NCBI RefSeq assembly: GCF_003955755.1
Contig: NZ_CP034465.1
Span: 2,536,001-2,600,000, forward strand
Direction of reading: 5' to 3'
Origin: Jeotgalibaca ciconiae
GTDB lineage: Bacteria > Bacillota > Bacilli > Lactobacillales > Aerococcaceae
Length of the DNA stretch: 64,000 nt
Every line of letters starts with the position of its first letter. Position 1 is the stretch's first letter. The notes under the pieces are model-generated. The model saw only the letters and a list, made by a program, of their open reading frames with translations, was not told the origin of the DNA and made no database searches. This document shows, one piece after another, positions 1-64,000 of the stretch. The position numbers and the translations under genes are program-made.

Positions 1-99
1 TGGATTCCTGTTTTCGTCATATTGCATACAACCTGAAAGAAAAGTTAAGATTGCTAGCATTTCTGCTGAAAACATTAATTTCTTTTTATTAAATTTCAT
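1..99 (-). CDS. yidC: YidC/OxaA-type membrane protein insertase (N-terminal fragment, runs off the window)
   Basis: Only the first 33 codons are inside the window. They read MKFNKKKLMFSAEM, a hydrophobic stretch, then a lipobox ending LSGC followed by MQYDENRNP. That is the look of the lipoprotein-type YidC/SpoIIIJ insertases of Firmicutes, which insert membrane proteins alone or with SecYEG. The start is supported by an AAGGAA ribosome site about 7 bases upstream and by a good promoter at 136-164. The neighbouring acylphosphatase gene is a common partner of yidC in Lactobacillales, which strengthens the call. With so little protein visible, another lipoprotein cannot be excluded. Confidence 0.7.
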   Translation of the reverse strand, partial: MKFNKKKLMFSAEMLAILTFLSGCMQYDENRNP

Positions 100-135
100 G
101 ACAACATTCCTTTTTAAAAATTTCATATGTCACTA

Positions 136-164
136 ACTATACAGGAGTAAAGTTGTTATTTCAA
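136..164 (-). promoter_or_regulatory. Sigma-A promoter for yidC
   Basis: On the minus strand, TTGAAA (159-164) and TATAGT (136-141) are separated by 17 bases, about 40 bp upstream of the yidC start. The -35 box overlaps the acyP stop codon, so yidC can be transcribed independently of acyP. Confidence 0.65.
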
Positions 165-436
165 TTAGTTATTTTAAAGCTTACGAAATTATCAAGCTTT
201 GCGTCATCTGTAACGATGACATTATTCACTTTTGAAAATGGAGTGGGATTATTTTCCAATGCAGTAATAAATTGTTCTATGCGTTCATTTGTCCCTGCTG
301 CTTCGATGTAAACTGAGCCGTCTGACTCGTTGCGGACCGTTCCTTTTACTTCCATGTCATCTGCTAATTGTTTTGTGACATAACGAAAGCCTACACCTTG
401 TACACGGCCGATTACCTGGATCTTTACTTTTCTCAT
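161..436 (-). CDS. acyP: Acylphosphatase
   Basis: The 91-residue protein has the family length and both active-site signatures: VQGVGFRY near residues 13-20, with the phosphate-binding arginine, and VRNESDGSVY near residues 34-43, with the catalytic asparagine. The enzyme hydrolyses the carboxyl-phosphate bond of acyl phosphates such as acetyl phosphate or 1,3-bisphosphoglycerate in the cytoplasm. The ATG has an AGGAGG ribosome site about 7 bases upstream and its own promoter at 496-524. It lies upstream of yidC on the same strand, with no terminator between them. Confidence 0.95.
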   Translation of the reverse strand: MRKVKIQVIGRVQGVGFRYVTKQLADDMEVKGTVRNESDGSVYIEAAGTNERIEQFITALENNPTPFSKVNNVIVTDDAKLDNFVSFKITN

Positions 437-495
437 TATTTTTCCTCCTTTGAATCAATTTATTTCCCTCGATAGGAGCTTTCTGCTATATTTTT

Positions 496-524
496 AGTGT
501 ACTCACTGGAGAGCATCCAGTCAA
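496..524 (-). promoter_or_regulatory. Sigma-A promoter for acyP
   Basis: On the minus strand, TTGACT (519-524), a 17-base spacer and TACACT (496-501). A small hairpin with CTGGA/TCCAG arms (506-520) occupies the spacer in the divergent acyP/DUF1033 intergenic region. Confidence 0.6.
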
Positions 525-557
525 TTTTAATGGAAGATTGTAAAGAGAGGTAATTGT

Positions 558-851
558 ATGTATCAAGTTTTTTTAACAAAAGGCGAATACGAGCCTTGGT
601 GGTTTTTTGATGATTGGAAGACATTAGTGATAAAAAAAGTTGATTGTTCAAATTTTAAAGAGGCGCATCAAGTTTATGAGCAATACTCTTCTGAACTTTC
701 ATCGAGATATCCTTTTCAAAAGAATAAAACACCTTTTTTAAAGGCATATTGGTGTGAAGAAGAAATGGAGTATTGTGAGTCTTGTGAAGACGATATACAA
801 ATTTTTCATGGAGTAATGTTATTGCATGATGAACAGATATTGGAATTATAA
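558..851 (+). CDS. DUF1033 family protein
   Basis: A 97-residue cytoplasmic protein beginning MYQVFLTKGEYEPWWFFDDW. The aromatic EPWWFFDDW block near the N-terminus is the hallmark of DUF1033 proteins of Lactobacillales and Bacillales, whose function is unknown. An acidic, cysteine-containing segment (CEEEMEYCESCEDD) lies near residues 66-79. The ATG follows an AGAGAGGT ribosome site. It is transcribed divergently from acyP as a single gene and closed by a terminator just downstream. Confidence 0.8.
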   Translation: MYQVFLTKGEYEPWWFFDDWKTLVIKKVDCSNFKEAHQVYEQYSSELSSRYPFQKNKTPFLKAYWCEEEMEYCESCEDDIQIFHGVMLLHDEQILEL

Positions 852-861
852 TTATATAAAT

Positions 862-893
862 GAAAGGATATCCAATGATGGATGTCCTTTTTC
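862..893 (+). terminator. Rho-independent terminator after the DUF1033 gene
   Basis: Hairpin AAAGGATATCCA / TGGATGTCCTTTTT with a 4-base loop and a T-run, 10 bases past the stop codon. Confidence 0.75.
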
Positions 894-995
894 TATGGAG
901 ATGAGTTTGGTTCCCTAAAAGTTATTCGAATCATGTATAATAAGATTACATGAGCTTAACGTAATAATTTATAAATAGATAAAAGAAGGAAATGA

Positions 996-3425
996 GTGAA
1001 GACTGTGGCAAGAACACCAACGAATAAGAATAAAACAAAACGAAAAACAAAAAAGACAAACAAAGTTTCATATGAATTAGTGGGAATATTATTCGTATTT
1101 TCAGCTGTGTTAGGGCTAAGCCAATTAGGATTTATTGGTATATTAATCGCGAACTTTTTCCGTTTCTTTTTTGGAGAACTGTTTGTAGTTCCCCTTGCAT
1201 TATTTGGAATATATGGTTTGTATTTACTAATAATGGGCAGAGAACCGCGTTTAAGGAAAAACTTTGTGTTATCTGGCGTGTTATTTTTAGTTGCAGGGAT
1301 GCTTTTATTGCATGCTCAAACGTTTCAGCACGTAATGGATTCAGAGGGATCTCTTTTTCAAATTACCTTAATGCGTTTTCTATCTGACGTAAGAACCAGC
1401 ACGGTTTCAGGGATTATGGGAGGCGGCATGATTGGTGCTGTTTTATACCAATGCAGCCATTTCCTCGTATCCCAATGGGGAACCTTTACCATTATAGGCT
1501 TCTTGGTTTTCTTTGGAGTTTGTGTGTTATTCGGAATGGATACGCATGATGTCATGGAATTAATTAGAAAAATATTTTTATCAATCTATGGCTTCCTCCA
1601 AAAACTATTTAATCCAATTATCAATTTTATGAAGGAAAAAGTAGGAGAAAAAACAGAGCAATTAAAGAATCGAGAAGCTCAGCCGTCCATCGTAACTTCT
1701 CAAAAAGAAGTGGGAGCAGAATCTTCTTCGAATGATAACTGGTTTAAAAAAGCGAAAAATAAAATCAGGAAAGAAACAACTGCAATGATTGTGGATGAAG
1801 AAAAAGAAAGAGACGATACGCCAGAACAAATTCAATTAATGATTGACAGTTACCAAAAGAAAGATGAGGTAGCTATGAAACAAGAGGAAGAAACCCAATC
1901 AAGTGGAGAGAAAATTAAAGAGCTTGAAGAAATTGAAGAAGACGATAATGAAGAGGTATTGGATTTTGAAATTACCGAAGAAACAGAAAATCGTGATTAT
2001 CAATTACCACCGATTTCTTTATTAAAGGATATTCCGCCGACGGATCAGTCGAATGAATATGCAATTATTGAGAAAAATGTTAAAAAACTGGAAGAAACAT
2101 TTGCCAGCTTTGGAGTGGATGCGAAAGTTCGAAAAGCAAATCTTGGTCCTGCTGTAACAAAATATGAAATTCAACCTGCTGTAGGTGTGAAAGTCAGCAA
2201 GATTGTGAACCTTGCTGACGATTTAGCGCTAGCATTAGCTGCGAAAGATATTCGTATCGAAGCGCCGATTCCTGGAAAATCCTTTATCGGAATTGAGGTT
2301 CCTAACAGTAAAATCAGTACGGTTTCTTTCCGAAGTATTTTAGATCGTAACCATGAAAGTGATAAGTTATTGGAAGTTCCGTTAGGAAGAGATATCTCTG
2401 GTGTCGTTCAATATGCGGATTTAACGAAGATGCCTCACTTACTAATCGCTGGTGCTACCGGTAGTGGGAAGTCCGTATCAATTAACGGAATTATTACAAG
2501 TATTTTAATGAAGGCTAAACCGAATGAAGTAAAAATGATGATGATTGACCCTAAGAAAGTTGAACTGAATGTTTATAATGGTGTTCCTCATCTTCTCACA
2601 CCTGTAGTAACAAATCCTCGCAAAGCTGCGCAAGCTCTGCATAAAGTAGTAGCCGAAATGGAAAGACGTTATGAATTATTTGCAGGAACAGGTATGAGAA
2701 ATATCGATGGTTATAATGAGTTGGTTATGGAATACAACGTTGAAAAAGGAGAAAATAATCCGACTCTTCCTTATATCGTTGTGATTGTCGATGAGTTAGC
2801 GGACTTAATGATGGTAGCAAGTAATGAAGTCGAAGATGCGATTACCCGGCTTGCACAAATGGCTCGTGCAGCTGGAATCCATATGATTCTTGCTACACAA
2901 CGTCCAAGTGTGGATGTTATTACAGGGATTATCAAAGCAAATGTCCCATCCAGAATTGCATTTGCTGTTTCCAGTTCAATTGATTCACGTACAATTATTG
3001 ATGGAAGCGGAGCAGAAAAACTATTAGGACGCGGTGATATGTTATTCCGTCCTATGGGAGAAAATAAACCAAGACGTGTTCAAGGTGCCTTTATTTCTGA
3101 TTCTGAAGTAGAGAGTATCGTGACATTTGTGAAAGAACAACAAGAACCGAATTATGTGGAAGAGATGATGCAACTAGAGCCAACCGCTGCGGTTTCAGAG
3201 GATCCTGAAGATGAATATTTTGACCAAGCGTTAGAATTCGTCATGGAAGAAGAATCCGCAAGTATTTCAAAATTACAAAGAAAATTTCGAATCGGTTATA
3301 ACCGTGCAGCTAGGATCATCGATGATATGGAAGCAAGAGGGTATGTAGGTCCAGCAGACGGGAGTAAGCCCAGGAAAGTGAACGTAACAAAAGAATTACT
3401 ACAAGAAAGTTCGGATTCTGAGTGA
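996..3425 (+). CDS. ftsK: DNA translocase FtsK/SpoIIIE
   Basis: An 809-residue septal DNA pump that moves chromosomal DNA through the closing division septum. The N-terminal part carries about four membrane segments (roughly residues 25-185). A charged Glu/Lys-rich linker (about 210-330) follows, then the RecA-like motor with Walker A GATGSGKS near residues 486-493 and a Walker [10 protein letters not shown] near 594-602. A C-terminal winged-helix gamma domain ([15 protein letters not shown] onward) recognises orienting DNA sequences in this family. The GTG start at 996 has an AGAAGGA site 5 bases upstream; a second GTG at 1005 is possible. The length is normal for the family. Confidence 0.96.
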
Positions 3426-3516
3426 CGAATCTCGAGGTTACCGCTTTCAAAAAATGGAAAAAGAATATTAAGATGAAAAATAAATGAAAAAGGAAGATTG
3501 TATATTTCCTATTCGA

Positions 3517-3536
3517 AAGAATTGTGCTATTCTTTG
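3517..3536 (+). promoter_or_regulatory. Extended -10 promoter element inside a palindrome, upstream of the BMP lipoprotein gene
   Basis: The inverted repeat AAAGAAT-(6 bases)-ATTCTTT encloses an extended -10 element, TG-C-TATTCT (TATTCT at 3528-3533). No convincing -35 box is visible. The overlap of a palindrome with the -10 would suit repressor control, but this is inferred from position only. Confidence 0.35.
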
Positions 3537-3598
3537 ATTAAGCGAGATTCGTACTTGCAAAAATATGAGTAGTCCATACTCAAACTGGAGGGTTTATT

Positions 3599-4705
3599 GT
3601 GAGAAAGAAAAAATTTCTAAGCTTACTAACGTTAGGGTTAAGCGCTGGTGTTCTTCTAGCAGCTTGTGGCAACGATGAAGGTGCGGATACAGGCAGTGAA
3701 GTAGAGGAAACAAGTCAAGAAACGAGCGGAGAAACTGGTGGAGAAGCTGGTTCGGATGATTTCACTACGGTAATGGTAACTGATATCGGCGGTGTTGACG
3801 ACAAATCGTTTAACCAAAGTGCTTGGGAAGGTCTTCAGGCATGGGGCGAAGAAAACGGTAAAGAAGAAGGCATTAATGGATATGGAAATATTATTTCTAA
3901 CAGTGATGCAGAATTCATTACAAACCTTACGACAGCAGTGAACAATAATTATGATTTAGTGTTTGGTGTTGGCTATAAACTAAAAGATGCAATGCAAGAA
4001 GTTTCTCAAAACTATCCAGATACAAAATTTGCGATTATTGATGATGTAATCGAAGGTGAGAACACAACATCTGTATTGTTTGCAGATAATGAAGCAGCAT
4101 TCTTGGCTGGCGTTGCTGCGGCAATGACAACAAAAACAAACAAAATTGGTTTTGTAGGTGGAATGGAAAGTGAAGTTATCGACCGTTTCGAAGCTGGTTT
4201 TGTTGAAGGTGTTAAGTATGTTGATGAAAGTATTGAAGTAAACATTCAGTATGTTGGGTCATTTGATGATGCTGCGCTTGCAAAATCAATTGCAAATGGT
4301 ATGTATTCTGACGGTGCTGACATCATTTATCAAGCAGCAGGAAATGCTGGTAATGGCGTATTCTCAGAAGCACGTGATATCGTAGAATCAGACCCAGAAC
4401 GCGAAATTTATGTAATTGGTGTAGACCGTGACCAAGAAGAAGAAGGAAAAATCACAATTGATGGTGAAACTCGTGATCTAACACTTACTTCTACTGTAAA
4501 AGGTGTTGGTGTTGCAGCTCATGATATCGCGAATGCAGCAATGAATGGAGATTTCCCAGCTAATGAAGTAGTAACACTTGGTTTAGTGGATGGTGGAGTT
4601 AGCTTGACTGATGGGCTATTGACTCAAGAAGTATTAGATGCAGTACATGAAGCAGAACAAGCGATTATTAGTGGTGATATCGTAGTAAGTGAAACACCAC
4701 AATAA
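3599..4705 (+). CDS. nupN: BMP family nucleoside-binding lipoprotein
   Basis: A 368-residue extracellular substrate-binding lipoprotein of the basic membrane protein (BMP) family, whose characterised members bind nucleosides. It has a Lys-rich N-terminus, a hydrophobic core and a lipobox LAAC with the lipidated cysteine at residue 23, then an acidic Ser/Gly/Glu-rich tether (about 24-50). The BMP signature VTDIGGVDDKSFNQSAWEG (about 60-78) and the later FVGGMESEVIDRFEAGF block follow. The GTG start has a GGAGGG site 5-6 bases upstream. The gene heads a transporter locus, with a terminator and then the ATPase and two permeases, matching nupNOPQ of B. subtilis (guanosine) and bmpA-nupABC of Lactococcus. 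The exact nucleoside cannot be read from sequence. Confidence 0.9.
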   Translation: MRKKKFLSLLTLGLSAGVLLAACGNDEGADTGSEVEETSQETSGETGGEAGSDDFTTVMVTDIGGVDDKSFNQSAWEGLQAWGEENGKEEGINGYGNIISNSDAEFITNLTTAVNNNYDLVFGVGYKLKDAMQEVSQNYPDTKFAIIDDVIEGENTTSVLFADNEAAFLAGVAAAMTTKTNKIGFVGGMESEVIDRFEAGFVEGVKYVDESIEVNIQYVGSFDDAALAKSIANGMYSDGADIIYQAAGNAGNGVFSEARDIVESDPEREIYVIGVDRDQEEEGKITIDGETRDLTLTSTVKGVGVAAHDIANAAMNGDFPANEVVTLGLVDGGVSLTDGLLTQEVLDAVHEAEQAIISGDIVVSETPQ

Positions 4706-4728
4706 TCTTTAATTAAAATGAATAATCC

Positions 4729-4769
4729 CAAAGGGGCTGAGACTTTTGTCCCAGCTCCTTTTCTTTTAT
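4729..4769 (+). terminator. Terminator between the lipoprotein and ATPase genes of the nucleoside transporter
   Basis: Hairpin AAAGGGGCTGAGAC / GTCCCAGCTCCTTTT with a T-run, about 25 bases after the lipoprotein stop. Placed inside the transporter locus, it probably makes the binding protein more abundant than the membrane components through partial read-through. Confidence 0.8.
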
Positions 4770-4909
4770 AGAGTTCAGCTGAAAACGAATGTTTATGACT
4801 TTGTATCATGCTATTATTAGATTTTTTTTATTATTAAACTGCATTCGGTTAACGTATAATAGAAATAAGCTGTTTGATAAATATAGGAGATAGAAAAGGA
4901 GGAACCGCC

Positions 4910-6484
4910 ATGACGGATGAGAATTATGTCATTGAAATGCTTGGAGTCACCAAAGCTTTTGGAAATTTTAAAGCAAATGATGATATCCATCTTAAAGTCA
5001 AAAAAGGAGAAATTCATGCTCTGTTAGGTGAAAATGGTGCAGGAAAATCAACTTTGATGAATATTCTTTCCGGCTTGTTACAACCGACGAGTGGTACGAT
5101 AAAAGTAAATGGAAAAGAAGTGGAGATTACTTCTCCAACAGTCGCAGATAAATTAGGAATTGGTATGGTTCATCAACACTTTATGTTAGTGAAGGACTTT
5201 ACCGTTTCCGAAAATATTATTTTGGGAAATGAAGAAAGCCGTTTTGGGGTTTTGAATCGTAAAAAAGCTCAAAAAACAATAAAAGAATTATCAGATAGAT
5301 ATCATCTCTATGTAGAACCAACTGCAAAGGTTGAAGATATTACAGTTGGGATGGAACAACGTGTAGAAATTTTGAAGACTCTTTACAGAGGAGCTGATAT
5401 TCTTATCTTTGATGAGCCGACAGCTGTGCTGACCCCTCAAGAAATTGATGAACTGATTTTGATTATGAAGGGGTTAGTAAAAGAAGGGAAATCAATTATA
5501 CTCATTACGCATAAACTGGATGAAATCAAGTCTGTTGCGGATCGTGTTACCGTTATTCGTAAAGGGAAAAGTATTGATACCGTTGATGTTAAAAGCACGT
5601 CTAAGCAAGAAATGGCTGACATGATGGTAGGAAGATCTGTTTTGTTCAAGACAACAAAACAAGCTGCTTCTCCAAAAGAAACTGTTTTAGAAATTAATAA
5701 TTTAGTAGTAAAAGAGAGCAGAGGTCTTGAAGCGGTTAAAGGGTTAAATTTAACAGTTCGTGCGGGAGAAATAGTCGGAATAGCCGGTATTGATGGAAAT
5801 GGACAATCTGAATTAATACAAGCCATTACTGGTTTGAGAAAAACAGAGAGTGGATCAATCAAGCTTCATGATAAGGAAATTTCAAATCTTCCTCCAAGAA
5901 AAATTACAGAAGCTGGTGTTGGACACATTCCAGAAGACCGTCAAAGACATGGGCTTATTCTGCCGATGACATTATCTGAGAATATCTCTCTACAAAGTTA
6001 TTACAAAGAACCTTTTAGTCATAATCATCTCCTCAATGAGAAAGAAATGGATAAACATGCGGTTCGTTTGATTCAGGAATATGATGTACGTACGCAAAGT
6101 GAAAGATCATTTGCTGCGTCTCTATCAGGTGGTAACCAGCAGAAAGCAATTATTGCTAGAGAAATAGACCGAGACCCTTCGTTACTAATCGCGGCTCAAC
6201 CTACACGGGGGCTAGATGTTGGAGCAATTGAATTCATTCACAAACGTTTGATTGAACATAGAGATCAAGGAAATGCTGTCTTATTAATGAGTTTTGAATT
6301 AGACGAAATATTGAATGTCTCTGACCGAATTGTTGTTATTTATGAAGGCCAAATTGTTGCTGAAGTAAAACAATCAGAAACATCTGAGCAGGAGCTTGGC
6401 TTATTGATGACAGGAACTCCTTTAGAACAAGCAAGAAAAGAACTTCAAACTGCTGAAGAGAAAGGAGAAAACAGTCATGGGTAA
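4910..6484 (+). CDS. nupO: Nucleoside ABC transporter, duplicated ATP-binding protein
   Basis: A 524-residue protein with two fused ABC domains, the usual design for BMP-type and sugar-type importers. Domain 1 has Walker A GENGAGKST (about 42-50), a divergent signature ITVGMEQR, and Walker B ILIFDEPTA. Domain 2 has a degenerate P-loop GIDGNGQSE, a canonical signature LSGGNQQK, and LLIAAQPTRGLD in place of Walker B, as is normal for this family. The ATG at 4910 is chosen over one 36 bases upstream because an AAAGGAGG site lies 7 bases before it. It overlaps the next gene by 8 bases, which implies translational coupling. Confidence 0.93.
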   Translation: MTDENYVIEMLGVTKAFGNFKANDDIHLKVKKGEIHALLGENGAGKSTLMNILSGLLQPTSGTIKVNGKEVEITSPTVADKLGIGMVHQHFMLVKDFTVSENIILGNEESRFGVLNRKKAQKTIKELSDRYHLYVEPTAKVEDITVGMEQRVEILKTLYRGADILIFDEPTAVLTPQEIDELILIMKGLVKEGKSIILITHKLDEIKSVADRVTVIRKGKSIDTVDVKSTSKQEMADMMVGRSVLFKTTKQAASPKETVLEINNLVVKESRGLEAVKGLNLTVRAGEIVGIAGIDGNGQSELIQAITGLRKTESGSIKLHDKEISNLPPRKITEAGVGHIPEDRQRHGLILPMTLSENISLQSYYKEPFSHNHLLNEKEMDKHAVRLIQEYDVRTQSERSFAASLSGGNQQKAIIAREIDRDPSLLIAAQPTRGLDVGAIEFIHKRLIEHRDQGNAVLLMSFELDEILNVSDRIVVIYEGQIVAEVKQSETSEQELGLLMTGTPLEQARKELQTAEEKGENSHG

Positions 6485-7550
6485 AATGTATCAGAATGCT
6501 CGTTTTCAACAATATGCAGTTCCAATATTGTCTGTCATATTAGGAATCCTTATTGGTGCGATTCTTATGTTATCGTTTGGTTTTAATCCAATTACAGGCT
6601 ATACAGCGATGATTAAAGGAGCCTTATTCACACCATTTTATTTTGGGCAGACGCTTCGTTTGATGGCCCCGCTAATTGTCATTGCCTTGGGATTCGCTGT
6701 AGCAAACACTGCTGGGTTCTTCAACATCGGTGTGGCTGGACAAGTATTAGTAGGATGGTTCGCTTCTGTTTCTATATCGTATGTGTTTCCTGAACTGCCT
6801 GGTTTTATCTTACTGCCGATATGTATCTTGGCAGGGATGGCAGCAGGTGCAATTTGGGCAGGGATTGCTGGGTTTCTTCGTGCGTATTTTGGAACGAGTG
6901 AAGTAATTGTTACAATTATGCTGAATCATACGGCTTTTCATGTTGTTAATTACCTGATTCGTAATGTTTTAACAGAAAATAGTGACTCTTCACCACGTAT
7001 TTCAGAGGCTGCTAGTTTACGTATTCCATTCTTGACAACTTTAACAGATAATTCAACCATTCATGGAGGTATTTTTATATCCATTATTATGGTGTTCGTA
7101 GTGTGGATGCTTATTAATAAAACAACGTTTGGTTTTGAATTCCGTTCTGTAGGTATGAATCCACATGCTGCTGATTATGCTGGAATGAACGCTAAAAAGA
7201 ACATCATTTTAGCTATGCTGTTAAGTGGTGCGTTAGCTGGATTAGGTGGAGCAATGGAAGGGCTGGGGAACTTTCAAAACATCTTCACTCAAGGCGCTGT
7301 TCCTACAATTGGTTTTGATGGAATGGGTGTTGCCTTGCTAGGAGCAAGCAACCCTCTGGGTATTCTATTTTCTTCATTCTTATTCAGTGTTCTGAAAACA
7401 GGTGGTACAAGCATGCCTCTAGTTTCAGGGGCGCCGAATGAAATTGTCGATATTGTTATTGCTTTGATTATTTTCTTTGTAGGTGCGAATTATATTATTC
7501 GTTTGCTTCTTGCAAAAACGAAACCAGTTAAAAAGAAAGAGGTGGCCTAG
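6477..7550 (+). CDS. nupP: Nucleoside ABC transporter permease, subunit 1
   Basis: A 357-residue polytopic membrane protein (about eight to ten hydrophobic segments) of the BPD_transp_2 permease family. It carries the conserved cytoplasmic loop FEFRSVGMNPHAADYAGMN (about 220-238), which contacts the ATPase. It begins inside the end of the ATPase gene and ends directly against the next permease, so all three are co-translated. With the second permease it forms the channel for nucleosides delivered by the BMP lipoprotein. Confidence 0.92.
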   Translation: MGKMYQNARFQQYAVPILSVILGILIGAILMLSFGFNPITGYTAMIKGALFTPFYFGQTLRLMAPLIVIALGFAVANTAGFFNIGVAGQVLVGWFASVSISYVFPELPGFILLPICILAGMAAGAIWAGIAGFLRAYFGTSEVIVTIMLNHTAFHVVNYLIRNVLTENSDSSPRISEAASLRIPFLTTLTDNSTIHGGIFISIIMVFVVWMLINKTTFGFEFRSVGMNPHAADYAGMNAKKNIILAMLLSGALAGLGGAMEGLGNFQNIFTQGAVPTIGFDGMGVALLGASNPLGILFSSFLFSVLKTGGTSMPLVSGAPNEIVDIVIALIIFFVGANYIIRLLLAKTKPVKKKEVA

Positions 7551-8510
7551 ATGGATGTGATTACACTTCTGACAATCATTGTCTCCAATACATTAATTTA
7601 TTCAGCCCCTCTTATCTTCACTGCATTAGGTGGAACGTTCTCTGAACGAAGCGGGATTGTCAATGTCGGTTTAGAAGGAATTATGGTTATGGGAGCATTC
7701 TCTTCTATCGTTTTTAATTTGAGCTTCGGTGCAACTTTTGGAGCGGCTACTCCATGGCTAGGGTTACTTATTGGAGGAATTGTCGGGATTTTATTTTCTA
7801 TCATTCATGCTGCAGCAACTGTGAATCTGCGTGCCGATCACATTGTTTCAGGAACGGTATTGAATATGTTGGCCCCGGCTTTAGCAATTTTCTTGACCAA
7901 AGTTCTATATGATGGGAAAGGGCAAACAGATTTTATTGTTTATAACTTTGGAAAACGTAGTGTACCATTTTTGAAAGATATCCCTATTATAGGAAGAATT
8001 TTCTTTACGGATATTACGATTGCTGCTTATTTGGGTATATTGGTTGCCATTCTAAGTTACTTTATCATTTTCAAAACGACATTCGGTCTGCGTTTACGTT
8101 CTGTTGGTGAACATCCTCAAGCAGCAGATACATTAGGGATTAATGTATATTTGATGCGTTACTCCGGTGTCTTGATTTCAGGGTTTTTAGGCGGTGTAGG
8201 TGGGGCAGTCGTTGCACAATCTATTACGCTGAACTTCTCTGTGACGACCATCGCAGGTCAAGGGTTTATTGCTATGGCGGCAATGATTTTTGGTAAATGG
8301 AATCCAATAACGGTTATGGGAGCTGCATTATTCTTCGGTTTAGCACAAAGTTTGAGTGTTATCGGGAATTACATTCCAATCGTACAAGATATTCCAGGTG
8401 TGTATTTAAGCGTTCTTCCTTATGTTCTAACGATTGTAGTGTTGGTTGGTTTTATTGGAAAGTCAAAAGGACCTGCAGCAAATGGAACTACTTATATAAA
8501 AACAAAATAA
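7551..8510 (+). CDS. nupQ: Nucleoside ABC transporter permease, subunit 2
   Basis: A 319-residue polytopic permease paralogous to the preceding gene, with the same ATPase-contact loop in the form LRLRSVGEHPQAADTLGIN (about 181-199). The motifs FSERSGIVNVGLEGIM near residues 30-45 and a Gly-rich GFLGGVGGAV segment are typical of the second subunit of BMP-type nucleoside importers. The start abuts the preceding stop with no gap, and a GAGGTGG site lies inside the upstream gene. It is the last gene of the operon, followed by a terminator and a long intergenic repeat. Confidence 0.92.
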   Translation: MDVITLLTIIVSNTLIYSAPLIFTALGGTFSERSGIVNVGLEGIMVMGAFSSIVFNLSFGATFGAATPWLGLLIGGIVGILFSIIHAAATVNLRADHIVSGTVLNMLAPALAIFLTKVLYDGKGQTDFIVYNFGKRSVPFLKDIPIIGRIFFTDITIAAYLGILVAILSYFIIFKTTFGLRLRSVGEHPQAADTLGINVYLMRYSGVLISGFLGGVGGAVVAQSITLNFSVTTIAGQGFIAMAAMIFGKWNPITVMGAALFFGLAQSLSVIGNYIPIVQDIPGVYLSVLPYVLTIVVLVGFIGKSKGPAANGTTYIKTK

Positions 8511-8521
8511 ATCAAAAGAAG

Positions 8522-8551
8522 AAGGCTGGATTAAGTTCCATGCCTTTTTTT
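8522..8551 (+). terminator. Terminator of the nucleoside transporter operon
   Basis: Hairpin AAGGC-TGGA / TCCA-T-GCCTT with one bulge, followed by TTTTTTT, 12 bases after the nupQ stop. Confidence 0.75.
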
Positions 8552-8555
8552 GTAG

Positions 8556-8791
8556 GATAGGGCAGCTTTGCACGCTTTTTTTATAGACTAGGGGATTATA
8601 AGTTCAGCCATCAATGTCTAGCTCCCAAGTCCTGACCTAGTGAAAAAAAGATAAATTTGCCCCATTGCGCGCTTCGCTGCTCGCTAACGCATATCATTCG
8701 ACTAACCCGCTGAAGCGTGAAGTCTCCTGACAATTCAGGGTCAAATTTCCTATTTTTTCATAGGTCAAGGCGGACTTGTCCGCTTTTCTTA
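8556..8791 (+). repeat. Intergenic modular repeat, copy A (long form, about 208 bp, preceded by a partial tail)
   Basis: The unit at about 8583-8791 opens with ATAGACTAGGGGATTATAAG and closes with the hairpin GCGGACTTGTCCGC followed by TTTTCTTA. It recurs near-identically at 34388-34593 and, with about 51 bases removed from its centre, at 16517-16675 and 34594-34751. The unit can fold into one long imperfect hairpin: the 5' arm CAAGTCCTGACCTA plus an A-rich stretch and AAATTTG (8626-8663) is complementary to the 3' arm (8738-8778). The end hairpin plus T-run looks like an intrinsic terminator. Bases 8556-8582 resemble the tail of an eroded preceding unit. It does not encode protein. Confidence 0.85.
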
Positions 8792-8806
8792 CGCATTTAA
8801 ATTGGT

Positions 8807-8835
8807 TTGTAAAATTTATGTAAGTAGAGTATAGT
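8807..8835 (+). promoter_or_regulatory. Sigma-A promoter of the ymfF-ymfH-ymfI operon
   Basis: TTGTAA (8807-8812), a 17-base spacer and TATAGT (8830-8835), about 63 bp upstream of the ymfF start. The leader contains a small hairpin with TGTCAG/CTGACA arms. Confidence 0.65.
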
Positions 8836-8898
8836 TTTTATATGTCTGTCAGTAGTTTTGGTTGCTGACACAAACTATGAAGTATTGGAAGTGAATAC

Positions 8899-10170
8899 GT
8901 GGAATTAGTATTGGCAAAGGGCGCAAACGCCCATATTCAAAATACAAAAAAATTTAAAACGGTTCTAATTGAATATAAGTTTAGAAGTCTGTATGAACCG
9001 GATGAAGCTACAGCGAGAACTTTACTAAAAAATATGATGGTAACAAATACACAGAAGTATCCTAGTCAAAAAATGATGGATCATCAAATGTCTTGGTTAT
9101 ATGGCGCTTCCTTAAGCTCTAATTCTCAACGTTATGGAAATCACCATGTTGTTACGCTTCGTTTGAGAGTTGTTAACGATAAATTTATTGGTGGAGATGA
9201 AACATTATTAGAAGAAGCGTTTTCTTTCTTACGAGAAATTATTTTTCATCCAAATGTTTCTGACAATGCCTTTCACTCAGAAACATTCCATCGCGAAAAG
9301 AAAAATTTAAAGAATTACTTTGATTCTATTGAAGAAAATAAGTCAGGGTACTCATTGTTTCGCTTGAACCAACTTTTATTTAAGGGGACAAATCAAGTCT
9401 ATTTAGGAATCGGCGATGTGCAATATCTAGATGCTATTACCCCAGAGTCTCTTTATAATACCTACTTGAAAATGCTTCAGGAAGATAGCATTGATATTTT
9501 TGTGTCGGGCGATGTTGAAGAAGAACGTATTCAACAAATTTTGGAGCAAAGTAAGTTTTCAAATCGAGAAAGTGTAACAGCTGACATCTTCGTTACTAGT
9601 GATCTAGTAAATCCGGTAGTGAAAAAAGAAGAATCTTCAGATGTAACACAAGGGAATTTATTATTTGGTTTTTCTTCGCCAGCTTACTTTTCTAATAAAC
9701 ATTATTATGCAGCTATGATTTTTGATGGGATATTCGGTGGATTTCCTCATTCCAAGCTGTTTCAAAATGTACGTGAAAAAGAAAGCCTTGCTTATTCAGC
9801 ATCCAGTTCAATCGATAATATTCGTGGGAAAATGATTGTAAGAACAGGAATAGATTTTTCGAAACGAAATCAAGTTGAAAAAATTGTGATGGAACAACTG
9901 AAAGACATGCAGCTTGGAAATTTTTCGGAAGAATTAATAAGTCAAACAAAAGAGATGCTGATTAATCAATACAAGCAAAATGATGATCACCAAGGAAAGG
10001 CTCTTTCCAAGATTTATACAAATGAGTTACTAGCTGGTTACAATATATCGGATGAAGAATGGCTTCGTTCATTAATGGATGTTACAAAAGAAAATATTAT
10101 TGAAGTTGCCAAACAGATGAAATTAGAAGCTATATTCTTTTTGAAAGGAGAGGAAGAAAATCATGCATAA
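8899..10170 (+). CDS. ymfF: M16-like protein YmfF (YfmF), linked to EF-P 5-aminopentanol modification
   Basis: A 423-residue protein of the insulinase/processing-peptidase (M16) fold that lacks the HxxEH zinc-binding motif near its N-terminus, as expected for the non-catalytic YmfF half of the pair. The following gene supplies the motif. In B. subtilis the ymfF-ymfH-ymfI cluster is associated with 5-aminopentanol modification of elongation factor P. The GTG start at 8899 lacks a strong AGGAGG; GGAAGTGAA is the best site nearby. It overlaps ymfH by 8 bases. Confidence 0.88.
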   Translation: MELVLAKGANAHIQNTKKFKTVLIEYKFRSLYEPDEATARTLLKNMMVTNTQKYPSQKMMDHQMSWLYGASLSSNSQRYGNHHVVTLRLRVVNDKFIGGDETLLEEAFSFLREIIFHPNVSDNAFHSETFHREKKNLKNYFDSIEENKSGYSLFRLNQLLFKGTNQVYLGIGDVQYLDAITPESLYNTYLKMLQEDSIDIFVSGDVEEERIQQILEQSKFSNRESVTADIFVTSDLVNPVVKKEESSDVTQGNLLFGFSSPAYFSNKHYYAAMIFDGIFGGFPHSKLFQNVREKESLAYSASSSIDNIRGKMIVRTGIDFSKRNQVEKIVMEQLKDMQLGNFSEELISQTKEMLINQYKQNDDHQGKALSKIYTNELLAGYNISDEEWLRSLMDVTKENIIEVAKQMKLEAIFFLKGEEENHA

Positions 10171-11458
10171 AGTTGACTATCCTCTTTTAGATGAAACGGT
10201 TTATTATGAAACCTTGGATAATGGATTACAGGTAATTTTGATTCCTAAGCCTCAATTTGCAAAAGTATACGGAATTATGACGACAAAATTTGGTTCCATT
10301 GACAATCATTTTGTTCCTCTACAATCTGATTCTTCCATCCAGGTTCCGGACGGGGTTGCCCATTTTTTGGAGCATAAACTTTTTGAAGGGGAAGAACGTG
10401 ATGCATTTGATGATTTTGCTGAATTAGGCTCATCTGCGAATGCCTTCACCTCTTTTACAAGGACAAGCTATTTATTCTCAGCTACTAGCAAAGAAGAAGA
10501 AAATATTCGCACCTTATTGGATTTTGTTCAAACTCCTCATTTTACACAAGAAGGAGTAGAAAAAGAAAAAGGAATTATTGCTCAAGAAATAAATATGTAT
10601 GAAGATATTCCTGATTGGCGATTATTTTACGGTTTATTAAAAAATATGTATCCGAATCATCCACTTTCAATTGATATTGCAGGAACAGTCGAGAGTATCC
10701 AAAAAATAACACCTGAAATTCTTCAAGCTTGTTACGATACTTTTTACCATCCATCTAATATGAACTTGGTGGTAATCGGGAACTTTGATCCTGAAAAAAC
10801 AATGGATTCCATTAGGGAGAATCAAGCATCAAAAGACTTTCCAAAAGAAGATCATATTATGCGCTTTTTACCCGTTGAGAGAATCGAGAGTATGGTAGCT
10901 CATCAACAAATCAAGATGGACGTCAAACGACCTAAAGTAGCGATGGGCATAAAAGGGATAACATCTGTTCCAGAAGGAAACGAATCGGATACTTATTATC
11001 TGTTGGGAACTTTGCTTATGGAGTTGTTATTTGGAAGAGGTTCTGAGAACTTTAATACACTCTATAACGGTGGTTTAATTGATGACACTTTTAATTATTC
11101 ATTCAACGTGGATCGTAGTTTTCATTTTATGGCTATTGAGACGGACACAGATCGGCCGGATGAAGCAATAACTGAATGGAAAAATATTTTATTGAATTGG
11201 AAAACGGATCCTGATTTTACAGAAGAAAGTTTTCAGTTATTGAAAAGAGCATTCATTGGCGAACAATTACAAGCTTTTAATTCTTTGGAATATATTTCAA
11301 ATCAATATGGTTATCTGTACTTCAGCGGAGTTGAAATGTTTGATCGCATTGATCACATAGAAGCCATTACGTTTAAGGATATTCAGCAATTTGCTCAACA
11401 ATATATCAAAGAACAATTAATGAGTACCTTTGTTATTTATCCGAAAAAGGAGAAGTAA
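10163..11458 (+). CDS. ymfH: M16 zinc peptidase-like protein YmfH (YfmH), linked to EF-P modification
   Basis: A 431-residue M16-family protein with the inverted zinc-binding motif HFLEH at about residues 67-71 (HFLEHKLFEG). A downstream glutamate in the IIAQEINMYEDIPDW block (about 140-154) is the usual third ligand. It therefore looks like the catalytic partner of the preceding YmfF protein. The start lies inside the end of ymfF with a GAAAGGAGAGG site, indicating coupled translation and a probable heterodimer. It is followed 2 bases later by the reductase gene ymfI. Confidence 0.9.
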   Translation: MHKVDYPLLDETVYYETLDNGLQVILIPKPQFAKVYGIMTTKFGSIDNHFVPLQSDSSIQVPDGVAHFLEHKLFEGEERDAFDDFAELGSSANAFTSFTRTSYLFSATSKEEENIRTLLDFVQTPHFTQEGVEKEKGIIAQEINMYEDIPDWRLFYGLLKNMYPNHPLSIDIAGTVESIQKITPEILQACYDTFYHPSNMNLVVIGNFDPEKTMDSIRENQASKDFPKEDHIMRFLPVERIESMVAHQQIKMDVKRPKVAMGIKGITSVPEGNESDTYYLLGTLLMELLFGRGSENFNTLYNGGLIDDTFNYSFNVDRSFHFMAIETDTDRPDEAITEWKNILLNWKTDPDFTEESFQLLKRAFIGEQLQAFNSLEYISNQYGYLYFSGVEMFDRIDHIEAITFKDIQQFAQQYIKEQLMSTFVIYPKKEK

Positions 11459-11460
11459 AC

Positions 11461-12186
11461 ATGAAGATTGCTCTGATTACGGGTGCTTCCGGAGATATTG
11501 GTTCAAGTGTTGCGAAAAAGCTGGCTGAAGATGGTTGGTCATTATACTTGCATTATCATTCAAATAAAGAGAAAATAAATAGTATTATTAGGGAGTTTAT
11601 TGAAAAATATCCAAAACAAGAATTTTTTTCTGTGCAAGCAAATCTAGAACAAGATGATGCGATTGACCGACTAAAAGAACAAATATTTTCATTGAACGCC
11701 ATTGTTTTTTCGCATGGTATAACAGAATATGGATTGTTAAATGAGCTTGCATCGGAAAAAATGGACCAATTATGGAAAATGCATGTTAAAATTCCTATTT
11801 TAATTACGCAAGCTTTTCAAAATAAAATCCATCAGGACAACCAAGGAAGAATTGTCTTTATCAGTTCTGTCTATGGAGAAATGGGAAGCAGCAACGAGGT
11901 TTTTTATAGTACTGTAAAAGGCGCTCAAATTGCCTTTGTCCGCGCATACAGTAAGGAAGTGGCTTCTTGGGGGATCACTGTGAATGCAGTCAGCCCGGGC
12001 GCTGTGAATACACATATGAATCAGCATTATACTGAAATGGAAATTACGAACTTACTAGACGATATACCGATTGGAAGAATGGGTAGACCGGAAGAAATTA
12101 GTTTTTGGGTAAAACAAATACTAAAAAAAGAAAGTTCTTATATGACTGGACAGGTTCTAACCGTAAGCGGCGGTTGGCTGAAGTGA
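11461..12186 (+). CDS. ymfI: SDR-family EF-P 5-aminopentanone reductase YmfI
   Basis: A 241-residue short-chain dehydrogenase with the Rossmann signature TGASGDIGSSVAKKLA (about 7-22) and a YSTVKGA motif near residue 150, giving the catalytic YxxxK, with the serine in FISSVYGE just before it. In B. subtilis YmfI reduces the 5-aminopentanone group on EF-P lysine to 5-aminopentanol. The location right after ymfF-ymfH supports that role over a generic 3-oxoacyl-ACP reductase. The ATG has an AAGGAGAAG site. Confidence 0.85.
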   Translation: MKIALITGASGDIGSSVAKKLAEDGWSLYLHYHSNKEKINSIIREFIEKYPKQEFFSVQANLEQDDAIDRLKEQIFSLNAIVFSHGITEYGLLNELASEKMDQLWKMHVKIPILITQAFQNKIHQDNQGRIVFISSVYGEMGSSNEVFYSTVKGAQIAFVRAYSKEVASWGITVNAVSPGAVNTHMNQHYTEMEITNLLDDIPIGRMGRPEEISFWVKQILKKESSYMTGQVLTVSGGWLK

Positions 12187-12197
12187 TTTTTAAAATT

Positions 12198-12241
12198 GCA
12201 GAATGTAGCTTTTTAATGAGTCTCTAAGAAGTACATTCTGC
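12198..12241. terminator. Inverted repeat after ymfI (possible weak terminator)
   Basis: A perfect 10-bp inverted repeat, GCAGAATGTA / TACATTCTGC, with a 24-base loop, 11 bases after the ymfI stop. No clear T-run follows, so termination is uncertain; it may be an mRNA-stabilising end. Confidence 0.45.
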
Positions 12242-12263
12242 TTATTATCATCATATTCTATTA

Positions 12264-12272
12264 TGCTATAAT
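12264..12272 (+). promoter_or_regulatory. Extended -10 promoter for the rodZ-like gene
   Basis: TG-C-TATAAT with TATAAT at 12267-12272, 33 bases upstream of the start. The -35 region is poor (TTATTA at 19 bases), which extended -10 promoters tolerate. Confidence 0.5.
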
Positions 12273-12304
12273 ATACTGTGAATAGAGATAAGGTGGTGCG
12301 TTGA

Positions 12305-13186
12305 ATGGGTGAGAAAAATCATATTGGTGAACAATTAAAGCAAGAAAGAATAGCAAAAGGTTATACACTCGATGATTTACAACAACTTACTAAAATTCAA
12401 AAACATTATTTAATAGCAATTGAAGAAAATAATCTTGATGAACTTCCAGGCGATTTTTTTGTTAAGGCATTTATTCGACAATACGCTGAAGTGCTGGAAA
12501 TGGATGTTGATGAGTCCGCAGTTGTATCCAGTAAAAAGGAAGAAAATCCGGATAGTCAAACTGAAATACAGGAACCAACATTACCTACTAGGTCAGAATT
12601 GAAACGGTCTTCCAAAGAAACGAATTTCAACTACAGTAGTTCATCCCAAAGCAGTTTACCTACCTTTTTGATGGTACTGCTTCTTATATTGGTATTAGGA
12701 ATGATTTGGTTTTATTTTTATTTTATAAGAAGTAACGAACCTGAATCGACGAATAATAATAGTGTAATTAATCAAACCGAAACTGTTTCAAGCGAGGCCC
12801 AGACAAGTGAAACTGTGGGTGAAGATGTCGAAAGCGCAGAAGAGAGTGCTGAAAACTCCTCAGAACTCTCCATTATCCGAGAAGATAATAACAATCGAAT
12901 AGAGTATAGAGTTACGAACTTTGAATTACCAAATCAACTTCTTTTAGAAATCGATACAAGTGGAAATTCATGGGTTCAGGTGACTATCAACGAATCTGTT
13001 CTTTTTGAAGGAACTATTTCTGCGGGGAGTTCTCAAGAAATAGAAATTCCAGAAGATACAGAAGAAGTAGCTGTTCGAATTGGATACCTGCCTTCTACCA
13101 GCGTTCTGTTTGGTGATGAAGAAGTTGAGAAGCCTGAAGACAGTAGCACGAATCAGACGCAAACCCTCTATTTTACTTTTGAATAA
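12305..13186 (+). CDS. ymfM: RodZ-like helix-turn-helix membrane protein (YmfM)
   Basis: A 293-residue bitopic protein. Residues about 5-70 form an Xre-like helix-turn-helix (GEQLKQERIAKGYTLDDLQQ onward). One membrane span lies near 118-141 (LPTFLMVLLLILVLGMIWFY). The outside part has a Ser/Glu-rich linker and a C-terminal beta domain of the DUF4115 type (about 205-280). This is the domain order of RodZ, which links MreB to the wall elongation machinery in rods; in other shapes its role is less clear. It lies directly upstream of pgsA, as in B. subtilis. The start has a GGTGGTG site. Confidence 0.85.
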   Translation: MGEKNHIGEQLKQERIAKGYTLDDLQQLTKIQKHYLIAIEENNLDELPGDFFVKAFIRQYAEVLEMDVDESAVVSSKKEENPDSQTEIQEPTLPTRSELKRSSKETNFNYSSSSQSSLPTFLMVLLLILVLGMIWFYFYFIRSNEPESTNNNSVINQTETVSSEAQTSETVGEDVESAEESAENSSELSIIREDNNNRIEYRVTNFELPNQLLLEIDTSGNSWVQVTINESVLFEGTISAGSSQEIEIPEDTEEVAVRIGYLPSTSVLFGDEEVEKPEDSSTNQTQTLYFTFE

Positions 13187-13219
13187 TGAAATGTAATGAA
13201 ATAGTTAGGAGAAAAAAAC

Positions 13220-13804
13220 GTGAATTTACCCAATAAACTTACTGTAATCCGAATCTTTATGATTCCGATATTTTTATTATTAATGACGATTCCTTTTGAA
13301 TGGGGAACGGTTGAACTATTAGGTTCTTCCATACCGACTGTCCAATTAATTGGAACCATTATTTTTTCAGTTGCCAGTTTTACAGATTGGCTGGATGGTT
13401 ACATTGCTCGTAGAGATGGACTTGTGACAAATTTTGGAAAGTTTGCTGATCCCTTAGCAGATAAAATGCTTGTAGCTGCAGCTTTCATCGTTTTAGTTGA
13501 AAAAGGATTAGCGCCAGCTTGGGTAGTAAGTATTATTCTCTGCCGCGAGCTAGCAGTTACTGGTCTACGATTATTGTTAGTAAAAGATGGAGAAGTTATG
13601 GCAGCTGCTTGTCCTGGAAAAATTAAAACGGTCACTCAAATGTTTGCCATTATTTTATTGTTTTTAGATGATTTTCCTGTTGCAGGAATAGGTATTCCAC
13701 TTGGTACAATTTTATTGTATATTTGCTTATTTTTCACAGTTTACTCAGGAACGGATTACTTTATTAAGAATAAGTATGTATTTATGGATTCATTTGGAAA
13801 TTAA
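13220..13804 (+). CDS. pgsA: CDP-diacylglycerol--glycerol-3-phosphate 3-phosphatidyltransferase
   Basis: A 194-residue integral membrane enzyme making phosphatidylglycerol phosphate, the committed step to phosphatidylglycerol and cardiolipin. The CDP-alcohol phosphotransferase signature DG-x2-AR-x8-G-x3-D-x3-D is intact at about residues 59-83 (DGYIARRDGLVTNFGKFADP onward). About five membrane segments are visible. The GTG start has a TTAGGAGA site. It lies 33 bases downstream of ymfM and is probably co-transcribed; a long-stem terminator follows. Confidence 0.95.
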   Translation: MNLPNKLTVIRIFMIPIFLLLMTIPFEWGTVELLGSSIPTVQLIGTIIFSVASFTDWLDGYIARRDGLVTNFGKFADPLADKMLVAAAFIVLVEKGLAPAWVVSIILCRELAVTGLRLLLVKDGEVMAAACPGKIKTVTQMFAIILLFLDDFPVAGIGIPLGTILLYICLFFTVYSGTDYFIKNKYVFMDSFGN

Positions 13805-13818
13805 AATCAAATATATGT

Positions 13819-13880
13819 AAAAACAGTTGAAGTAGTACTATTTAGTTTAATTTAGGCTAAGTAATTCGACTGTTTTTTTA
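13819..13880 (+). terminator. Terminator after pgsA
   Basis: AAAAACAGTTGAA pairs with TTCGACTGTTTTT across a loop of about 32 bases, and a T-run closes it. Confidence 0.65.
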
Positions 13881-13927
13881 ATTGAAAGAGTTCTTTTTAG
13901 CGAATATTAATAGTGAGGGGTATGATT

Positions 13928-15175
13928 ATGATTGCAGAGATTATTTCTATTGGAACAGAACTTTTACTTGGCCAAATTGTGAATACGAATGCAGCATTTA
14001 TTGCAAAAGAACTAGCGATGTTAGGAATCAATACTTATCATCAATCAGTAGTAGGAGATAATACAGCTAAAATTAAAGAAGTAATTAAGATTGCAGAAGG
14101 AAGGAGTGACCTGTTAATCTTCATCGGAGGTCTTGGCCCAACACAAGACGATGTTACAAAACAAACTATTGCAAGTTATTTAAATGAACCTTTAGAGTTA
14201 GAAATAGAATCATTGAAATTAATACGTGATTATTTTGAAAAAACGGGCCGAGATATGACTGAAAATAATCAGAAACAAGCCTATTATTTTGAAAATGGTC
14301 GTTTTTTTAAAAATGCAAACGGCCATGCTATTGGAACCTATCTAAAAAAAGATGAGAAAGCTTACTTGTTAGTACCGGGTCCCCCGATTGAAATGGAAAG
14401 AATGTTTCATGATGAAATTACCCCTTTCCTAGCGACCTTGACACAAGATGACCGTCAATTTATTGTTTCTAAAACACTCCGTTTTTACGGAATAGGTGAA
14501 TCTACGCTCGTATCAAAATTAAATGATTTAATAGAAAATCAATCAAATCCAACAATTGCTCCTTATGCTGGAAATCATGAAGTGTCTTTACGAATTACTG
14601 CAAGTGGGAAAGATGAAAGAGAATGTCAACATCTTATTACTCATACCATAGATCAAATTTTTTCATTGGTTGGGGATTTTTATTATGGAGAAGGAGATGA
14701 TAATAGTTTAGTTAAAGTAGTGGGAAAACTTCTTCAAGATAAAAAGATGAGAATAAGTTCGGCGGAAAGTTTAACTGGTGGTTTATTTCAATCGACTCTT
14801 GTTTCTGTTCCTCAAAGCAGCAAAGTATTTCGAGGTGGTATTGTTGCTTATGAAGAGGCAATTAAAAGAGATGTACTAGGCGTTTCTCCAGAAATTTTAG
14901 AAACAGAGGGAATGGTAAGTGAGGCATGTGCCATTTCGATGGCTGACAAATGTCGTGAAAAATTTGGTACAGAGATAGGTATTTCTTTTACAGGCGTTGC
15001 TGGACCAGATTCGTTAGAGGGACATCCTGCCGGAACAGTATGGATTGGGATTAGTCAAGAAGGGGAGTTGTCCTTTGCAAAGCAATACCGTTTTATGAGG
15101 GATCGGAACGGCAATCGAAGTCAAAGTGTTATGCAAGGATTAGACTTAATTCGTCGGACATTGCTGAAAGAATAA
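13928..15175 (+). CDS. cinA: CinA family protein (competence/damage-inducible; NMN deamidase-type domain)
   Basis: 415 residues from the chosen start. The N-terminal MoaB/MogA-like domain begins MIAEIISIGTELLLGQI and includes the GGLGPTQDDVTK loop. The C-terminal CinA domain carries SSAESLTGGLFQ (about 280-291) and FTGVAGPD, the region active as nicotinamide mononucleotide deamidase in characterised members. The ATG at 13928 is preferred over in-frame starts at 13913 and 13922 because GAGGGG ends 7 bases before it, and the length then matches B. subtilis CinA. It lies directly upstream of recA, the classic pairing in transformable Firmicutes. Confidence 0.93.
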   Translation: MIAEIISIGTELLLGQIVNTNAAFIAKELAMLGINTYHQSVVGDNTAKIKEVIKIAEGRSDLLIFIGGLGPTQDDVTKQTIASYLNEPLELEIESLKLIRDYFEKTGRDMTENNQKQAYYFENGRFFKNANGHAIGTYLKKDEKAYLLVPGPPIEMERMFHDEITPFLATLTQDDRQFIVSKTLRFYGIGESTLVSKLNDLIENQSNPTIAPYAGNHEVSLRITASGKDERECQHLITHTIDQIFSLVGDFYYGEGDDNSLVKVVGKLLQDKKMRISSAESLTGGLFQSTLVSVPQSSKVFRGGIVAYEEAIKRDVLGVSPEILETEGMVSEACAISMADKCREKFGTEIGISFTGVAGPDSLEGHPAGTVWIGISQEGELSFAKQYRFMRDRNGNRSQSVMQGLDLIRRTLLKE

Positions 15176-15180
15176 AGGTG

Positions 15181-15194
15181 CGAACGTTTGTTCA
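15181..15194. promoter_or_regulatory. LexA (SOS) box upstream of recA
   Basis: CGAACGTTTGTTCA differs at one position from the Gram-positive LexA/DinR consensus CGAAC-N4-GTTCG. It lies 8 bases upstream of the recA -35 box, well placed to block RNA polymerase. Confidence 0.75.
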
Positions 15195-15202
15195 CGTTTT
15201 GC

Positions 15203-15231
15203 TTGCTTTTTTCTTTAGAAAAGGATAAGAT
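15203..15231 (+). promoter_or_regulatory. Sigma-A promoter of recA
   Basis: TTGCTT (15203-15208), a 17-base spacer and TAAGAT (15226-15231), next to the LexA box and about 50 bp upstream of the recA start. Confidence 0.65.
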
Positions 15232-15279
15232 AAGTATGCGAATTGAGAAGAGAATATTCTCTTTATGGAGGTTAAATAA

Positions 15280-16344
15280 ATGTCAACGAATAATGAAAAC
15301 AGACAAAAAGCTTTAGATGAAGCTTTGAAAAAAATTGAACGTACATATGGAAAAGGTTCTGTTATGAAAATGGGAGAAAAAGTAGATACGGAAATTTCAA
15401 CAGTTCCATCTGGATCATTAGCACTGGATATCGCTCTTGGAGTGGGAGGATATCCACGAGGAAGAATTATTGAAGTTTATGGACCTGAATCTTCCGGTAA
15501 GACAACTGTATCTCTACATGCAATTGCTGAAGCTCAGAAAAAAGGCGGAGTGGCTGCATTTATAGATGCTGAACATGCTCTTGATCCAAAATATGCAAGA
15601 GCAATTGGTGTAGATGTAGATGAGTTACTGCTTTCACAACCTGACACGGGTGAACAAGCCCTTGAAATCGCAGATGCGTTAATTTCTTCGGGAGCAATTG
15701 ATATTGTAGTTATTGACTCTGTAGCAGCATTAGTGCCGCGTGCAGAGATCGAAGGAGAAATGGGAGATTCCCATATGGGGCTTCAAGCTCGATTAATGTC
15801 CCAAGCATTACGTAAGCTATCCGGATCAATTAATAAAACAAAAACAACTGCTATTTTTATTAACCAAATCCGTGAAAAAATTGGAATTATGTTTGGTAAC
15901 CCAGAAACAACGCCGGGTGGCCGTGCACTAAAATTCTATTCAACAGTTCGTTTAGAAGTTCGTCGGGCAGAACAAATCAAAAATGGCGTAGAAGTTGTTG
16001 GGAACCGTACGAAGATAAAAGTGGTAAAAAACAAAGTTGCTCCACCTTTTAAAGTAGCTGAAGTAGATATCATGTATGGAGAAGGAATCTCTATTATCGG
16101 TGAAATTGTCGATATGGCTTCAGAGAAAGATATTATCAATAAAAGTGGTTCTTGGTATTCTTATAAAGAAACAAGAATAGGCCAAGGACGAGAAAATGCT
16201 AAGAAGTATTTAGTAGAAAACCCTGAAGTTCGGGAAGAAATCGAACGAAAAGTTCGTGCTGAATATGGAATTGGTGAATTGTTGCCAGAAGATATGATAG
16301 ATGAAACTAATAATGACTCAATTGAATTGTTAGACGAAGAATAA
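15280..16344 (+). CDS. recA: Recombinase RecA
   Basis: A 354-residue recombinase that forms the ATP-dependent filament for strand exchange and triggers LexA self-cleavage. Walker [10 protein letters not shown] is at about 68-76, the DNA-binding loop region [20 protein letters not shown] and the conserved [10 protein letters not shown] are intact, and an acidic C-terminus ends LLDEE. The ATG follows an ATGGAGG site. It sits behind its own promoter and LexA box and is followed by a terminator, so it is mainly a single-gene unit. Confidence 0.98.
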
Positions 16345-16352
16345 AAATTAAA

Positions 16353-16388
16353 CAAAAGGAGAGCATTCATTTGCTTTCCTTTTTTTAA
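16353..16388 (+). terminator. Terminator of recA
   Basis: Hairpin AAAGGAGAGC / GCTTTCCTTT followed by TTTTTT, about 10 bases after the recA stop. Confidence 0.8.
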
Positions 16389-16435
16389 CTTCTCTGTTTT
16401 TTGTCATTAGAATTGTACAAGTCCCCTTAAGTTTT

Positions 16436-16675
16436 GCTATCAAAGTCCAGCTCCCCAATCCTAGCTTATTGAAAAAAGATAAATTTGTCCTATGGTGAGC
16501 TTGTCTCACTTTTCTCATAGACTAGGGGATTATAAGTTCAGCCATCAATGTCTAGCTCCCAAGTCCTGACCTAGTGAAAAAAAGATAAATTTGCCCCATT
16601 GCGCGCTTCGCTGCTCATTCAGGGTCAAATTTCCTGTTTTTTCATAGGTCAAGGCGGACTTGTCCGCTTTTCTTA
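16436..16675 (+). repeat. Intergenic modular repeat, copies B1 (divergent, short) and B2 (short form)
   Basis: B2 (16517-16675) is almost identical to copy A at 8583-8791 but lacks about 51 central bases between CGCTGCTC and ATTCAGGG. B1 (16436-16516) is a divergent minimal relative: it keeps AGCTCCC-like, GAAAAAAGATAAATTTG and a compensated end hairpin GGTGAGCTTGTCTCAC plus TTTTCT, then joins B2 at ATAGACTAGGGG. The changed but still paired end hairpin in B1 suggests selection for the structure. Together the copies fill most of the 480-bp recA-rny gap. Confidence 0.85.
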
Positions 16676-16704
16676 TTTTAGAATAGCTTAGAACTATAAT
16701 TTGA

Positions 16705-16733
16705 TTGACAGTATGCTCAACAAAGTTTAAAAT
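16705..16733 (+). promoter_or_regulatory. Sigma-A promoter of rny
   Basis: A consensus TTGACA (16705-16710), a 17-base spacer and TAAAAT (16728-16733), about 90 bp upstream of the rny start. Confidence 0.75.
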
Positions 16734-16824
16734 TGGTATATGTGTAAGTCCCAATACTACACATACTTTAGAAAATATTTTTAATTTTTTTAACGACAAA
16801 CTAAATAGATACGGAGGTGAATTT

Positions 16825-18384
16825 ATGGAGTTGTTTGAAATTGCCTTCGCTATCATAGCTTTAATTGTTGGTGTCGTTATCGGATATTACTATCGGAAAT
16901 CGAATCATGAAAAAGAACTAGCAGGAGCAAGAAATACAGCAGCCTCAATCCTTGAAGAAGCAGAAAAAGATGCTGAAACAAAGAAAAAAGAGGCAATGTT
17001 GGAAGCGAAGGAAGAAAGCCATCAATACCGTTCTACAATTGAAGAAGAGCTTCGCGAAAGAAGAAATGATCTTCTCAAACAAGAAAATCGAGTAATTCAA
17101 AAAGATGAAAATTTGGATCGTAAAGATAATTCTTTATCAAAACGCGAAAAAGCGATTGAACAAAAAGAAGAAAATCTTGCTAAGAGAAATCAAACTTTAA
17201 TAGCCGAAGAAAATCGGATTCAGGATATTATTGAAGAACAACAACAAGAGCTTGAACGAATTGCTACCATGTCACGAGATGATGCAAAAACGATTATCAT
17301 GAAAGAAACGGAAGAACAGTTAACATATGAACGTGCGATACTAGTCAAGGAATCTGAACAACGTGCGAAAGATGAATCAGAAAGAAAAGCTAAAAATATC
17401 ATCTTACAAGCAATTCAACGTAGTTCAGCGGATTTAGTATCTGAAGCGACAGTTTCTGTTGTTACATTACCAAATGATGATATGAAAGGTAGAATTATCG
17501 GCCGAGAAGGAAGAAATATTCGAACTCTAGAAACTCTTACAGGAATTGATTTGATTATCGATGATACTCCTGAAGCAGTAGTGTTAAGTGGGTTTGATCC
17601 AATTCGCCGAGAAACTGCTAAGATTGCATTGGAACGCTTAATTCAAGATGGAAGAATTCATCCAGCTAGGATTGAAGAAGCTGTTGATCGAGCTCGTAAA
17701 GAAATGGATGAACGCATCAGAGAAATCGGTGAACAGGCTACATTTGAAGTCGGTATTCACTCGTTACATCCTGACTTAATCAAGATTCTTGGAAGAATGT
17801 ATTTCCGTACTAGCTACGGTCAAAATGTTTTAAATCACAGTATTGAAGTTGCTAAGTTAGCAGGCATAATGGCTGCTGAATTAGGAGAAGATATTACATT
17901 AGCGAAAAGAGCTGGGCTGCTCCATGATATTGGTAAGGCACTTGATCATGAAATAGAAGGATCTCACGTTGAAATCGGTGCAGAAATTGCACAGAGATAT
18001 AAAGAAAATGCTGTTGTTGTGAACGCAATTGCATCCCATCATGGAGATGTAGAACCAACTAACATCATTTCTGTTCTAGTAGCGGCAGCAGATGCATTAT
18101 CAGCTGCGCGACCAGGAGCAAGAAGTGAATCATTGGAAAATTATATTCGCAGGCTAGAAAGACTAGAAGGAATTGCAAATGAATTTGAAGGTGTTGCAAA
18201 TAGCTTTGCTATTCAAGCAGGTCGAGAAATTAGAATTATGGTAAACCCAGAGAATGTAGATGATTCTCATGCAATTTTAATGGCGCGCGATATTAAAGCA
18301 AAAATCGAAGAAGAATTAGACTATCCGGGACACATCAAGGTTACGGTTATACGCGAAACCAGAGCAATAGAATATGCAAAATAA
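16825..18384 (+). CDS. rny: Ribonuclease Y
   Basis: A 519-residue membrane-anchored endoribonuclease that starts bulk mRNA turnover. It has an N-terminal membrane helix (about 3-25), a long Glu/Lys-rich coiled coil (about 30-200), a KH domain with [12 protein letters not shown] (about 218-229), and an HD domain with [12 protein letters not shown] near residue 366. The ATG at 16825 is chosen because a GGAGGTGA site precedes it and it gives the family length; an upstream in-frame ATG at 16705 would fall inside the promoter. In B. subtilis rny (ymdA) also precedes ymdB. Confidence 0.97.
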
Positions 18385-18390
18385 TAAATT

Positions 18391-18424
18391 AGAAGACTGG
18401 GACTAAGTGTCCTGGTCTTTTTTA
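18391..18424 (+). terminator. Terminator of rny
   Basis: AAGACTGGGAC / GTCCTGGTCTT with a 5-base loop and six T residues. Confidence 0.8.
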
Positions 18425-18565
18425 GATGAAAAAATTGGGGTTTTCGTTACAAAAGAAATATTCCTGCTATAAAAAGAATCTGCTATTATTGATAACTATG
18501 CAAAAAAACAAATTATTGTTAATATAAAGGAATAAGTGAAATGTAGAGATGAGGAAAAATATACA

Positions 18566-19369
18566 ATGAAACTGTTATTTATCGGGGATGTAGTTGGTTC
18601 AATTGGTAGAAATATGTTAAGTGAGAGCCTTCCAGCATTAAAAAGAAAATACCGTCCCCAATTTACCATTGTGAATGGAGAAAATGCTGCAGCCGGAAGA
18701 GGTATAACTGAAAAAATATATAAAGAATTTTTACAATCAGGAGTAGACATCATTACAATGGGAAACCATACATGGGATAATAAAGATATCTTTACATTCG
18801 TGGACAATGAAAAAGTAAAATTATTGCGACCTGCAAATTTCCCTGAAGGAACGCCAGGAATTGGGTACAAAATTATTGCCATCAACCAACAAAAAATTGC
18901 CGTTATCAATATGCAAGGAAGGGCGCTAATGAATAGTTTAGATGATCCTTTCCGTAAAATGGATGAAATTCTTAAAATAGTAAAAAGTGAGACGAATTGT
19001 ATTTTTGTAGATTTCCATGCCGAAACTACAAGTGAAAAACAGGCAATGGGCTGGTATTTAGATGGACAGGTTTCAGCGGTCGTTGGCACACACACACACG
19101 TTCAGACAAACGATGCACGTATTTTGCCACAAGGAACTGCCTATCTTACCGACGCTGGAATGACTGGGGCTTATGATAGTATTTTAGGTGTGGAAAAAGA
19201 AATCATTATAGAAAAATTCATCAGTCAGATGCCGGTGCGCCATGAAATTCCTGAACAAGGACGTAAAATATTAAGCGGGTGCTTTATCGAACTGGATTCT
19301 ACGACTGGAAAGGCACTGCGGATTGAAAATATTTTGATAAACGACGACCAACCATTCGGGAGTGAATAA
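18566..19369 (+). CDS. ymdB: YmdB-type metallophosphodiesterase
   Basis: A 267-residue enzyme of the calcineurin-like YmdB family, which hydrolyses 2',3'-cyclic nucleotides and in B. subtilis affects biofilm and motility choice. Metal-ligand motifs are visible: FIGDVVGSIGR at the N-terminus, NGENAAAGRG, GNHTWDN (about 67-73), DFHAET and GTHTHVQTND. The ATG at 18566 begins the conserved MKLLFIGDVVG and matches the family length; a GAGGA site lies about 11 bases upstream. It is followed after 3 bases by ymcA. Confidence 0.93.
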   Translation: MKLLFIGDVVGSIGRNMLSESLPALKRKYRPQFTIVNGENAAAGRGITEKIYKEFLQSGVDIITMGNHTWDNKDIFTFVDNEKVKLLRPANFPEGTPGIGYKIIAINQQKIAVINMQGRALMNSLDDPFRKMDEILKIVKSETNCIFVDFHAETTSEKQAMGWYLDGQVSAVVGTHTHVQTNDARILPQGTAYLTDAGMTGAYDSILGVEKEIIIEKFISQMPVRHEIPEQGRKILSGCFIELDSTTGKALRIENILINDDQPFGSE

Positions 19370-19372
19370 ATA

Positions 19373-19747
19373 ATGAACGAGAATCGACCAAAAATTGAAG
19401 AATCAGTTGATCGAGAATTGGACAAATTGATTGAACTTCTTCAAGATAAAGAAGAGATTATTCGTTATCAAGAAATGGAAAAGAATGTTTCAGAAAATCA
19501 GTGGTTGAACCAGATTGTTGAACAAATTAAAGAAAAACAAAAAAACCTAGTCAATTTTGAATATTACGAAAAACCAGAAGCCTATCAGGCGACATTAAAG
19601 GAACTTGAAGAACTAAATCGAGAACTAGATGAGAACATTACCGTCAATGCTTACCAAGATTCTCTTTGGGAAGCAAATGAAATTGTTCAGCTTCTGTTCG
19701 CTCAAATTCAGGAATCCGTGAATCTATTTGAAGAGATGAATGAGTAA
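19373..19747 (+). CDS. ymcA: YmcA/YlbF-family protein (RicA-like)
   Basis: A 124-residue all-helical protein of the YlbF/YmcA family. In B. subtilis, YmcA (RicA), YlbF and YaaT form a complex that steers RNase Y towards specific transcripts. The helical LEELNRELDENITVNAYQ block and a hydrophobic C-terminal helix are visible. The position just upstream of mutS matches ymcA rather than ylbF. Having it close to rny is notable because the two products work together. The ATG follows a GGGAGTGA site. Confidence 0.8.
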   Translation: MNENRPKIEESVDRELDKLIELLQDKEEIIRYQEMEKNVSENQWLNQIVEQIKEKQKNLVNFEYYEKPEAYQATLKELEELNRELDENITVNAYQDSLWEANEIVQLLFAQIQESVNLFEEMNE

Positions 19748-19777
19748 GTAGAAGTAAAGGGTTATTGAGGTGAAAGA

Positions 19778-22348
19778 ATGACACAAAAAACGAAACAAAC
19801 ACCAATGATGGAGCAATACTTCTTGATAAAAGAACAACATCCTGATGCCTTTTTGTTCTATCGTTTAGGGGATTTTTATGAATTATTTCATGAAGATGCT
19901 ATAAGAGCAGCGAAAATATTAGAAATTACACTAACAAGTAGAAATAAGAATGCGGATAATCCAGTCCCGATGTGTGGAGTTCCGTATCATTCTGCAACAG
20001 AATACATTCGTACATTGGTGACAAGTGGATATAAAGTTGCAATTTGTGAACAAATAGAAGATCCAAAAACAACAAAAGGGATGGTAAAACGAGAAGTTGT
20101 CCAAGTATTAACTCCGGGAACTTATATGGATGAGAAAGGCAGCAACAGTAACAACTACTTAGTTGCGATTGAGCAGATCGGCGGGATATTTCCTCTCGCT
20201 TATGCAGATATCAGCACTGGAGAATTAAGAGTAACGATTCTGGAAAATGAAGATGCAGTAATTAACGAAGTGCAATCCTTACAATCAAAAGAAGTCGTTT
20301 TTTCAAGTGAGGAGTATCCACCCATCGCACAGCTACTGGAACAGCAGACGGGAGTGCTTATTTCCAACCAAAATACTCAAGTAACGACTGCTAATTACGA
20401 AGAATTATTGGAAGACATCGATGAAGAAAAATGTGAAAGTGTTCTAAAAATACTTTTGGACTATCTTTCTATTACACAAAAAAGAAGCTTATCCCATATA
20501 CAAAAGGCTATTCGCTATAAACCAGACCAATTTTTAAAGATGGATGCATATGCTAGAAGAAACCTCGAACTAACATTGTCGATTCGAGATCAACAAAAAG
20601 CAGGTAGTCTGTTGTGGTTAATGGATCAAACGAAAACTGCGATGGGTGGGCGAAAGTTGAAACAATGGCTGGAAAAACCACTCATTAATAAAACCGAAAT
20701 TGAATTGCGTCAACAAAAAGTAGAATCATTATTAAATCATTACTTTGAAAGAATGGATATTAATGAAGCATTATCTTCTGTGTATGATCTGGAGCGTCTG
20801 GTAGCAAAAGTTTCTTTTGGGAATGTAAATGGACGGGAATTGATCCAATTAAAAACATCTTTGGAACAATTACCATTGATAAAGAATACCTTAGAATCCA
20901 TTGATGAAAAAGTATGGCAGTCTACTTTGGATAAAATAGAAGAGATGCCCGAACTGCGTAGCCTTATTGAGACTGCTATTATAGAAGATTCTCCCATTTT
21001 AATAACAGAAGGAAATGTCATTAAGGACAACTATAATGACATGTTAGACCAATACAGGGATGCTATGAGAAACGGTAAAAAATGGATTGCCGCTCTACAG
21101 CAACAAGAACGTGAGAGAACGGGCATTAAAACATTGAAAATTGGCTATAACCGCGTTTTTGGTTATTACATAGAAGTTTCAAAAGCAAATGTTCAACATT
21201 TGCCAGAAGGACTGTATGACCGCAAACAGACTTTGACAAATGCAGAACGCTTTATTACACCGGAATTAAAAGAAAAAGAACGAATCATTTTAGAAGCAGA
21301 AGAGAAATCTGCTACCTTAGAGTATGAGTTGTTCATCGAAATACGTGAAAAAGTAAAAGCGTACAGTGAATCCTTGCAACAACTAGCAAAACAAATCTCC
21401 GAACTGGATGTCCTGCAAAGTTTTGCTGAGATTAGCGAACGATATCATTATACAAAACCAACGATGTCTTCAACGTCAAAAGCTATCAATATTTTAGAAG
21501 GACGACATCCCGTTGTGGAAGAGGTTTTAGGGAAAGACCAATACGTCTCAAACCACATTCAAATGGAGGAAGACAATCGTATCTTACTCGTGACGGGACC
21601 GAATATGTCGGGTAAAAGTACTTATATGAGACAAGTAGCACTCATTGTCATCATGGCTCAAATGGGATGTTATGTTCCTGCAAATGAAGCGCATTTGCCA
21701 GTTTTTGACCAGATTTTCACGAGAATTGGAGCTGCGGATGATCTGTATTCTGGACAAAGTACATTCATGGTTGAGATGGTAGAGACCAACCAAGCTTTGC
21801 AATTTGCTACAGAGCGTAGCTTAATTTTATTTGATGAAATTGGGAGAGGTACAGCTACTTATGACGGAATGGCTCTTGCAGAAGCAATTCTAAAACATTT
21901 ACATCAAAATAAAAAAGGAAAAGTGCTATTTTCTACTCACTATCACGAACTAACAAGCCTTGAGAAAGAACTTTCTGGATTAAGGAATGTTCATGTAGGC
22001 GCGATTGAGCAAAATGGAGAATTAGTTTTCTTGCATAAAATTATGCAAGGCCCAGCAGATAAAAGCTATGGTCTGCATGTTGCAAAATTAGCAGGAATGC
22101 CTGATTCGCTAATAACAGAAGCGAGACAGATTCTCCATCGTTTAGAAAGCGAAGCGAAAGTGACGAAAGACTCAGTAGCTGAAGCTGATGACACGACTCA
22201 GTTATCTTTATTTAGTGAAGTTGAAGTGGATTTGAACGAAAAACAAGTAATCAATGAGATGAAAGACCTAGCAATTGAAAACTTTACACCGATGGATTTA
22301 ATGTATCAAGTAAACGAATGGAAAAAGATTCTTGAAAAGAAAAAGTGA
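19778..22348 (+). CDS. mutS: DNA mismatch repair protein MutS
   Basis: An 856-residue mismatch-recognition ATPase. The N-terminal domain has the mismatch-reading FYRLGDFYELF motif (Phe-x-Glu at about 26-36) and starts TPMMEQYFLIK. The ATPase has Walker A GPNMSGKST (about 607-615) and a conserved FDEIGRGTATYDGMAL. A C-terminal QLSLF motif resembling a beta-clamp-binding site lies about 50 residues from the end. The start has a TGAGGTGA site. It is followed 11 bases later by mutL, forming the classic mutSL pair. Confidence 0.98.
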   Translation: MTQKTKQTPMMEQYFLIKEQHPDAFLFYRLGDFYELFHEDAIRAAKILEITLTSRNKNADNPVPMCGVPYHSATEYIRTLVTSGYKVAICEQIEDPKTTKGMVKREVVQVLTPGTYMDEKGSNSNNYLVAIEQIGGIFPLAYADISTGELRVTILENEDAVINEVQSLQSKEVVFSSEEYPPIAQLLEQQTGVLISNQNTQVTTANYEELLEDIDEEKCESVLKILLDYLSITQKRSLSHIQKAIRYKPDQFLKMDAYARRNLELTLSIRDQQKAGSLLWLMDQTKTAMGGRKLKQWLEKPLINKTEIELRQQKVESLLNHYFERMDINEALSSVYDLERLVAKVSFGNVNGRELIQLKTSLEQLPLIKNTLESIDEKVWQSTLDKIEEMPELRSLIETAIIEDSPILITEGNVIKDNYNDMLDQYRDAMRNGKKWIAALQQQERERTGIKTLKIGYNRVFGYYIEVSKANVQHLPEGLYDRKQTLTNAERFITPELKEKERIILEAEEKSATLEYELFIEIREKVKAYSESLQQLAKQISELDVLQSFAEISERYHYTKPTMSSTSKAINILEGRHPVVEEVLGKDQYVSNHIQMEEDNRILLVTGPNMSGKSTYMRQVALIVIMAQMGCYVPANEAHLPVFDQIFTRIGAADDLYSGQSTFMVEMVETNQALQFATERSLILFDEIGRGTATYDGMALAEAILKHLHQNKKGKVLFSTHYHELTSLEKELSGLRNVHVGAIEQNGELVFLHKIMQGPADKSYGLHVAKLAGMPDSLITEARQILHRLESEAKVTKDSVAEADDTTQLSLFSEVEVDLNEKQVINEMKDLAIENFTPMDLMYQVNEWKKILEKKK

Positions 22349-22359
22349 GGTGACGTGTT

Positions 22360-24306
22360 TTGACAACAATACGAGAACTTCCAGAACATTTAACAAATCA
22401 AATTGCTGCTGGGGAGGTAATTGAAAGACCTTCCTCAGTTGTAAAAGAACTAGTGGAAAATGCGATTGATGCGAAAAGTACTCAAATCGATATTTGGATA
22501 GAAGAAGCAGGATTAAAAAAAATAAAAGTAAGTGATAATGGACAAGGAATTTATCCTGACGAAGTTTCCTTAGCTTTTGAAAGACATGCGACCAGTAAAA
22601 TCTATTCTCAAGAAGACTTATTTCGTATCCATACACTTGGGTTTCGTGGAGAAGCTCTTCCAAGTATTGCTTCTGTAGCAAAAGTAACGGTAGAGACCGC
22701 AACTGAATCTTTACCTGGAAAAATGCTAAGGATTGATGGCGGTACAATTGTTGAGGAAAAGACTTATGGAACAAGAAAGGGTACAAGTATTACCGTTGAA
22801 AGTTTATTTTTCAATACACCTGCTCGTTTGAAATACATAAGGACGCTTCAGACTGAACTTTCAAACATTACGGATATTATTAATCGAATTTCTTTAAGCC
22901 ATCCTCAAATCTCTGTTCGTTTGTATCATGATAACAATCCATTATTGCGAACAAGCGGAAATGGGGACTTAAAGCAAACAGTTGCTGGTGTGTATGGAAC
23001 AAAAGTAGCTCGAAAAATGATGACCATTCAGGCAGAAAATTTGGATTTTCAAATAAGCGGCCTGGTGACTATGCCAGAAGTTACAAGAGCAAGTAGAAAT
23101 TATTTAACGATTATATTGAACGGACGCTACATACGTAATTTTCAATTACAAAATGCAATTGTGGATGGGTTTGGTTCTCGCTTAATGGTAGGTCGTTTTC
23201 CAATTGCTGTTGTAACGATTGAAACGGATCCGTTGTTACTGGATGTAAATGTGCATCCATCTAAAAAAGAAGTCCGTATCAGTAAAGAAAAAGAACTAAC
23301 AGGACTCATAATGGAAGCCATTCAAAGTGCTTTAAAGGATAAACCGTTTATACCAAGTGGCTTAGAAAATTTATCTTTTAAACGAAAACCAATACAAGTT
23401 CCTTTTCACGAACAGATAAATATTCGCTTAGAAGAAGAAAGTACAAATACTGCAGAACCAGTTGAGGATGAGCCGAAGGAAATCGCCTATGTTGATCTTT
23501 ACCCAGAGGGGCGGAAAGAGGAACCATTACAGACAGACTCTATTTTTTCAGTGGAAGAGACTGATGAAATTATGGGAGAGACCGTGAAACCGATTGAAAC
23601 AACCAAATCAAAAAATGGCAAGGCTGTTGTAGAAGAGTTCGTTCAACCCGAACTGCATGAAGAAGCTGTTTTAATAACAGCCGAAAGAACATTGAGTGAA
23701 GAAGAGGAGATAGAGAATTTTCCAGAATTGTACTACTTTGGACAAATGCATGGAACTTATTTATTTGCTCAAAATGAAAAAGGACTATACATTGTTGATC
23801 AGCATGCTGCACAAGAACGCATAAAATATGAATTTTATCGGGAAGAAATTGCAAAGGTATCAAGAGATTTACAAGGACTGTTGGTTCCAATCACGATTGA
23901 TCTTCCAATGGATGAGTATATGCGAGTGAAAGAAAATCAAGAAAAGCTGGAAGACATTGGCATCTTTTTAGAACCATTTGGAAAACAAACATTCTTGTTG
24001 GATCAGCATCCTACTTGGTTTAAGGCAGGACAAGAAGAAGCAATTATCAATGATGTTATTAATATGATTTTAAAAGAAGGAAATATTTCCGTTAAAAAAT
24101 TACGTGAAGCGACCGCTATTATGATGAGTTGCAAGCGATCCATAAAGGCGAATCATCATTTGAATGAGGTAGAAGCAAGAACATTATTAGCAGATTTATC
24201 TAAGACAAAAAATCCTTATAATTGTCCACATGGACGTCCTGTTCTGATTCATTTTACCAATCAAGATATGGAGAAAATGTTTAAAAGAATTCAAGATCCT
24301 CATTGA
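22360..24306 (+). CDS. mutL: DNA mismatch repair protein MutL
   Basis: A 648-residue GHKL ATPase that couples MutS to downstream repair. N-terminal motifs are ELVENAIDAKS, DNGQGI and GFRGEALPSIASV. The linker (about 335-450) is acidic and variable. The C-terminal domain has the endonuclease metal-site motif DQHAAQERIKYE, plus SCKRSIKANH and CPHGRPV, so this is the nicking type found in bacteria without MutH. The start is TTG at 22360 with a GTGAGGTGA site overlapping the end of mutS. Confidence 0.97.
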   Translation: MTTIRELPEHLTNQIAAGEVIERPSSVVKELVENAIDAKSTQIDIWIEEAGLKKIKVSDNGQGIYPDEVSLAFERHATSKIYSQEDLFRIHTLGFRGEALPSIASVAKVTVETATESLPGKMLRIDGGTIVEEKTYGTRKGTSITVESLFFNTPARLKYIRTLQTELSNITDIINRISLSHPQISVRLYHDNNPLLRTSGNGDLKQTVAGVYGTKVARKMMTIQAENLDFQISGLVTMPEVTRASRNYLTIILNGRYIRNFQLQNAIVDGFGSRLMVGRFPIAVVTIETDPLLLDVNVHPSKKEVRISKEKELTGLIMEAIQSALKDKPFIPSGLENLSFKRKPIQVPFHEQINIRLEEESTNTAEPVEDEPKEIAYVDLYPEGRKEEPLQTDSIFSVEETDEIMGETVKPIETTKSKNGKAVVEEFVQPELHEEAVLITAERTLSEEEEIENFPELYYFGQMHGTYLFAQNEKGLYIVDQHAAQERIKYEFYREEIAKVSRDLQGLLVPITIDLPMDEYMRVKENQEKLEDIGIFLEPFGKQTFLLDQHPTWFKAGQEEAIINDVINMILKEGNISVKKLREATAIMMSCKRSIKANHHLNEVEARTLLADLSKTKNPYNCPHGRPVLIHFTNQDMEKMFKRIQDPH

Positions 24307-24396
24307 GAGTTTTTCACAAACCAATCATTGTTGATTTCATTAAGATTAAGGTAAGATAAGTGTAGAAAACAAACATATAAAGAGGGAATGATAGGT

Positions 24397-24825
24397 ATGA
24401 AAGAGAATAAAGAAGAACTTCGTAAAAAATTAACACCATTACAGTATGAAGTAACTCAAAATGAAGCGACAGAGCGTCCTTTTACAGGTGAGTACGATGA
24501 CTTTTATGAACAAGGAATCTATGTTGACATCGTAAGTGATGAACCTTTATTTAGTTCGACCGATAAATATGATGCAGGTTGTGGATGGCCGTCGTTTTCC
24601 AAACCAATTTCCAAATTAACAGAAAAAGAAGATACAAAATTAATGCGCGCACGTACAGAAGTAAGAAGTTCAGAAGGAGATTCTCATTTGGGACATGTAT
24701 TTGAGGATGGACCTCAAGAAATGGGAGGACTACGTTACTGCATTAATTCAGCAGCTTTACGTTTTGTACCTTATGAAGACTTAGAAAAAGAAGGCTATGG
24801 AGAATATCGTTCTTTGTTTTCTTAA
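24397..24825 (+). CDS. msrB: Peptide methionine-(R)-S-oxide reductase MsrB
   Basis: A 142-residue SelR-domain enzyme that reduces methionine-R-sulfoxide in oxidised proteins. It has the motifs GCGWPSF (about 61-67), [17 protein letters not shown] and the catalytic [11 protein letters not shown] near the C-terminus. The two CxxC zinc motifs of some MsrB proteins are absent, which is normal for this subgroup. The ATG at 24397 is chosen over the one at 24388 because the AGAGGG site would almost touch the upstream ATG. It is followed by a terminator. Confidence 0.95.
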
Positions 24826-24841
24826 AATAGTCAGCATGAAA

Positions 24842-24869
24842 GAAGAGGTAAATGAACCTCTTTTTTTCT
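24842..24869 (+). terminator. Terminator of msrB
   Basis: AAGAGGT / ACCTCTTT hairpin with a 6-base loop and a run of T residues. Confidence 0.8.
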
Positions 24870-24957
24870 GTTTTAATAGAGAAAACAAAATGCCTAAATG
24901 GTTCTAATATGATAATATGGAAGACAGGAAATGATTTAGAAAGGAAGAAAAAAACGG

Positions 24958-25569
24958 ATGTATGAATATATGAACGGTAAATTGATTAGTATTCATCCGC
25001 TCTACATTGTTTTAGATGTACAGGGAATCGGTTATCAAATACAAGTTGCGAACCCATTCCGTTTCACTTCTTTCTTAGAGCAAGAAGTAAAAGTTTTTAT
25101 TCACCAAGCTGTTCGAGAAGATGCGATTACATTGTATGGATTTAAAGATGAACATGAAAAACAATTATATCTTAAATTGATTAGTGTTTCTGGTATTGGT
25201 CCGAAAAGTGGTTTATCTATTTTGGCAAACGATGACCATACAGGGTTGATACAAGCAATTGAAACTGAAAATATTAACTATTTGACTAAGTTTCCAGGAG
25301 TAGGGAAAAAAACTGCTTCACAGATTGTGCTTGATTTAAAAGGGAAGTTAGATGATTTATTAATTGAAGTGGGGCAATTACCCCTTATTTCGGACGATAA
25401 AGCGAATGGCTCAAATAAACACTATGTTTCTGAAGCTTTAGAGGCTCTAAAAGGGCTTGGATACTCACCGAGAGAAATCAATAAAATCAAACCCCAATTA
25501 GAAGAAACAGACGTTATGAATACGGAAGAAGTATTGCGTATTGCTTTCAAACTATTATTAAAAAATTAG
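24958..25569 (+). CDS. ruvA: Holliday junction branch migration protein RuvA
   Basis: A 203-residue junction-binding subunit. The N-terminal OB-fold starts MYEYMNGKLISI, followed by helix-hairpin-helix motifs ISVSGIGPKSGLSIL (about 74-88) and FPGVGKKTASQIVLDL (about 109-124). A C-terminal RuvB-binding domain includes EALEALKGLGYS. It tetramerises on Holliday junctions and loads RuvB. A GAAAGGAAG site precedes the ATG, and ruvB follows 18 bases after the stop. Confidence 0.97.
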   Translation: MYEYMNGKLISIHPLYIVLDVQGIGYQIQVANPFRFTSFLEQEVKVFIHQAVREDAITLYGFKDEHEKQLYLKLISVSGIGPKSGLSILANDDHTGLIQAIETENINYLTKFPGVGKKTASQIVLDLKGKLDDLLIEVGQLPLISDDKANGSNKHYVSEALEALKGLGYSPREINKIKPQLEETDVMNTEEVLRIAFKLLLKN

Positions 25570-25587
25570 AAAAGGAGTGTGAAAAGA

Positions 25588-26592
25588 ATGGAGAATAATC
25601 GTATGTTGTCTACTGATGTGGAAAGCTGGAATGAAGAAGAAATGGAAGAAACACTTCGGCCGCAAACGATTCAACAATATATTGGTCAAGAGAAAGTTGT
25701 AAATGAATTAAATATCTATGTTCAAGCAGCAAAACATCGGAATGAAGCGTTAGACCATGTATTGCTTTATGGGCCCCCTGGCTTGGGAAAGACAACTTTG
25801 GCAGGTGTCATTGCGAATGAGATGGGAGTCCAAATGCATACAACCAGCGGGCCTGCAATTGAGAAACCAGGAGACTTAATGGTTCTATTAAATGAGTTAA
25901 GCCCAGGAGATGTTTTGTTTATTGATGAAATTCATCGACTGCCGAGAATCGTTGAAGAAGTACTTTATTCAGCGATGGAAGACTATTTTGTAGATATTAT
26001 TATTGGTCAAGATGCTACTGCTCGTCCCGTTCATTTTTCACTTCCTCCTTTTACACTGATTGGCGCAACAACGAAAGCTGGAAGTCTATCTTCGCCTTTA
26101 AGGACTCGGTTCGGTATTGTATTACGAATGGATTATTACAGTGATTCTGATTTGACCGATATTGTTGTTCGTTCTTCTAATGTATTACAAACTGATATTG
26201 AAGAAGATGGCGCAAAAGAGATTGCTCGTCGCTCACGTGGAACTCCCAGGATAGCGAATCGTTTATTGAAACGGGTACGGGATTTTTCTCAAGTGTACGC
26301 AGATGGAGTCATTACTCAAGATGTTGCTAAAGAAGGTCTTACACTGTTGCGGGTGGATAAGGAAGGCTTGGATGCTACAGACCGGAGGATTTTAACGACC
26401 ATGATTGACTTCTATCAAGGTGGACCAGTCGGAATTGGCTCTATTGCAGCAACAATTGGAGAAGACCGCGAAACAATTGAGGACATGTATGAACCTTATC
26501 TTTTACAAATTGGTTTTTTACAACGAACACAACGAGGTAGAATGGTAACTCGAATAGCTTATGAACATTTGGGTTATCCATTTGAAAAATAA
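25588..26592 (+). CDS. ruvB: Holliday junction branch migration helicase RuvB
   Basis: A 334-residue AAA+ motor with Walker [10 protein letters not shown] (about 62-70), Walker B FIDEIHRL, an arginine finger region RTRFGIV and the C-terminal winged helix [16 protein letters not shown]. It drives branch migration with RuvA. The ATG at 25588 is preferred because AAGGAG sits 10 bases upstream; the in-frame GTG at 25579 is too close to that site. RuvC is absent, as in Firmicutes, which use RecU. Confidence 0.97.
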
Positions 26593-26623
26593 AGGAATGT
26601 TATATTAGAATTGAGGAATTTTA

Positions 26624-27652
26624 GTGAAAACAAGTGATTTTGATTTTTATTTACCAGAAGAGTTGATCGCTCAGACTCCATTAGAAAATCGAGCAGATTC
26701 TCGTTTATTAATAGTGGACTCTTCATCCGGAGATGTGTCTGATAACCGTTTCCCAGCTATTATTAATGAGTTACAAGCGGGAGATGCATTGGTATTAAAT
26801 AATACACGTGTTTTACCTGCCCGCCTTCATGGAGTCAAGCCGGATACAGGTGGACATCTAGAAGTACTTCTTTTAAATAATCAAGAAGGAGATACTTGGG
26901 AAACACTAGTTAAACCAGCTAAAAAAGCGAAAAAAGGTACCAGGGTTTCTTTTGGCGGAGATACTCTTACTGCAGTTGTAACGGAAGAATTAGAACATGG
27001 TGGACGTATCATTGAATTTGAATATGAGGGCATTTTCTTAGAAGTTTTGGAAAGCCTAGGCGAGATGCCGTTACCTCCATATATTAAGGAAAGATTAGAT
27101 GATCCTGATCGGTATCAGACGGTGTATGCAAAAGAAAATGGTTCTGCAGCTGCTCCGACAGCGGGATTGCATTTTACAAAAGATCTCTTAGAGCAGATTG
27201 AGGAAAAAGGTATTCACATTGCTTACTTGACTCTTCATGTTGGCTTAGGGACATTCCGTCCAGTATCGGCAGATGAATTGGATGATCATGAGATGCATTC
27301 GGAGTTTTATTATTTGCCTGCAGAAACTGCTGAAATTTTGAACAGAGTAAAGAAAAATGGCGGCAGAATCATTGCGGTCGGAACAACATCTATCAGGACA
27401 TTAGAAACTGTTGGTACGAAATATGCTGGTGAAATAAAAGCAGATAGTGATTGGACCAGTATTTTTATCTCACCGGGATATAAGTTTAAAGTAGTGGATG
27501 CTTTTATTACGAACTTTCATCTGCCTAAGTCTACATTGGTAATGTTAGTGAGTGCATTTGCAGGAAGAGAAACAATTTTAAATGCATACGCACACGCAGT
27601 TAAAGAACGTTATCGCTTCTTTAGCTTTGGCGATGCAATGTTTATCAAGTAA
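26624..27652 (+). CDS. queA: S-adenosylmethionine:tRNA ribosyltransferase-isomerase QueA
   Basis: A 342-residue enzyme that transfers the ribosyl part of SAM to preQ1 in tRNA, giving epoxyqueuosine. Family motifs seen are [19 protein letters not shown] at the N-terminus, [25 protein letters not shown] (about 178-190) and [12 protein letters not shown] near the C-terminus. The GTG start has a TTGAGGA site. The ruvA-ruvB-queA order is the one found in Bacillus, and the operon ends at a strong bidirectional terminator. Confidence 0.97.
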
Positions 27653-27664
27653 ATTTGGATAATA

Positions 27665-27701
27665 AATACCCCCTCAGTTTTTCTTTGAGGGGGTATTTAT
27701 T
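27665..27701. terminator. Bidirectional terminator between queA and the DUF2929 gene
   Basis: Very stable hairpin AATACCCCCTCA / TGAGGGGGTATT with an A-run on one side and a T-run on the other, so it can serve both convergent transcripts. Confidence 0.9.
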
Positions 27702-27713
27702 CAGATGCTAAGA

Positions 27714-27896
27714 TTATACCTTCGCATCTGCTTTTTTAGGGAACATACTTGTTAATATAAACACTATAAAGGCAACAACAATTCCCATAATTGATGCGCT
27801 GATAAAATCATAAGAATTACCTTCTAAGGCACTTCCGATATAAAAAGCAACGTGTCCGAGGATAAATCCCCATATTAAACAGACGATAAATTTCAT
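27714..27896 (-). CDS. Small membrane protein, DUF2929 family
   Basis: A 60-residue protein with two hydrophobic helices joined by a short polar loop: MKFIVCLIWGFILGHVAFYI, then the second span with IMGIVVAFIVFILT. The layout fits the DUF2929 (YjzD-like) family of Firmicutes, whose function is unknown. The ATG at 27896 is chosen because GAGGTG lies about 6 bases upstream; a GTG three codons earlier overlaps that site. It is convergent with queA, with its own promoter at 27921-27948. Confidence 0.7.
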   Translation of the reverse strand: MKFIVCLIWGFILGHVAFYIGSALEGNSYDFISASIMGIVVAFIVFILTSMFPKKADAKV

Positions 27897-27920
27897 TTCT
27901 TGCACCTCTTCTCGAACCTT

Positions 27921-27948
27921 ATTTTATCACTAATTGACCAGAAGACAA
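27921..27948 (-). promoter_or_regulatory. Promoter of the DUF2929 gene
   Basis: On the minus strand, TTGTCT (27943-27948), a 16-base spacer and TAAAAT (27921-27926), about 25 bases upstream of the start codon. Confidence 0.5.
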
Positions 27949-28103
27949 GTTATAATAATTAGAAAACGTGACAAAGTCGTCTAAATCCCTATCATTGATG
28001 GCAGAAATACTATTCATTTAAAAAAGAGCAAATACTATTCGTTTACACCTATAAGAAAAGATGGAAATATTATATAATGCATTAGGAGGGAAGGAGGGAA
28101 ATT

Positions 28104-31100
28104 ATGACATTTACACAACTTCAAGTTATCAGTTCATATTCTTTACTTCAGAGTACAACAAAATTAACTAATTTAGTCCAATCTGCAAAAGAGAAGGGAT
28201 ACGAAGCTCTTGCATTAACGGATTATAATGTTTTATACGGACAGTTGGATTTTTATAAACTGTGTAAAAAAGCAGGAATAAAACCCATTCTCGGTATTCA
28301 GCTTGAGTTAAAAGGAAATCATTACCAAGAACAGACTTTTCCAATCGTATTATTGGCTAAAAACTATCAAGGATATCAAAAATTACTGAAGCTCTCGACG
28401 ATTCGTTCGAAAGAAGATGAGAGCGAATTGAAAAAAGAGCTTCAATTTGGTCTGGAAAATATTATTGGGATAACATCCGGTGAAAAAGGCGAGGTAGAGA
28501 CGCTTTTAGCCAATAATGAATATGAAAAAGCAAAAGAAGTCGTGCAATTTTGGAAAGAAATATTTTCCGTTAATCAATTCTTCTTGGGTGTACAGCTCTA
28601 TCAAAAGATGCATCCACTCATTGAGCCATTGCAGCAATTAAGTAAAGAAGTAAGAGTATCAATGATTGCACTAAATGAAATTCGCTATTTGAATTCAGAA
28701 GATCAATTTAGTTGCCAAGTTTTGCAATCAATTGGCTCAAACGAACCAATTGATATCCACTCAGAGGAAATAAACGGCGAATACTATCTTCCAGCCCCAG
28801 AAGACATTTACAATCGTTACCAAGCTATGGGATTAGGTGAGCTTGCGGATAAGACGGCTGAAGTAGCCAATTCAATTTTTATTGAATTGCCTTTAAACCA
28901 ACCTTTATTGCCGAAATATCCCGTTCCAGAAGGAGTAAGTGCTAGTGAATATTTGAAGAAAGTCTGTCTGGAAGGTTTAACAATGCGTATGAAGAAAGGT
29001 AAGGAGGATTACCTAGAGCGACTTCAATATGAACTCAGCATTATTCACGAAATGGGATTTGATGACTACTTTCTAATTGTTTGGGATGTAATGGCATTTG
29101 CTAAGAATGCGAGCATTTTGCCTGGAGCAGGAAGGGGTTCAGCTGCTGGATCATTAGTGGCTTATGTATTGCGAATTACACATGTGGACCCAATTGAGTA
29201 CAATTTATTGTTTGAAAGATTCCTTAATAAAGAACGTTACAACATGCCGGATATTGATTTAGATTTTCCCGATGATCGAAGAGATGAAGTTTTGCGCTAT
29301 GTAAAGGATAAATATGGCTATCACCACGTTGCCCAAATCATTACGTTCGGAACGCTTGCGGCAAAGATGTCGATACGGGATACCTCACGCGTTTTTGGTT
29401 TGACTCCTGCAGAAGCATCGGTATGGTCAAATGCCATCCCAAACCAGATAGGGATTCAATTAAAAGATGCATATAAACAGTCTAAACCACTTCAAAGACT
29501 AGTCGAAAAAAACACTACTAATCGTCTTCTTTTTGAAACTGCCATGAAAATAGAAGGAGTTCCTCGTCACATATCTACCCATGCGGCTGGTGTGGTGATT
29601 AGTGATCAACCATTAGTAGAATTAATACCTCTCCAACAAAGAGAAAATGAATTGTCCCTAACGCAGTATCCCATGGGGAATGTGGAAGAGATTGGTCTTT
29701 TAAAAATGGATTTTTTGGGCTTGAAAAACTTGAGTATTTTAAACGATGCAGTTCAACTGGTAGAAAAAGCTGAAGGAAAAGCGTTTGATATTTTTTCCAT
29801 TCCGATTAATGATTCAAAAACAATGCAATTATTTAAGGAAAGCAATACGAATGGCATCTTCCAATTTGAATCTGCCGGTATTAAAAATGTTCTTCGGAAA
29901 TTAGGGCCAGAAAATCTGGAAGATCTTGTTGCCGTCAACGCCCTTTACCGCCCAGGACCAATGGAACAAATTGATACATTTATCAGCCGTAAGAAGGGCA
30001 AACAACCAATAGATTATCTCCATCCTGATTTGGAACCTATTTTAAATGTCACTTATGGCGTAATGGTATATCAGGAGCAGGTTATGCAAGTAGCTTCCAA
30101 ACTAGCTGGTTTTACTTTAGGAGAAGCAGATATTCTCCGAAGAGCCATTGGAAAAAAAGAAAAAGCGACTCTTGATCGAGAAAAAGAACATTTTATTCAA
30201 GGTGCGATCAATAATGGATATGAAGTTAAAAAAGCAGAAGAAGTCTATCAATACATTGAACGTTTTGCAAACTATGGGTTCAATCGTTCTCACTCGGTTG
30301 CATATTCTTATATTGCTTACCAGATGGCTTATGTGAAGGCTCATTATCCAGCTGCTTTTTTTGCTGCTTTACTCAACTCTGCTAATGCTCATTCTGACAA
30401 AATGAAAAGTTATTTATTAGATGTTATAAAGCAATCCGTTGAATTGACCTATCCTGATATTAATCAGAGCGATTGGCAGTATTCCTTGGTCAATAATCAA
30501 ATCCAATTTGGTTTAAGTGGGGTGAAAGGATTACGAAGAGATTTTATTTCTCATATTCTAGTTGAACGCAAACAAAATGGCCCCTATCAAGATTTTGTCC
30601 AATTTTTACGTAGAATTTCTACTAAGTGGTTAAAAAGCGACCTGATCATTCCCTTAATTGCTAGTGGAGCTTTCGATACCTTTGGACACACACGAGCGAC
30701 TTTGATGGGCTCGCTAGCTGGAATGCTGTCGAGTATTGAATATAGTGGTAACAATGTTGATTTAATTGAAGTGCTAGAACCTCGTTATGTTGAAAAAGAG
30801 GAATTTCCTTTATCAGAACTAACGGAATTAGAGGAGAAGTACTTAGGTTATTCATTGCTAGAACATCCTATTGAGGAGTATCGACATTTGTATAAAGAAA
30901 ATCATATCTTCTATATTGGTGAATTAACATCTAAACAATCCACTCGCACAATGGGATTAATAAAAGAAGTAAAACGTATTAAAACAAAAAAAGGCGACCC
31001 TATGGCGTTCCTTACGCTCACTGACGCAACTGGGATGTTGAATGCAACGCTCTTTCCAGAACAATACGTCAGGTATATTAAATATCTGCAAGAAGGACAA

Positions 31101-31439
31101 CTAGTAGTTCTTACCGGAAAGTACGAAGATAAACGTAATGAAAATCAATCATCATTTATTGTACAAAAATTAGTGCTCATGGAAGAATACTTGTTACAAA
31201 GAGAAAAGAAGAACCAAAGATGTTTTATTCGTATGACAAACGAAGAGCTATATGATAAACAATTCAAAGAATTAATCAGCCTTTTAAAAGAATTCCCAGG
31301 TCTCTGTCAAGTAGTGTTAGTGGACACCGTTCGTGACCGAAAAATATTGTTGGATGAAAAATATCGTTTTAATCCATCAAAAGAAAGCGTAGAAAAATTA
31401 AATCGTTTATTTGGTGAGAAGAATGTGGTGATTCAATAA
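28104..31439 (+). CDS. dnaE: DNA polymerase III alpha subunit DnaE
   Basis: A 1111-residue replicative polymerase of the error-prone DnaE type that in Firmicutes extends primers on the lagging strand beside PolC. The order is PHP domain (about 1-200), polymerase core with the catalytic NMPDIDLDFPDDRRDE block (about 387-402) and GAGRGSAAGSLVAY, the little-finger/fingers region, helix-hairpin-helix, and an OB-fold near 960-1060 (GLIKEVKRIKTKKGDPMAFL). The PHP signature HVHSSYS is changed to QVISSYS, so its metal site is probably inactive. The ATG follows a GGAAGGAGGG site. No proofreading domain is present, unlike PolC. Confidence 0.96.
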   Translation: MTFTQLQVISSYSLLQSTTKLTNLVQSAKEKGYEALALTDYNVLYGQLDFYKLCKKAGIKPILGIQLELKGNHYQEQTFPIVLLAKNYQGYQKLLKLSTIRSKEDESELKKELQFGLENIIGITSGEKGEVETLLANNEYEKAKEVVQFWKEIFSVNQFFLGVQLYQKMHPLIEPLQQLSKEVRVSMIALNEIRYLNSEDQFSCQVLQSIGSNEPIDIHSEEINGEYYLPAPEDIYNRYQAMGLGELADKTAEVANSIFIELPLNQPLLPKYPVPEGVSASEYLKKVCLEGLTMRMKKGKEDYLERLQYELSIIHEMGFDDYFLIVWDVMAFAKNASILPGAGRGSAAGSLVAYVLRITHVDPIEYNLLFERFLNKERYNMPDIDLDFPDDRRDEVLRYVKDKYGYHHVAQIITFGTLAAKMSIRDTSRVFGLTPAEASVWSNAIPNQIGIQLKDAYKQSKPLQRLVEKNTTNRLLFETAMKIEGVPRHISTHAAGVVISDQPLVELIPLQQRENELSLTQYPMGNVEEIGLLKMDFLGLKNLSILNDAVQLVEKAEGKAFDIFSIPINDSKTMQLFKESNTNGIFQFESAGIKNVLRKLGPENLEDLVAVNALYRPGPMEQIDTFISRKKGKQPIDYLHPDLEPILNVTYGVMVYQEQVMQVASKLAGFTLGEADILRRAIGKKEKATLDREKEHFIQGAINNGYEVKKAEEVYQYIERFANYGFNRSHSVAYSYIAYQMAYVKAHYPAAFFAALLNSANAHSDKMKSYLLDVIKQSVELTYPDINQSDWQYSLVNNQIQFGLSGVKGLRRDFISHILVERKQNGPYQDFVQFLRRISTKWLKSDLIIPLIASGAFDTFGHTRATLMGSLAGMLSSIEYSGNNVDLIEVLEPRYVEKEEFPLSELTELEEKYLGYSLLEHPIEEYRHLYKENHIFYIGELTSKQSTRTMGLIKEVKRIKTKKGDPMAFLTLTDATGMLNATLFPEQYVRYIKYLQEGQLVVLTGKYEDKRNENQSSFIVQKLVLMEEYLLQREKKNQRCFIRMTNEELYDKQFKELISLLKEFPGLCQVVLVDTVRDRKILLDEKYRFNPSKESVEKLNRLFGEKNVVIQ

Positions 31440-31458
31440 AAAACTCTGTAAAAAGAGG

Positions 31459-31472
31459 TGTTACCGATAACA
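31459..31472. promoter_or_regulatory. cre site (CcpA operator) upstream of pfkA-pyk
   Basis: TGTTACCGATAACA fits the catabolite-responsive element consensus TGWNANCGNTNWCA at every defined position and has perfect 5-bp arms. It lies about 50 bases upstream of the candidate -10 of the pfkA promoter, a distance typical of sites where CcpA activates. CcpA activates the glycolytic las operon (pfk-pyk-ldh) in Lactococcus. Confidence 0.75.
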
Positions 31473-31519
31473 GGAATTGTAATAAAATGAATAACATTTG
31501 AGACTTTTTATAAAAACAA

Positions 31520-31528
31520 TGGTAAGAT
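31520..31528 (+). promoter_or_regulatory. Extended -10 promoter of pfkA-pyk
   Basis: TG-G-TAAGAT with TAAGAT at 31523-31528; TTGAGA lies 19 bases upstream. The leader to the GTG start is about 45 bases. Confidence 0.5.
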
Positions 31529-31548
31529 GGTACAAGAATATTAAATAG

Positions 31549-32541
<993 letters not shown>

Positions 32542-32576
32542 TTTTCTTAAAACTAAAAGGAAGAGGAGATTTACGC

Positions 32577-34334
32577 ATGAAGAAAACGAAGATTGTTTGT
32601 ACAATCGGACCAGCAAGTGAAACAGTAGATACACTTGTAAAGTTAATTGAGGCAGGAATGAACGTTGCTCGATTAAACTTTTCCCATGGAGACCATGAGG
32701 AGCATTTAGCACGTATTAAAAATATTCGTGAGGCATCACGAATAACCGGTAAAATGGTTGCAATTCTTTTAGATACGAAAGGACCAGAAATTCGTACGCA
32801 TAACATGAAAGATGGCGTAGTTTCGCTAATTTCTGGAGAAACTGTTCGTATCTCTATGGATGAAGTGGAAGGAACAAAAGAAAAATTCTCCATCTCATAT
32901 CCTGGATTGATTAATGATGTTGTAGTTGGAAACCATATTTTATTAGATGATGGATTAGTAGATTTAGAAGTTACTGATATCGATAAAGATAATGGTGAAA
33001 TTGTTACAGCAGTTAAAAATTCTGGAATCTTGAAAAACAAAAAAGGTGTGAACGTACCGGGTGTTTCAACAAACTTACCAGGAATCACTGATAAAGACGC
33101 ATCTGACATCATTTTTGGTATTGAAAATGACATTGATTATATTGCAGCAAGTTTCGTTCGTCGCGCAAGTGATGTATTAGAAATTTCTGAAATTTTAGAA
33201 AAACATGATGCTACTGAAATTCAAATCATTCCTAAAATTGAAAACCAAGAAGGAATCGATAACATCGATGAAATCTTAAAAGTTTCTCATGGTTTGATGG
33301 TTGCTCGTGGTGACCTTGGTGTTGAAATTCCAACTGAAGAGGTTCCAATTGCTCAAAAAATGTTGATTGAAAAATGTAACCGTCTAGGTAAACCTGTTAT
33401 TACAGCAACTCAAATGCTTGATTCCATGCAACGCAACCCACGTCCTACACGTGCGGAAGCTGGAGACGTGGCAAATGCAATTTTTGATGGAACTGACGCA
33501 GTTATGCTATCTGGAGAGACTGCTGCTGGCGATTATCCAGTGGAAGCAGTTCAAACAATGGCAACTATTGCAAAACGTACAGAAGAAGCTCTTGTTGGAC
33601 AAGATGCATTTGCTTTGAAGGCATATTCAAATACAGATATGGCAGAAGCGATTGGACAATCAGTTGGACATACGGCACGCAATTTGGGTATTCAAACAAT
33701 TGTTGCTGCAACTGAGTCTGGACATACAGCTCGTATGATTTCTAAATATCGCCCGAAAGCACATATCGTAGCTGTGACATTTACAGAAAGTCAAGCTCGT
33801 AAATTAGCACTTTCTTATGGAGTTTACCCATTTGTTTCTGAAAAACCTGCAACAACAGATGAAATGATGGATTTAGCAGCAGTTGTAGCTAAAAATAATG
33901 GATATGCTAAAGAAGGCGATCTAATTATTATTACTGCTGGTGTCCCTGTTGGAGAACGCGGAACGACAAACTTAATGAAGATTCAATTAATTGGATCCAA
34001 ATTAACAAGCGGTCAAGGTATCGGCGAACAAGCAGTAGTTGGCAAAGCGGTAGTTGCTTCGTCAGCTGAAGAAGCAAACAAAAATGCAACAGAAGACTGT
34101 ATTCTAGTTGTTAAAAATACTGACAAAGAATATATGCCTGCTATTGAAAAAGCAAGCGCAATTGTAGTCGAAACAGGTGGATTAACAAGCCATGCAGCAG
34201 TTGTAGGAATTGCACAAGGAATTCCAGTAATTGTTGGTGCTGAAAATGTTACTACACTCGTTAATGATGGTGAAGTAATCACAGTAGATTCTCGTCGTGG
34301 AATTATTTATCGTGGCGCAACAACGGCTATCTAA
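32577..34334 (+). CDS. pyk: Pyruvate kinase with C-terminal PEP-utilising-type domain
   Basis: A 585-residue enzyme converting phosphoenolpyruvate and ADP to pyruvate and ATP. It has [11 protein letters not shown] at the N-terminus, the barrel motifs [18 protein letters not shown] and [12 protein letters not shown], and MLDSM of the active-site region. Residues about 475-585 form an extra domain with the mobile-domain motif [21 protein letters not shown], including the SHAAV core. This extension is standard in Bacillus and Carnobacteriaceae pyruvate kinases but absent from shorter lactococcal ones. The ATG follows AAGAGGAG. A terminator and two repeat units follow. Confidence 0.97.
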
Positions 34335-34348
34335 AATTTAATAAGCAG

Positions 34349-34388
34349 GAAGAAGGAGAACCGTATTGTGTTTTCCTTCTTTTTTTGT
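34349..34388 (+). terminator. Terminator of pfkA-pyk
   Basis: AGAAGGAGAA / TTTTCCTTCT hairpin with a loop of about 10 bases and a run of nine T residues, directly followed by the repeat pair. Confidence 0.75.
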
Positions 34389-34751
34389 AGACTAGGGGAT
34401 TATAAGTTCAGCCATCAATGTCTAGCTCCCAAGTCCTGACCTAGTGAAAAAAGATAAATTTGCCCCATTGCGCGCTTCGCTGCTCGCTAACGCATATCAT
34501 TCGACTAACCCGCTGAAGCGTGAAGTCTCCTGACAATTCAGGGTCAAATTTCCTATTTTTTCATAGGCCAAGGCGGACTTGTCCGCTTTTCTTATAGATT
34601 AGGGGATTATAAGTTCAGCCATCAATGTCTAGCTCCCAAGTCCTGACCTAGTGAAAAAAAGATAAATTTGGCCCATTGCGCGCTTCGCTGCTCATTCAGG
34701 GTCAAATTTCCTATTTTTTCATAGGCCAAGGCGGACTTGTCCGCTTTTCTA
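34388..34751 (+). repeat. Intergenic modular repeat, tandem copies C1 (long form) and C2 (short form)
   Basis: C1 (34388-34593, about 206 bp) matches copy A nearly base for base. C2 (34594-34751, about 158 bp) lacks the same roughly 51 central bases as copy B2. Each ends with the GCGGACTTGTCCGC hairpin and TTTTCT, and the join is CTTATAGATTAGGGG. After C2 the beginning of a further unit (AATAGATTAGAG) trails off. Both copies have AGGCCAAGG where A and B2 have AGGTCAAGG, so C1 and C2 share a recent history, perhaps gene conversion or tandem duplication. Confidence 0.88.
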
Positions 34752-34975
34752 ATAGATTAGAGTATTGATTAGTACTTCAAAAGAAACAGACGTTCCGATT
34801 GAATTTTAATGATGAGACTCTTTATTTAAAGAAAATAACGATATTCAGCAGAGGATATACCGTTGAACATCTTTATTATAGACTAGACAAGTATAATTTC
34901 TTTCGAGTAACTATCGATTTACTCTGCTTTTCTTTTTATTTTCTCATCGGTTATTTGGAATTAAAGGGAACAATT

Positions 34976-34985
34976 GTGATAAAAT
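34976..34985 (+). promoter_or_regulatory. Extended -10 promoter candidate for cvfB
   Basis: TG-A-TAAAAT (TAAAAT at 34980-34985) with TTGGAA 19 bases upstream. Apart from this, bases 34752-35006 show no gene or structure that I can support; a 62-codon open frame there lacks a ribosome site. Confidence 0.4.
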
Positions 34986-35006
34986 GATAGGAGATATAGA
35001 GATGGG

Positions 35007-35888
35007 ATGGAGAATAATATGAATAAAGATTTAGGAACAATCATAACGGCGATGGTGACAGACGAGAATGAAGAAGCTCTTTTCGTGCAAAAAAATGGAA
35101 TTACCTATCGTTTAGAAAAAGAAGATGTTCCAGAAGAATTAAGTATTGGAGATGTAGCAAGTGGTTTTGTATACGAAACAATGAACAAAGATTTGAAAAT
35201 GACGACAAAAATCCCTAAAGTCCGTATTGGACATTATGGGTGGGGCGAGGTTATCAATGTTCGTCGTGATCTAGGTGTATTTGTGGATATTGGTTTAGGA
35301 GATAAAGACATTGTTGTTTCTCTTGATCGTATGCCAGAACTAAAAAGTTTGTGGCCGAAAAAAGGGGATCGCTTAATGGTCACTTTATCAGTTGATGAAA
35401 AAGATCGTATGTGGGGAGAATTGGCTGACGAAGATCTGTTCCGTTCGATTTCACGGATTCCTTCCGAACAAGATTGGAAGAATAAGGATGTTACGGGGAT
35501 TGTATATCGTTTGAAAATGGTTGGCACGTTCATTCTGACGGATGATTATTATATTGGTTTTATTCATCCTACAGAAAGAGAAGTTGAACCTCGTTTAGGA
35601 GAGGTAGTCAATGCGCGAGTAATTGGAGTAAGTCCACATGGTATGTTAAACTTATCGCTGAAACCTCGCGCTCATGAAGCGTTAGAGGGGGATGCCAAAA
35701 TGATTTTGGCTTTACTAGAAAAAAGTCCTACAGCTTCTCTTCCCTATACGGATAAAAGTGATCCTGATGATATTAGAAACTATTTTGGAATTAGTAAAGC
35801 TCAATTTAAACGCGCAATGGGTCGATTACTGAAAAATAGATTAATTATACAAGAAGATGGGGAAACAAGGTTAATTGAGAAAGAGTAA
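35007..35888 (+). CDS. cvfB: CvfB-type S1-like RNA-binding protein
   Basis: A 293-residue protein of the CvfB/YitL family, with S1-like OB folds (including GWGEVINVRRDLGVFVDIGLGDKDIVV, about 76-102, and a third repeat near 155-215) and a C-terminal winged helix (DDIRNYFGISKAQFKRAMGRLLKNR). In Staphylococcus aureus, CvfB binds RNA and affects virulence gene expression. The start may be 35007, used here, or the ATG four codons later at 35019, which has its own GATGGAG site and resembles family N-termini better. Confidence 0.9.
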   Translation: MENNMNKDLGTIITAMVTDENEEALFVQKNGITYRLEKEDVPEELSIGDVASGFVYETMNKDLKMTTKIPKVRIGHYGWGEVINVRRDLGVFVDIGLGDKDIVVSLDRMPELKSLWPKKGDRLMVTLSVDEKDRMWGELADEDLFRSISRIPSEQDWKNKDVTGIVYRLKMVGTFILTDDYYIGFIHPTEREVEPRLGEVVNARVIGVSPHGMLNLSLKPRAHEALEGDAKMILALLEKSPTASLPYTDKSDPDDIRNYFGISKAQFKRAMGRLLKNRLIIQEDGETRLIEKE

Positions 35889-35927
35889 ACGAGGAAAAAA
35901 CAGAAAATTTCTGAGGAGGTGGATTGT

Positions 35928-36407
35928 TTGTCAGAGCAATCATTAGCGAGCATAAAAACTTCACTGCAAGAAGGTGGTTTTAAACTTACCCCCCAACGTG
36001 AAGCAACGGTAAAAGTTTTGCTAGAAAAGGATCACTTAAGTGCAGAGGAAATATTTATGCATTTAAAACAAACAAATCCTGATATTGGTCTTGCGACCGT
36101 TTATCGTACCTTGGAAATTTTAACACAATTGAATATAACTCATAAGGTGTTATTTGAAGATGGACTGGCTCGTTATGATATACGAAGAGAAAGCAATAAA
36201 CAGTTCCATCTTCATCTTCTGTGTATGGAATGCGGTAAAATAAAAGAAATATATGATGATTTAATTAGTGATTTGGAAAAAGAAATAGAAAAAAAATACC
36301 ATTTTCAAGTAGAAGATCACCGTCTGATTTTTCATGGTATATGCACTGACTGCTATCAAAAGAGACAAAATAAAACACCTGAACTGTCTGCAGAAACAAG
36401 GAAGTAA
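35928..36407 (+). CDS. fur: Fur family transcriptional regulator
   Basis: A 159-residue metal-dependent repressor with a winged helix (GFKLTPQREATVKVLLEKDHLSAEEIF onward, recognition helix IGLATVYRTLEIL) and a dimerisation domain carrying HLHLLCMECGKI and CTDC, giving the structural CxxC pairs. The gene order fur-xerD-deoB-punA is that of B. subtilis, which favours Fur over PerR or Zur. The start is TTG at 35928: GAGGAGG ends 8 bases before it and overlaps the in-frame GTG at 35919. A CAGAAA-A-TTTCTG palindrome (35901-35913) overlaps the ribosome-site region. Confidence 0.88.
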   Translation: MSEQSLASIKTSLQEGGFKLTPQREATVKVLLEKDHLSAEEIFMHLKQTNPDIGLATVYRTLEILTQLNITHKVLFEDGLARYDIRRESNKQFHLHLLCMECGKIKEIYDDLISDLEKEIEKKYHFQVEDHRLIFHGICTDCYQKRQNKTPELSAETRK

Positions 36408-36411
36408 GTTT

Positions 36412-37302
36412 ATGGATGAAATTATTATTGAATATCTTCACCATTTGAGAATTGAACAAGGATTGGCAGCTAATACAATCCAAAGTTACCGTAGAGATTT
36501 AACAAAGTATTCACTCTTTTTGCAATCAAAAGCAATTGCTTCCTTTCAAGAAGTTACTAAAGTGGAAGTTTTTCTTTTTTTAGAAGTTTTAGATAAAGAG
36601 CAGCTAGCTTCTAGCTCTATAAGCAGAATGATTTCTTGTCTTCGTAAATTCCACCAATATTTATTGGTAGAAGGAATAGTAAAAATTAACCCGATGGAAG
36701 AAATTAAGCTCCCTAAGAAGAAACAAAGTCTGCCGAAGTCTCTCTCAATTGATGAAGTAGACCGTATCCTCGCTACCCCTGACACAAAGACTGTCTTTGG
36801 TGTGCGTGATCGGGCAATTTTAGAAGTACTCTATGCAACAGGATTAAGAGTAAGTGAACTCGTACATTTAACCTTAGCTGAATTACATTTGGACCTTGGC
36901 TTTATTCAAACGATTGGAAAAGGGAATAAGGAAAGAGTCGTTCCATTGGGGGAAGAAGCAGTTTATTGGGTGGAAGAATATTTATCTTTTAGTCGTCCAT
37001 CCCTTAGTAAGGGAAGAAAAGAAAGTCCCTATTTATTCCTGAACTTTCATGGACAAGGTTTTACCCGTCAAGGAATTTGGAAAAATTTAAATAAAATCGT
37101 TGTAGAAGCAAAAATAAATAAAAGAGTTTCGCCCCATATGTTGAGACATTCTTTTGCCACACACATATTAGAAAATGGAGCGGACTTACGTGTAGTGCAA
37201 GAATTGTTGGGACATTCGGATATCTCGACAACCCAAATTTATACGCATATTACGAAAGAGCGAATGGTTGAATCTTATCGTAAATATCATCCGCGTGCGT
37301 AG
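36412..37302 (+). CDS. xerD: Site-specific tyrosine recombinase XerD
   Basis: A 296-residue recombinase that, with XerC and FtsK, resolves chromosome dimers at dif. The N-terminal SAM-like domain begins ILLEYLHHL-like ([20 protein letters not shown]). The catalytic domain has TGLRVSEL (first arginine), [12 protein letters not shown] (His-x-x-Arg) and [14 protein letters not shown] with the nucleophilic tyrosine. The ATG at 36412 gives exactly the B. subtilis length and follows AAGGAAG. It lies 4 bases from the fur stop. Its partner FtsK is encoded at the other side of this window. Confidence 0.95.
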
Positions 37303-37334
37303 AGATTATAGAAAATGTTTTAGGAGGTTTTTTT

Positions 37335-38507
37335 ATGAAAAAATATAAACGTGTGCATGTTGTGGTAATGGATTCTGTAGGAATTGGCGAAGCACCCGAT
37401 GCGGCAGACTTTGGAGATGTAGGTTCAGACACACTTGGTCATATAGCAGAAACTGCTGGACTGACGGTTCCTAATCTCGAGAAGTTAGGATTGGGCAATA
37501 TTCGTCCAATCGAACAAATTAAACCAATCGATAATCCGTTAGGTTATCATACAAAACTCGAAGAAATCTCTGTTGGAAAAGATACAATGACCGGGCATTG
37601 GGAAATTATGGGTTTAAATATAAAAACGCCGTTCCGAGTATTTGAAGATGGCTTTCCAGATGAGTTAATTGAAAAAATTGAAAGCTATTCAAAAAGAAAA
37701 ATTATTGGCAACAAGCCTGCCAGTGGAACTGAAATATTGGATGAATATGGTGAATACCAAATGAAAACAGGTGATTTGATCGTTTATACTTCTGCTGATT
37801 CAGTTTTACAAATTGCAGCACATGAAGAGATTATTCCTTTAGAAGAACTTTATGATATTTGCGAATATGTACGTGAAATTACATTAGAAGATCCTTATAT
37901 GATTGGTCGGATTATTGCACGTCCCTATCTTGGCACGGTTGGTGACTTTAAACGTACAAGTAACCGTCATGATTATGCCTTAAGTCCGTTCGGAAAGACA
38001 ACACTGGATTACTTAAAAGAAGCTGACTATGATGTCATCGCAATTGGTAAAATCAGTGATATATTTAATGAACAAGGGATTACGGATTCTGTGCGTACCG
38101 TAAGCAATATGGATGGGGTAGACCAATTAATTAAGGTAATGCAAAGAGATTTTACAGGTATCAGTTTCTTAAACTTGGTTGACTTTGATGCGCTATACGG
38201 CCATCGACGCAATCCAAAAGGATATGCGGAAGCAATAGAAGATTTTGATAAACGAATTCCAGAAATTTTGGAACACTTAGCGGATGATGACTTACTTATC
38301 ATTACTGCTGACCATGGAAATGATCCAACTTTTACAGGTACAGACCATACCAGAGAATATGTACCATTGTTGGTTTATAGTAAGTCTATGCAAGAAAACG
38401 GTGCTTTAGCACAAGGCTATTTTGCAGATATAGCAGCAACAATCGCTGATAATTTCGACGTAGAAATAACGGAATACGGCACAAGTTTCTTGCCAAATTT
38501 AAAATAG
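37335..38507 (+). CDS. deoB: Phosphopentomutase DeoB
   Basis: A 390-residue manganese enzyme of the alkaline-phosphatase superfamily interconverting (deoxy)ribose 1-phosphate and 5-phosphate. Metal-site motifs are [20 protein letters not shown] and SDTLGH at the N-terminus, [23 protein letters not shown], and [18 protein letters not shown] (about 318-335). The ATG follows TAGGAGG. It works with the next gene, punA, and the nucleoside importer at 3599-8510 to salvage nucleosides as a carbon and base source. Confidence 0.97.
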
Positions 38508-38537
38508 AGGCAGCACTTTATTATAGAGAGGACGTAT

Positions 38538-39353
38538 ATGATGAAACATGAACAGTTAGTAGAAACAGCAAATTACTTGAAAGATAAAGGATTTTTAGAA
38601 CCAGAAATTGGTTTAATATTAGGGTCAGGACTTGGTGACCTGGCTGATGAAATTACAAATCCAATTGTAGTCCCATATTCTGAAATTCCTCATTTTCCAA
38701 TTTCTACCGTAAAAGGTCATAAAGGACAATTAGTATATGGAGAATTGAGCGGTAAAACAGTGATAGCCATGCAAGGACGGTTCCATTTCTATGAGGGCTA
38801 TCCTATCCAAGAAGTTACCTTACCAATACGAGTAATGAAGTTATTAGGTGTTCATAGTGTAGGTCTTACAAACGCTGCTGGTGGAGTGAATATTGATTTT
38901 TCACCTGGAGACTTAATGTTAATCCAAGATCATATTAATTTTACAGCTCAAAATCCACTAATTGGACCAAATGACGAAGAAATGGGACCGCGATTCCCTG
39001 ATATGAGTCAAACTTATGATTCAGATTACCAAGAAAAAATAAAATCAGTAGCGAAAAAAATGAATGTTGCAATAAAAGAAGGTGTTTATATGGGATTCAG
39101 CGGACCAACGTATGAAACACCTGCAGAAATCAAGATGGCTAGAACATTAGGCGCTGATGCAGTTGGAATGTCAACCGTGCCGGAAGCAATTGTTGCTCGT
39201 CATTCTGATTTACGAGTTTTTGGTATTTCTTGTATAACAAATTTAGCTGCTGGAATGCAGACAAGTTTAAATCATCAAGAAGTTGTCGAAGTTTCGAAAC
39301 GAGTAAATCAAACATTTAAAACTTTACTAAAAGAGACTTTAAAAGTAATATAA
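38538..39353 (+). CDS. punA: Purine nucleoside phosphorylase (inosine/guanosine type)
   Basis: A 271-residue trimeric-type phosphorylase (PNP class I) cleaving inosine and guanosine to base and ribose 1-phosphate. Motifs are LGSGLGDLADEI (phosphate loop, about 28-39), the phosphate-binding GRFHFYEGY, LTNAAGGVNIDFSPGDLM, and GPTYETPAEIKMARTLGADAVGMSTVPE. The trimeric class is called pupG in B. subtilis and differs from hexameric DeoD. The ATG at 38538 or 38541 could be used; GAGAGGA serves both. Confidence 0.96.
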   Translation: MMKHEQLVETANYLKDKGFLEPEIGLILGSGLGDLADEITNPIVVPYSEIPHFPISTVKGHKGQLVYGELSGKTVIAMQGRFHFYEGYPIQEVTLPIRVMKLLGVHSVGLTNAAGGVNIDFSPGDLMLIQDHINFTAQNPLIGPNDEEMGPRFPDMSQTYDSDYQEKIKSVAKKMNVAIKEGVYMGFSGPTYETPAEIKMARTLGADAVGMSTVPEAIVARHSDLRVFGISCITNLAAGMQTSLNHQEVVEVSKRVNQTFKTLLKETLKVI

Positions 39354-39374
39354 GCGAATTTTTGAACCATAAAT

Positions 39375-39403
39375 TTGTGATTCGTTCTTTCATATGGTAA
39401 AGT
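39375..39403 (+). promoter_or_regulatory. Sigma-A promoter of the ribT-scpA-scpB operon
   Basis: TTGTGA (39375-39380), a 17-base spacer and TAAAGT (39398-39403), with a TG extension before the -10. The leader to ribT is about 75 bases and contains an A+T hairpin (39441-39465). Confidence 0.6.
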
Positions 39404-39440
39404 ATCTTTTGTGTTTTTCGAAAAAAGGTAACAAAAAACT

Positions 39441-39466
39441 AAAAAACATTATTATAGTGTTTTTTG
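39441..39466 (+). terminator. A/U hairpin in the ribT leader (weak attenuator candidate)
   Basis: AAAAAACA pairs with TGTTTTTT across a 9-base loop, between the promoter and the ribT ribosome site. All but one pair are A-U, so it is weak; it could also serve as the terminator for punA. Confidence 0.3.
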
Positions 39467-39487
39467 TGTATTTGCGAGGAGAAAACA

Positions 39488-39877
39488 GTGCTTATTTCTT
39501 ATAATCAAAACTATGAAAAAATCGCTATGGGATTGCTATCTTATATTGCCGATTTGAAAAATGTTGAGCGTCTTCAGAAAGAAATGGAAAGCTATATAAG
39601 TGAAGAAGATAAAAGGTTATTTCTTTGGCGAGATACGGAGACTGATAATATCATTGCGATTATTGGTATTGAATGGGCGGAGTCAATTGTTCTGGTTCGA
39701 CATATTTCTGTTAATCCATCATTTAGAAATGAAGGAATCATGCATAAAATGCTTGATAAGTTAAAAACTCGATTCCCAGATCAAACAATAAATGGAACAC
39801 TGGAAACGGTGCCGATTATTACAAAATGGGTTCAAAAAAATGCAGAAACTTCAAGTGAGTTGGATGATGAAGAATGA
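39488..39877 (+). CDS. ribT: RibT-like GNAT family protein
   Basis: A 129-residue protein with a GCN5-type acetyltransferase fold: the IVLVRHISVNPSFRNEGIMHKMLDKL segment (about 72-97) contains the beta4 strand and the acetyl-CoA loop pattern. B. subtilis RibT lies after the riboflavin genes and before scpA; here the ribDEAH genes are missing from the window but ribT keeps its link to scpA. The GTG at 39488 is chosen because GAGGAG lies about 7 bases upstream. The substrate is unknown. Its stop overlaps the scpA start (ATGA). Confidence 0.75.
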   Translation: MLISYNQNYEKIAMGLLSYIADLKNVERLQKEMESYISEEDKRLFLWRDTETDNIIAIIGIEWAESIVLVRHISVNPSFRNEGIMHKMLDKLKTRFPDQTINGTLETVPIITKWVQKNAETSSELDDEE

Positions 39878-40650
39878 ACGAATCAAATGAATTAATGATA
39901 CAACTTGAAGCCTTTGAAGGACCGCTTGATTTGTTACTTCACTTGATTAAGGAACTAAAAGTAGATATTTTTGACATTCCGATGGTTGAGATTACAAATC
40001 AATATTTTCAGTACCTTCAGACAATGCAAGAACTACGTTTAGACATTGCAGGAGATTATTTGCTCATGGCAGCTACTTTATTGGAAATAAAGAGTAGAAT
40101 GTTACTACCAAAAAAAGAAATAGAAATGGAAGATGATTTTTATGAAGAAGGCGAAGATCCTCGTGAAGAACTAATTAACCAGCTTCTTGAATATAAACGT
40201 ATTCAAGAAGCTGCAAAAGTTCTGAAAGAAATGGAAAATGAACGCGGAGATTTTTTCACTAAATTACCCGCTGATTTAGATAATTACCGTCAATCAATTC
40301 CGTTAACTCCTGGAGAAGTTTCTTCAGAAGATTTGATTGCTGCCCTACAAAAAATGTACCAAAAACTTCAGCGTAAGAAGCCGTTAAATGCTCGTTTAGA
40401 CCAGGAAGAAATCTCTGTAGAGAAGACGATGAAACACATTCTACAGCGATTTGATAATCTTTTTGATAAAAAAGACGAAAGCATTCCTTTTACGGATTTT
40501 TACGAGGTACCTTCCAAATCACAAATTGTTACTACTTTCTTAGCAATGTTGGAATTAGTAAGAGAAAAAAAAATCTATTTTATTCAGGAAGTTATGTATG
40601 GTGATATTTTATTGAAACGATTGTGGGAGGAAGTAGAAATAAATGAATAA
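39874..40650 (+). CDS. scpA: Segregation and condensation protein ScpA
   Basis: A 258-residue kleisin that bridges SMC heads in bacterial condensin. The N-terminal helix region LEAFEGPLDLLLHLIKELKVDIFDIPM and the LLMAATLLEIKSRMLLPK block are diagnostic. An acidic linker and a winged-helix C-terminus (SQIVTTFLAMLELVREKKI) complete it. It overlaps ribT by 4 bases and scpB by 8 bases, so the three are translationally coupled. Confidence 0.96.
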   Translation: MNESNELMIQLEAFEGPLDLLLHLIKELKVDIFDIPMVEITNQYFQYLQTMQELRLDIAGDYLLMAATLLEIKSRMLLPKKEIEMEDDFYEEGEDPREELINQLLEYKRIQEAAKVLKEMENERGDFFTKLPADLDNYRQSIPLTPGEVSSEDLIAALQKMYQKLQRKKPLNARLDQEEISVEKTMKHILQRFDNLFDKKDESIPFTDFYEVPSKSQIVTTFLAMLELVREKKIYFIQEVMYGDILLKRLWEEVEINE

Positions 40651-41257
40651 AGAGGGAGCTTTAGAAAGTCTTTTATTTGTTGCCGGCGATGAAGGTCTAA
40701 GTATTGAAGAAATTATTTCTTTGCTTGAAATAACTCCACTAGAAGCCCATCATCTTATTTCTACTTTACGAGATAAATATGATCTTGATTCTAGTACTGG
40801 TTTGACTATTATTGAAACAAGACAAAGATTTCAACTAGCAACAAAAAAAGATTTTTCAGAATTAATACGTAAGTATGCTACGTCTCCTTTTTCTTCCCAT
40901 TTGTCTCAAGCTGCATTGGAGACATTGGCTATCGTCGCCTATAAACAGCCTATTACACGTATTGAAATTGATGAAATCAGAGGAGTTCAGTCTTCAGGCA
41001 TGCTTCAGCGATTGTTGATTCGAGGCTTGGTAAAAGAAATAGGGCGTGCGGAAACACCAGGGCGTCCAATTATTTATGGAACAACTGATTATTTTATGAA
41101 TTATTTTGGTTTAAAAGATTTAGATGATCTTCCAAGTGCAGAAGCACTGTTCCAAATTCAAGATGAGTCCTTTGACTTATTCAATCAAGAGGACTTTCTA
41201 GAGAATCATGATAGAATGGAAATATACGAGTTAAAAAATAAAAATGATTCACAATAA
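40643..41257 (+). CDS. scpB: Segregation and condensation protein ScpB
   Basis: A 204-residue condensin subunit made of two winged helices. It starts NKEGALESLLFVAGDEGLS and has the strongly conserved LSQAALETLAIVAYKQPITRIEIDEIRGV (about 88-116) and RGLVKEIGRAETPGRPIIYGTT. It binds ScpA as a dimer on the SMC complex. A GGGAGG site lies inside scpA. Confidence 0.96.
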   Translation: MNKEGALESLLFVAGDEGLSIEEIISLLEITPLEAHHLISTLRDKYDLDSSTGLTIIETRQRFQLATKKDFSELIRKYATSPFSSHLSQAALETLAIVAYKQPITRIEIDEIRGVQSSGMLQRLLIRGLVKEIGRAETPGRPIIYGTTDYFMNYFGLKDLDDLPSAEALFQIQDESFDLFNQEDFLENHDRMEIYELKNKNDSQ

Positions 41258-41290
41258 GAAGTATAGAGAGATAACTAGGTGAAACAAAAT

Positions 41291-42013
41291 ATGGAACGTT
41301 TACAAAAAGTAATTGCACATGCGGGAATAGCTTCTCGAAGAAAATCAGAAGACTTGATTACGCAAGGAAAAGTGAAAGTGAATGGGGAAGTTGTAAAAAC
41401 GTTAGGAGTAAAAGTCTCTTCCAAGGATTTAGTAGAAGTAAATGGCATACCAATTGATAAAGAACATCCGGTATATTTTCTATTCTACAAACCAAAGAAC
41501 ACACTGTCTGCGGTATCTGATGATCGTGGAAGACCAGTTATAACTGACTATTTTAAAGAAATACCTGAACGAATTTATCCAATTGGAAGATTAGATTTTG
41601 ATACTACAGGTCTGATTCTGCTTACAAACGATGGAGAATTTGCTAATTTATTAATGCACCCGAAATATCAAGTTGAAAAGACGTATGTGGCAAAAGTTAG
41701 TGCAATCCCTACTAAACAACAGCTTTATAAGTTAGAAAAAGGTATTGTCATCGATGGCAAGAAAACATCAAAAGCCAAAGCGAGATTAATATCTCAAGAC
41801 AATAAGAAAAATACAGCGATTGTGGAATTAACCATTCATGAAGGCTGGAATCATCAAGTAAAAAAAATGTTTGAAGCAATTAATTGTCCGGTAACTAAAC
41901 TAAAAAGAGAAAAATTTTCTTTCTTGACTTTAGAGAAGCTTCAACCAGGTATGTATCGCGAATTAAAATCTTTTGAAATAGAAAAATTAAAGAAATTCGC
42001 TCAAGAAAATTAA
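41291..42013 (+). CDS. rluB: 23S rRNA pseudouridine synthase RluB
   Basis: A 240-residue protein with an N-terminal S4 domain (MERLQKVIAHAGIASRRKSE, about 1-60) and a catalytic domain with the signature GRLDFDTTGLILLTNDG (about 101-117), whose aspartate attacks the target uridine. The family modifies U2605 (E. coli numbering) of 23S rRNA. The ATG at 41291 is chosen since TAGGTGA lies about 8 bases upstream and the N-terminus then matches the family. The order scpB-rluB-resDE mirrors B. subtilis. Confidence 0.92.
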   Translation: MERLQKVIAHAGIASRRKSEDLITQGKVKVNGEVVKTLGVKVSSKDLVEVNGIPIDKEHPVYFLFYKPKNTLSAVSDDRGRPVITDYFKEIPERIYPIGRLDFDTTGLILLTNDGEFANLLMHPKYQVEKTYVAKVSAIPTKQQLYKLEKGIVIDGKKTSKAKARLISQDNKKNTAIVELTIHEGWNHQVKKMFEAINCPVTKLKREKFSFLTLEKLQPGMYRELKSFEIEKLKKFAQEN

Positions 42014-42068
42014 TCAAACTCTTACTAATCCTATAGATGGAATTAGCGAGAGGGAAAGGGTGAGGTTG

Positions 42069-42800
42069 TTGGCTAATTCAGACACTACGATATTGATTGT
42101 GGATGACGAAGAGCGCATCAGGCGTCTTTTGAAATTGTATTTAACAAAGGAAGGCTATGCTTCAGAAGAAGCGGCTGATGGTGTTTCTGCGATTAGAAAA
42201 ATGGAAGAAAAAGATTACGATATGGTTTTACTTGATATTATGCTTCCTGAAATCGATGGTTTAGAAGTTATTAAAGAGATTCGTAAAATAAAAGATACTC
42301 CAATTATTATGATTACCGCTCGTGGAGATGAAGGCCAAAGGGTAGAAGGGTTTCAAGCTGGAGCGGATGATTATATTGTAAAACCTTTTAGTCCAAGAGA
42401 AGTTATGCTTCGAGTAGCAGCAATTTTAAAAAGAACGAAAATCGAAGAACCAGAAACCATCATCATTTCGTATCCAGAACTAGATATTTTTCCTGAATCA
42501 AGATTAGTACTTGCTGGAGGTGAGCCTCTGACCTTAACACCTAAAGAGTTTGATTTAATTTTGTATCTCGCTGAAAATCCAGAAAAGGTATTCACACGGG
42601 AAATGTTATTAAAAGAAGTTTGGAGATATGATTACTTTGGCGATTTGCGCACAGTAGATACCCACATAAAGCGATTGCGTGAAAAACTTCAAAAAAAATC
42701 GCTTTATGTTTCAAAAATGATTGTGACGGTATGGGGGACAGGATATAAGTTTTCTCCGCTAGAAACAGATTATCAAAAGAATAATGAGATTGAAAATTAA
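42069..42800 (+). CDS. resD: Response regulator ResD/SrrA type
   Basis: A 243-residue OmpR-class regulator. The receiver has the acidic pair VDDEE, the phosphoacceptor aspartate in VLLDIMLPE (about residue 56) and the KPF switch lysine. The DNA-binding winged helix ends with RTVDTHIKRLREKL and VWGTGYKF. The TTG at 42069 is preferred (GTGAGG 4-5 bases upstream); a GTG three codons earlier overlaps the GGG of the site. In B. subtilis and S. aureus this regulator controls respiration and anaerobic genes. It overlaps the kinase by one base (TAATG). Confidence 0.85.
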   Translation: MANSDTTILIVDDEERIRRLLKLYLTKEGYASEEAADGVSAIRKMEEKDYDMVLLDIMLPEIDGLEVIKEIRKIKDTPIIMITARGDEGQRVEGFQAGADDYIVKPFSPREVMLRVAAILKRTKIEEPETIIISYPELDIFPESRLVLAGGEPLTLTPKEFDLILYLAENPEKVFTREMLLKEVWRYDYFGDLRTVDTHIKRLREKLQKKSLYVSKMIVTVWGTGYKFSPLETDYQKNNEIEN

Positions 42801-44596
42801 TGAAAAGAAAAAACATTACGCTAACCAATACGTTTCTTTTTGTTGTTACGGGAGTTTTGTTATTATTAACACTAAATTTTCTTGAAGTAAATAACTTAAA
42901 AAATTCACTTGGAAGTGCTTTTTTTCAAACAGTTGAAGATTCTCTACGAGGGGTTCGGGAATACATTCTTACAGAAGAGCGGTTAACTTACTCTCTTGAA
43001 GACGAAGAATTAGATTTACCAAAGGATATTAGTGTTTTATATCTAGAAAACCAAAATATGCATGAATTAAATGATAATCAAGATGCACAAGTACAATCTC
43101 AAATTATTCAAGAAATTTTCTTGAATTCAAATCAAGCAGCTGAATTACTTGCTTCAAAGTCGGACCAAATTAAAATAGTTTCTTATAAAAATCAAACAAA
43201 TAGAAAATACTCTTTCTATATCTCGATTACTTTCTTGGATGATGAGAGTATTCTTTTGTTATCTAAAAATATAGGTGCGTATCATACGTTTCTAAGGAAT
43301 AATCGAATCATTTTTTCTATTATTCTTTTAATGTTTGTAGGAGTATTCATCTACATTTATTTTTTACAACATAAAAAAATACAAAAACCAATAAAAGAAA
43401 TGACTGAGGTTGCTTACCAGTATTCCGAAAATAATTTTGATGCGAAAACTTCCACTAAAACAAATGATGAGATTGGAAATCTGGCAAGTGCTATCAGTAA
43501 ATTAGGGAAAGCTATGGAAGCAAGCACCTTAATGAACACACAAGAAAAAGAATTGTTAGAGCATGTTTACGATTCGTTAAATGTCGGTGTTATTTATATT
43601 GACGACGAATTGATGGTAAAAAGCATGAATAGCACGGGACAACAATATTTTGCTTCTTTTATAAAATCCGATGATTTAGAAATGAGCGGTGGCATAAAAG
43701 AAAGTTATGCCCAAATATTAGCAGATTGTTTTAAAAATAAAACAGGACAGAGGATTGAAGTGCAGCAAAATCAAATGATTTTTGATATTCGCTTTTCAAC
43801 TCTTTTATCCGAGGAAAACGATTCGGTAAGCGGGGTCTTATTATTAATTGAAGATGTTACTTACGCTAAAAGATTAGCCTCTATGCGGGAAGATCTTATC
43901 ACGAACGTATCTCATGATTTTCGAACTCCTTTATCAACGATAAAAGGTTACAGCGAAGCAATTCTTGATGACATTGCTGAAACAACGGAAGAAAAAAATG
44001 AGATGGCCAAAATCATTTATGACGAAGCAACAGAACTGAATAAAACCATTAATAATTTGTTAGATCTTTCAAGGATTAAAGCTGGATACGTTTATCTGAA
44101 TTATCAAATGGTTCATTTAGAAAGTTTTTTTATCAGATTAAAGAATCGTTTTAAAGAAACCTTAGAAAAAGAGAATATAGTTTTTTCAATCTCTATCGAG
44201 GACAATCTTGATTATTTATTGATGGATGAAGAGAAGATGCATCATGTTTTTTATAATTTAATCGATAATGCGATCCGTTATGCTGCTGATCCTGAAACAA
44301 GGAGCGAGCGCTTTATTAAGATAAATATTCAACTGGATAATGTTTTAGATCAAGCGTTGATTCAAATTTCTGATAACGGAATTGGTATAACGCAAGAGAG
44401 CATTCCTTTTATTTTTGAAAGATTTTACAAGGATGATAAATCGAGATCAAGACCAGTAAGTTCTGGATCAGGGATTGGTTTATCACTTGTTCATTCTATT
44501 ATTAATGAACATAAAGGTGAAATTGAAGTGGAGAGTACACAAGACGTAGGAACTACTTTTATTATTACACTCCCTTATGCAGAAGAGCAGTACTGA
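42800..44596 (+). CDS. resE: Sensor histidine kinase ResE/SrrB type
   Basis: A 598-residue membrane kinase with a membrane span near 9-26, an extracellular sensor loop (about 27-165), a second span (about 170-190), and a HAMP linker (IQKPIKEMTEVAYQYSENNF). A PAS-like domain (about 255-350) precedes HisKA with VSHDFRTPLSTIKGYSEAI, where H is the phosphorylation site, and an ATPase domain with NLIDNAIRYA, DNGIGI and GSGIGLSLV. Domain order equals ResE/SrrB. It is translationally coupled to the regulator. No resA, resB or resC cytochrome maturation genes lie between rluB and this pair. Confidence 0.87.
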   Translation: MKRKNITLTNTFLFVVTGVLLLLTLNFLEVNNLKNSLGSAFFQTVEDSLRGVREYILTEERLTYSLEDEELDLPKDISVLYLENQNMHELNDNQDAQVQSQIIQEIFLNSNQAAELLASKSDQIKIVSYKNQTNRKYSFYISITFLDDESILLLSKNIGAYHTFLRNNRIIFSIILLMFVGVFIYIYFLQHKKIQKPIKEMTEVAYQYSENNFDAKTSTKTNDEIGNLASAISKLGKAMEASTLMNTQEKELLEHVYDSLNVGVIYIDDELMVKSMNSTGQQYFASFIKSDDLEMSGGIKESYAQILADCFKNKTGQRIEVQQNQMIFDIRFSTLLSEENDSVSGVLLLIEDVTYAKRLASMREDLITNVSHDFRTPLSTIKGYSEAILDDIAETTEEKNEMAKIIYDEATELNKTINNLLDLSRIKAGYVYLNYQMVHLESFFIRLKNRFKETLEKENIVFSISIEDNLDYLLMDEEKMHHVFYNLIDNAIRYAADPETRSERFIKINIQLDNVLDQALIQISDNGIGITQESIPFIFERFYKDDKSRSRPVSSGSGIGLSLVHSIINEHKGEIEVESTQDVGTTFIITLPYAEEQY

Positions 44597-44643
44597 TTTT
44601 TCATGAACAAAAGCAGTTTTTTAATTCAAATTCGAAATAAGGT

Positions 44644-44672
44644 TTGACAATTCATTCACAATGAGCTATAGT
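44644..44672 (+). promoter_or_regulatory. Sigma-A promoter of the riboswitch-ribU transcript
   Basis: Consensus TTGACA (44644-44649), a 17-base spacer and TATAGT (44667-44672); transcription would start about 30 bases before the riboswitch. Confidence 0.8.
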
Positions 44673-44707
44673 TATAAATGTAAAATAAAACAAAATAAAA
44701 TTATGAA

Positions 44708-44829
44708 ACGTCTTCAGGGCAGGGTGAAATTCCCGACCGGTGGTATAGTCCACGACCCTATATCTTTATGATATAGGCTGAACTGGTGTAATTCCAGTAC
44801 CGACAGTAAAGTCTGGATGGAAGAAGATA
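44708..44829 (+). promoter_or_regulatory. FMN riboswitch (RFN element)
   Basis: The conserved RFN blocks are all present in order: CGTCTTCAGGGCAGGGTGAA, ATTCCCGACCGGTGGTATAG, GTCCACGACCC, an expandable CTATATC/GATATAG stem, GCTGAACTGGTGTAATTCC, AGTACCGACAGTAAAGTCTG and GATGGAAGAAGA. It binds flavin mononucleotide and switches off the downstream riboflavin transporter when flavin is plentiful. Confidence 0.97.
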
Positions 44830-44856
44830 ATGTTTCTTTGATATGCATATTTGTCA

Positions 44857-44908
44857 AGGATCCATTTCTACCTTTTTTTGAAGACAGGTGGGATGGGTTC
44901 TTTTTGTT
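44857..44908 (+). terminator. Riboswitch-controlled terminator before ribU
   Basis: GGATCCATTTCTACCT can pair, with some G-U pairs, with AGGTGGGATGGGTTC, followed by TTTTTGTTT. It lies 28 bases past the aptamer and 48 before the gene, so control is by premature termination. Confidence 0.75.
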
Positions 44909-44955
44909 TATCTAGAAATTGATTCTCTGAGATTGTTTCGCAAGGAGGAATTCAT

Positions 44956-45531
44956 ATGTTAAAAGGTAAGACACATCGGTTAGTAGGTATTTCATTGTTT
45001 GGTGCTTTAGGATTCATATTAATGTTTCTGGCATTTCCAGTAATTCCTGCGTTTTCATATTTAAAAGTGGACTTTAGCGATTTGCCAATATTAATATCAT
45101 TTTTATTGTACGGTCCATTTGGCGGGATTATGTCAGCACTGGTGAGAACCATTTTGCATTATATCCAAACTGGAGGAGACATGGGATATCCAATCGGTGA
45201 TTTTGCAAGTTTTATTGCGACCTTATCTTATTGTTGGCCTGCATATGCTTTATTAAAAAAATCGAAAACACAAAAAGGGGCAGCAGCTGCCTTTGTATTT
45301 GGAACAATTTCACTAACAATTATTTTATCAATTGCTAATTTATATGTTATTACACCTTTATATTTAAGAATATTGAATTTCAGCGTAGGGAATTTAAGCG
45401 AGTATATCTTAGCGGGTGTCGTCCCTTTCAATATTATTAAAGGAACTATTATCAGTATTGTGTTTCTAATGGTACTTCCTAAATTAAAACCATGGCTAGT
45501 AAAACAAAATAGAATGTTAATTAACGATTAA
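44956..45531 (+). CDS. ribU: Riboflavin transporter substrate-binding (S) component RibU
   Basis: A 191-residue membrane protein with about six hydrophobic helices, the S component of an energy-coupling-factor (ECF) importer. The family segments LGFILMFLAFPVIPAFSYLKVDFSDLPILI (split across the first two helices) and MGYPIGDFASFIATLSY are visible. It needs the shared EcfAA'T module encoded elsewhere. The FMN riboswitch fixes the substrate as riboflavin. The ATG follows CAAGGAGG. Confidence 0.95.
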   Translation: MLKGKTHRLVGISLFGALGFILMFLAFPVIPAFSYLKVDFSDLPILISFLLYGPFGGIMSALVRTILHYIQTGGDMGYPIGDFASFIATLSYCWPAYALLKKSKTQKGAAAAFVFGTISLTIILSIANLYVITPLYLRILNFSVGNLSEYILAGVVPFNIIKGTIISIVFLMVLPKLKPWLVKQNRMLIND

Positions 45532-45571
45532 TCAAACGCCAAAAAAGTTGCAGAAATAATTTGAAAATTAA

Positions 45572-45664
45572 CCTCATAAAATTTTAGAAAGCTACAAGTC
45601 ATTTTGGCAAGAGTGGAACGTTCCCTACAAAGAAGACACTAAAAAACTACTTTGGGCTTTTTGA
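45572..45664 (+). pseudogene. Unrecognised 31-codon open fragment abutting the left end of the insertion sequence
   Basis: The frame reads about 30 residues including SYKSFWQEWNVPYKEDT, rich in Trp and Tyr in a protein-like way, bounded by stops and with no start codon or ribosome site. It ends 8 bases into the left inverted repeat of the ISL3-type element. I do not recognise the family. It may be the tail of a gene cut by the insertion, or chance. Confidence 0.25.
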
Positions 45665-45730
45665 CAAGAAGTGTTGACAGTAAAATTTTCTGATTAAACG
45701 AAAAGTAAGCTTTAAAATGAAGTGCACACA

Positions 45731-45760
45731 CTTAGTGTGTACTTTTTTTCGGTGATAACT
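45731..45760 (+). repeat. Hairpin near the left end of the IS3-type remnant
   Basis: AGTGCACACAC pairs with GTGTGTACT around a TTA loop and is followed by seven T residues. It could act as a terminator blocking outside read-through into the element, as found at the ends of many insertion sequences. Confidence 0.5.
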
Positions 45761-45859
45761 ATTCTGATGTTGAATAAAAAGAGGGAGACCCTTAAACTAA
45801 TATAGATTCATGGCCTAAAAATAGTGTAGAGAAAGACTCCCGTAGAAAATAGTGTAGCA

Positions 45860-46655
45860 GAAATCATCAAAAAACTGACAGAAAAACTTTAGCTGAAGCT
45901 GAAAGCATCAGTAGAGTTGCTCTATACCAATGGAAAGATACGTATCTTGGAAAGGATTTTCTACTACGCATGACTTCAAAAAATCAAGGAAACCAAAAAG
46001 AATTACTTTTAAAGGAAGTCGAAGAATACAAAAACAAGTACACCAATTACAGCTCGAGAAAGCGTTACTCGAAAGAGCTACTGAATTATTAAAAAAAGAA
46101 GAAGGCCTCAATCTTCTTCATCTAACAAATCAAGAAAAGACGATATTAATTGATGCCTTACGAAACCAATTCAAATTGAAAGAATTTCTTCAACAGCTCC
46201 AGTTATCTAAAAGCAGCTATTTTTATCAGAAATAGGTAATTAGGAATTCGGATAAGTATTTCGAAGAACGACAATTAATTTTCTCAATTTTTAACAGTAA
46301 CTTCTGCGCATATGGTTATCGAAGAATTCACCAAGTTCTTAAAAATATGGGTAAAACACTTTCTGAAAAAACCGTAAGAATGTTAATGTTCGAGGAAAAT
46401 CTATTTGTTAGATTTTCTAAACGGAAAAAAATATTTTCCGTATGGCGGGGAGATTACTCCTGCACAGCCAAATTTATTGAATCGCAATTTTAAAGCGGGG
46501 CATCCCAACGAAAAATGGTTAACGGATATTACTGAATTTCGTATTCCAACAGGAAAAGTCTACCCTCTCTCATTATCGATTGTTATGATGGCGCGATTAT
46601 TAGTTGGACAATTGGAACGAAGCCAGATACAAACTAGGTAAATAAATGGATCAAT
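45860..46655 (+). pseudogene. IS3-family transposase remnant (OrfA and OrfB, frameshifted)
   Basis: OrfA-like sequence appears in two frames: TLAEAESISRVALYQWKDTY with QKELLLKEVEE, then, after a frameshift near 46030, HQLQLEKALLERATELLKKE. OrfB follows with ILIDALRNQFKLKEFLQQLQ and LSKSSYFYQ, then a stop, AYGYRRIHQVLKNMGKTLSEKTV in another frame, and NEKWLTDITEF, a DDE-site block. After one more frameshift SLIIDCYDGAIISWTIGTKP is seen, then a stop and truncation where ISL3 sequence begins. It is clearly inactive. Confidence 0.8.
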
Positions 46656-46656
46656 C

Positions 46657-47778
46657 GTAAAGAACGGAACGAAACTGACCCGTCCTCTGCTTTTAGATAT
46701 GGCGGGATGTCCAGCCTACCTGGAGTTGAAGAAACAACGATTCTTATGCAGAGAATGCGGACAAACTTTTATTGCAGAAATTTCGGTCATTGAGAAACGT
46801 TGTCACATCTCGAATGATGTCAAACGTTCCATAGCCGTACAAGGTACGAGAAACATCTCTGAAAAGGACATTGCCTTGGAACACCGCGTTTCCAATAACA
46901 CGGTTAAACGGGTTTTCAAAACTTTTTATGATACATTCCGTCAAACCTATCAACACGTTCCCGAGAACTTAGCCATTGATGAGTTTAAAAGCGTGAAAAG
47001 TGCCGATGGTGCGATGAGCTTGATTATTTGTGATTCTGATAACCGAAAAATATTCGATATCCTTGAAGACCGTCGAAACAAGTCCATCACGGATTACTTT
47101 AAGCGTTTTCCAAAAGAACAACGTGCGAAAGTGAAAACCGTAGTCGTGGACCTCTACGGTCCGTACCAAAAACTCTTTCGGTCTCTTTTTCCCAAAGCAG
47201 ATTTGATCATTGATCGTTTTCACATTGTTACACAGGTGAATCGAGCCCTCAATATAGCACGGGTAGCCTTCATGAAAACCGTACAGAAATCGAGCGATTC
47301 GAAATCGAAGAAGGATTACAGAAAGTTAAAAAAATATTGGAAATTAATCCTAAAAAAGGAAGAAGAGTTAAAAGCCACAGAATACCATTATCATCGTCTT
47401 TTCAAAGGCATGGTGACGGAAAGGGGAATCGTTAATTATCTCCTTTCCCTGGACGAAGGTTTACGCCACCAATATAACATCTACCAAACAATCGTCTTTA
47501 CCGTTAACTATCGGAAACCAAAATTGTTTCAGTCCTTCATCCACGAAAAGCAACGGGGGCTTTCAGCCAAGATGGACCAAGCCTTAAAGACTTTCCGACA
47601 ATCAGAGGAAGCCATTGTAAACGCACTAAAGTATTCCTACTCAAACGGACTAGTAGAAGGAATCAACAATAAAATCAAGGCCATTAAGCGAACAGCCTAC
47701 GGCTATCGTAATTTTTCTAACTTCCGTAATCGGATCTTTATTGAATATAAATTATTAGAAATAAAAACAGTAGCTTAG
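46657..47778 (+). pseudogene. ISL3-family transposase, N-terminally truncated
   Basis: The frame is open for about 374 codons; a contained ATG at 46699 would give 359 residues. Homology begins around VKNGTKLTRPLLLDM, then LKKQRFLCRECGQTF (second half of the zinc-binding region), a helix-turn-helix (HRVSNNTVKRVFKTFYD), and the DDE domain: LAIDEFKSVKSADG, VVVDLYGPYQKLFRSLFP and LVEGINNKIKAIKRTAYGYR. Intact ISL3 transposases are about 430 residues; the first CxxC and N-terminal helices are lost at the fusion with IS3 sequence. Activity is doubtful. Confidence 0.8.
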
Positions 47779-47874
47779 GAACCATTTGGTTCCCAGCTAC
47801 TGCTTGAAAAGATTGTGAAATTTAGATTTCATTTAATCAGGAAAATTTACTATCAACACTTCTTGACAAGGAGC

Positions 47875-48071
47875 TTGATTTTCTAGGACAGAAGTGTTTT
47901 CCCAGTCCCTTGATCTTCAGTTTATAACGAACTTTTTTGACAGCTTATTTTTAGTCGTAACTGAATAATTAGGAATAAATATTCCAATGTAAGTATAAAT
48001 GATTGATTAATATTGGCTAAAAATAGTAATGCTTCTTTTTATATTGTCTAAATGGTTTACTCTCTTATTTC
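47875..48071. other. Intergenic A+T-rich stretch, nothing recognised
   Basis: Between the right end of the insertion sequence and the end of the secreted-protein gene. I see no gene or RNA, and no obvious terminator for the minus-strand gene ending at 48072. Confidence 0.5.
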
Positions 48072-49073
48072 TTAATATCCAATATATAAATCAATTCCTT
48101 TAGTTAGCAAAGTAGTGTTATTGTCGTAATCACTACTCTTATATGAACTATTGACACCACTTAGAGCTGCAGTTCCTTGGGAGCCAGTTACAGCAGTAAG
48201 ATATCTTTCATAAAATGCTCTGTATGGATATGAATTCGATACTTTAACTTCTTTCTGAAGGTAAACTGTTGCATTCCACTGTGAAAATGAAGTAAGCCTT
48301 ACCAACTGATAGCCCGCTGCACCTGCTGATACCCACGCTGCAATTCCGAGTAAACTACTAATAGGCGTACCAAAAGCAGTCGCTACTATTCCAATACCAG
48401 TCAATACATCGAAGAGCACAGATGTTTTTATGCTTGAGCCAAATGTCATATGTTGATACAAATATCCAGTATAGCCTCTCCGAGTTAGACTCGTTAAGTA
48501 TTTATTTAGATAAGGTGATCCGTAGATAGCAGATAAGGCCTGAGTAACTTTACTAGCACTAGCAGGCTGAATTGAAGATAAAGAATCGGTTTCTCCTTCT
48601 TCTTCAAAATAAGTTACTTCGGCGATATTTTGAAGAGCTTGTTTTTCAAAAGTTATTTCATTATTTAAAACTGCATCTCTAATACTTTTTAATTTTTCTA
48701 TATCAGAAGAATCTAATGGAATTGTCTGAACTTCTTCTTCAGGAATTGTTTCATATACATAATGTGATATCTCTGAATTCCTTTTTTCAAAATGATAAAA
48801 AATTTCATCACTTCCATTATTTAACGTATCCTTGTATACTATTGTCTGCTCTCCATTTAATGCTCGTGTTATCGTTATTGTATATTCTGCAGTCTGCTCA
48901 TAAAAGTATTGAACGCCATTCGATTCAAAAACTTCACTAAAATAATTTTCACTTTCGATTGAAGGAGAAGTAGCATTTGAAGTAGAGGCAGCATTCACAC
49001 TTAAAACATTCATTAAACCAGAAGTTGAGATAAATAAAGTTACTATTAAAACAATATTAATAAATCTTTTCAT
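48072..49073 (-). CDS. Secreted protein of unknown function with hydrophobic Gly/Ala-rich C-terminal segment (possible large bacteriocin precursor)
   Basis: 333 residues from the ATG at 49073, chosen because AAAGGG lies about 10 bases upstream; an ATG six codons earlier has no ribosome site. A Sec signal peptide is clear (MKRFINIVLIVTLFISTSGL, cleavage probably after SVNA near residue 30). Residues about 31-165 are acidic and polar. Residues about 200-250 hold a hydrophobic Gly/Ala-rich stretch (VLFDVLTGIGIVATAFGTPI, then LLGIAAWVSAGAAGYQLV), followed by an aromatic, serine-rich tail without cysteines. I recognise no enzyme motif. The layout recalls large secreted bacteriocins such as the geobacillin 26 group, but this is only architectural inference. 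It has its own promoter and a 30-bp palindrome. Confidence 0.7.
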   Translation of the reverse strand: MKRFINIVLIVTLFISTSGLMNVLSVNAASTSNATSPSIESENYFSEVFESNGVQYFYEQTAEYTITITRALNGEQTIVYKDTLNNGSDEIFYHFEKRNSEISHYVYETIPEEEVQTIPLDSSDIEKLKSIRDAVLNNEITFEKQALQNIAEVTYFEEEGETDSLSSIQPASASKVTQALSAIYGSPYLNKYLTSLTRRGYTGYLYQHMTFGSSIKTSVLFDVLTGIGIVATAFGTPISSLLGIAAWVSAGAAGYQLVRLTSFSQWNATVYLQKEVKVSNSYPYRAFYERYLTAVTGSQGTAALSGVNSSYKSSDYDNNTTLLTKGIDLYIGY

Positions 49074-49144
49074 TATTGAATGCCCTTTCATTTAAGCGGC
49101 AAACAAAGGAACTTGGTTTCAAAAACAATGAAATTTTCAGAGCA

Positions 49145-49174
49145 AAATATATTCTTAGGCCAAAGAATATATTT
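49145..49174. promoter_or_regulatory. 30-bp near-perfect palindrome (operator) at the secreted-protein promoter
   Basis: AAATATATTCTT (49145-49156) and AAGAATATATTT (49163-49174) are exact 12-base inverted repeats around AGGCCA, whose GGCC centre is itself symmetric, so only one pair of the 30 bases is mismatched. It starts directly downstream of the -10 box and covers the expected transcription start, the usual place for a repressor operator. Confidence 0.65.
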
Positions 49175-49203
49175 ATTATATTACACTTAATATTGGATAT
49201 CAA
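49175..49203 (-). promoter_or_regulatory. Sigma-A promoter of the secreted-protein gene
   Basis: On the minus strand, TTGATA (49198-49203), a 17-base spacer and a perfect TATAAT (49175-49180), about 100 bases upstream of the start codon. Confidence 0.75.
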
Positions 49204-49842
49204 CTTTATTATATATTTTATTCACATAGAATGCTACATTATTTTATGTATTAATTTGATGCTACTAAAACCTATAGAATATAAAAAAAGCCAATATTAG
49301 ATGCGCTTTCTTACTAAATTACGCACTTAAAACAAGCTTAGCCGAAAGAGTTTATTTTTAAAGTGAAGATATAGAAGAGAGTACCTGACTCAGAACAATT
49401 CTCCCAGTAATATGAAAGAAAATCAGCGGAAGAAAAAGATGATGAAATTCAAGTAACATTCTCAAACATTGCATAAATAAGTTTGTTTTGAAAGCAAGAG
49501 AGTGTAAAATATTACGTGTAAATAGAAAAAGGAAATCCTTTCTTTAGAATAGAGTTTACGACAACCAATTAACAGAAAAGAGGACTTTCCTACGTCGGAA
49601 GGAACAATTCCAGAATGAAGAGTCGATGGATCGTTTTCTGGTTTCTGCCTTTAAAACCTACAACCAGAAATTCTTGTCTCGCAGACATTGAGGATTCCAT
49701 TTTGCCGAATGAAAGCTGGAAGAAATGCTGATATCGCCACGGAGAATGTGCTTAAGAAATATTCTGCAATCTGGAAAGCCATTTACACAAAATTATTATC
49801 TATACCTAAGATTAGTTAAATTAACTTTCATATCTATCAAGT
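49204..49842. other. Gene-poor, decayed stretch between the two accessory genes
   Basis: No intact gene is visible. One stretch (about 49557-49700, plus strand) reads NQLTEKRTFLRRKEQFQNEE and SMDRFLVSAFKTYNQKF before stops, in the style of the C-terminal end of a DDE transposase; the family cannot be named and the match is weak. The rest is A+T-rich without structure I can support. Confidence 0.35.
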
Positions 49843-50370
49843 TTATCTATTGCCCATTATGTCTTCCAAATCATTTATTAGCTTTTTAGTTCCTTCAGAG
49901 AAGCTTATTATCTGATTTAGTTTCTCAATCACAAGTATATAAGGTCTGGTATTGTCTGAGTTAAGGTAGTTGTATGTAATTGTTCTTGTACCTGTCCATT
50001 GGTCTTCTGGTATTAAGGAAATTTGCTCATTATCTATCTGGTATATACTAACAGTATGTCTCTTCTCATCTTCCACTAAATATTCAACATAAAAAAGCGG
50101 CTCTCCATTTAATAATTTTCTTTGCGACCAATCTAAGTCATAATAGGTCTGATAAATATTTTTTAATTCATCAAAAATTGGATCTTCCTGTGTAAGGTTT
50201 AAAATTTTTTCCTCATTTTTAGCATCTTTTACTAAAATAGAATCAACAAATGGAATACTACTTAAGCTCTTAGCCATTTCCTCATACCTAATGTTTCTTT
50301 GCCAACCATATAATATTATCCCAATTAAAATAATAATTATAATAGGTAACAACCAATTTTTCTCTATCAT
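49843..50370 (-). CDS. Membrane-anchored protein of unknown function
   Basis: A 175-residue protein with one N-terminal membrane helix (WLLPIIIIILIGIILYGW, about 5-22) and a charged outside domain containing LDWSQRKLLNGEPLFYVEYLVEDEKRH and a Trp-Thr-Gly-Thr motif. There is no lipobox and no family I recognise. The ATG is preceded by AAAGGAGTG about 7 bases upstream, so translation is credible. It lies on the same strand as, and about 770 bases upstream of, the secreted protein, separated by decayed DNA. A role in immunity or secretion for that protein is conceivable but unsupported. Base composition is like the rest of the accessory island. Confidence 0.6.
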   Translation of the reverse strand: MIEKNWLLPIIIIILIGIILYGWQRNIRYEEMAKSLSSIPFVDSILVKDAKNEEKILNLTQEDPIFDELKNIYQTYYDLDWSQRKLLNGEPLFYVEYLVEDEKRHTVSIYQIDNEQISLIPEDQWTGTRTITYNYLNSDNTRPYILVIEKLNQIISFSEGTKKLINDLEDIMGNR

Positions 50371-50700
50371 TATTATACTTCACTCCTTTCGCTTCACTCA
50401 AGGCTCCACATAAGATGAAAATAGCGTTACGCCTTTTGCGTTTAATGTATTATTTATTTAGAGGAAAAATCTGCTCAGACTACAAATCACGAGGAAGGGA
50501 GTGACTGCCTCCAAGAAGCACGATCTTGTATTATTATATGTGTAGTTTCCCTCTTCAAGCACAACTAAGTAGGACATGGAGCCTGAAAAATTATTTTTGA
50601 TCAAATAACTCGTTTGTAGAGAGCTGGACAGTCTCTGGGTGGTTTGTTTCCTATTTTCCTTCAAGGATGTAATAACCATGTTAGCCATTGCCTATATAAA
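50371..50700. other. Intergenic stretch with no supportable gene
   Basis: The only open frames here lack ribosome sites and protein-like composition. Sequence quality suggests decayed mobile DNA, continuing into the IS110-like remnant. Confidence 0.4.
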
Positions 50701-50924
50701 TCATTGTGGAATGGATATTCCCGAGACCTTTTTCAAAAGCGGGACAATACTTAAAGTCCCTCTTTGTCTAAATCGCTAAGACCATCATACGGGGTGAGAA
50801 ATATCAAGGAAACTAAACAAGTATCTACAATTGGAGAAACGACGAGGCCACAAAAAAGCAATCATTACCATAGCACGAAGGTTGCTTACAGCTGTTTACT
50901 ACATGCTTCTTCTGTAGGAAGCCT
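50701..50924 (+). pseudogene. IS110-family-type transposase remnant (C-terminal Transposase_20 region)
   Basis: One frame (50801-50923) reads ISRKLNKYLQLEKRRGHKKA and IITIARRLLTAVYYMLLL before a stop. This fits the C-terminal helix region of IS110-type transposases, where RRGKKKAIVAVA followed by a LL..YYML helix is typical. Upstream reading is broken by stops, and nothing of the N-terminal DEDD domain is seen. It is a fossil fragment. Confidence 0.5.
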
Positions 50925-51242
50925 ATGCCCCTTTGCTTTTCCTTAAGGAGAATGTGCATCTCGGCCAAAAAAATGACGGTCCACGAAGCTGTTGCATTTG
51001 AGAAAAACACGACTTTGCCATCACGGGTACTTGGGATTTTTTTGAAAAATCCATGAAAAAAGACCTTTATTTCATTATATCTTCACTCCCTACATCTTCT
51101 CGTAATTTTCTCTATTTATTTTCAAATTTAAAAATCTTTCTAATTTTGTCCTTTATAGAAACAAATATTACTAATTTTGTATTTGTCTTAGTTTAAAGAA
51201 AGGTTTTTTCAGTAATCTCGACTGTTTCTAGTTTCTTTTTCT
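50925..51242. other. Intergenic stretch beside the ferredoxin gene
   Basis: Possible residue of the IS110-type element up to about 51060, then A+T-rich DNA up to the ferredoxin stop. No gene, no clear terminator. Confidence 0.4.
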
Positions 51243-51485
51243 TTAAGATTGAGTATCCAAATCTTCGAATGGTGCAGTAGAACGAAGAATTGCGCCAGTT
51301 GGACAGCTTGTATAGGCTTTTTTGAAGCTTTCAAATTCTTGTTCTTGTATAGGCATTGTTCCTTTATTTTGATCTTTTACTGTATAGGCGATCCCATCTT
51401 TATCATATTCATATAAAGAAGGAGCAATTAATTGACATAAGCCACAAGCAATACATATTTCTCTGTTAACTTTGGTATAATGCAT
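51243..51485 (-). CDS. fer: 4Fe-4S ferredoxin
   Basis: An 80-residue monocluster ferredoxin. The cluster ligands are in CIACGLC (Cys at about 11, 14 and 17) and the distal CP pair in SCPTGAI near residue 60. It resembles B. subtilis Fer (MAKYTIVDKETCIACGACG). The ATG at 51485 gives the family N-terminus MHYTKVNREICIACG; the ribosome site is weak (GAAAG about 10 bases upstream), and an in-frame TTG seven codons earlier cannot be ruled out. It is transcribed away from ypbB-recQ, as in B. subtilis, and supplies electrons to unidentified partners. Confidence 0.92.
   Translation of the reverse strand: MHYTKVNREICIACGLCQLIAPSLYEYDKDGIAYTVKDQNKGTMPIQEQEFESFKKAYTSCPTGAILRSTAPFEDLDTQS
51473..51481 (+). 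promoter_or_regulatory. Extended -10 promoter of ypbB-recQ, inside the fer coding start
   Basis: TG-G-TATAAT with TATAAT at 51476-51481, abutting the fer start codon on the other strand. Transcription would start about 35 bases before the ypbB GTG. Confidence 0.55.
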
Positions 51486-51524
51486 AAGAACACAACTTTC
51501 TATCAAAATAAGTGGGGTGTAATA

Positions 51525-52598
51525 GTGAAGCTTACATACTTAGAGTATCTTTTTTTAGATATTTTTTCAACGATTGAACCTAGAAAAATAAATTCGTTAT
51601 ATCATATACTTACAGGAAAGCGAACGATATCAGTGATGCTTCAAACATTACGCTATCGCTTAACAGCTTATTTTGCTGTTTTTCCCAAATTAAATTTGAC
51701 TAACTTTCAAGAGAGAATTTTCTATTTTTTAAAACTTGGTTTGTTATTGGAAGTGGAAGACAACTATTTGTTAACAGAAAAAGGTAAAAAGACACTGGAA
51801 GATTTCTTCCTTACACACATAAGAAATGAAAATATTTATCAAATGAATTATTGTGCAGTTTTACCTATTTTTAAAAGAAGATTACTTTTTTTAATTCAAG
51901 TATTATCAGAAAGTGCACATGAAAACAATCAATATTTTCCAATTCAATCTCGAGTCTCTGAACAAGTTTGGTTGAAACAATTTATTCGAACAACTGGAAT
52001 AGAAAAAAAGGTACTATCACAACAATTTGGGAAAGAGTTATTTTTATTGCTAGAAAAAACTCCTGCTATCAATCAAGAGTTGTTTGTCCATCAACTGGAA
52101 GGAAATAATAAAATCCGTCAGACATCTGGTCAAGTGGCTCTTGAAGTTGGATGGGAAGAAACAGAAGTCATTATTAAATGGCAACAAGATTGGCTTCAAA
52201 TCATTACTTATCTTGTAAAAAACAACACTGATTTGCCAATTATAGCTAAGATATTTCAAGAAATAGTAGAGAATGGCGGTCTTTGTTCAAAAAGTACTGA
52301 AGAAAGCTATTTTTTATGGTCTTCTGGTAAAAGTTTGGCTGAAATCGCTACTATCAGACGGTTAAAAATTAGTACGATAAATGATCATATTTCTGAAATG
52401 GCTATTATGTATCCGTCTTTTCCATTTGAAAAGATTTTGAGTCCCGAACAGGTTCAATATGTAGAGCAAAGAACCAAAAGTAACAAACCAATTCATTACG
52501 AAGAGATTCAGGAAAAATTTCCGGAGTTGGCTTTTTTTGAAAATCGATTAATGCAGATTATGGGTGAGGTTGATAATTTATGGTCGAACAAAAATTAG
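51525..52598 (+). CDS. ypbB: YpbB-like helix-turn-helix protein
   Basis: A 357-residue protein matching YpbB of B. subtilis (about 352 residues), which always sits upstream of recQ. Near residues 270-310 the segment EESYFLWSSGKSLAEIATIRRLKISTINDHI is the helix-turn-helix characteristic of the family, related to the C-terminal HTH found in some RecQ-linked proteins. The rest is helical with no catalytic motif. Its function is unknown; the constant linkage and the 19-base overlap with recQ suggest a role with the helicase. The GTG at 51525 is chosen (GTGGGGTG about 7 bases upstream). Confidence 0.8.
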   Translation: MKLTYLEYLFLDIFSTIEPRKINSLYHILTGKRTISVMLQTLRYRLTAYFAVFPKLNLTNFQERIFYFLKLGLLLEVEDNYLLTEKGKKTLEDFFLTHIRNENIYQMNYCAVLPIFKRRLLFLIQVLSESAHENNQYFPIQSRVSEQVWLKQFIRTTGIEKKVLSQQFGKELFLLLEKTPAINQELFVHQLEGNNKIRQTSGQVALEVGWEETEVIIKWQQDWLQIITYLVKNNTDLPIIAKIFQEIVENGGLCSKSTEESYFLWSSGKSLAEIATIRRLKISTINDHISEMAIMYPSFPFEKILSPEQVQYVEQRTKSNKPIHYEEIQEKFPELAFFENRLMQIMGEVDNLWSNKN

Positions 52599-54028
52599 AA
52601 GAGCGATTGAAAGAATGGTTTGGTTTTGATTCTTTTAGATCTGGACAAAAAGAACCGATTCAATCTATTTTAGATAAAAAAGATACAATCGCTATTTTAC
52701 CTACAGGTAGTGGAAAATCATTGATTTACCAGTATGCAGGGTATTCGATTCCAGGAACCATTTTGATTATCTCGCCATTGCTGTCCTTGATGGATAATCA
52801 GGTCATGCAATTAAAGAAAACAGGGGAGAAAAGGACTGCGGCGTTGAATAGTATGCTCTCTCTTGAAGAAAGAAGATTAATTGAAAATAATATAGAGAAG
52901 TACAAATTTTTATTTGTTTCTCCTGAAATGTTACAGTCAAATCATTTCCTGAATTTGCTTCGTACGATTAAAATTGGTCTATTTGTGATTGACGAAGCTC
53001 ATTGTATTTCTCAATGGGGACAAGATTTTAGACCTGACTATCTTTTTCTGGGAGAAGTACGAAGACGTTTTAATAACCCTTTGACATTAGCTTTAACAGC
53101 TACTGCGCCAGAAAAAGTTGTAAATGATATTATAGCAGTTTTACATCTATCCAAGGAACAAACAGAGATTCATCGAAATAATCCCAATCGTTCTAATATC
53201 TTTTATAAAATAGTGGACACAACTGCAAGAGATAAAGACGAGATATTGTTAGAATTATTAACTGAATATCCCATGCCAGGAATTATTTATTTTACAAGTA
53301 AACTGCAAGCAGAAAAAATCAATCAATTCATCCGACTTCACACCTCCCTTAGAGTTGCTACATACCATGCCGATCGTACGAATGAGGACAGGATGACGAT
53401 ACAAAAACAATTTTTAGAAAATAAACTAGATGTTATTTGTGCAACAGCGGCGTTTGGAATGGGGATTAATAAGAAAAATATTCGTTCCGTTATCCATTAT
53501 CATTTACCAGGATCTTTAGAAGAGTATTTACAAGAAACAGGAAGAGCTGGGAGAGATGGAAAACAGAGCATAGCAACACTACTTTATTCCTATTCTGATT
53601 TTTCATTTAAGAATCGTAAAAATCATGAAACAGCACTTGATGAACAAATGATGAAGAATATTTATGAAAATAAGAATAGCAGTTTAGATGATCTATCTGA
53701 TTCTGATAGAGCTATGCTGCAAATCGTTCAATATAAAAAAATGAACAAGCAAGAAGCAGTTCTGTTTGTAAATAATCGCATTGAAGAAAAAACACGACAA
53801 CTATTTGCCATGAATGACTTTGCGAAAACACAAGAATGTAAGAGGAAAATAATTTCTAATTACTTTGAACATGAAAGTCAAGAAAAACCATTTTGGTGTT
53901 GTTCTATATGCAATCCAAACCAAGCAGAGCTATTAAAAGAGATGCCAGTGACAGAGCCAATGATAGAGAAAAAAGATGCTTCCTTAAAAAATTGGAAAGA
54001 AATAATTAAAGTTCTTTTTCTTTTATAA
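52580..54028 (+). CDS. recQ: ATP-dependent DNA helicase RecQ (short form without HRDC)
   Basis: A 482-residue superfamily 2 helicase. Motif 0 FGFDSFRSGQKEPIQ (about 14-28), Walker A PTGSGKS (about 41-47), DEAHCISQWGQDFRPDY (about 138-154), ALTATA, and motif VI QETGRAGRDGK are intact. A cysteine-rich zinc-binding segment (CKRKII and CCSICN) lies near 430-455. The C-terminal HRDC domain of long RecQ is missing, as in the short RecQ paired with YpbB. It acts in recombination and fork repair. Confidence 0.93.
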   Translation: MVEQKLEERLKEWFGFDSFRSGQKEPIQSILDKKDTIAILPTGSGKSLIYQYAGYSIPGTILIISPLLSLMDNQVMQLKKTGEKRTAALNSMLSLEERRLIENNIEKYKFLFVSPEMLQSNHFLNLLRTIKIGLFVIDEAHCISQWGQDFRPDYLFLGEVRRRFNNPLTLALTATAPEKVVNDIIAVLHLSKEQTEIHRNNPNRSNIFYKIVDTTARDKDEILLELLTEYPMPGIIYFTSKLQAEKINQFIRLHTSLRVATYHADRTNEDRMTIQKQFLENKLDVICATAAFGMGINKKNIRSVIHYHLPGSLEEYLQETGRAGRDGKQSIATLLYSYSDFSFKNRKNHETALDEQMMKNIYENKNSSLDDLSDSDRAMLQIVQYKKMNKQEAVLFVNNRIEEKTRQLFAMNDFAKTQECKRKIISNYFEHESQEKPFWCCSICNPNQAELLKEMPVTEPMIEKKDASLKNWKEIIKVLFLL

Positions 54029-54054
54029 AAATTTATTTTTTCAATGAAGAAATG

Positions 54055-54063
54055 TGCTACAAT
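54055..54063 (+). promoter_or_regulatory. Extended -10 promoter of ypbE
   Basis: TG-C-TACAAT with TACAAT at 54058-54063, about 31 bases upstream of the start; no good -35 box. Confidence 0.5.
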
Positions 54064-54094
54064 AAGTTCGAAGAATCTTTAGGAGGAACAATGG

Positions 54095-54703
54095 ATGAGT
54101 AAGAAAAATAAAAAACAAGAAGAACCATGGTCTAGACGTTTTGGCGAGGATGAGAACTTCAATAATCGTCAGTATTCCCGGTCAGCCAGGAATTCTAAGA
54201 AAAAGGAAGTAGCGCCTCTGTATAAAGTAATATTATTTGTGTTCCTTGCTTTGCTCGTGATTCCATTCGCTACTTACTACTGGAGTGAGCAGTCAAAGAA
54301 AAATCCAGAGCCGCAAACTGCTCAACAAGTGATAGAAAGAAAACAAGCCGCAAGTTCTGTTTCAGAAAGCGAAGTTTCTTCTGAAGAAGAGTCAAGCGAA
54401 GCAGAATCAAGCGTTTCTTCAGAATCAAAGGCGGATAGCTCGTCTGAATCTAGTTCAGATCCAACTTCTGAAGAATCAGAAAGTACTGCCCCAGAGGTTC
54501 CACCTGTTGTAGAGGAGCCGGAATCGATTGAGGAAGAATCAGATGATGACGATAAGGTTTATGCGAATATATATACCATTAAAGCTGGAGATAATTTATA
54601 CCGCATTGCCGTGAATCATGGCATGACTTTAGATGAATTAAAGGAAGTAAATGGATTGTCTAGCGACGTAGCTGAAATTGGTGTTGTTTTAAAAGTAAAA
54701 TAA
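54095..54703 (+). CDS. ypbE: LysM-domain membrane protein (YpbE-like)
   Basis: A 202-residue protein with a basic cytoplasmic N-terminus (about 1-45), one membrane helix (YKVILFVFLALLVIPFATYY, about 43-62), a long Ser/Glu-rich spacer through the wall (about 75-150), and a C-terminal LysM domain (YTIKAGDNLYRIAVNHGMTL onward, about 157-200) that binds peptidoglycan. Its position after recQ matches ypbE of B. subtilis. A catalytic domain is absent, so it is a wall-binding tether or sensor. The ATG follows TAGGAGG. Confidence 0.85.
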   Translation: MSKKNKKQEEPWSRRFGEDENFNNRQYSRSARNSKKKEVAPLYKVILFVFLALLVIPFATYYWSEQSKKNPEPQTAQQVIERKQAASSVSESEVSSEEESSEAESSVSSESKADSSSESSSDPTSEESESTAPEVPPVVEEPESIEEESDDDDKVYANIYTIKAGDNLYRIAVNHGMTLDELKEVNGLSSDVAEIGVVLKVK

Positions 54704-54705
54704 AA

Positions 54706-54751
54706 GAAAGACAATAGGTCTGCGTGCTACGCGGACCTTGGTCTTTTTAAT
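54706..54751 (+). terminator. Terminator of ypbE
   Basis: AAGAC with AGGTCTGCG pairs with CGCGGACCT and GGTCTT around a short loop, followed by TTTTT. Confidence 0.75.
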
Positions 54752-54782
54752 AATTTAAATTCAAAGTAACTGGAGGAAAACG

Positions 54783-55463
54783 TTGGATAATTTTAGTATT
54801 GCAATCGATGGACCTGCTTCTGCAGGGAAGAGTACCATCGCTAAGAAAGTAGCTGGAAATTTAGGGTTTATATACCTCGACACTGGCGCAATGTATCGCT
54901 CTTTAACTTATATAGCAATAAAAGAGTCTCTTTCGCTAGATAACGAAGATGAATTAGTAGAGTTGCTGGATTCAATTGAAATTACTTTCTCATATGAAGG
55001 TGACCGACAAAAAGTTTTTGTGAATGGTGAAGACGTAACTGAGTTAATAAGAGAGAAAGATGTTACGCAACATGTGAGTTTGGTTTCTGCTCACACTAAG
55101 GTAAGAGAAGAAATGGTTGCGCGTCAGCAAAAGATTGCAGCTACCGGAGAAATTGTAATGGATGGTCGCGATATTGGAACGGTAGTCTTGCCGAAAGCAG
55201 ATTTAAAAATATTTTTAGTTGCCTCAGCGGAAGAAAGAGCACTGAGAAGATACAAAGAATCGGTTGCTAAAGGAATGGATGTTTCCTTAGAGCAGCTGAC
55301 AAAAGAGCTGAAAGAACGAGATTATTATGATTCGAATCGCATTGCTTCTCCACTAAAGAAGGCAGACGATGCCATCGAGCTGGATTCTACTCATTTGAGC
55401 ATTGATGAAGTGGTAGAGATAGTCTTGAAACTTGCTGTAGAACGAAAAAAGAAAGAATTATGA
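54783..55463 (+). CDS. cmk: Cytidylate kinase
   Basis: A 226-residue nucleoside monophosphate kinase that phosphorylates CMP and dCMP. P-loop DGPASAGKSTIAKK (about 9-22), LDTGAMYR, and GRDIGTVVLPKADLKIFLVA (about 128-147) are diagnostic, with the lid RRYKESVAKG. The start is TTG at 54783 with a CTGGAGGA site 6 bases upstream. The order cmk then rpsA-like then der is widely conserved in Firmicutes. Confidence 0.96.
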   Translation: MDNFSIAIDGPASAGKSTIAKKVAGNLGFIYLDTGAMYRSLTYIAIKESLSLDNEDELVELLDSIEITFSYEGDRQKVFVNGEDVTELIREKDVTQHVSLVSAHTKVREEMVARQQKIAATGEIVMDGRDIGTVVLPKADLKIFLVASAEERALRRYKESVAKGMDVSLEQLTKELKERDYYDSNRIASPLKKADDAIELDSTHLSIDEVVEIVLKLAVERKKKEL

Positions 55464-55623
55464 ATGTAAATACGGTCTAAATCCTACATTACTGGACGAT
55501 GTTTAAAGAAAATGTTAAAATGATTCTATATGGTTATACGTTTTCAATCGTTTGTATGAAATAGAAGTTGATTAACAAAAAAATACAAACATGCGTAAGA
55601 ATGATACTAGGAGGAAAAGGCAT

Positions 55624-57042
55624 ATGGCAGATTTTAAAGAGCATTCACAAGCAAATGAAGAGGAATTAAATGTAACACCCGAAGAAATTACTTCTGAAAC
55701 TGCAGGAGAGAATGAAGAAGTTGAACCAACACCTGTATCCCCGATTACAGTTAATACGGATGAGGAAGTAGATTCTGCTCTTCAAGAAGTAGAAGATTTT
55801 GCTCCAGAAGATATTGAAAATAATTTAGTTCCAAAGCGCGAACCAGATTCAGAAAACAGCGAATTGACAATGGATGAAATGTTGGACGCATACCCACCAT
55901 TAGAAGTTGGCGATACCGTTCAAGGTGAAGTTTTAACGATTGAAGACAATCAAGCAATCGTGGGAATAAGCGGACGTGGTGTAGAAGGAGTCATTCCTTA
56001 TAAAGAATTGTCTGCAAAACCATTTGATGACATTAAAGAAGTTCTTAATGTAGGCGATGTGGTTGATTTAGTGGTTATTAAACAAATCAAAGATAAAGAG
56101 AACGGAAGTTTCTTGCTCTCCAAACGCCGTCTAGATGCTAAAAAAGTATGGAAAGATATCCAAGAGAAACACGACAACAACGAATACATCGAAGCACCTG
56201 TCAAAGAAGTGGTTAAAGGCGGACTTGTTGTAGATGTTGGGGTACGAGGATTTGTTCCTGCATCTATGGTTGAAGAGTACTTTGTAGAAGATTTTTCAGA
56301 GTATAAAGGGAAAACAATGACCTTCAAAATTGTTGAACTTGAACCAAGTGAAAATCGTCTAATTCTTTCTCACAAAGCTGTTGTAGAAGAAGAAAAAGCA
56401 ACGCTAAGCGAAGAAAGAATGAATACCCTCACTGAAGGAGATACGGTAGAAGGAACAGTTGCACGTCTTACAAACTTTGGTGCATTTATTGATCTAGGCG
56501 GAGTGGATGGACTTGTTCATATCTCTCAAATTGCTCATGAACACGTGAATAGCCCAGGAGACGTATTGACAATTGGTGAAAAAGTAAATGTCAGAGTATT
56601 ATCAGTAGATAAAGATCGTGGTCGTGTATCATTAAGTATTAAAGATACTCTACCAGGACCTTGGGAAACAGTTGAAGAAAAAGCGCCAGTTGATTCTGTT
56701 TTAACTGGAACAGTCAAAAGATTGACAAGCTTTGGAGCATTTGTTGAGGTATTCCCTGGAGTAGAAGGATTGGTACATATTTCTCAAATATCTCACCAAC
56801 ATATCGCAACTCCACACGAAGTACTTCAAGAAGGTCAAGAGATTGAAGTGAAAGTACTGGATGTGAAGCCAGAGGAGCACCGTTTATCATTGAGCATCAA
56901 AGCATTGCAAGATCAAAAAGAAGGAGCATCAGGTGCAGTTGAACCAGAATCAGCAGGTACTTACGAAGATGACTCTGATTCAGCATTCACACTAGGTGAT
57001 GTATTGGGTGATCAATTGAAAGACTTGCAAGATAACGAATAA
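55624..57042 (+). CDS. rpsA: 30S ribosomal protein S1 homolog (four S1 domains)
   Basis: 472 residues from the chosen ATG (TAGGAGG upstream; an ATG 11 codons earlier would lie before that site). An acidic N-terminal extension of roughly 95 residues precedes four S1 RNA-binding repeats, the last two being the clearest: GTVARLTNFGAFIDLGGVDG and GTVKRLTSFGAFVEVFPGVE, each followed by LVHISQI. It is longer than the B. subtilis YpfD form (382). In low-GC Gram-positives S1 is not always ribosome-bound; it can act as a general mRNA-binding factor. Confidence 0.93.
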   Translation: MADFKEHSQANEEELNVTPEEITSETAGENEEVEPTPVSPITVNTDEEVDSALQEVEDFAPEDIENNLVPKREPDSENSELTMDEMLDAYPPLEVGDTVQGEVLTIEDNQAIVGISGRGVEGVIPYKELSAKPFDDIKEVLNVGDVVDLVVIKQIKDKENGSFLLSKRRLDAKKVWKDIQEKHDNNEYIEAPVKEVVKGGLVVDVGVRGFVPASMVEEYFVEDFSEYKGKTMTFKIVELEPSENRLILSHKAVVEEEKATLSEERMNTLTEGDTVEGTVARLTNFGAFIDLGGVDGLVHISQIAHEHVNSPGDVLTIGEKVNVRVLSVDKDRGRVSLSIKDTLPGPWETVEEKAPVDSVLTGTVKRLTSFGAFVEVFPGVEGLVHISQISHQHIATPHEVLQEGQEIEVKVLDVKPEEHRLSLSIKALQDQKEGASGAVEPESAGTYEDDSDSAFTLGDVLGDQLKDLQDNE

Positions 57043-57055
57043 ACAAAATGCTGAT

Positions 57056-57088
57056 AGGACATGGATGTCTATCCATGTCCTTTTCTAT
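57056..57088 (+). terminator. Terminator of rpsA
   Basis: Perfect 10-base stem GGACATGGAT / ATCCATGTCC with a 4-base loop and TTTTCT. Confidence 0.88.
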
Positions 57089-57124
57089 GGAAAAAATAAG
57101 AAAATGAAATAGGGAGTGATGTAA

Positions 57125-58438
57125 ATGCCGAATCCTGTTATTGCAATTGTAGGAAGACCAAATGTTGGTAAATCGACTATTTTTAATCGTCTAGCGGGAG
57201 AAAGGATTTCCATCGTCGAGGATATTCCCGGTGTAACAAGAGATCGAATCTATGCAGAAGGTGAATGGTTAGGTAGAACATTCGATATTATCGATACAGG
57301 TGGAATTGATCTCAAGGACGAACCATTTATGAGTCAAATTAAGCTACAAGCTCAAGTTGCGATGGAAGAAGCAGATATTATTATCTTTATTACAAGTGTG
57401 CGAGAAGGCGTGACAGAGGGCGACGAAAACGTAGCTCGCTTATTGTATCAATCTGGCAAGCCTGTAATTCTTGCAGTAAATAAAGCTGATAATCCTGAAA
57501 TGCGCGCAGATATTTTTGAGTTTTACAGTTTGGGTCTTGGAGATCCCTATCCAATCTCTGGGAGCCATGGTTTAGGTTTAGGAGATTTATTGGATGCTGT
57601 GGTAGCAGAACTGCCTCCAGAAGAACACTTTACTGATGACGAGGATGTTATTAACTTCTGTTTAATTGGCCGTCCAAATGTTGGGAAGTCTTCCCTTGTA
57701 AATGCAATTCTTGGCGAAGAAAGAGTAATTGTATCAGATATTGCTGGAACCACACGTGATGCAATTGATACAACGTTTACTGATTCTGAAGGTGTTAAAT
57801 TCAGGATGATTGATACCGCCGGAATCCGTAAAAAAGGAAAAGTAACAGAATCAACCGAAAAATTCAGTGTCATGCGTGCTATTCGTGCAATTGACCGCTC
57901 AGATGTTGTTCTCATGATTTTGAATGCAGAAGAAGGCATTCGTGAGCAGGATAAACGAGTTGCTGGTTATGCACATGAAGCTGGAAAAGGCATTGTAATT
58001 ATTGTTAATAAATGGGATAAACTTGAAAAAGATAATCATACAATGAATAAATTCGAAACAGATATTCGCGATGAGTTCCAATATCTTTCCTATGCTCCTA
58101 TCCTATATGTTTCAGCCTTGACAAAACAACGGTTGGTACAAATTCCTGATAAGATTAAAGAAGTGAGTAAGTCTCAAAATCAACGTATCTCTTCTTCTTT
58201 ACTGAATGACGTCTTGATGGATGCCATAGCTAGAAATCCGACGCCAACGGATAAAGGCAGGAGATTGAAGATTTATTATATTACTCAGGTGGGTGTAAAA
58301 CCTCCTACATTCGTTCTTTTTGTGAATGATCCAGAATTACTGCATTTTTCATATGAGCGGTTTATTGAAAATCAAATTCGAAATACTTTTAATTTTGAAG
58401 GTACACCTTTTAAAGTTATTGCAAGACAGAAGAAATAA
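57125..58438 (+). CDS. der: Ribosome biogenesis GTPase Der (EngA)
   Basis: A 437-residue double GTPase needed for 50S subunit assembly. First G domain: [14 protein letters not shown] (about 9-22), DTGG, NKAD. Second G domain: [15 protein letters not shown] (about 182-196), [17 protein letters not shown]-terminal KH-like domain (about 350-437) has [20 protein letters not shown]. The ATG follows AGGGAGTGA. Only Der and related EngA proteins carry two tandem G domains, so the identification is secure. Confidence 0.98.
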
Positions 58439-58639
58439 ACCATAAGAATCAATCAAAAATACTTTATAATCATTGCAGTACCAACTTTTCTATGATATTC
58501 TGTATTAGGAATTACCAATAAAATAGTTGGAATTTCCTTCACTATTTTTGGACCACTCAAAAGTAGTTCATCATGTTTTTTAATAGAAAGTCTATAAAAG
58601 CATGGATCTTCTTTTTTTGGCAGGAGGTGAAAAGACAAT

Positions 58640-58918
58640 ATGACGAACAAAGCTGAATTAGTAGAAAGAGTTGCTGATAAAACAAACCTTACCAAAAAGG
58701 AAGTTACAGCTACAGTAGATGCATTATTTGAAGTAATTCAAGAAGCTTTACAAAGCGGTGAAAAAGTTCAAGTTATCGGATTTGGTAACTTTGAAGTTCG
58801 TGACCGTGCGGCTCGTAAAGGACGTAACCCTCAAACAGGGGAAGAAATCCAAATCGAAGCAACTAAAGTTCCTGCTTTCAAACCAGGTAAAGCATTGAAA
58901 GATGCAGTAAAACAATAA
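58640..58918 (+). CDS. hup: DNA-binding protein HU
   Basis: A 92-residue nucleoid protein that bends DNA as a dimer. It begins [20 protein letters not shown] and carries the DNA-gripping arm [21 protein letters not shown] (split near residues 46-66) and [24 protein letters not shown] precedes the ATG by about 9 bases. It has an isolated position with a strong terminator, as expected for a highly expressed single gene. The roughly 200 bases upstream hold no other feature I can support. Confidence 0.98.
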
Positions 58919-58926
58919 GCTAGATC

Positions 58927-58958
58927 GACCGAAGACGAAACGTCTTCGGTTTTTTCTT
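58927..58958 (+). terminator. Terminator of hup
   Basis: Perfect 9-base stem ACCGAAGAC... / CGTCTTCGGT with a GAAA tetraloop and six T residues. Confidence 0.9.
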
Positions 58959-59086
58959 TTTATTTGACCTTTTCTTATAAAACGTATTATGCTAGAGAAA
59001 AGTTCTGTATTATCAAAGTTGACTTACATACATAAAATTTAGAATATGGTAAAATAAAGGTAGAAGGTTAGGGTAGGTGGATACTA

Positions 59087-60367
59087 TTGAATAATGATGC
59101 AGAAAAAATGTTTGACGCAATTCGAGAGAATGAGCAGGAAAAGGCTCTTGTTTATTTTAATGAATCTCTAAAAAAAGCGAAAATAGAAAAAGATATTGAA
59201 GGGTTAGCTGAATTTGCACGTTCCTTGCACATGGCTGGTTTTTTGGAACAATCTAAAGAGTCCTATTTATTATTACAAGAACTAGCTCCAGAAATAGAAG
59301 AATGGAACCTCTTTCTAGCAGAAATCGCCATTGATCAAAATCAAACCGATTCTGGTTTAGATTTGTTGCTCCAGTTTGATGAAGAGAGTGAATTATATCC
59401 AAACGCACTATTGATGCTTGCTGATGCTTATCAAACAATGGGCTTATACGAAGTGAGTGAGCATAAAATAAAAGAAGCGATGAGGATTCTTCCTGACGAG
59501 CCTGTTTTAGTTTATGCACTTGCTCAACTGTATCATACAAGCGGCAAATATAAAGAAGCAATTATTTTATACGAACAATTAGTGGAGGAAGAAACACAAG
59601 ATTTATGGCAAGAGAACCTGTTTATACTTCTTGCGGATTGTCACAATGCTATTGGGAATTTTGAAGAAGGAATTGATTACTTAGAACAAATTTATCAAGA
59701 AGATCATACTTCCGACAGTCTATTTCAATTAGGTTTTGCCTATTTACAATTAAAACAATTTCCAAGAGCTGTCCAAATTTTTGAACAGTTATTGGAAATG
59801 GATCCCGATTACAATAGTGCTTATTTCTACTTAGCTGAGTCACTTGATGAAGAACATAGGCATGAAGAAGCTTTAGATGCTATTCAAAAAGGAATTGATA
59901 TAGATCCTTATCAACCAGAATTCTTTTTATTTCAGGCAAAACTTTATCTTAAATTATCTGAAGAAAATGAAGCTGAAAAAAGTTTGGATCAAGTCTTACA
60001 TTTAGATCCTGATTTGATGGAAGCAAAATTACTGAAAATAGATTTATTAATCGGTCAAGAATCGTACGATGAAGTGATTCAAATGATTGAGACAGAAGAT
60101 AACGAAGGAATCTATCATCCAAACTATGAATGGAGATTAGCAAAAGTCTATAATGAAATAGAAGAATTTGTGAAGGCAGCTGCTCATTTTGATAAAGCTT
60201 ATCTTACACTAGCAGACAATCTTTCTTTCTTAGAAGATTACAGTGAGTTTCTTCGAGAGGAAGCAAATGATACTAAATTAGCAGAGTTAGTCGCAAAAGC
60301 ACTGATGCTAGATCCGAACCATACTTACTTTAATGAATTGCGAGAGAATCTGTTAACGAGTGAGTAA
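59087..60367 (+). CDS. ypiA: Tetratricopeptide repeat protein (YpiA-like)
   Basis: A 426-residue cytoplasmic protein composed almost wholly of TPR helix pairs (for example LYHTSGKYKEAIILYEQLVE, AYLQLKQFPRAVQIFEQLLE and FYLAESLDEEHRHEEALDAI), so it is a protein-interaction scaffold. The gene pair with ypiB downstream is the B. subtilis ypiA-ypiB order. The TTG start at 59087 has a GTAGGTGG site. The partner protein cannot be read from sequence. Confidence 0.85.
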   Translation: MNNDAEKMFDAIRENEQEKALVYFNESLKKAKIEKDIEGLAEFARSLHMAGFLEQSKESYLLLQELAPEIEEWNLFLAEIAIDQNQTDSGLDLLLQFDEESELYPNALLMLADAYQTMGLYEVSEHKIKEAMRILPDEPVLVYALAQLYHTSGKYKEAIILYEQLVEEETQDLWQENLFILLADCHNAIGNFEEGIDYLEQIYQEDHTSDSLFQLGFAYLQLKQFPRAVQIFEQLLEMDPDYNSAYFYLAESLDEEHRHEEALDAIQKGIDIDPYQPEFFLFQAKLYLKLSEENEAEKSLDQVLHLDPDLMEAKLLKIDLLIGQESYDEVIQMIETEDNEGIYHPNYEWRLAKVYNEIEEFVKAAAHFDKAYLTLADNLSFLEDYSEFLREEANDTKLAELVAKALMLDPNHTYFNELRENLLTSE

Positions 60368-60389
60368 CCACTGAAAGGGGGAGGAGAAC

Positions 60390-60941
60390 ATGAGACGGCC
60401 AACATTAGAAGAAAAGAAGACGTTCATCACATGGTTTATACAGAATCATCAATTAAAAAGAAGAGAATCGCTTTGGATTTTGAATTACTTACTAAACCAT
60501 GAATTATTATTAAAGAACATCCATTTTGTTGAAAATATCGCTCTTACAAACCGCGGTATGGGATTAGCGACCGTTACGAGTTCAAATGAACCGTTTGTTT
60601 ACTACAAAGAAGGGAAAAGGTACGATGACCCTGAACAAGCATTTCATGACCTGCGTTTAAATTGGAAAGAAGATTTTTACTTGGAACTTTATTTTGAACA
60701 ATCTTATCAAGTTCTTTCGTTTTATAGTGTATTAGAAGCCAATCCATTTGAAGATGGAGATAAATTATTTTCTCCAGAAGTTGTGAGTATTGTTGATCAA
60801 TCACTTAAAAAACTTGCGTGGCAAGAACGAAAAAATCATCTTATGCAATTAATAGACACAGCCCTTATCGAAAAAGACGAAGAAAAATTTAAGAAGTACA
60901 CAGAAGAGTTAAAAGAAATTGATGAAAAAAATATGATATAA
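60390..60941 (+). CDS. reoY: YpiB/ReoY family protein (UPF0302)
   Basis: A 183-residue protein of the UPF0302/YpiB family. The N-terminal segment EKKTFITWFIQNHQLKRRESLWILNYLLN and the VENIALTNRGMGLATV block identify it. In Listeria the homologue ReoY works with ReoM to promote ClpCP degradation of MurA and so to tune peptidoglycan synthesis. A coiled acidic C-terminus (about 150-183) is visible. The ATG follows GGGGGAGGA. It lies 22 bases after ypiA, so both are probably co-transcribed. Confidence 0.88.
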   Translation: MRRPTLEEKKTFITWFIQNHQLKRRESLWILNYLLNHELLLKNIHFVENIALTNRGMGLATVTSSNEPFVYYKEGKRYDDPEQAFHDLRLNWKEDFYLELYFEQSYQVLSFYSVLEANPFEDGDKLFSPEVVSIVDQSLKKLAWQERKNHLMQLIDTALIEKDEEKFKKYTEELKEIDEKNMI

Positions 60942-60984
60942 ATTGCTTTCTAGATGTGATGAAAAGCAATAGATTGGATTTAAC

Positions 60985-62562
60985 ATGATTAATATAAAGC
61001 AAATACCTGAATTTAATAAGGCGGCCTCTCTCATAGAAAAAATTGAAAAAGAAGGATATGAGGCTTATTTTGTGGGTGGTGGAGTACGTGACACGTTACT
61101 TCACCTACCTATTTCAGATGTGGATATTGCTAGCAGTGCAACCCCAGAAGAAATAAAGCGTTTTTTTCCAGTGACCTTTGATGTTGGAATCCAACATGGA
61201 ACCGTTATGGTGTTACATGAGAAAGAAACTTATGAGATTACTACTTTTCGAACGGAATCAAAATATGAAAAATTTCGGCGACCGGAGAAAGTAGATTATG
61301 TCAGAAGTTTAGAAGAAGACCTAAAGCGTCGAGACTTTACTATTAATGCAATTGCCCTGAATAGAAATGGGCAGCTGGTTGATCCCTTTGATGGACAAAT
61401 TGATATAAAAAATAAATTAATAAGAGCGGTAGGGAATCCCTCTGAACGATTTCGTGAAGATGCCTTGAGAATGATGAGAGCAGCTCGTTTTATGAGCCAA
61501 TTAGGTTTTGATATTGAAGAGAAAACGAAAGAAGCGGTTGAGTATTATCATCCATTACTTTCAAAAATTGCAGTTGAAAGAATTCGCGAAGAATGGACAA
61601 AATTATTAATTGGGAGAAACAGAAAAGGAGGAGTAAAATTTTTTATAGAAACGCGATTGTTTCAGATGTGTCCTGGTTTTCAAAATCGTTCAGAAGATTT
61701 GGTTGACCTAGCGTTATTTCCCCATCAATTTCAGACGCCATTAATCGCTTGGACGGTTTTATTGTATTTTTTAAAAATTGATGAGGAAGAAGTAAGTTCT
61801 TTTCTAAGAGCGTGGAAACTTTCTAATAAAGAGATTTCAAATGTACGAACTGCATTATACGCTTTAAGAGTACGGATGGAACGTTTTTGGGATAACCATC
61901 TCCTGTTTGCAACTGGAATAAAAATTGCGTTAGAAATAGAAGACATTATGGCAGGATTTGGTGTGGTAAATGATATAAATCGACTGCTGGCTCTTGATAA
62001 AACTCTGCCCATACATTCAACACACGATATCCAAATTAATGGAAATGAAGTAATTCATTTGTTAGGATTTAATCGTGGTGGTCCTTATCTGGGCACCATC
62101 TTGGAAGATGTAAAAGATCGAATTCTGAGTGGCAGCTTACCAAACAACAAAAAACAAATTGAAACATTTATTTTAAAAAGAAGATTCATTTATCTGGATG
62201 AAGTGAAAAAAAAAGAGTATATTGTGGAAGAAGGGAATAGCGCCAGATCTATAGAATTAGGAGATACAGGAGTGCTGTCTTCGCCTAGCTTGCTTTCTTT
62301 TATGGAGGAGAGCTGCAAAGAAATGATTGAAGGTCTTGTTGAAGAAGATGAAACGTCCGTAGGTACTTTTGTCAGCATGAATCATCACTATCTTACAGAA
62401 ATCGGCTCAAAAATCATCATTGAAACACGGATTAAAGAATTATCTGGAAAAAAATATTCATTTTCCATTGTTGCGAGAAATGGCGATGATATCGTTGCTA
62501 TTGGAGAACATACCAGAAAAATCATTAACAAAAACGAATTTAGGAATAAATTAACAAAATGA
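60985..62562 (+). CDS. cca: CCA tRNA nucleotidyltransferase fused to a hotdog thioesterase-like domain
   Basis: A 525-residue protein; ordinary class II CCA enzymes in Firmicutes have about 400. Residues 1-400 are a complete CCA-adding enzyme: GGGVRD at 31-36, catalytic DVD at 45-47, RRDFTINAIALN near 113-124, and FREDALRMMRAARF. Residues about 411-525 are an added domain resembling FlK-type hotdog thioesterases: PSLLSFMEES (434-443), TSVGT (457-461), NHHYLTEIG (466-474) and IGEHTRKII (506-514). The join includes nine consecutive A residues (62206-62214), where a one-base slip would stop translation shortly after, giving a normal-length CCA enzyme. The CCA assignment is firm; the second domain is from remembered family pattern. 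Confidence 0.9.
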   Translation: MINIKQIPEFNKAASLIEKIEKEGYEAYFVGGGVRDTLLHLPISDVDIASSATPEEIKRFFPVTFDVGIQHGTVMVLHEKETYEITTFRTESKYEKFRRPEKVDYVRSLEEDLKRRDFTINAIALNRNGQLVDPFDGQIDIKNKLIRAVGNPSERFREDALRMMRAARFMSQLGFDIEEKTKEAVEYYHPLLSKIAVERIREEWTKLLIGRNRKGGVKFFIETRLFQMCPGFQNRSEDLVDLALFPHQFQTPLIAWTVLLYFLKIDEEEVSSFLRAWKLSNKEISNVRTALYALRVRMERFWDNHLLFATGIKIALEIEDIMAGFGVVNDINRLLALDKTLPIHSTHDIQINGNEVIHLLGFNRGGPYLGTILEDVKDRILSGSLPNNKKQIETFILKRRFIYLDEVKKKEYIVEEGNSARSIELGDTGVLSSPSLLSFMEESCKEMIEGLVEEDETSVGTFVSMNHHYLTEIGSKIIIETRIKELSGKKYSFSIVARNGDDIVAIGEHTRKIINKNEFRNKLTK

Positions 62563-62628
62563 AAACCGTTCGAAAAACCCTTGAAATACTAGTGCAATGT
62601 TGATTTTGAAATATATAACAGTTGTCGC

Positions 62629-62658
62629 TTTTCATTTTATCAAATATATGATAAAATG
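62629..62658 (+). promoter_or_regulatory. Promoter with embedded 26-bp palindromic operator, upstream of the hypothetical gene at 62688
   Basis: Exact 10-base arms CATTTTATCA (62633-62642) and TGATAAAATG (62649-62658) flank AATATA. The right arm contains the -10 box TAAAAT (62652-62657) with a TG extension; TTTTCA lies 17 bases before it. The palindrome covers spacer and -10, the normal place for a repressor. Confidence 0.6.
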
Positions 62659-62687
62659 TTCACAAGATATAAGTCAGGAGTGAGAAA

Positions 62688-63158
62688 ATGAAAAAAGTAA
62701 TGTCGAGCTTAAAATTTATTTTCCGTAATGGTGAGACTTGGACAATTAGTCGTGAAAATATAGGTGATTTATGGATCAAACAAGTAACAACTAGTTATGG
62801 TAGAATTGGTAATAGTGAATTTCAAGAAATTCATCCTTGCGAATCATTGCGTATTGAGATTTTCCAAGAAGCAGACCATGTTAAATCTGATGATATTAAT
62901 TTAGGCGGTATTGAAGCAGGAATGTTTGATCGCGTTAAAAAATATCAAGATATTGAAATGATGGATATTATGTACCAAGATGAGGACCATCCGAAATCAG
63001 ATGTGATTGTCCAAAGCGATCGTATTTATTTCCCATATAAAGCACTGGACACTGATGGAAACGACAATGAATATCAATCATCTAAAACAGTTGCTGAAAA
63101 ATTATACATTGTTATTGATCCAACTAAAGACGTAGAAGAAATTTACCCTAACAAATAA
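62688..63158 (+). CDS. Hypothetical cytoplasmic protein
   Basis: A 156-residue soluble protein without signal peptide or membrane helix, starting MKKVMSSLKFIFRNGETWTI. It is acidic and rich in beta-type segments; a DHVKSDDINLGG motif and a second DHPKSDVIVQSDRIYFPY motif look like two related repeats. I do not recognise the family, though similar short proteins are seen as conserved hypotheticals in Lactobacillales. GGAGTGA precedes the ATG by about 6 bases. It is a single-gene unit with an operator-like promoter and its own terminator. Confidence 0.75.
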   Translation: MKKVMSSLKFIFRNGETWTISRENIGDLWIKQVTTSYGRIGNSEFQEIHPCESLRIEIFQEADHVKSDDINLGGIEAGMFDRVKKYQDIEMMDIMYQDEDHPKSDVIVQSDRIYFPYKALDTDGNDNEYQSSKTVAEKLYIVIDPTKDVEEIYPNK

Positions 63159-63169
63159 ATTACAAAAGA

Positions 63170-63212
63170 AACAAGGAGATTGAGACTCAGTTCTCGACCT
63201 CCTTGTTTTTCG
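63170..63212 (+). terminator. Terminator of the hypothetical gene
   Basis: ACAAGGAG with GAGA pairs with TCTC and CTCCTTGT, followed by TTTTT; some internal mismatches. Confidence 0.85.
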
Positions 63213-63349
63213 TTTCGCTTTTGTAAATAGATCTTATTCTGTTGTTTTTTCTAATCTTTACTAGGAAAGGCTACAATTATTTGTTTTTTTTTAGTAAAAT
63301 AGAGAAAGTATAGTAGATAAGATCAGTTGAATTGGAGCATTAAATAAAA

Positions 63350-64000
63350 ATGAGCTATGAAAATGAAATTTACGCAGTTGTTGATTTGGAAACAACCGGT
63401 TCTAGTTATCGAAAAGGAAATAAAATTTTTCAAATAGGAATAACGATGGTGCAGAACGATCAAATCATCCAAGATTATAATTTTACAATAAATCCTGGAC
63501 AAGCCATTCCACCTATGATTAAAGATTTGACAGGTATTAAAAATAAAGATGTAAAAAACGCGCCTTATTTTGAGGATGTTGCACCATATGTCCATAATTT
63601 ATTGGAGAATTGTATTTTTGTAGCACATAATATCGCTTTTGATTATCATTTTTTAAGTGAGTCATTTGTCTCAGTTGGATTGCCAGCTCTCAATCAAAAA
63701 GGAATTGATACAGTAGAATTAACAAAAATTCTATTTCCAACATTAAGCAGTTACCGCCTTTCAGACCTTTCCAAGTTTTTTGGAATTGAGCATGTGAATG
63801 TTCATGATGCTGCTGGAGATGCGAGAGCAACAGCTGAATTATTTATTGAATTAAAGAACAAGGCGGTTCATTTACCACTAGTCACGTTAGAGAAGCTTGC
63901 TTCGCTATCCCCGCATACTCAAAAAGACAATCAAATCTTCTTTGAGACATGTTTGGAAATAGCGCTTAAGAATAAACAAGCACTATCGGAAGAAATCATA
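63350..64000 (+). CDS. dinG: DinG-family exonuclease/helicase (N-terminal part; continues past the window)
   Basis: 217 codons are visible and the frame is open at the end. The N-terminal DEDDh exonuclease domain has Exo I VVDLETTG (about 10-17), Exo II VAHNIAFDYHFL (about 91-102) and Exo III HVNVHDAAGDARATAEL with the HDA..D catalytic pattern (about 151-167). After about residue 180 the linker to the helicase begins (TLEKLASLSPH). Fusion of this exonuclease to a DinG helicase is typical of Firmicutes, and dinG follows cca in related genomes; a stand-alone PolC-epsilon-like exonuclease is less likely. The ribosome site (GGAG) is 13 bases from the ATG, a rather long gap. Confidence 0.85.
   Translation, partial: MSYENEIYAVVDLETTGSSYRKGNKIFQIGITMVQNDQIIQDYNFTINPGQAIPPMIKDLTGIKNKDVKNAPYFEDVAPYVHNLLENCIFVAHNIAFDYHFLSESFVSVGLPALNQKGIDTVELTKILFPTLSSYRLSDLSKFFGIEHVNVHDAAGDARATAELFIELKNKAVHLPLVTLEKLASLSPHTQKDNQIFFETCLEIALKNKQALSEEII

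Follow-up and report, generated by a model that had tools for sequence, protein, structure and literature searches.

The window analysed here is a stretch of 64,000 nucleotides from Jeotgalibaca ciconiae (contig NZ_CP034465.1, positions 2,536,001 to 2,600,000), and all coordinates given below are those of the window. On its forward strand, a single open reading frame (60985..62562) starts with ATG, runs without any internal stop codon and encodes a protein of 525 amino acids. This gene is preceded on the same strand, 43 nt upstream, by a ReoY/UPF0302 gene (60390..60941), which is a probable operon neighbour, and before it by a gene encoding a TPR-repeat protein (59087..60367), also a conserved neighbour. 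A gene encoding a conserved protein of 156 aa lies downstream, again on the forward strand (62688..63158).

The long frame carries two domains. Residues 1-400 (60985..62184, forward strand) form a CCA-adding enzyme part, with Pfam matches to PolyA_pol (residues 27-147, E = 3.4e-37), PolyA_pol_RNAbd (174-228) and tRNA_NucTran2_2 (248-395, E = 2.5e-33). The NCBIfam equivalog NF009814 ("CCA tRNA nucleotidyltransferase") matches residues 9-398 with 484.9 bits, above its cut-off of 290, and the best match by sequence among solved structures is PDB 1miv (E = 2e-91, residues 8-399). Residues 404-525 (62194..62559, forward strand) form an FlK-type hotdog thioesterase part: Pfam FlK (PF22636) matches residues 415-516 (E = 1.3e-20), with 73.9 bits in the full protein and 78 bits for the thioesterase part alone against a gathering cut-off of 27, and the best solved structure by sequence is PDB 3kuv (FlK). 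The preliminary description, made from the letters only, had read this region as one continuous frame of 525 codons with a complete CCA enzyme up front and an FlK-type hotdog domain at the C-terminus, and this reading holds: the fusion frame is a genuine two-domain protein gene. Compared with CCA-adding enzymes of the 1miv type, the whole enzyme is retained and about 125 extra residues bring in the second domain. Compared with the fluoroacetyl-CoA thioesterase FlK (PDB 3kuv, 3p3f), the second domain belongs to the same hotdog family and keeps the Glu, Gly, His and Arg positions, but it is joined to a tRNA enzyme; the similarity is moderate (E = 1.5e-7 with 3kuv) and specificity for fluoroacetyl-CoA is putative at most. 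No report pairing a CCA-adding enzyme with a thioesterase or a hotdog domain was found among the titles and first lines of abstracts of the open-licence papers searched.

The residues expected for both activities were examined in an alignment of 17 of the 18 fused genes; a second alignment gathered 12 fused and 11 separate thioesterases. In the CCA half, G31, G32, V34, R35, D36, D45, D47 and R115-A122 are invariant in the 17 aligned fused proteins; they belong to GGxVRD, DxD and RRDFTINA, which we take to be the nucleotidyltransferase head motifs of CCA enzymes. In the thioesterase half, the alignment with 3kuv places S433, E441, G460, H467 and R511 at FlK positions 42, 50, 69, 76 and 120, i.e. 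at what we take to be the catalytic positions of FlK (Thr/Ser42, Glu50, Gly69, His76 and Arg120). Wild-type FlK has Thr42, and the fusion has Ser at that position. E441, H509 and R511 are invariant, G460 and H467 are found in 16 of the 17 aligned fused proteins, and the complete set of five FlK-type positions (Ser/Thr, Glu, Gly, His, Arg) is retained in 16 of them. The exception is the sister species (L003), in which Ser and Tyr replace the equivalents of the FlK Gly and His. Judging from these alignments, the J. ciconiae fusion has the predicted catalytic-type residues in its CCA half as well as in its thioesterase half.

Searching the genome with the whole protein (E ≤ 0.001) returned only this gene and an FlK-like gene, hence a single CCA-enzyme match. 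Moreover, at most 9 of the 72 tRNA genes detected by ARAGORN in the stretches fetched end in CCA, a loose count in which chance endings are included. Since there is a single CCA-enzyme match and most of the tRNA genes lack CCA, tRNA maturation should require the fusion to be active as a CCA enzyme. The FlK-like gene (G000:C1:186374-186739, L034) is unlinked to the fusion, shares 22% identity with the fused domain and groups in the tree with unlinked genes of other genera. It could supply a thioesterase activity.

The fusion was found in all 6 genomes of the genus Jeotgalibaca and in all 13 Trichococcus genomes; the other 57 genomes examined in the family lacked it. How many related genomes have the fused frame had been left as a point to check in the preliminary description, and the answer is 19 out of 19 in the two genera, a count that includes two genomes of low completeness (G397 and G398), neither of which is in the alignments. 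Across the phylum, 398 genomes were sampled, and among the matches listed the one in J. ciconiae alone spans both parts. In a tree of 53 sequences, the CCA halves of the fused proteins are monophyletic with a support of 100/100. Their thioesterase halves also group, with a support of 88/85, in a tree of 47 sequences from which 5 near-identical Trichococcus rows were omitted; resolution is poor in this second tree, with 15 of its 44 inner branches starred, and the closest unfused thioesterase gene is not discernible from it.

Three related families, which belong to the same order, have a separate thioesterase gene immediately 3' of cca on the same strand, in 26/29, 30/58 and 5/18 genomes, respectively, i.e. 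in 61 of the 105 genomes examined. These pairs were counted by eye, requiring a shared strand and a gap of less than about 200 nt, and genes located on another contig of a draft genome were counted as not behind cca. Gene order and domain are the same as in the fusion, whereas a stop codon divides the two proteins. In at least 14 of the 61 adjacent pairs, the fused query spans both separate genes in one frame, and the distance from the cca stop to the first thioesterase start is 0-33 nt in the 11 examined of these 14 pairs. Among the 57 unfused genomes of Jeotgalibaca's own family, 26 have a thioesterase match elsewhere in the genome and none shows one beside cca in the rows compared. A single fusion event before the split of the two sister genera is most likely, being the simplest reading of this distribution. 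Because separate thioesterase genes sit directly behind cca in three families, this event was most likely the loss of the stop codon between adjacent in-frame cca and thioesterase genes. A young stop-codon loss had been considered in the preliminary description; the kind of event seems right (in-frame neighbours merged), but not its age, which predates the split of two genera. Separate genes with a stop codon in relatives had also been thought to speak against the fusion. They do exist in other families, where they point to the likely ancestral state rather than to a refutation.

A trace of the former gene boundary seems to persist at the join. Codons 398-404 (KRR-FIY-L; 62176..62196, forward strand) would be the degraded remnant of the Shine-Dalgarno sequence and start codon of the old thioesterase gene, and the motif is recognisable in 16 of the 18 fused genes. 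In these 16 genes, the Arg-Arg codons provide a Shine-Dalgarno-like AGRAGR. Codon 404, a TTG or an ATG in them, follows at a distance of 9 to 12 bases and coincides, within a few residues, with the start of the separate thioesterases. The duplex energies predicted for the 16 AGRAGR motifs range from -5.7 to -13.2 kcal/mol. In J. ciconiae, the site reads AGAAGA and CTG, with -1.8 kcal/mol, and does not qualify as a Shine-Dalgarno sequence followed by ATG, GTG or TTG. The site of the sister species is degraded too (-0.9 kcal/mol, TTA), and the 50 codons that surround the join there contain no in-frame ATG, GTG or TTG. The domain is therefore probably made only as a part of the fusion in the sister species. 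For J. ciconiae, a fusion-only product is less certain, since in-frame GTG codons follow CTG 404 at codons 407 and 414, and since the value upstream of the first start is as weak as -1.5 kcal/mol in L045, one of the separate relatives.

Several other explanations of the join bear on which proteins are made from it. The join contains nine A residues (62206..62214, forward strand) that are read as three lysine codons (Lys408-410), as had been described at the outset, and the early stops announced for both shifted frames were found again by recomputation, one A fewer giving a protein of 422 aa and one more a protein of 418 aa. Because a homopolymer sits at the join, two genes merged by an error of assembly or of homopolymer length had been considered; yet the fused frame occurs in both genera, and the other fused genes examined have the identical join with no homopolymer, so that the probability of such an error is negligible. 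The preliminary description also proposed that slippage on the nine A could act as a switch. Programmed slippage would yield both a normal CCA enzyme and the fusion, and the run is at a plausible place for it, with both shifted frames stopping soon. However, of the 18 fused genes, that of J. ciconiae is the only one with at least eight consecutive A, whether inside the gene or close to it on either side, so that the homopolymer is not conserved among orthologues as slippage control would lead one to expect; furthermore, the 64-kb window contains two other A/T runs of nine (three with that of the join). Slippage is thus very improbable and we judge the run to be incidental: the same fusion without the nine-A run in relatives argues both against a sequencing error and against a conserved slippage. 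The idea of two products may nevertheless hold for most of the relatives, by way of an internal ribosome-binding site and not of slippage. Under this explanation, most fused relatives would start translation both at the front and at codon 404, and J. ciconiae would have lost the second product. The 16 duplex energies, which are within the range given by the same prediction for 11 separate relatives (-1.5 to -11.6 kcal/mol) or stronger, are in favour of it. Similarly, 14 of the 15 codons for Arg399 and Arg400 in 8 lineages are AGA or AGG, whereas the 25 other Arg columns that are conserved have 48 of 196 (Fisher 1e-7, from rows that are related and not independent). At codon 404, TTG or ATG is used in 6 of the 8 lineages, more than at any other of the 34 Leu columns. 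In a scan for synonymous conservation covering these 8 lineages (all 6 of the genus Jeotgalibaca and 2 of the 12 Trichococcus), codons 397-405 are the top of 517 windows. Nevertheless, the motif was seen first and tested after, and the family-wise P is 0.16 for the 8 lineages and 0.045 for the 6 lineages keeping the motif. Neither genus is significant family-wise when taken alone: codons 397-405 come 46th among 517 scan windows in the genus Jeotgalibaca (single-window P = 0.06) and 18th among 512 in Trichococcus (8 of the 12 genes; single-window P = 0.008, family-wise 0.85). In addition, the site is degraded in J. ciconiae itself. These data suggest that most of the relatives could make a free thioesterase beside the fusion, although we give the dual-product explanation as a whole somewhat less than even odds. 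Cas11b is reported to be made from an internal start inside cas8b (PMC11899642). The idea common to both cases is that a longer frame also contains the start of a smaller protein, except that the cca-thioesterase case is a prediction, and one that concerns the relatives rather than J. ciconiae.

Another explanation is that the hotdog domain is a passenger, tolerated by its host protein, decaying in some species and serving mainly as a tail for dimerisation or stabilisation. The thioesterase half indeed evolves faster than the CCA half, under looser selection: between J. ciconiae and the sister species, the former is 51% identical and the latter 83%. Within the genus Jeotgalibaca, the defined dN/dS values of the thioesterase half range from 0.17 to 0.31, with dS saturated or nearly so. 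This faster evolution, together with the loss of the catalytic His and of the Gly equivalents, suggests a relaxed constraint in the sister species, in which the hotdog activity may be dispensable. Conversely, the five FlK-type positions persist in all the other aligned fused proteins, and the thioesterase half is under purifying selection in Trichococcus, where dN/dS is 0.03-0.14 (8 of the 12 genes, pairs with defined dS). A mere passenger is unlikely.

The account that we favour, with a probability of about 80%, is that the gene encodes the only CCA enzyme found in this genome, extended by a C-terminal FlK-type hotdog domain that derives from a single stop-codon loss, with two independent enzymes in one chain and with products that would differ among the lineages. 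The cca and thioesterase genes would have been in-frame neighbours, and the stop codon between them would have been lost once, before the genera split, leaving the old ribosome-binding site to encode Lys-Arg-Arg ahead of the thioesterase. CCA addition would be carried out by the N-terminal half and acyl-thioester hydrolysis by the C-terminal half. Since FlK is a homodimer, the hotdog part may pair two chains, and hence two CCA enzymes, into a dimer. The thioesterase would probably occur only as a fusion in J. ciconiae and its sister species, and probably also as a free protein in the other lineages, from the retained internal start. The proximity of cca and thioesterase genes in so many genomes makes a link between the two activities possible. 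Moreover, the relatives line up naturally, with separate genes first, then a fused frame and finally a degraded internal start, which makes the retention of a free downstream protein in fused genes directly testable. A more detailed scenario, which we hold to be rather improbable, would start from an operon pair, pass through a fused gene with an internal start giving both products, then reach an obligate fusion in J. ciconiae and end with a thioesterase site that decays in the sister species. In this scenario, the obligate fusion would physically tie a hotdog thioesterase to the only tRNA CCA-adding enzyme of the cell, and the acyl-CoA state could thereby influence tRNA maturation.

Finally, we looked at the surroundings of the fused gene. 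Promoter and terminator scans gave no more matches than in shuffled sequences. The downstream 156-aa protein has no match in Pfam or NCBIfam and is present in 14 of the 16 related loci compared, with 55-94% identity across four families. A gene of about 265 aa, mostly preceded by a gene of about 111 aa, is located between the ReoY-like gene and cca in Trichococcus and in two further families (L114, L115, L117, L119 and L120); these genes, presumably DapB-like and MazG-like, respectively, are absent at this place from J. ciconiae and from the four other genomes of the genus compared. A fused gene of the Trichococcus type is also carried by the record MUZD01000002.1 (L061), titled Sedimentibacter sp. 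SX930, which is probably mislabelled or contaminated.
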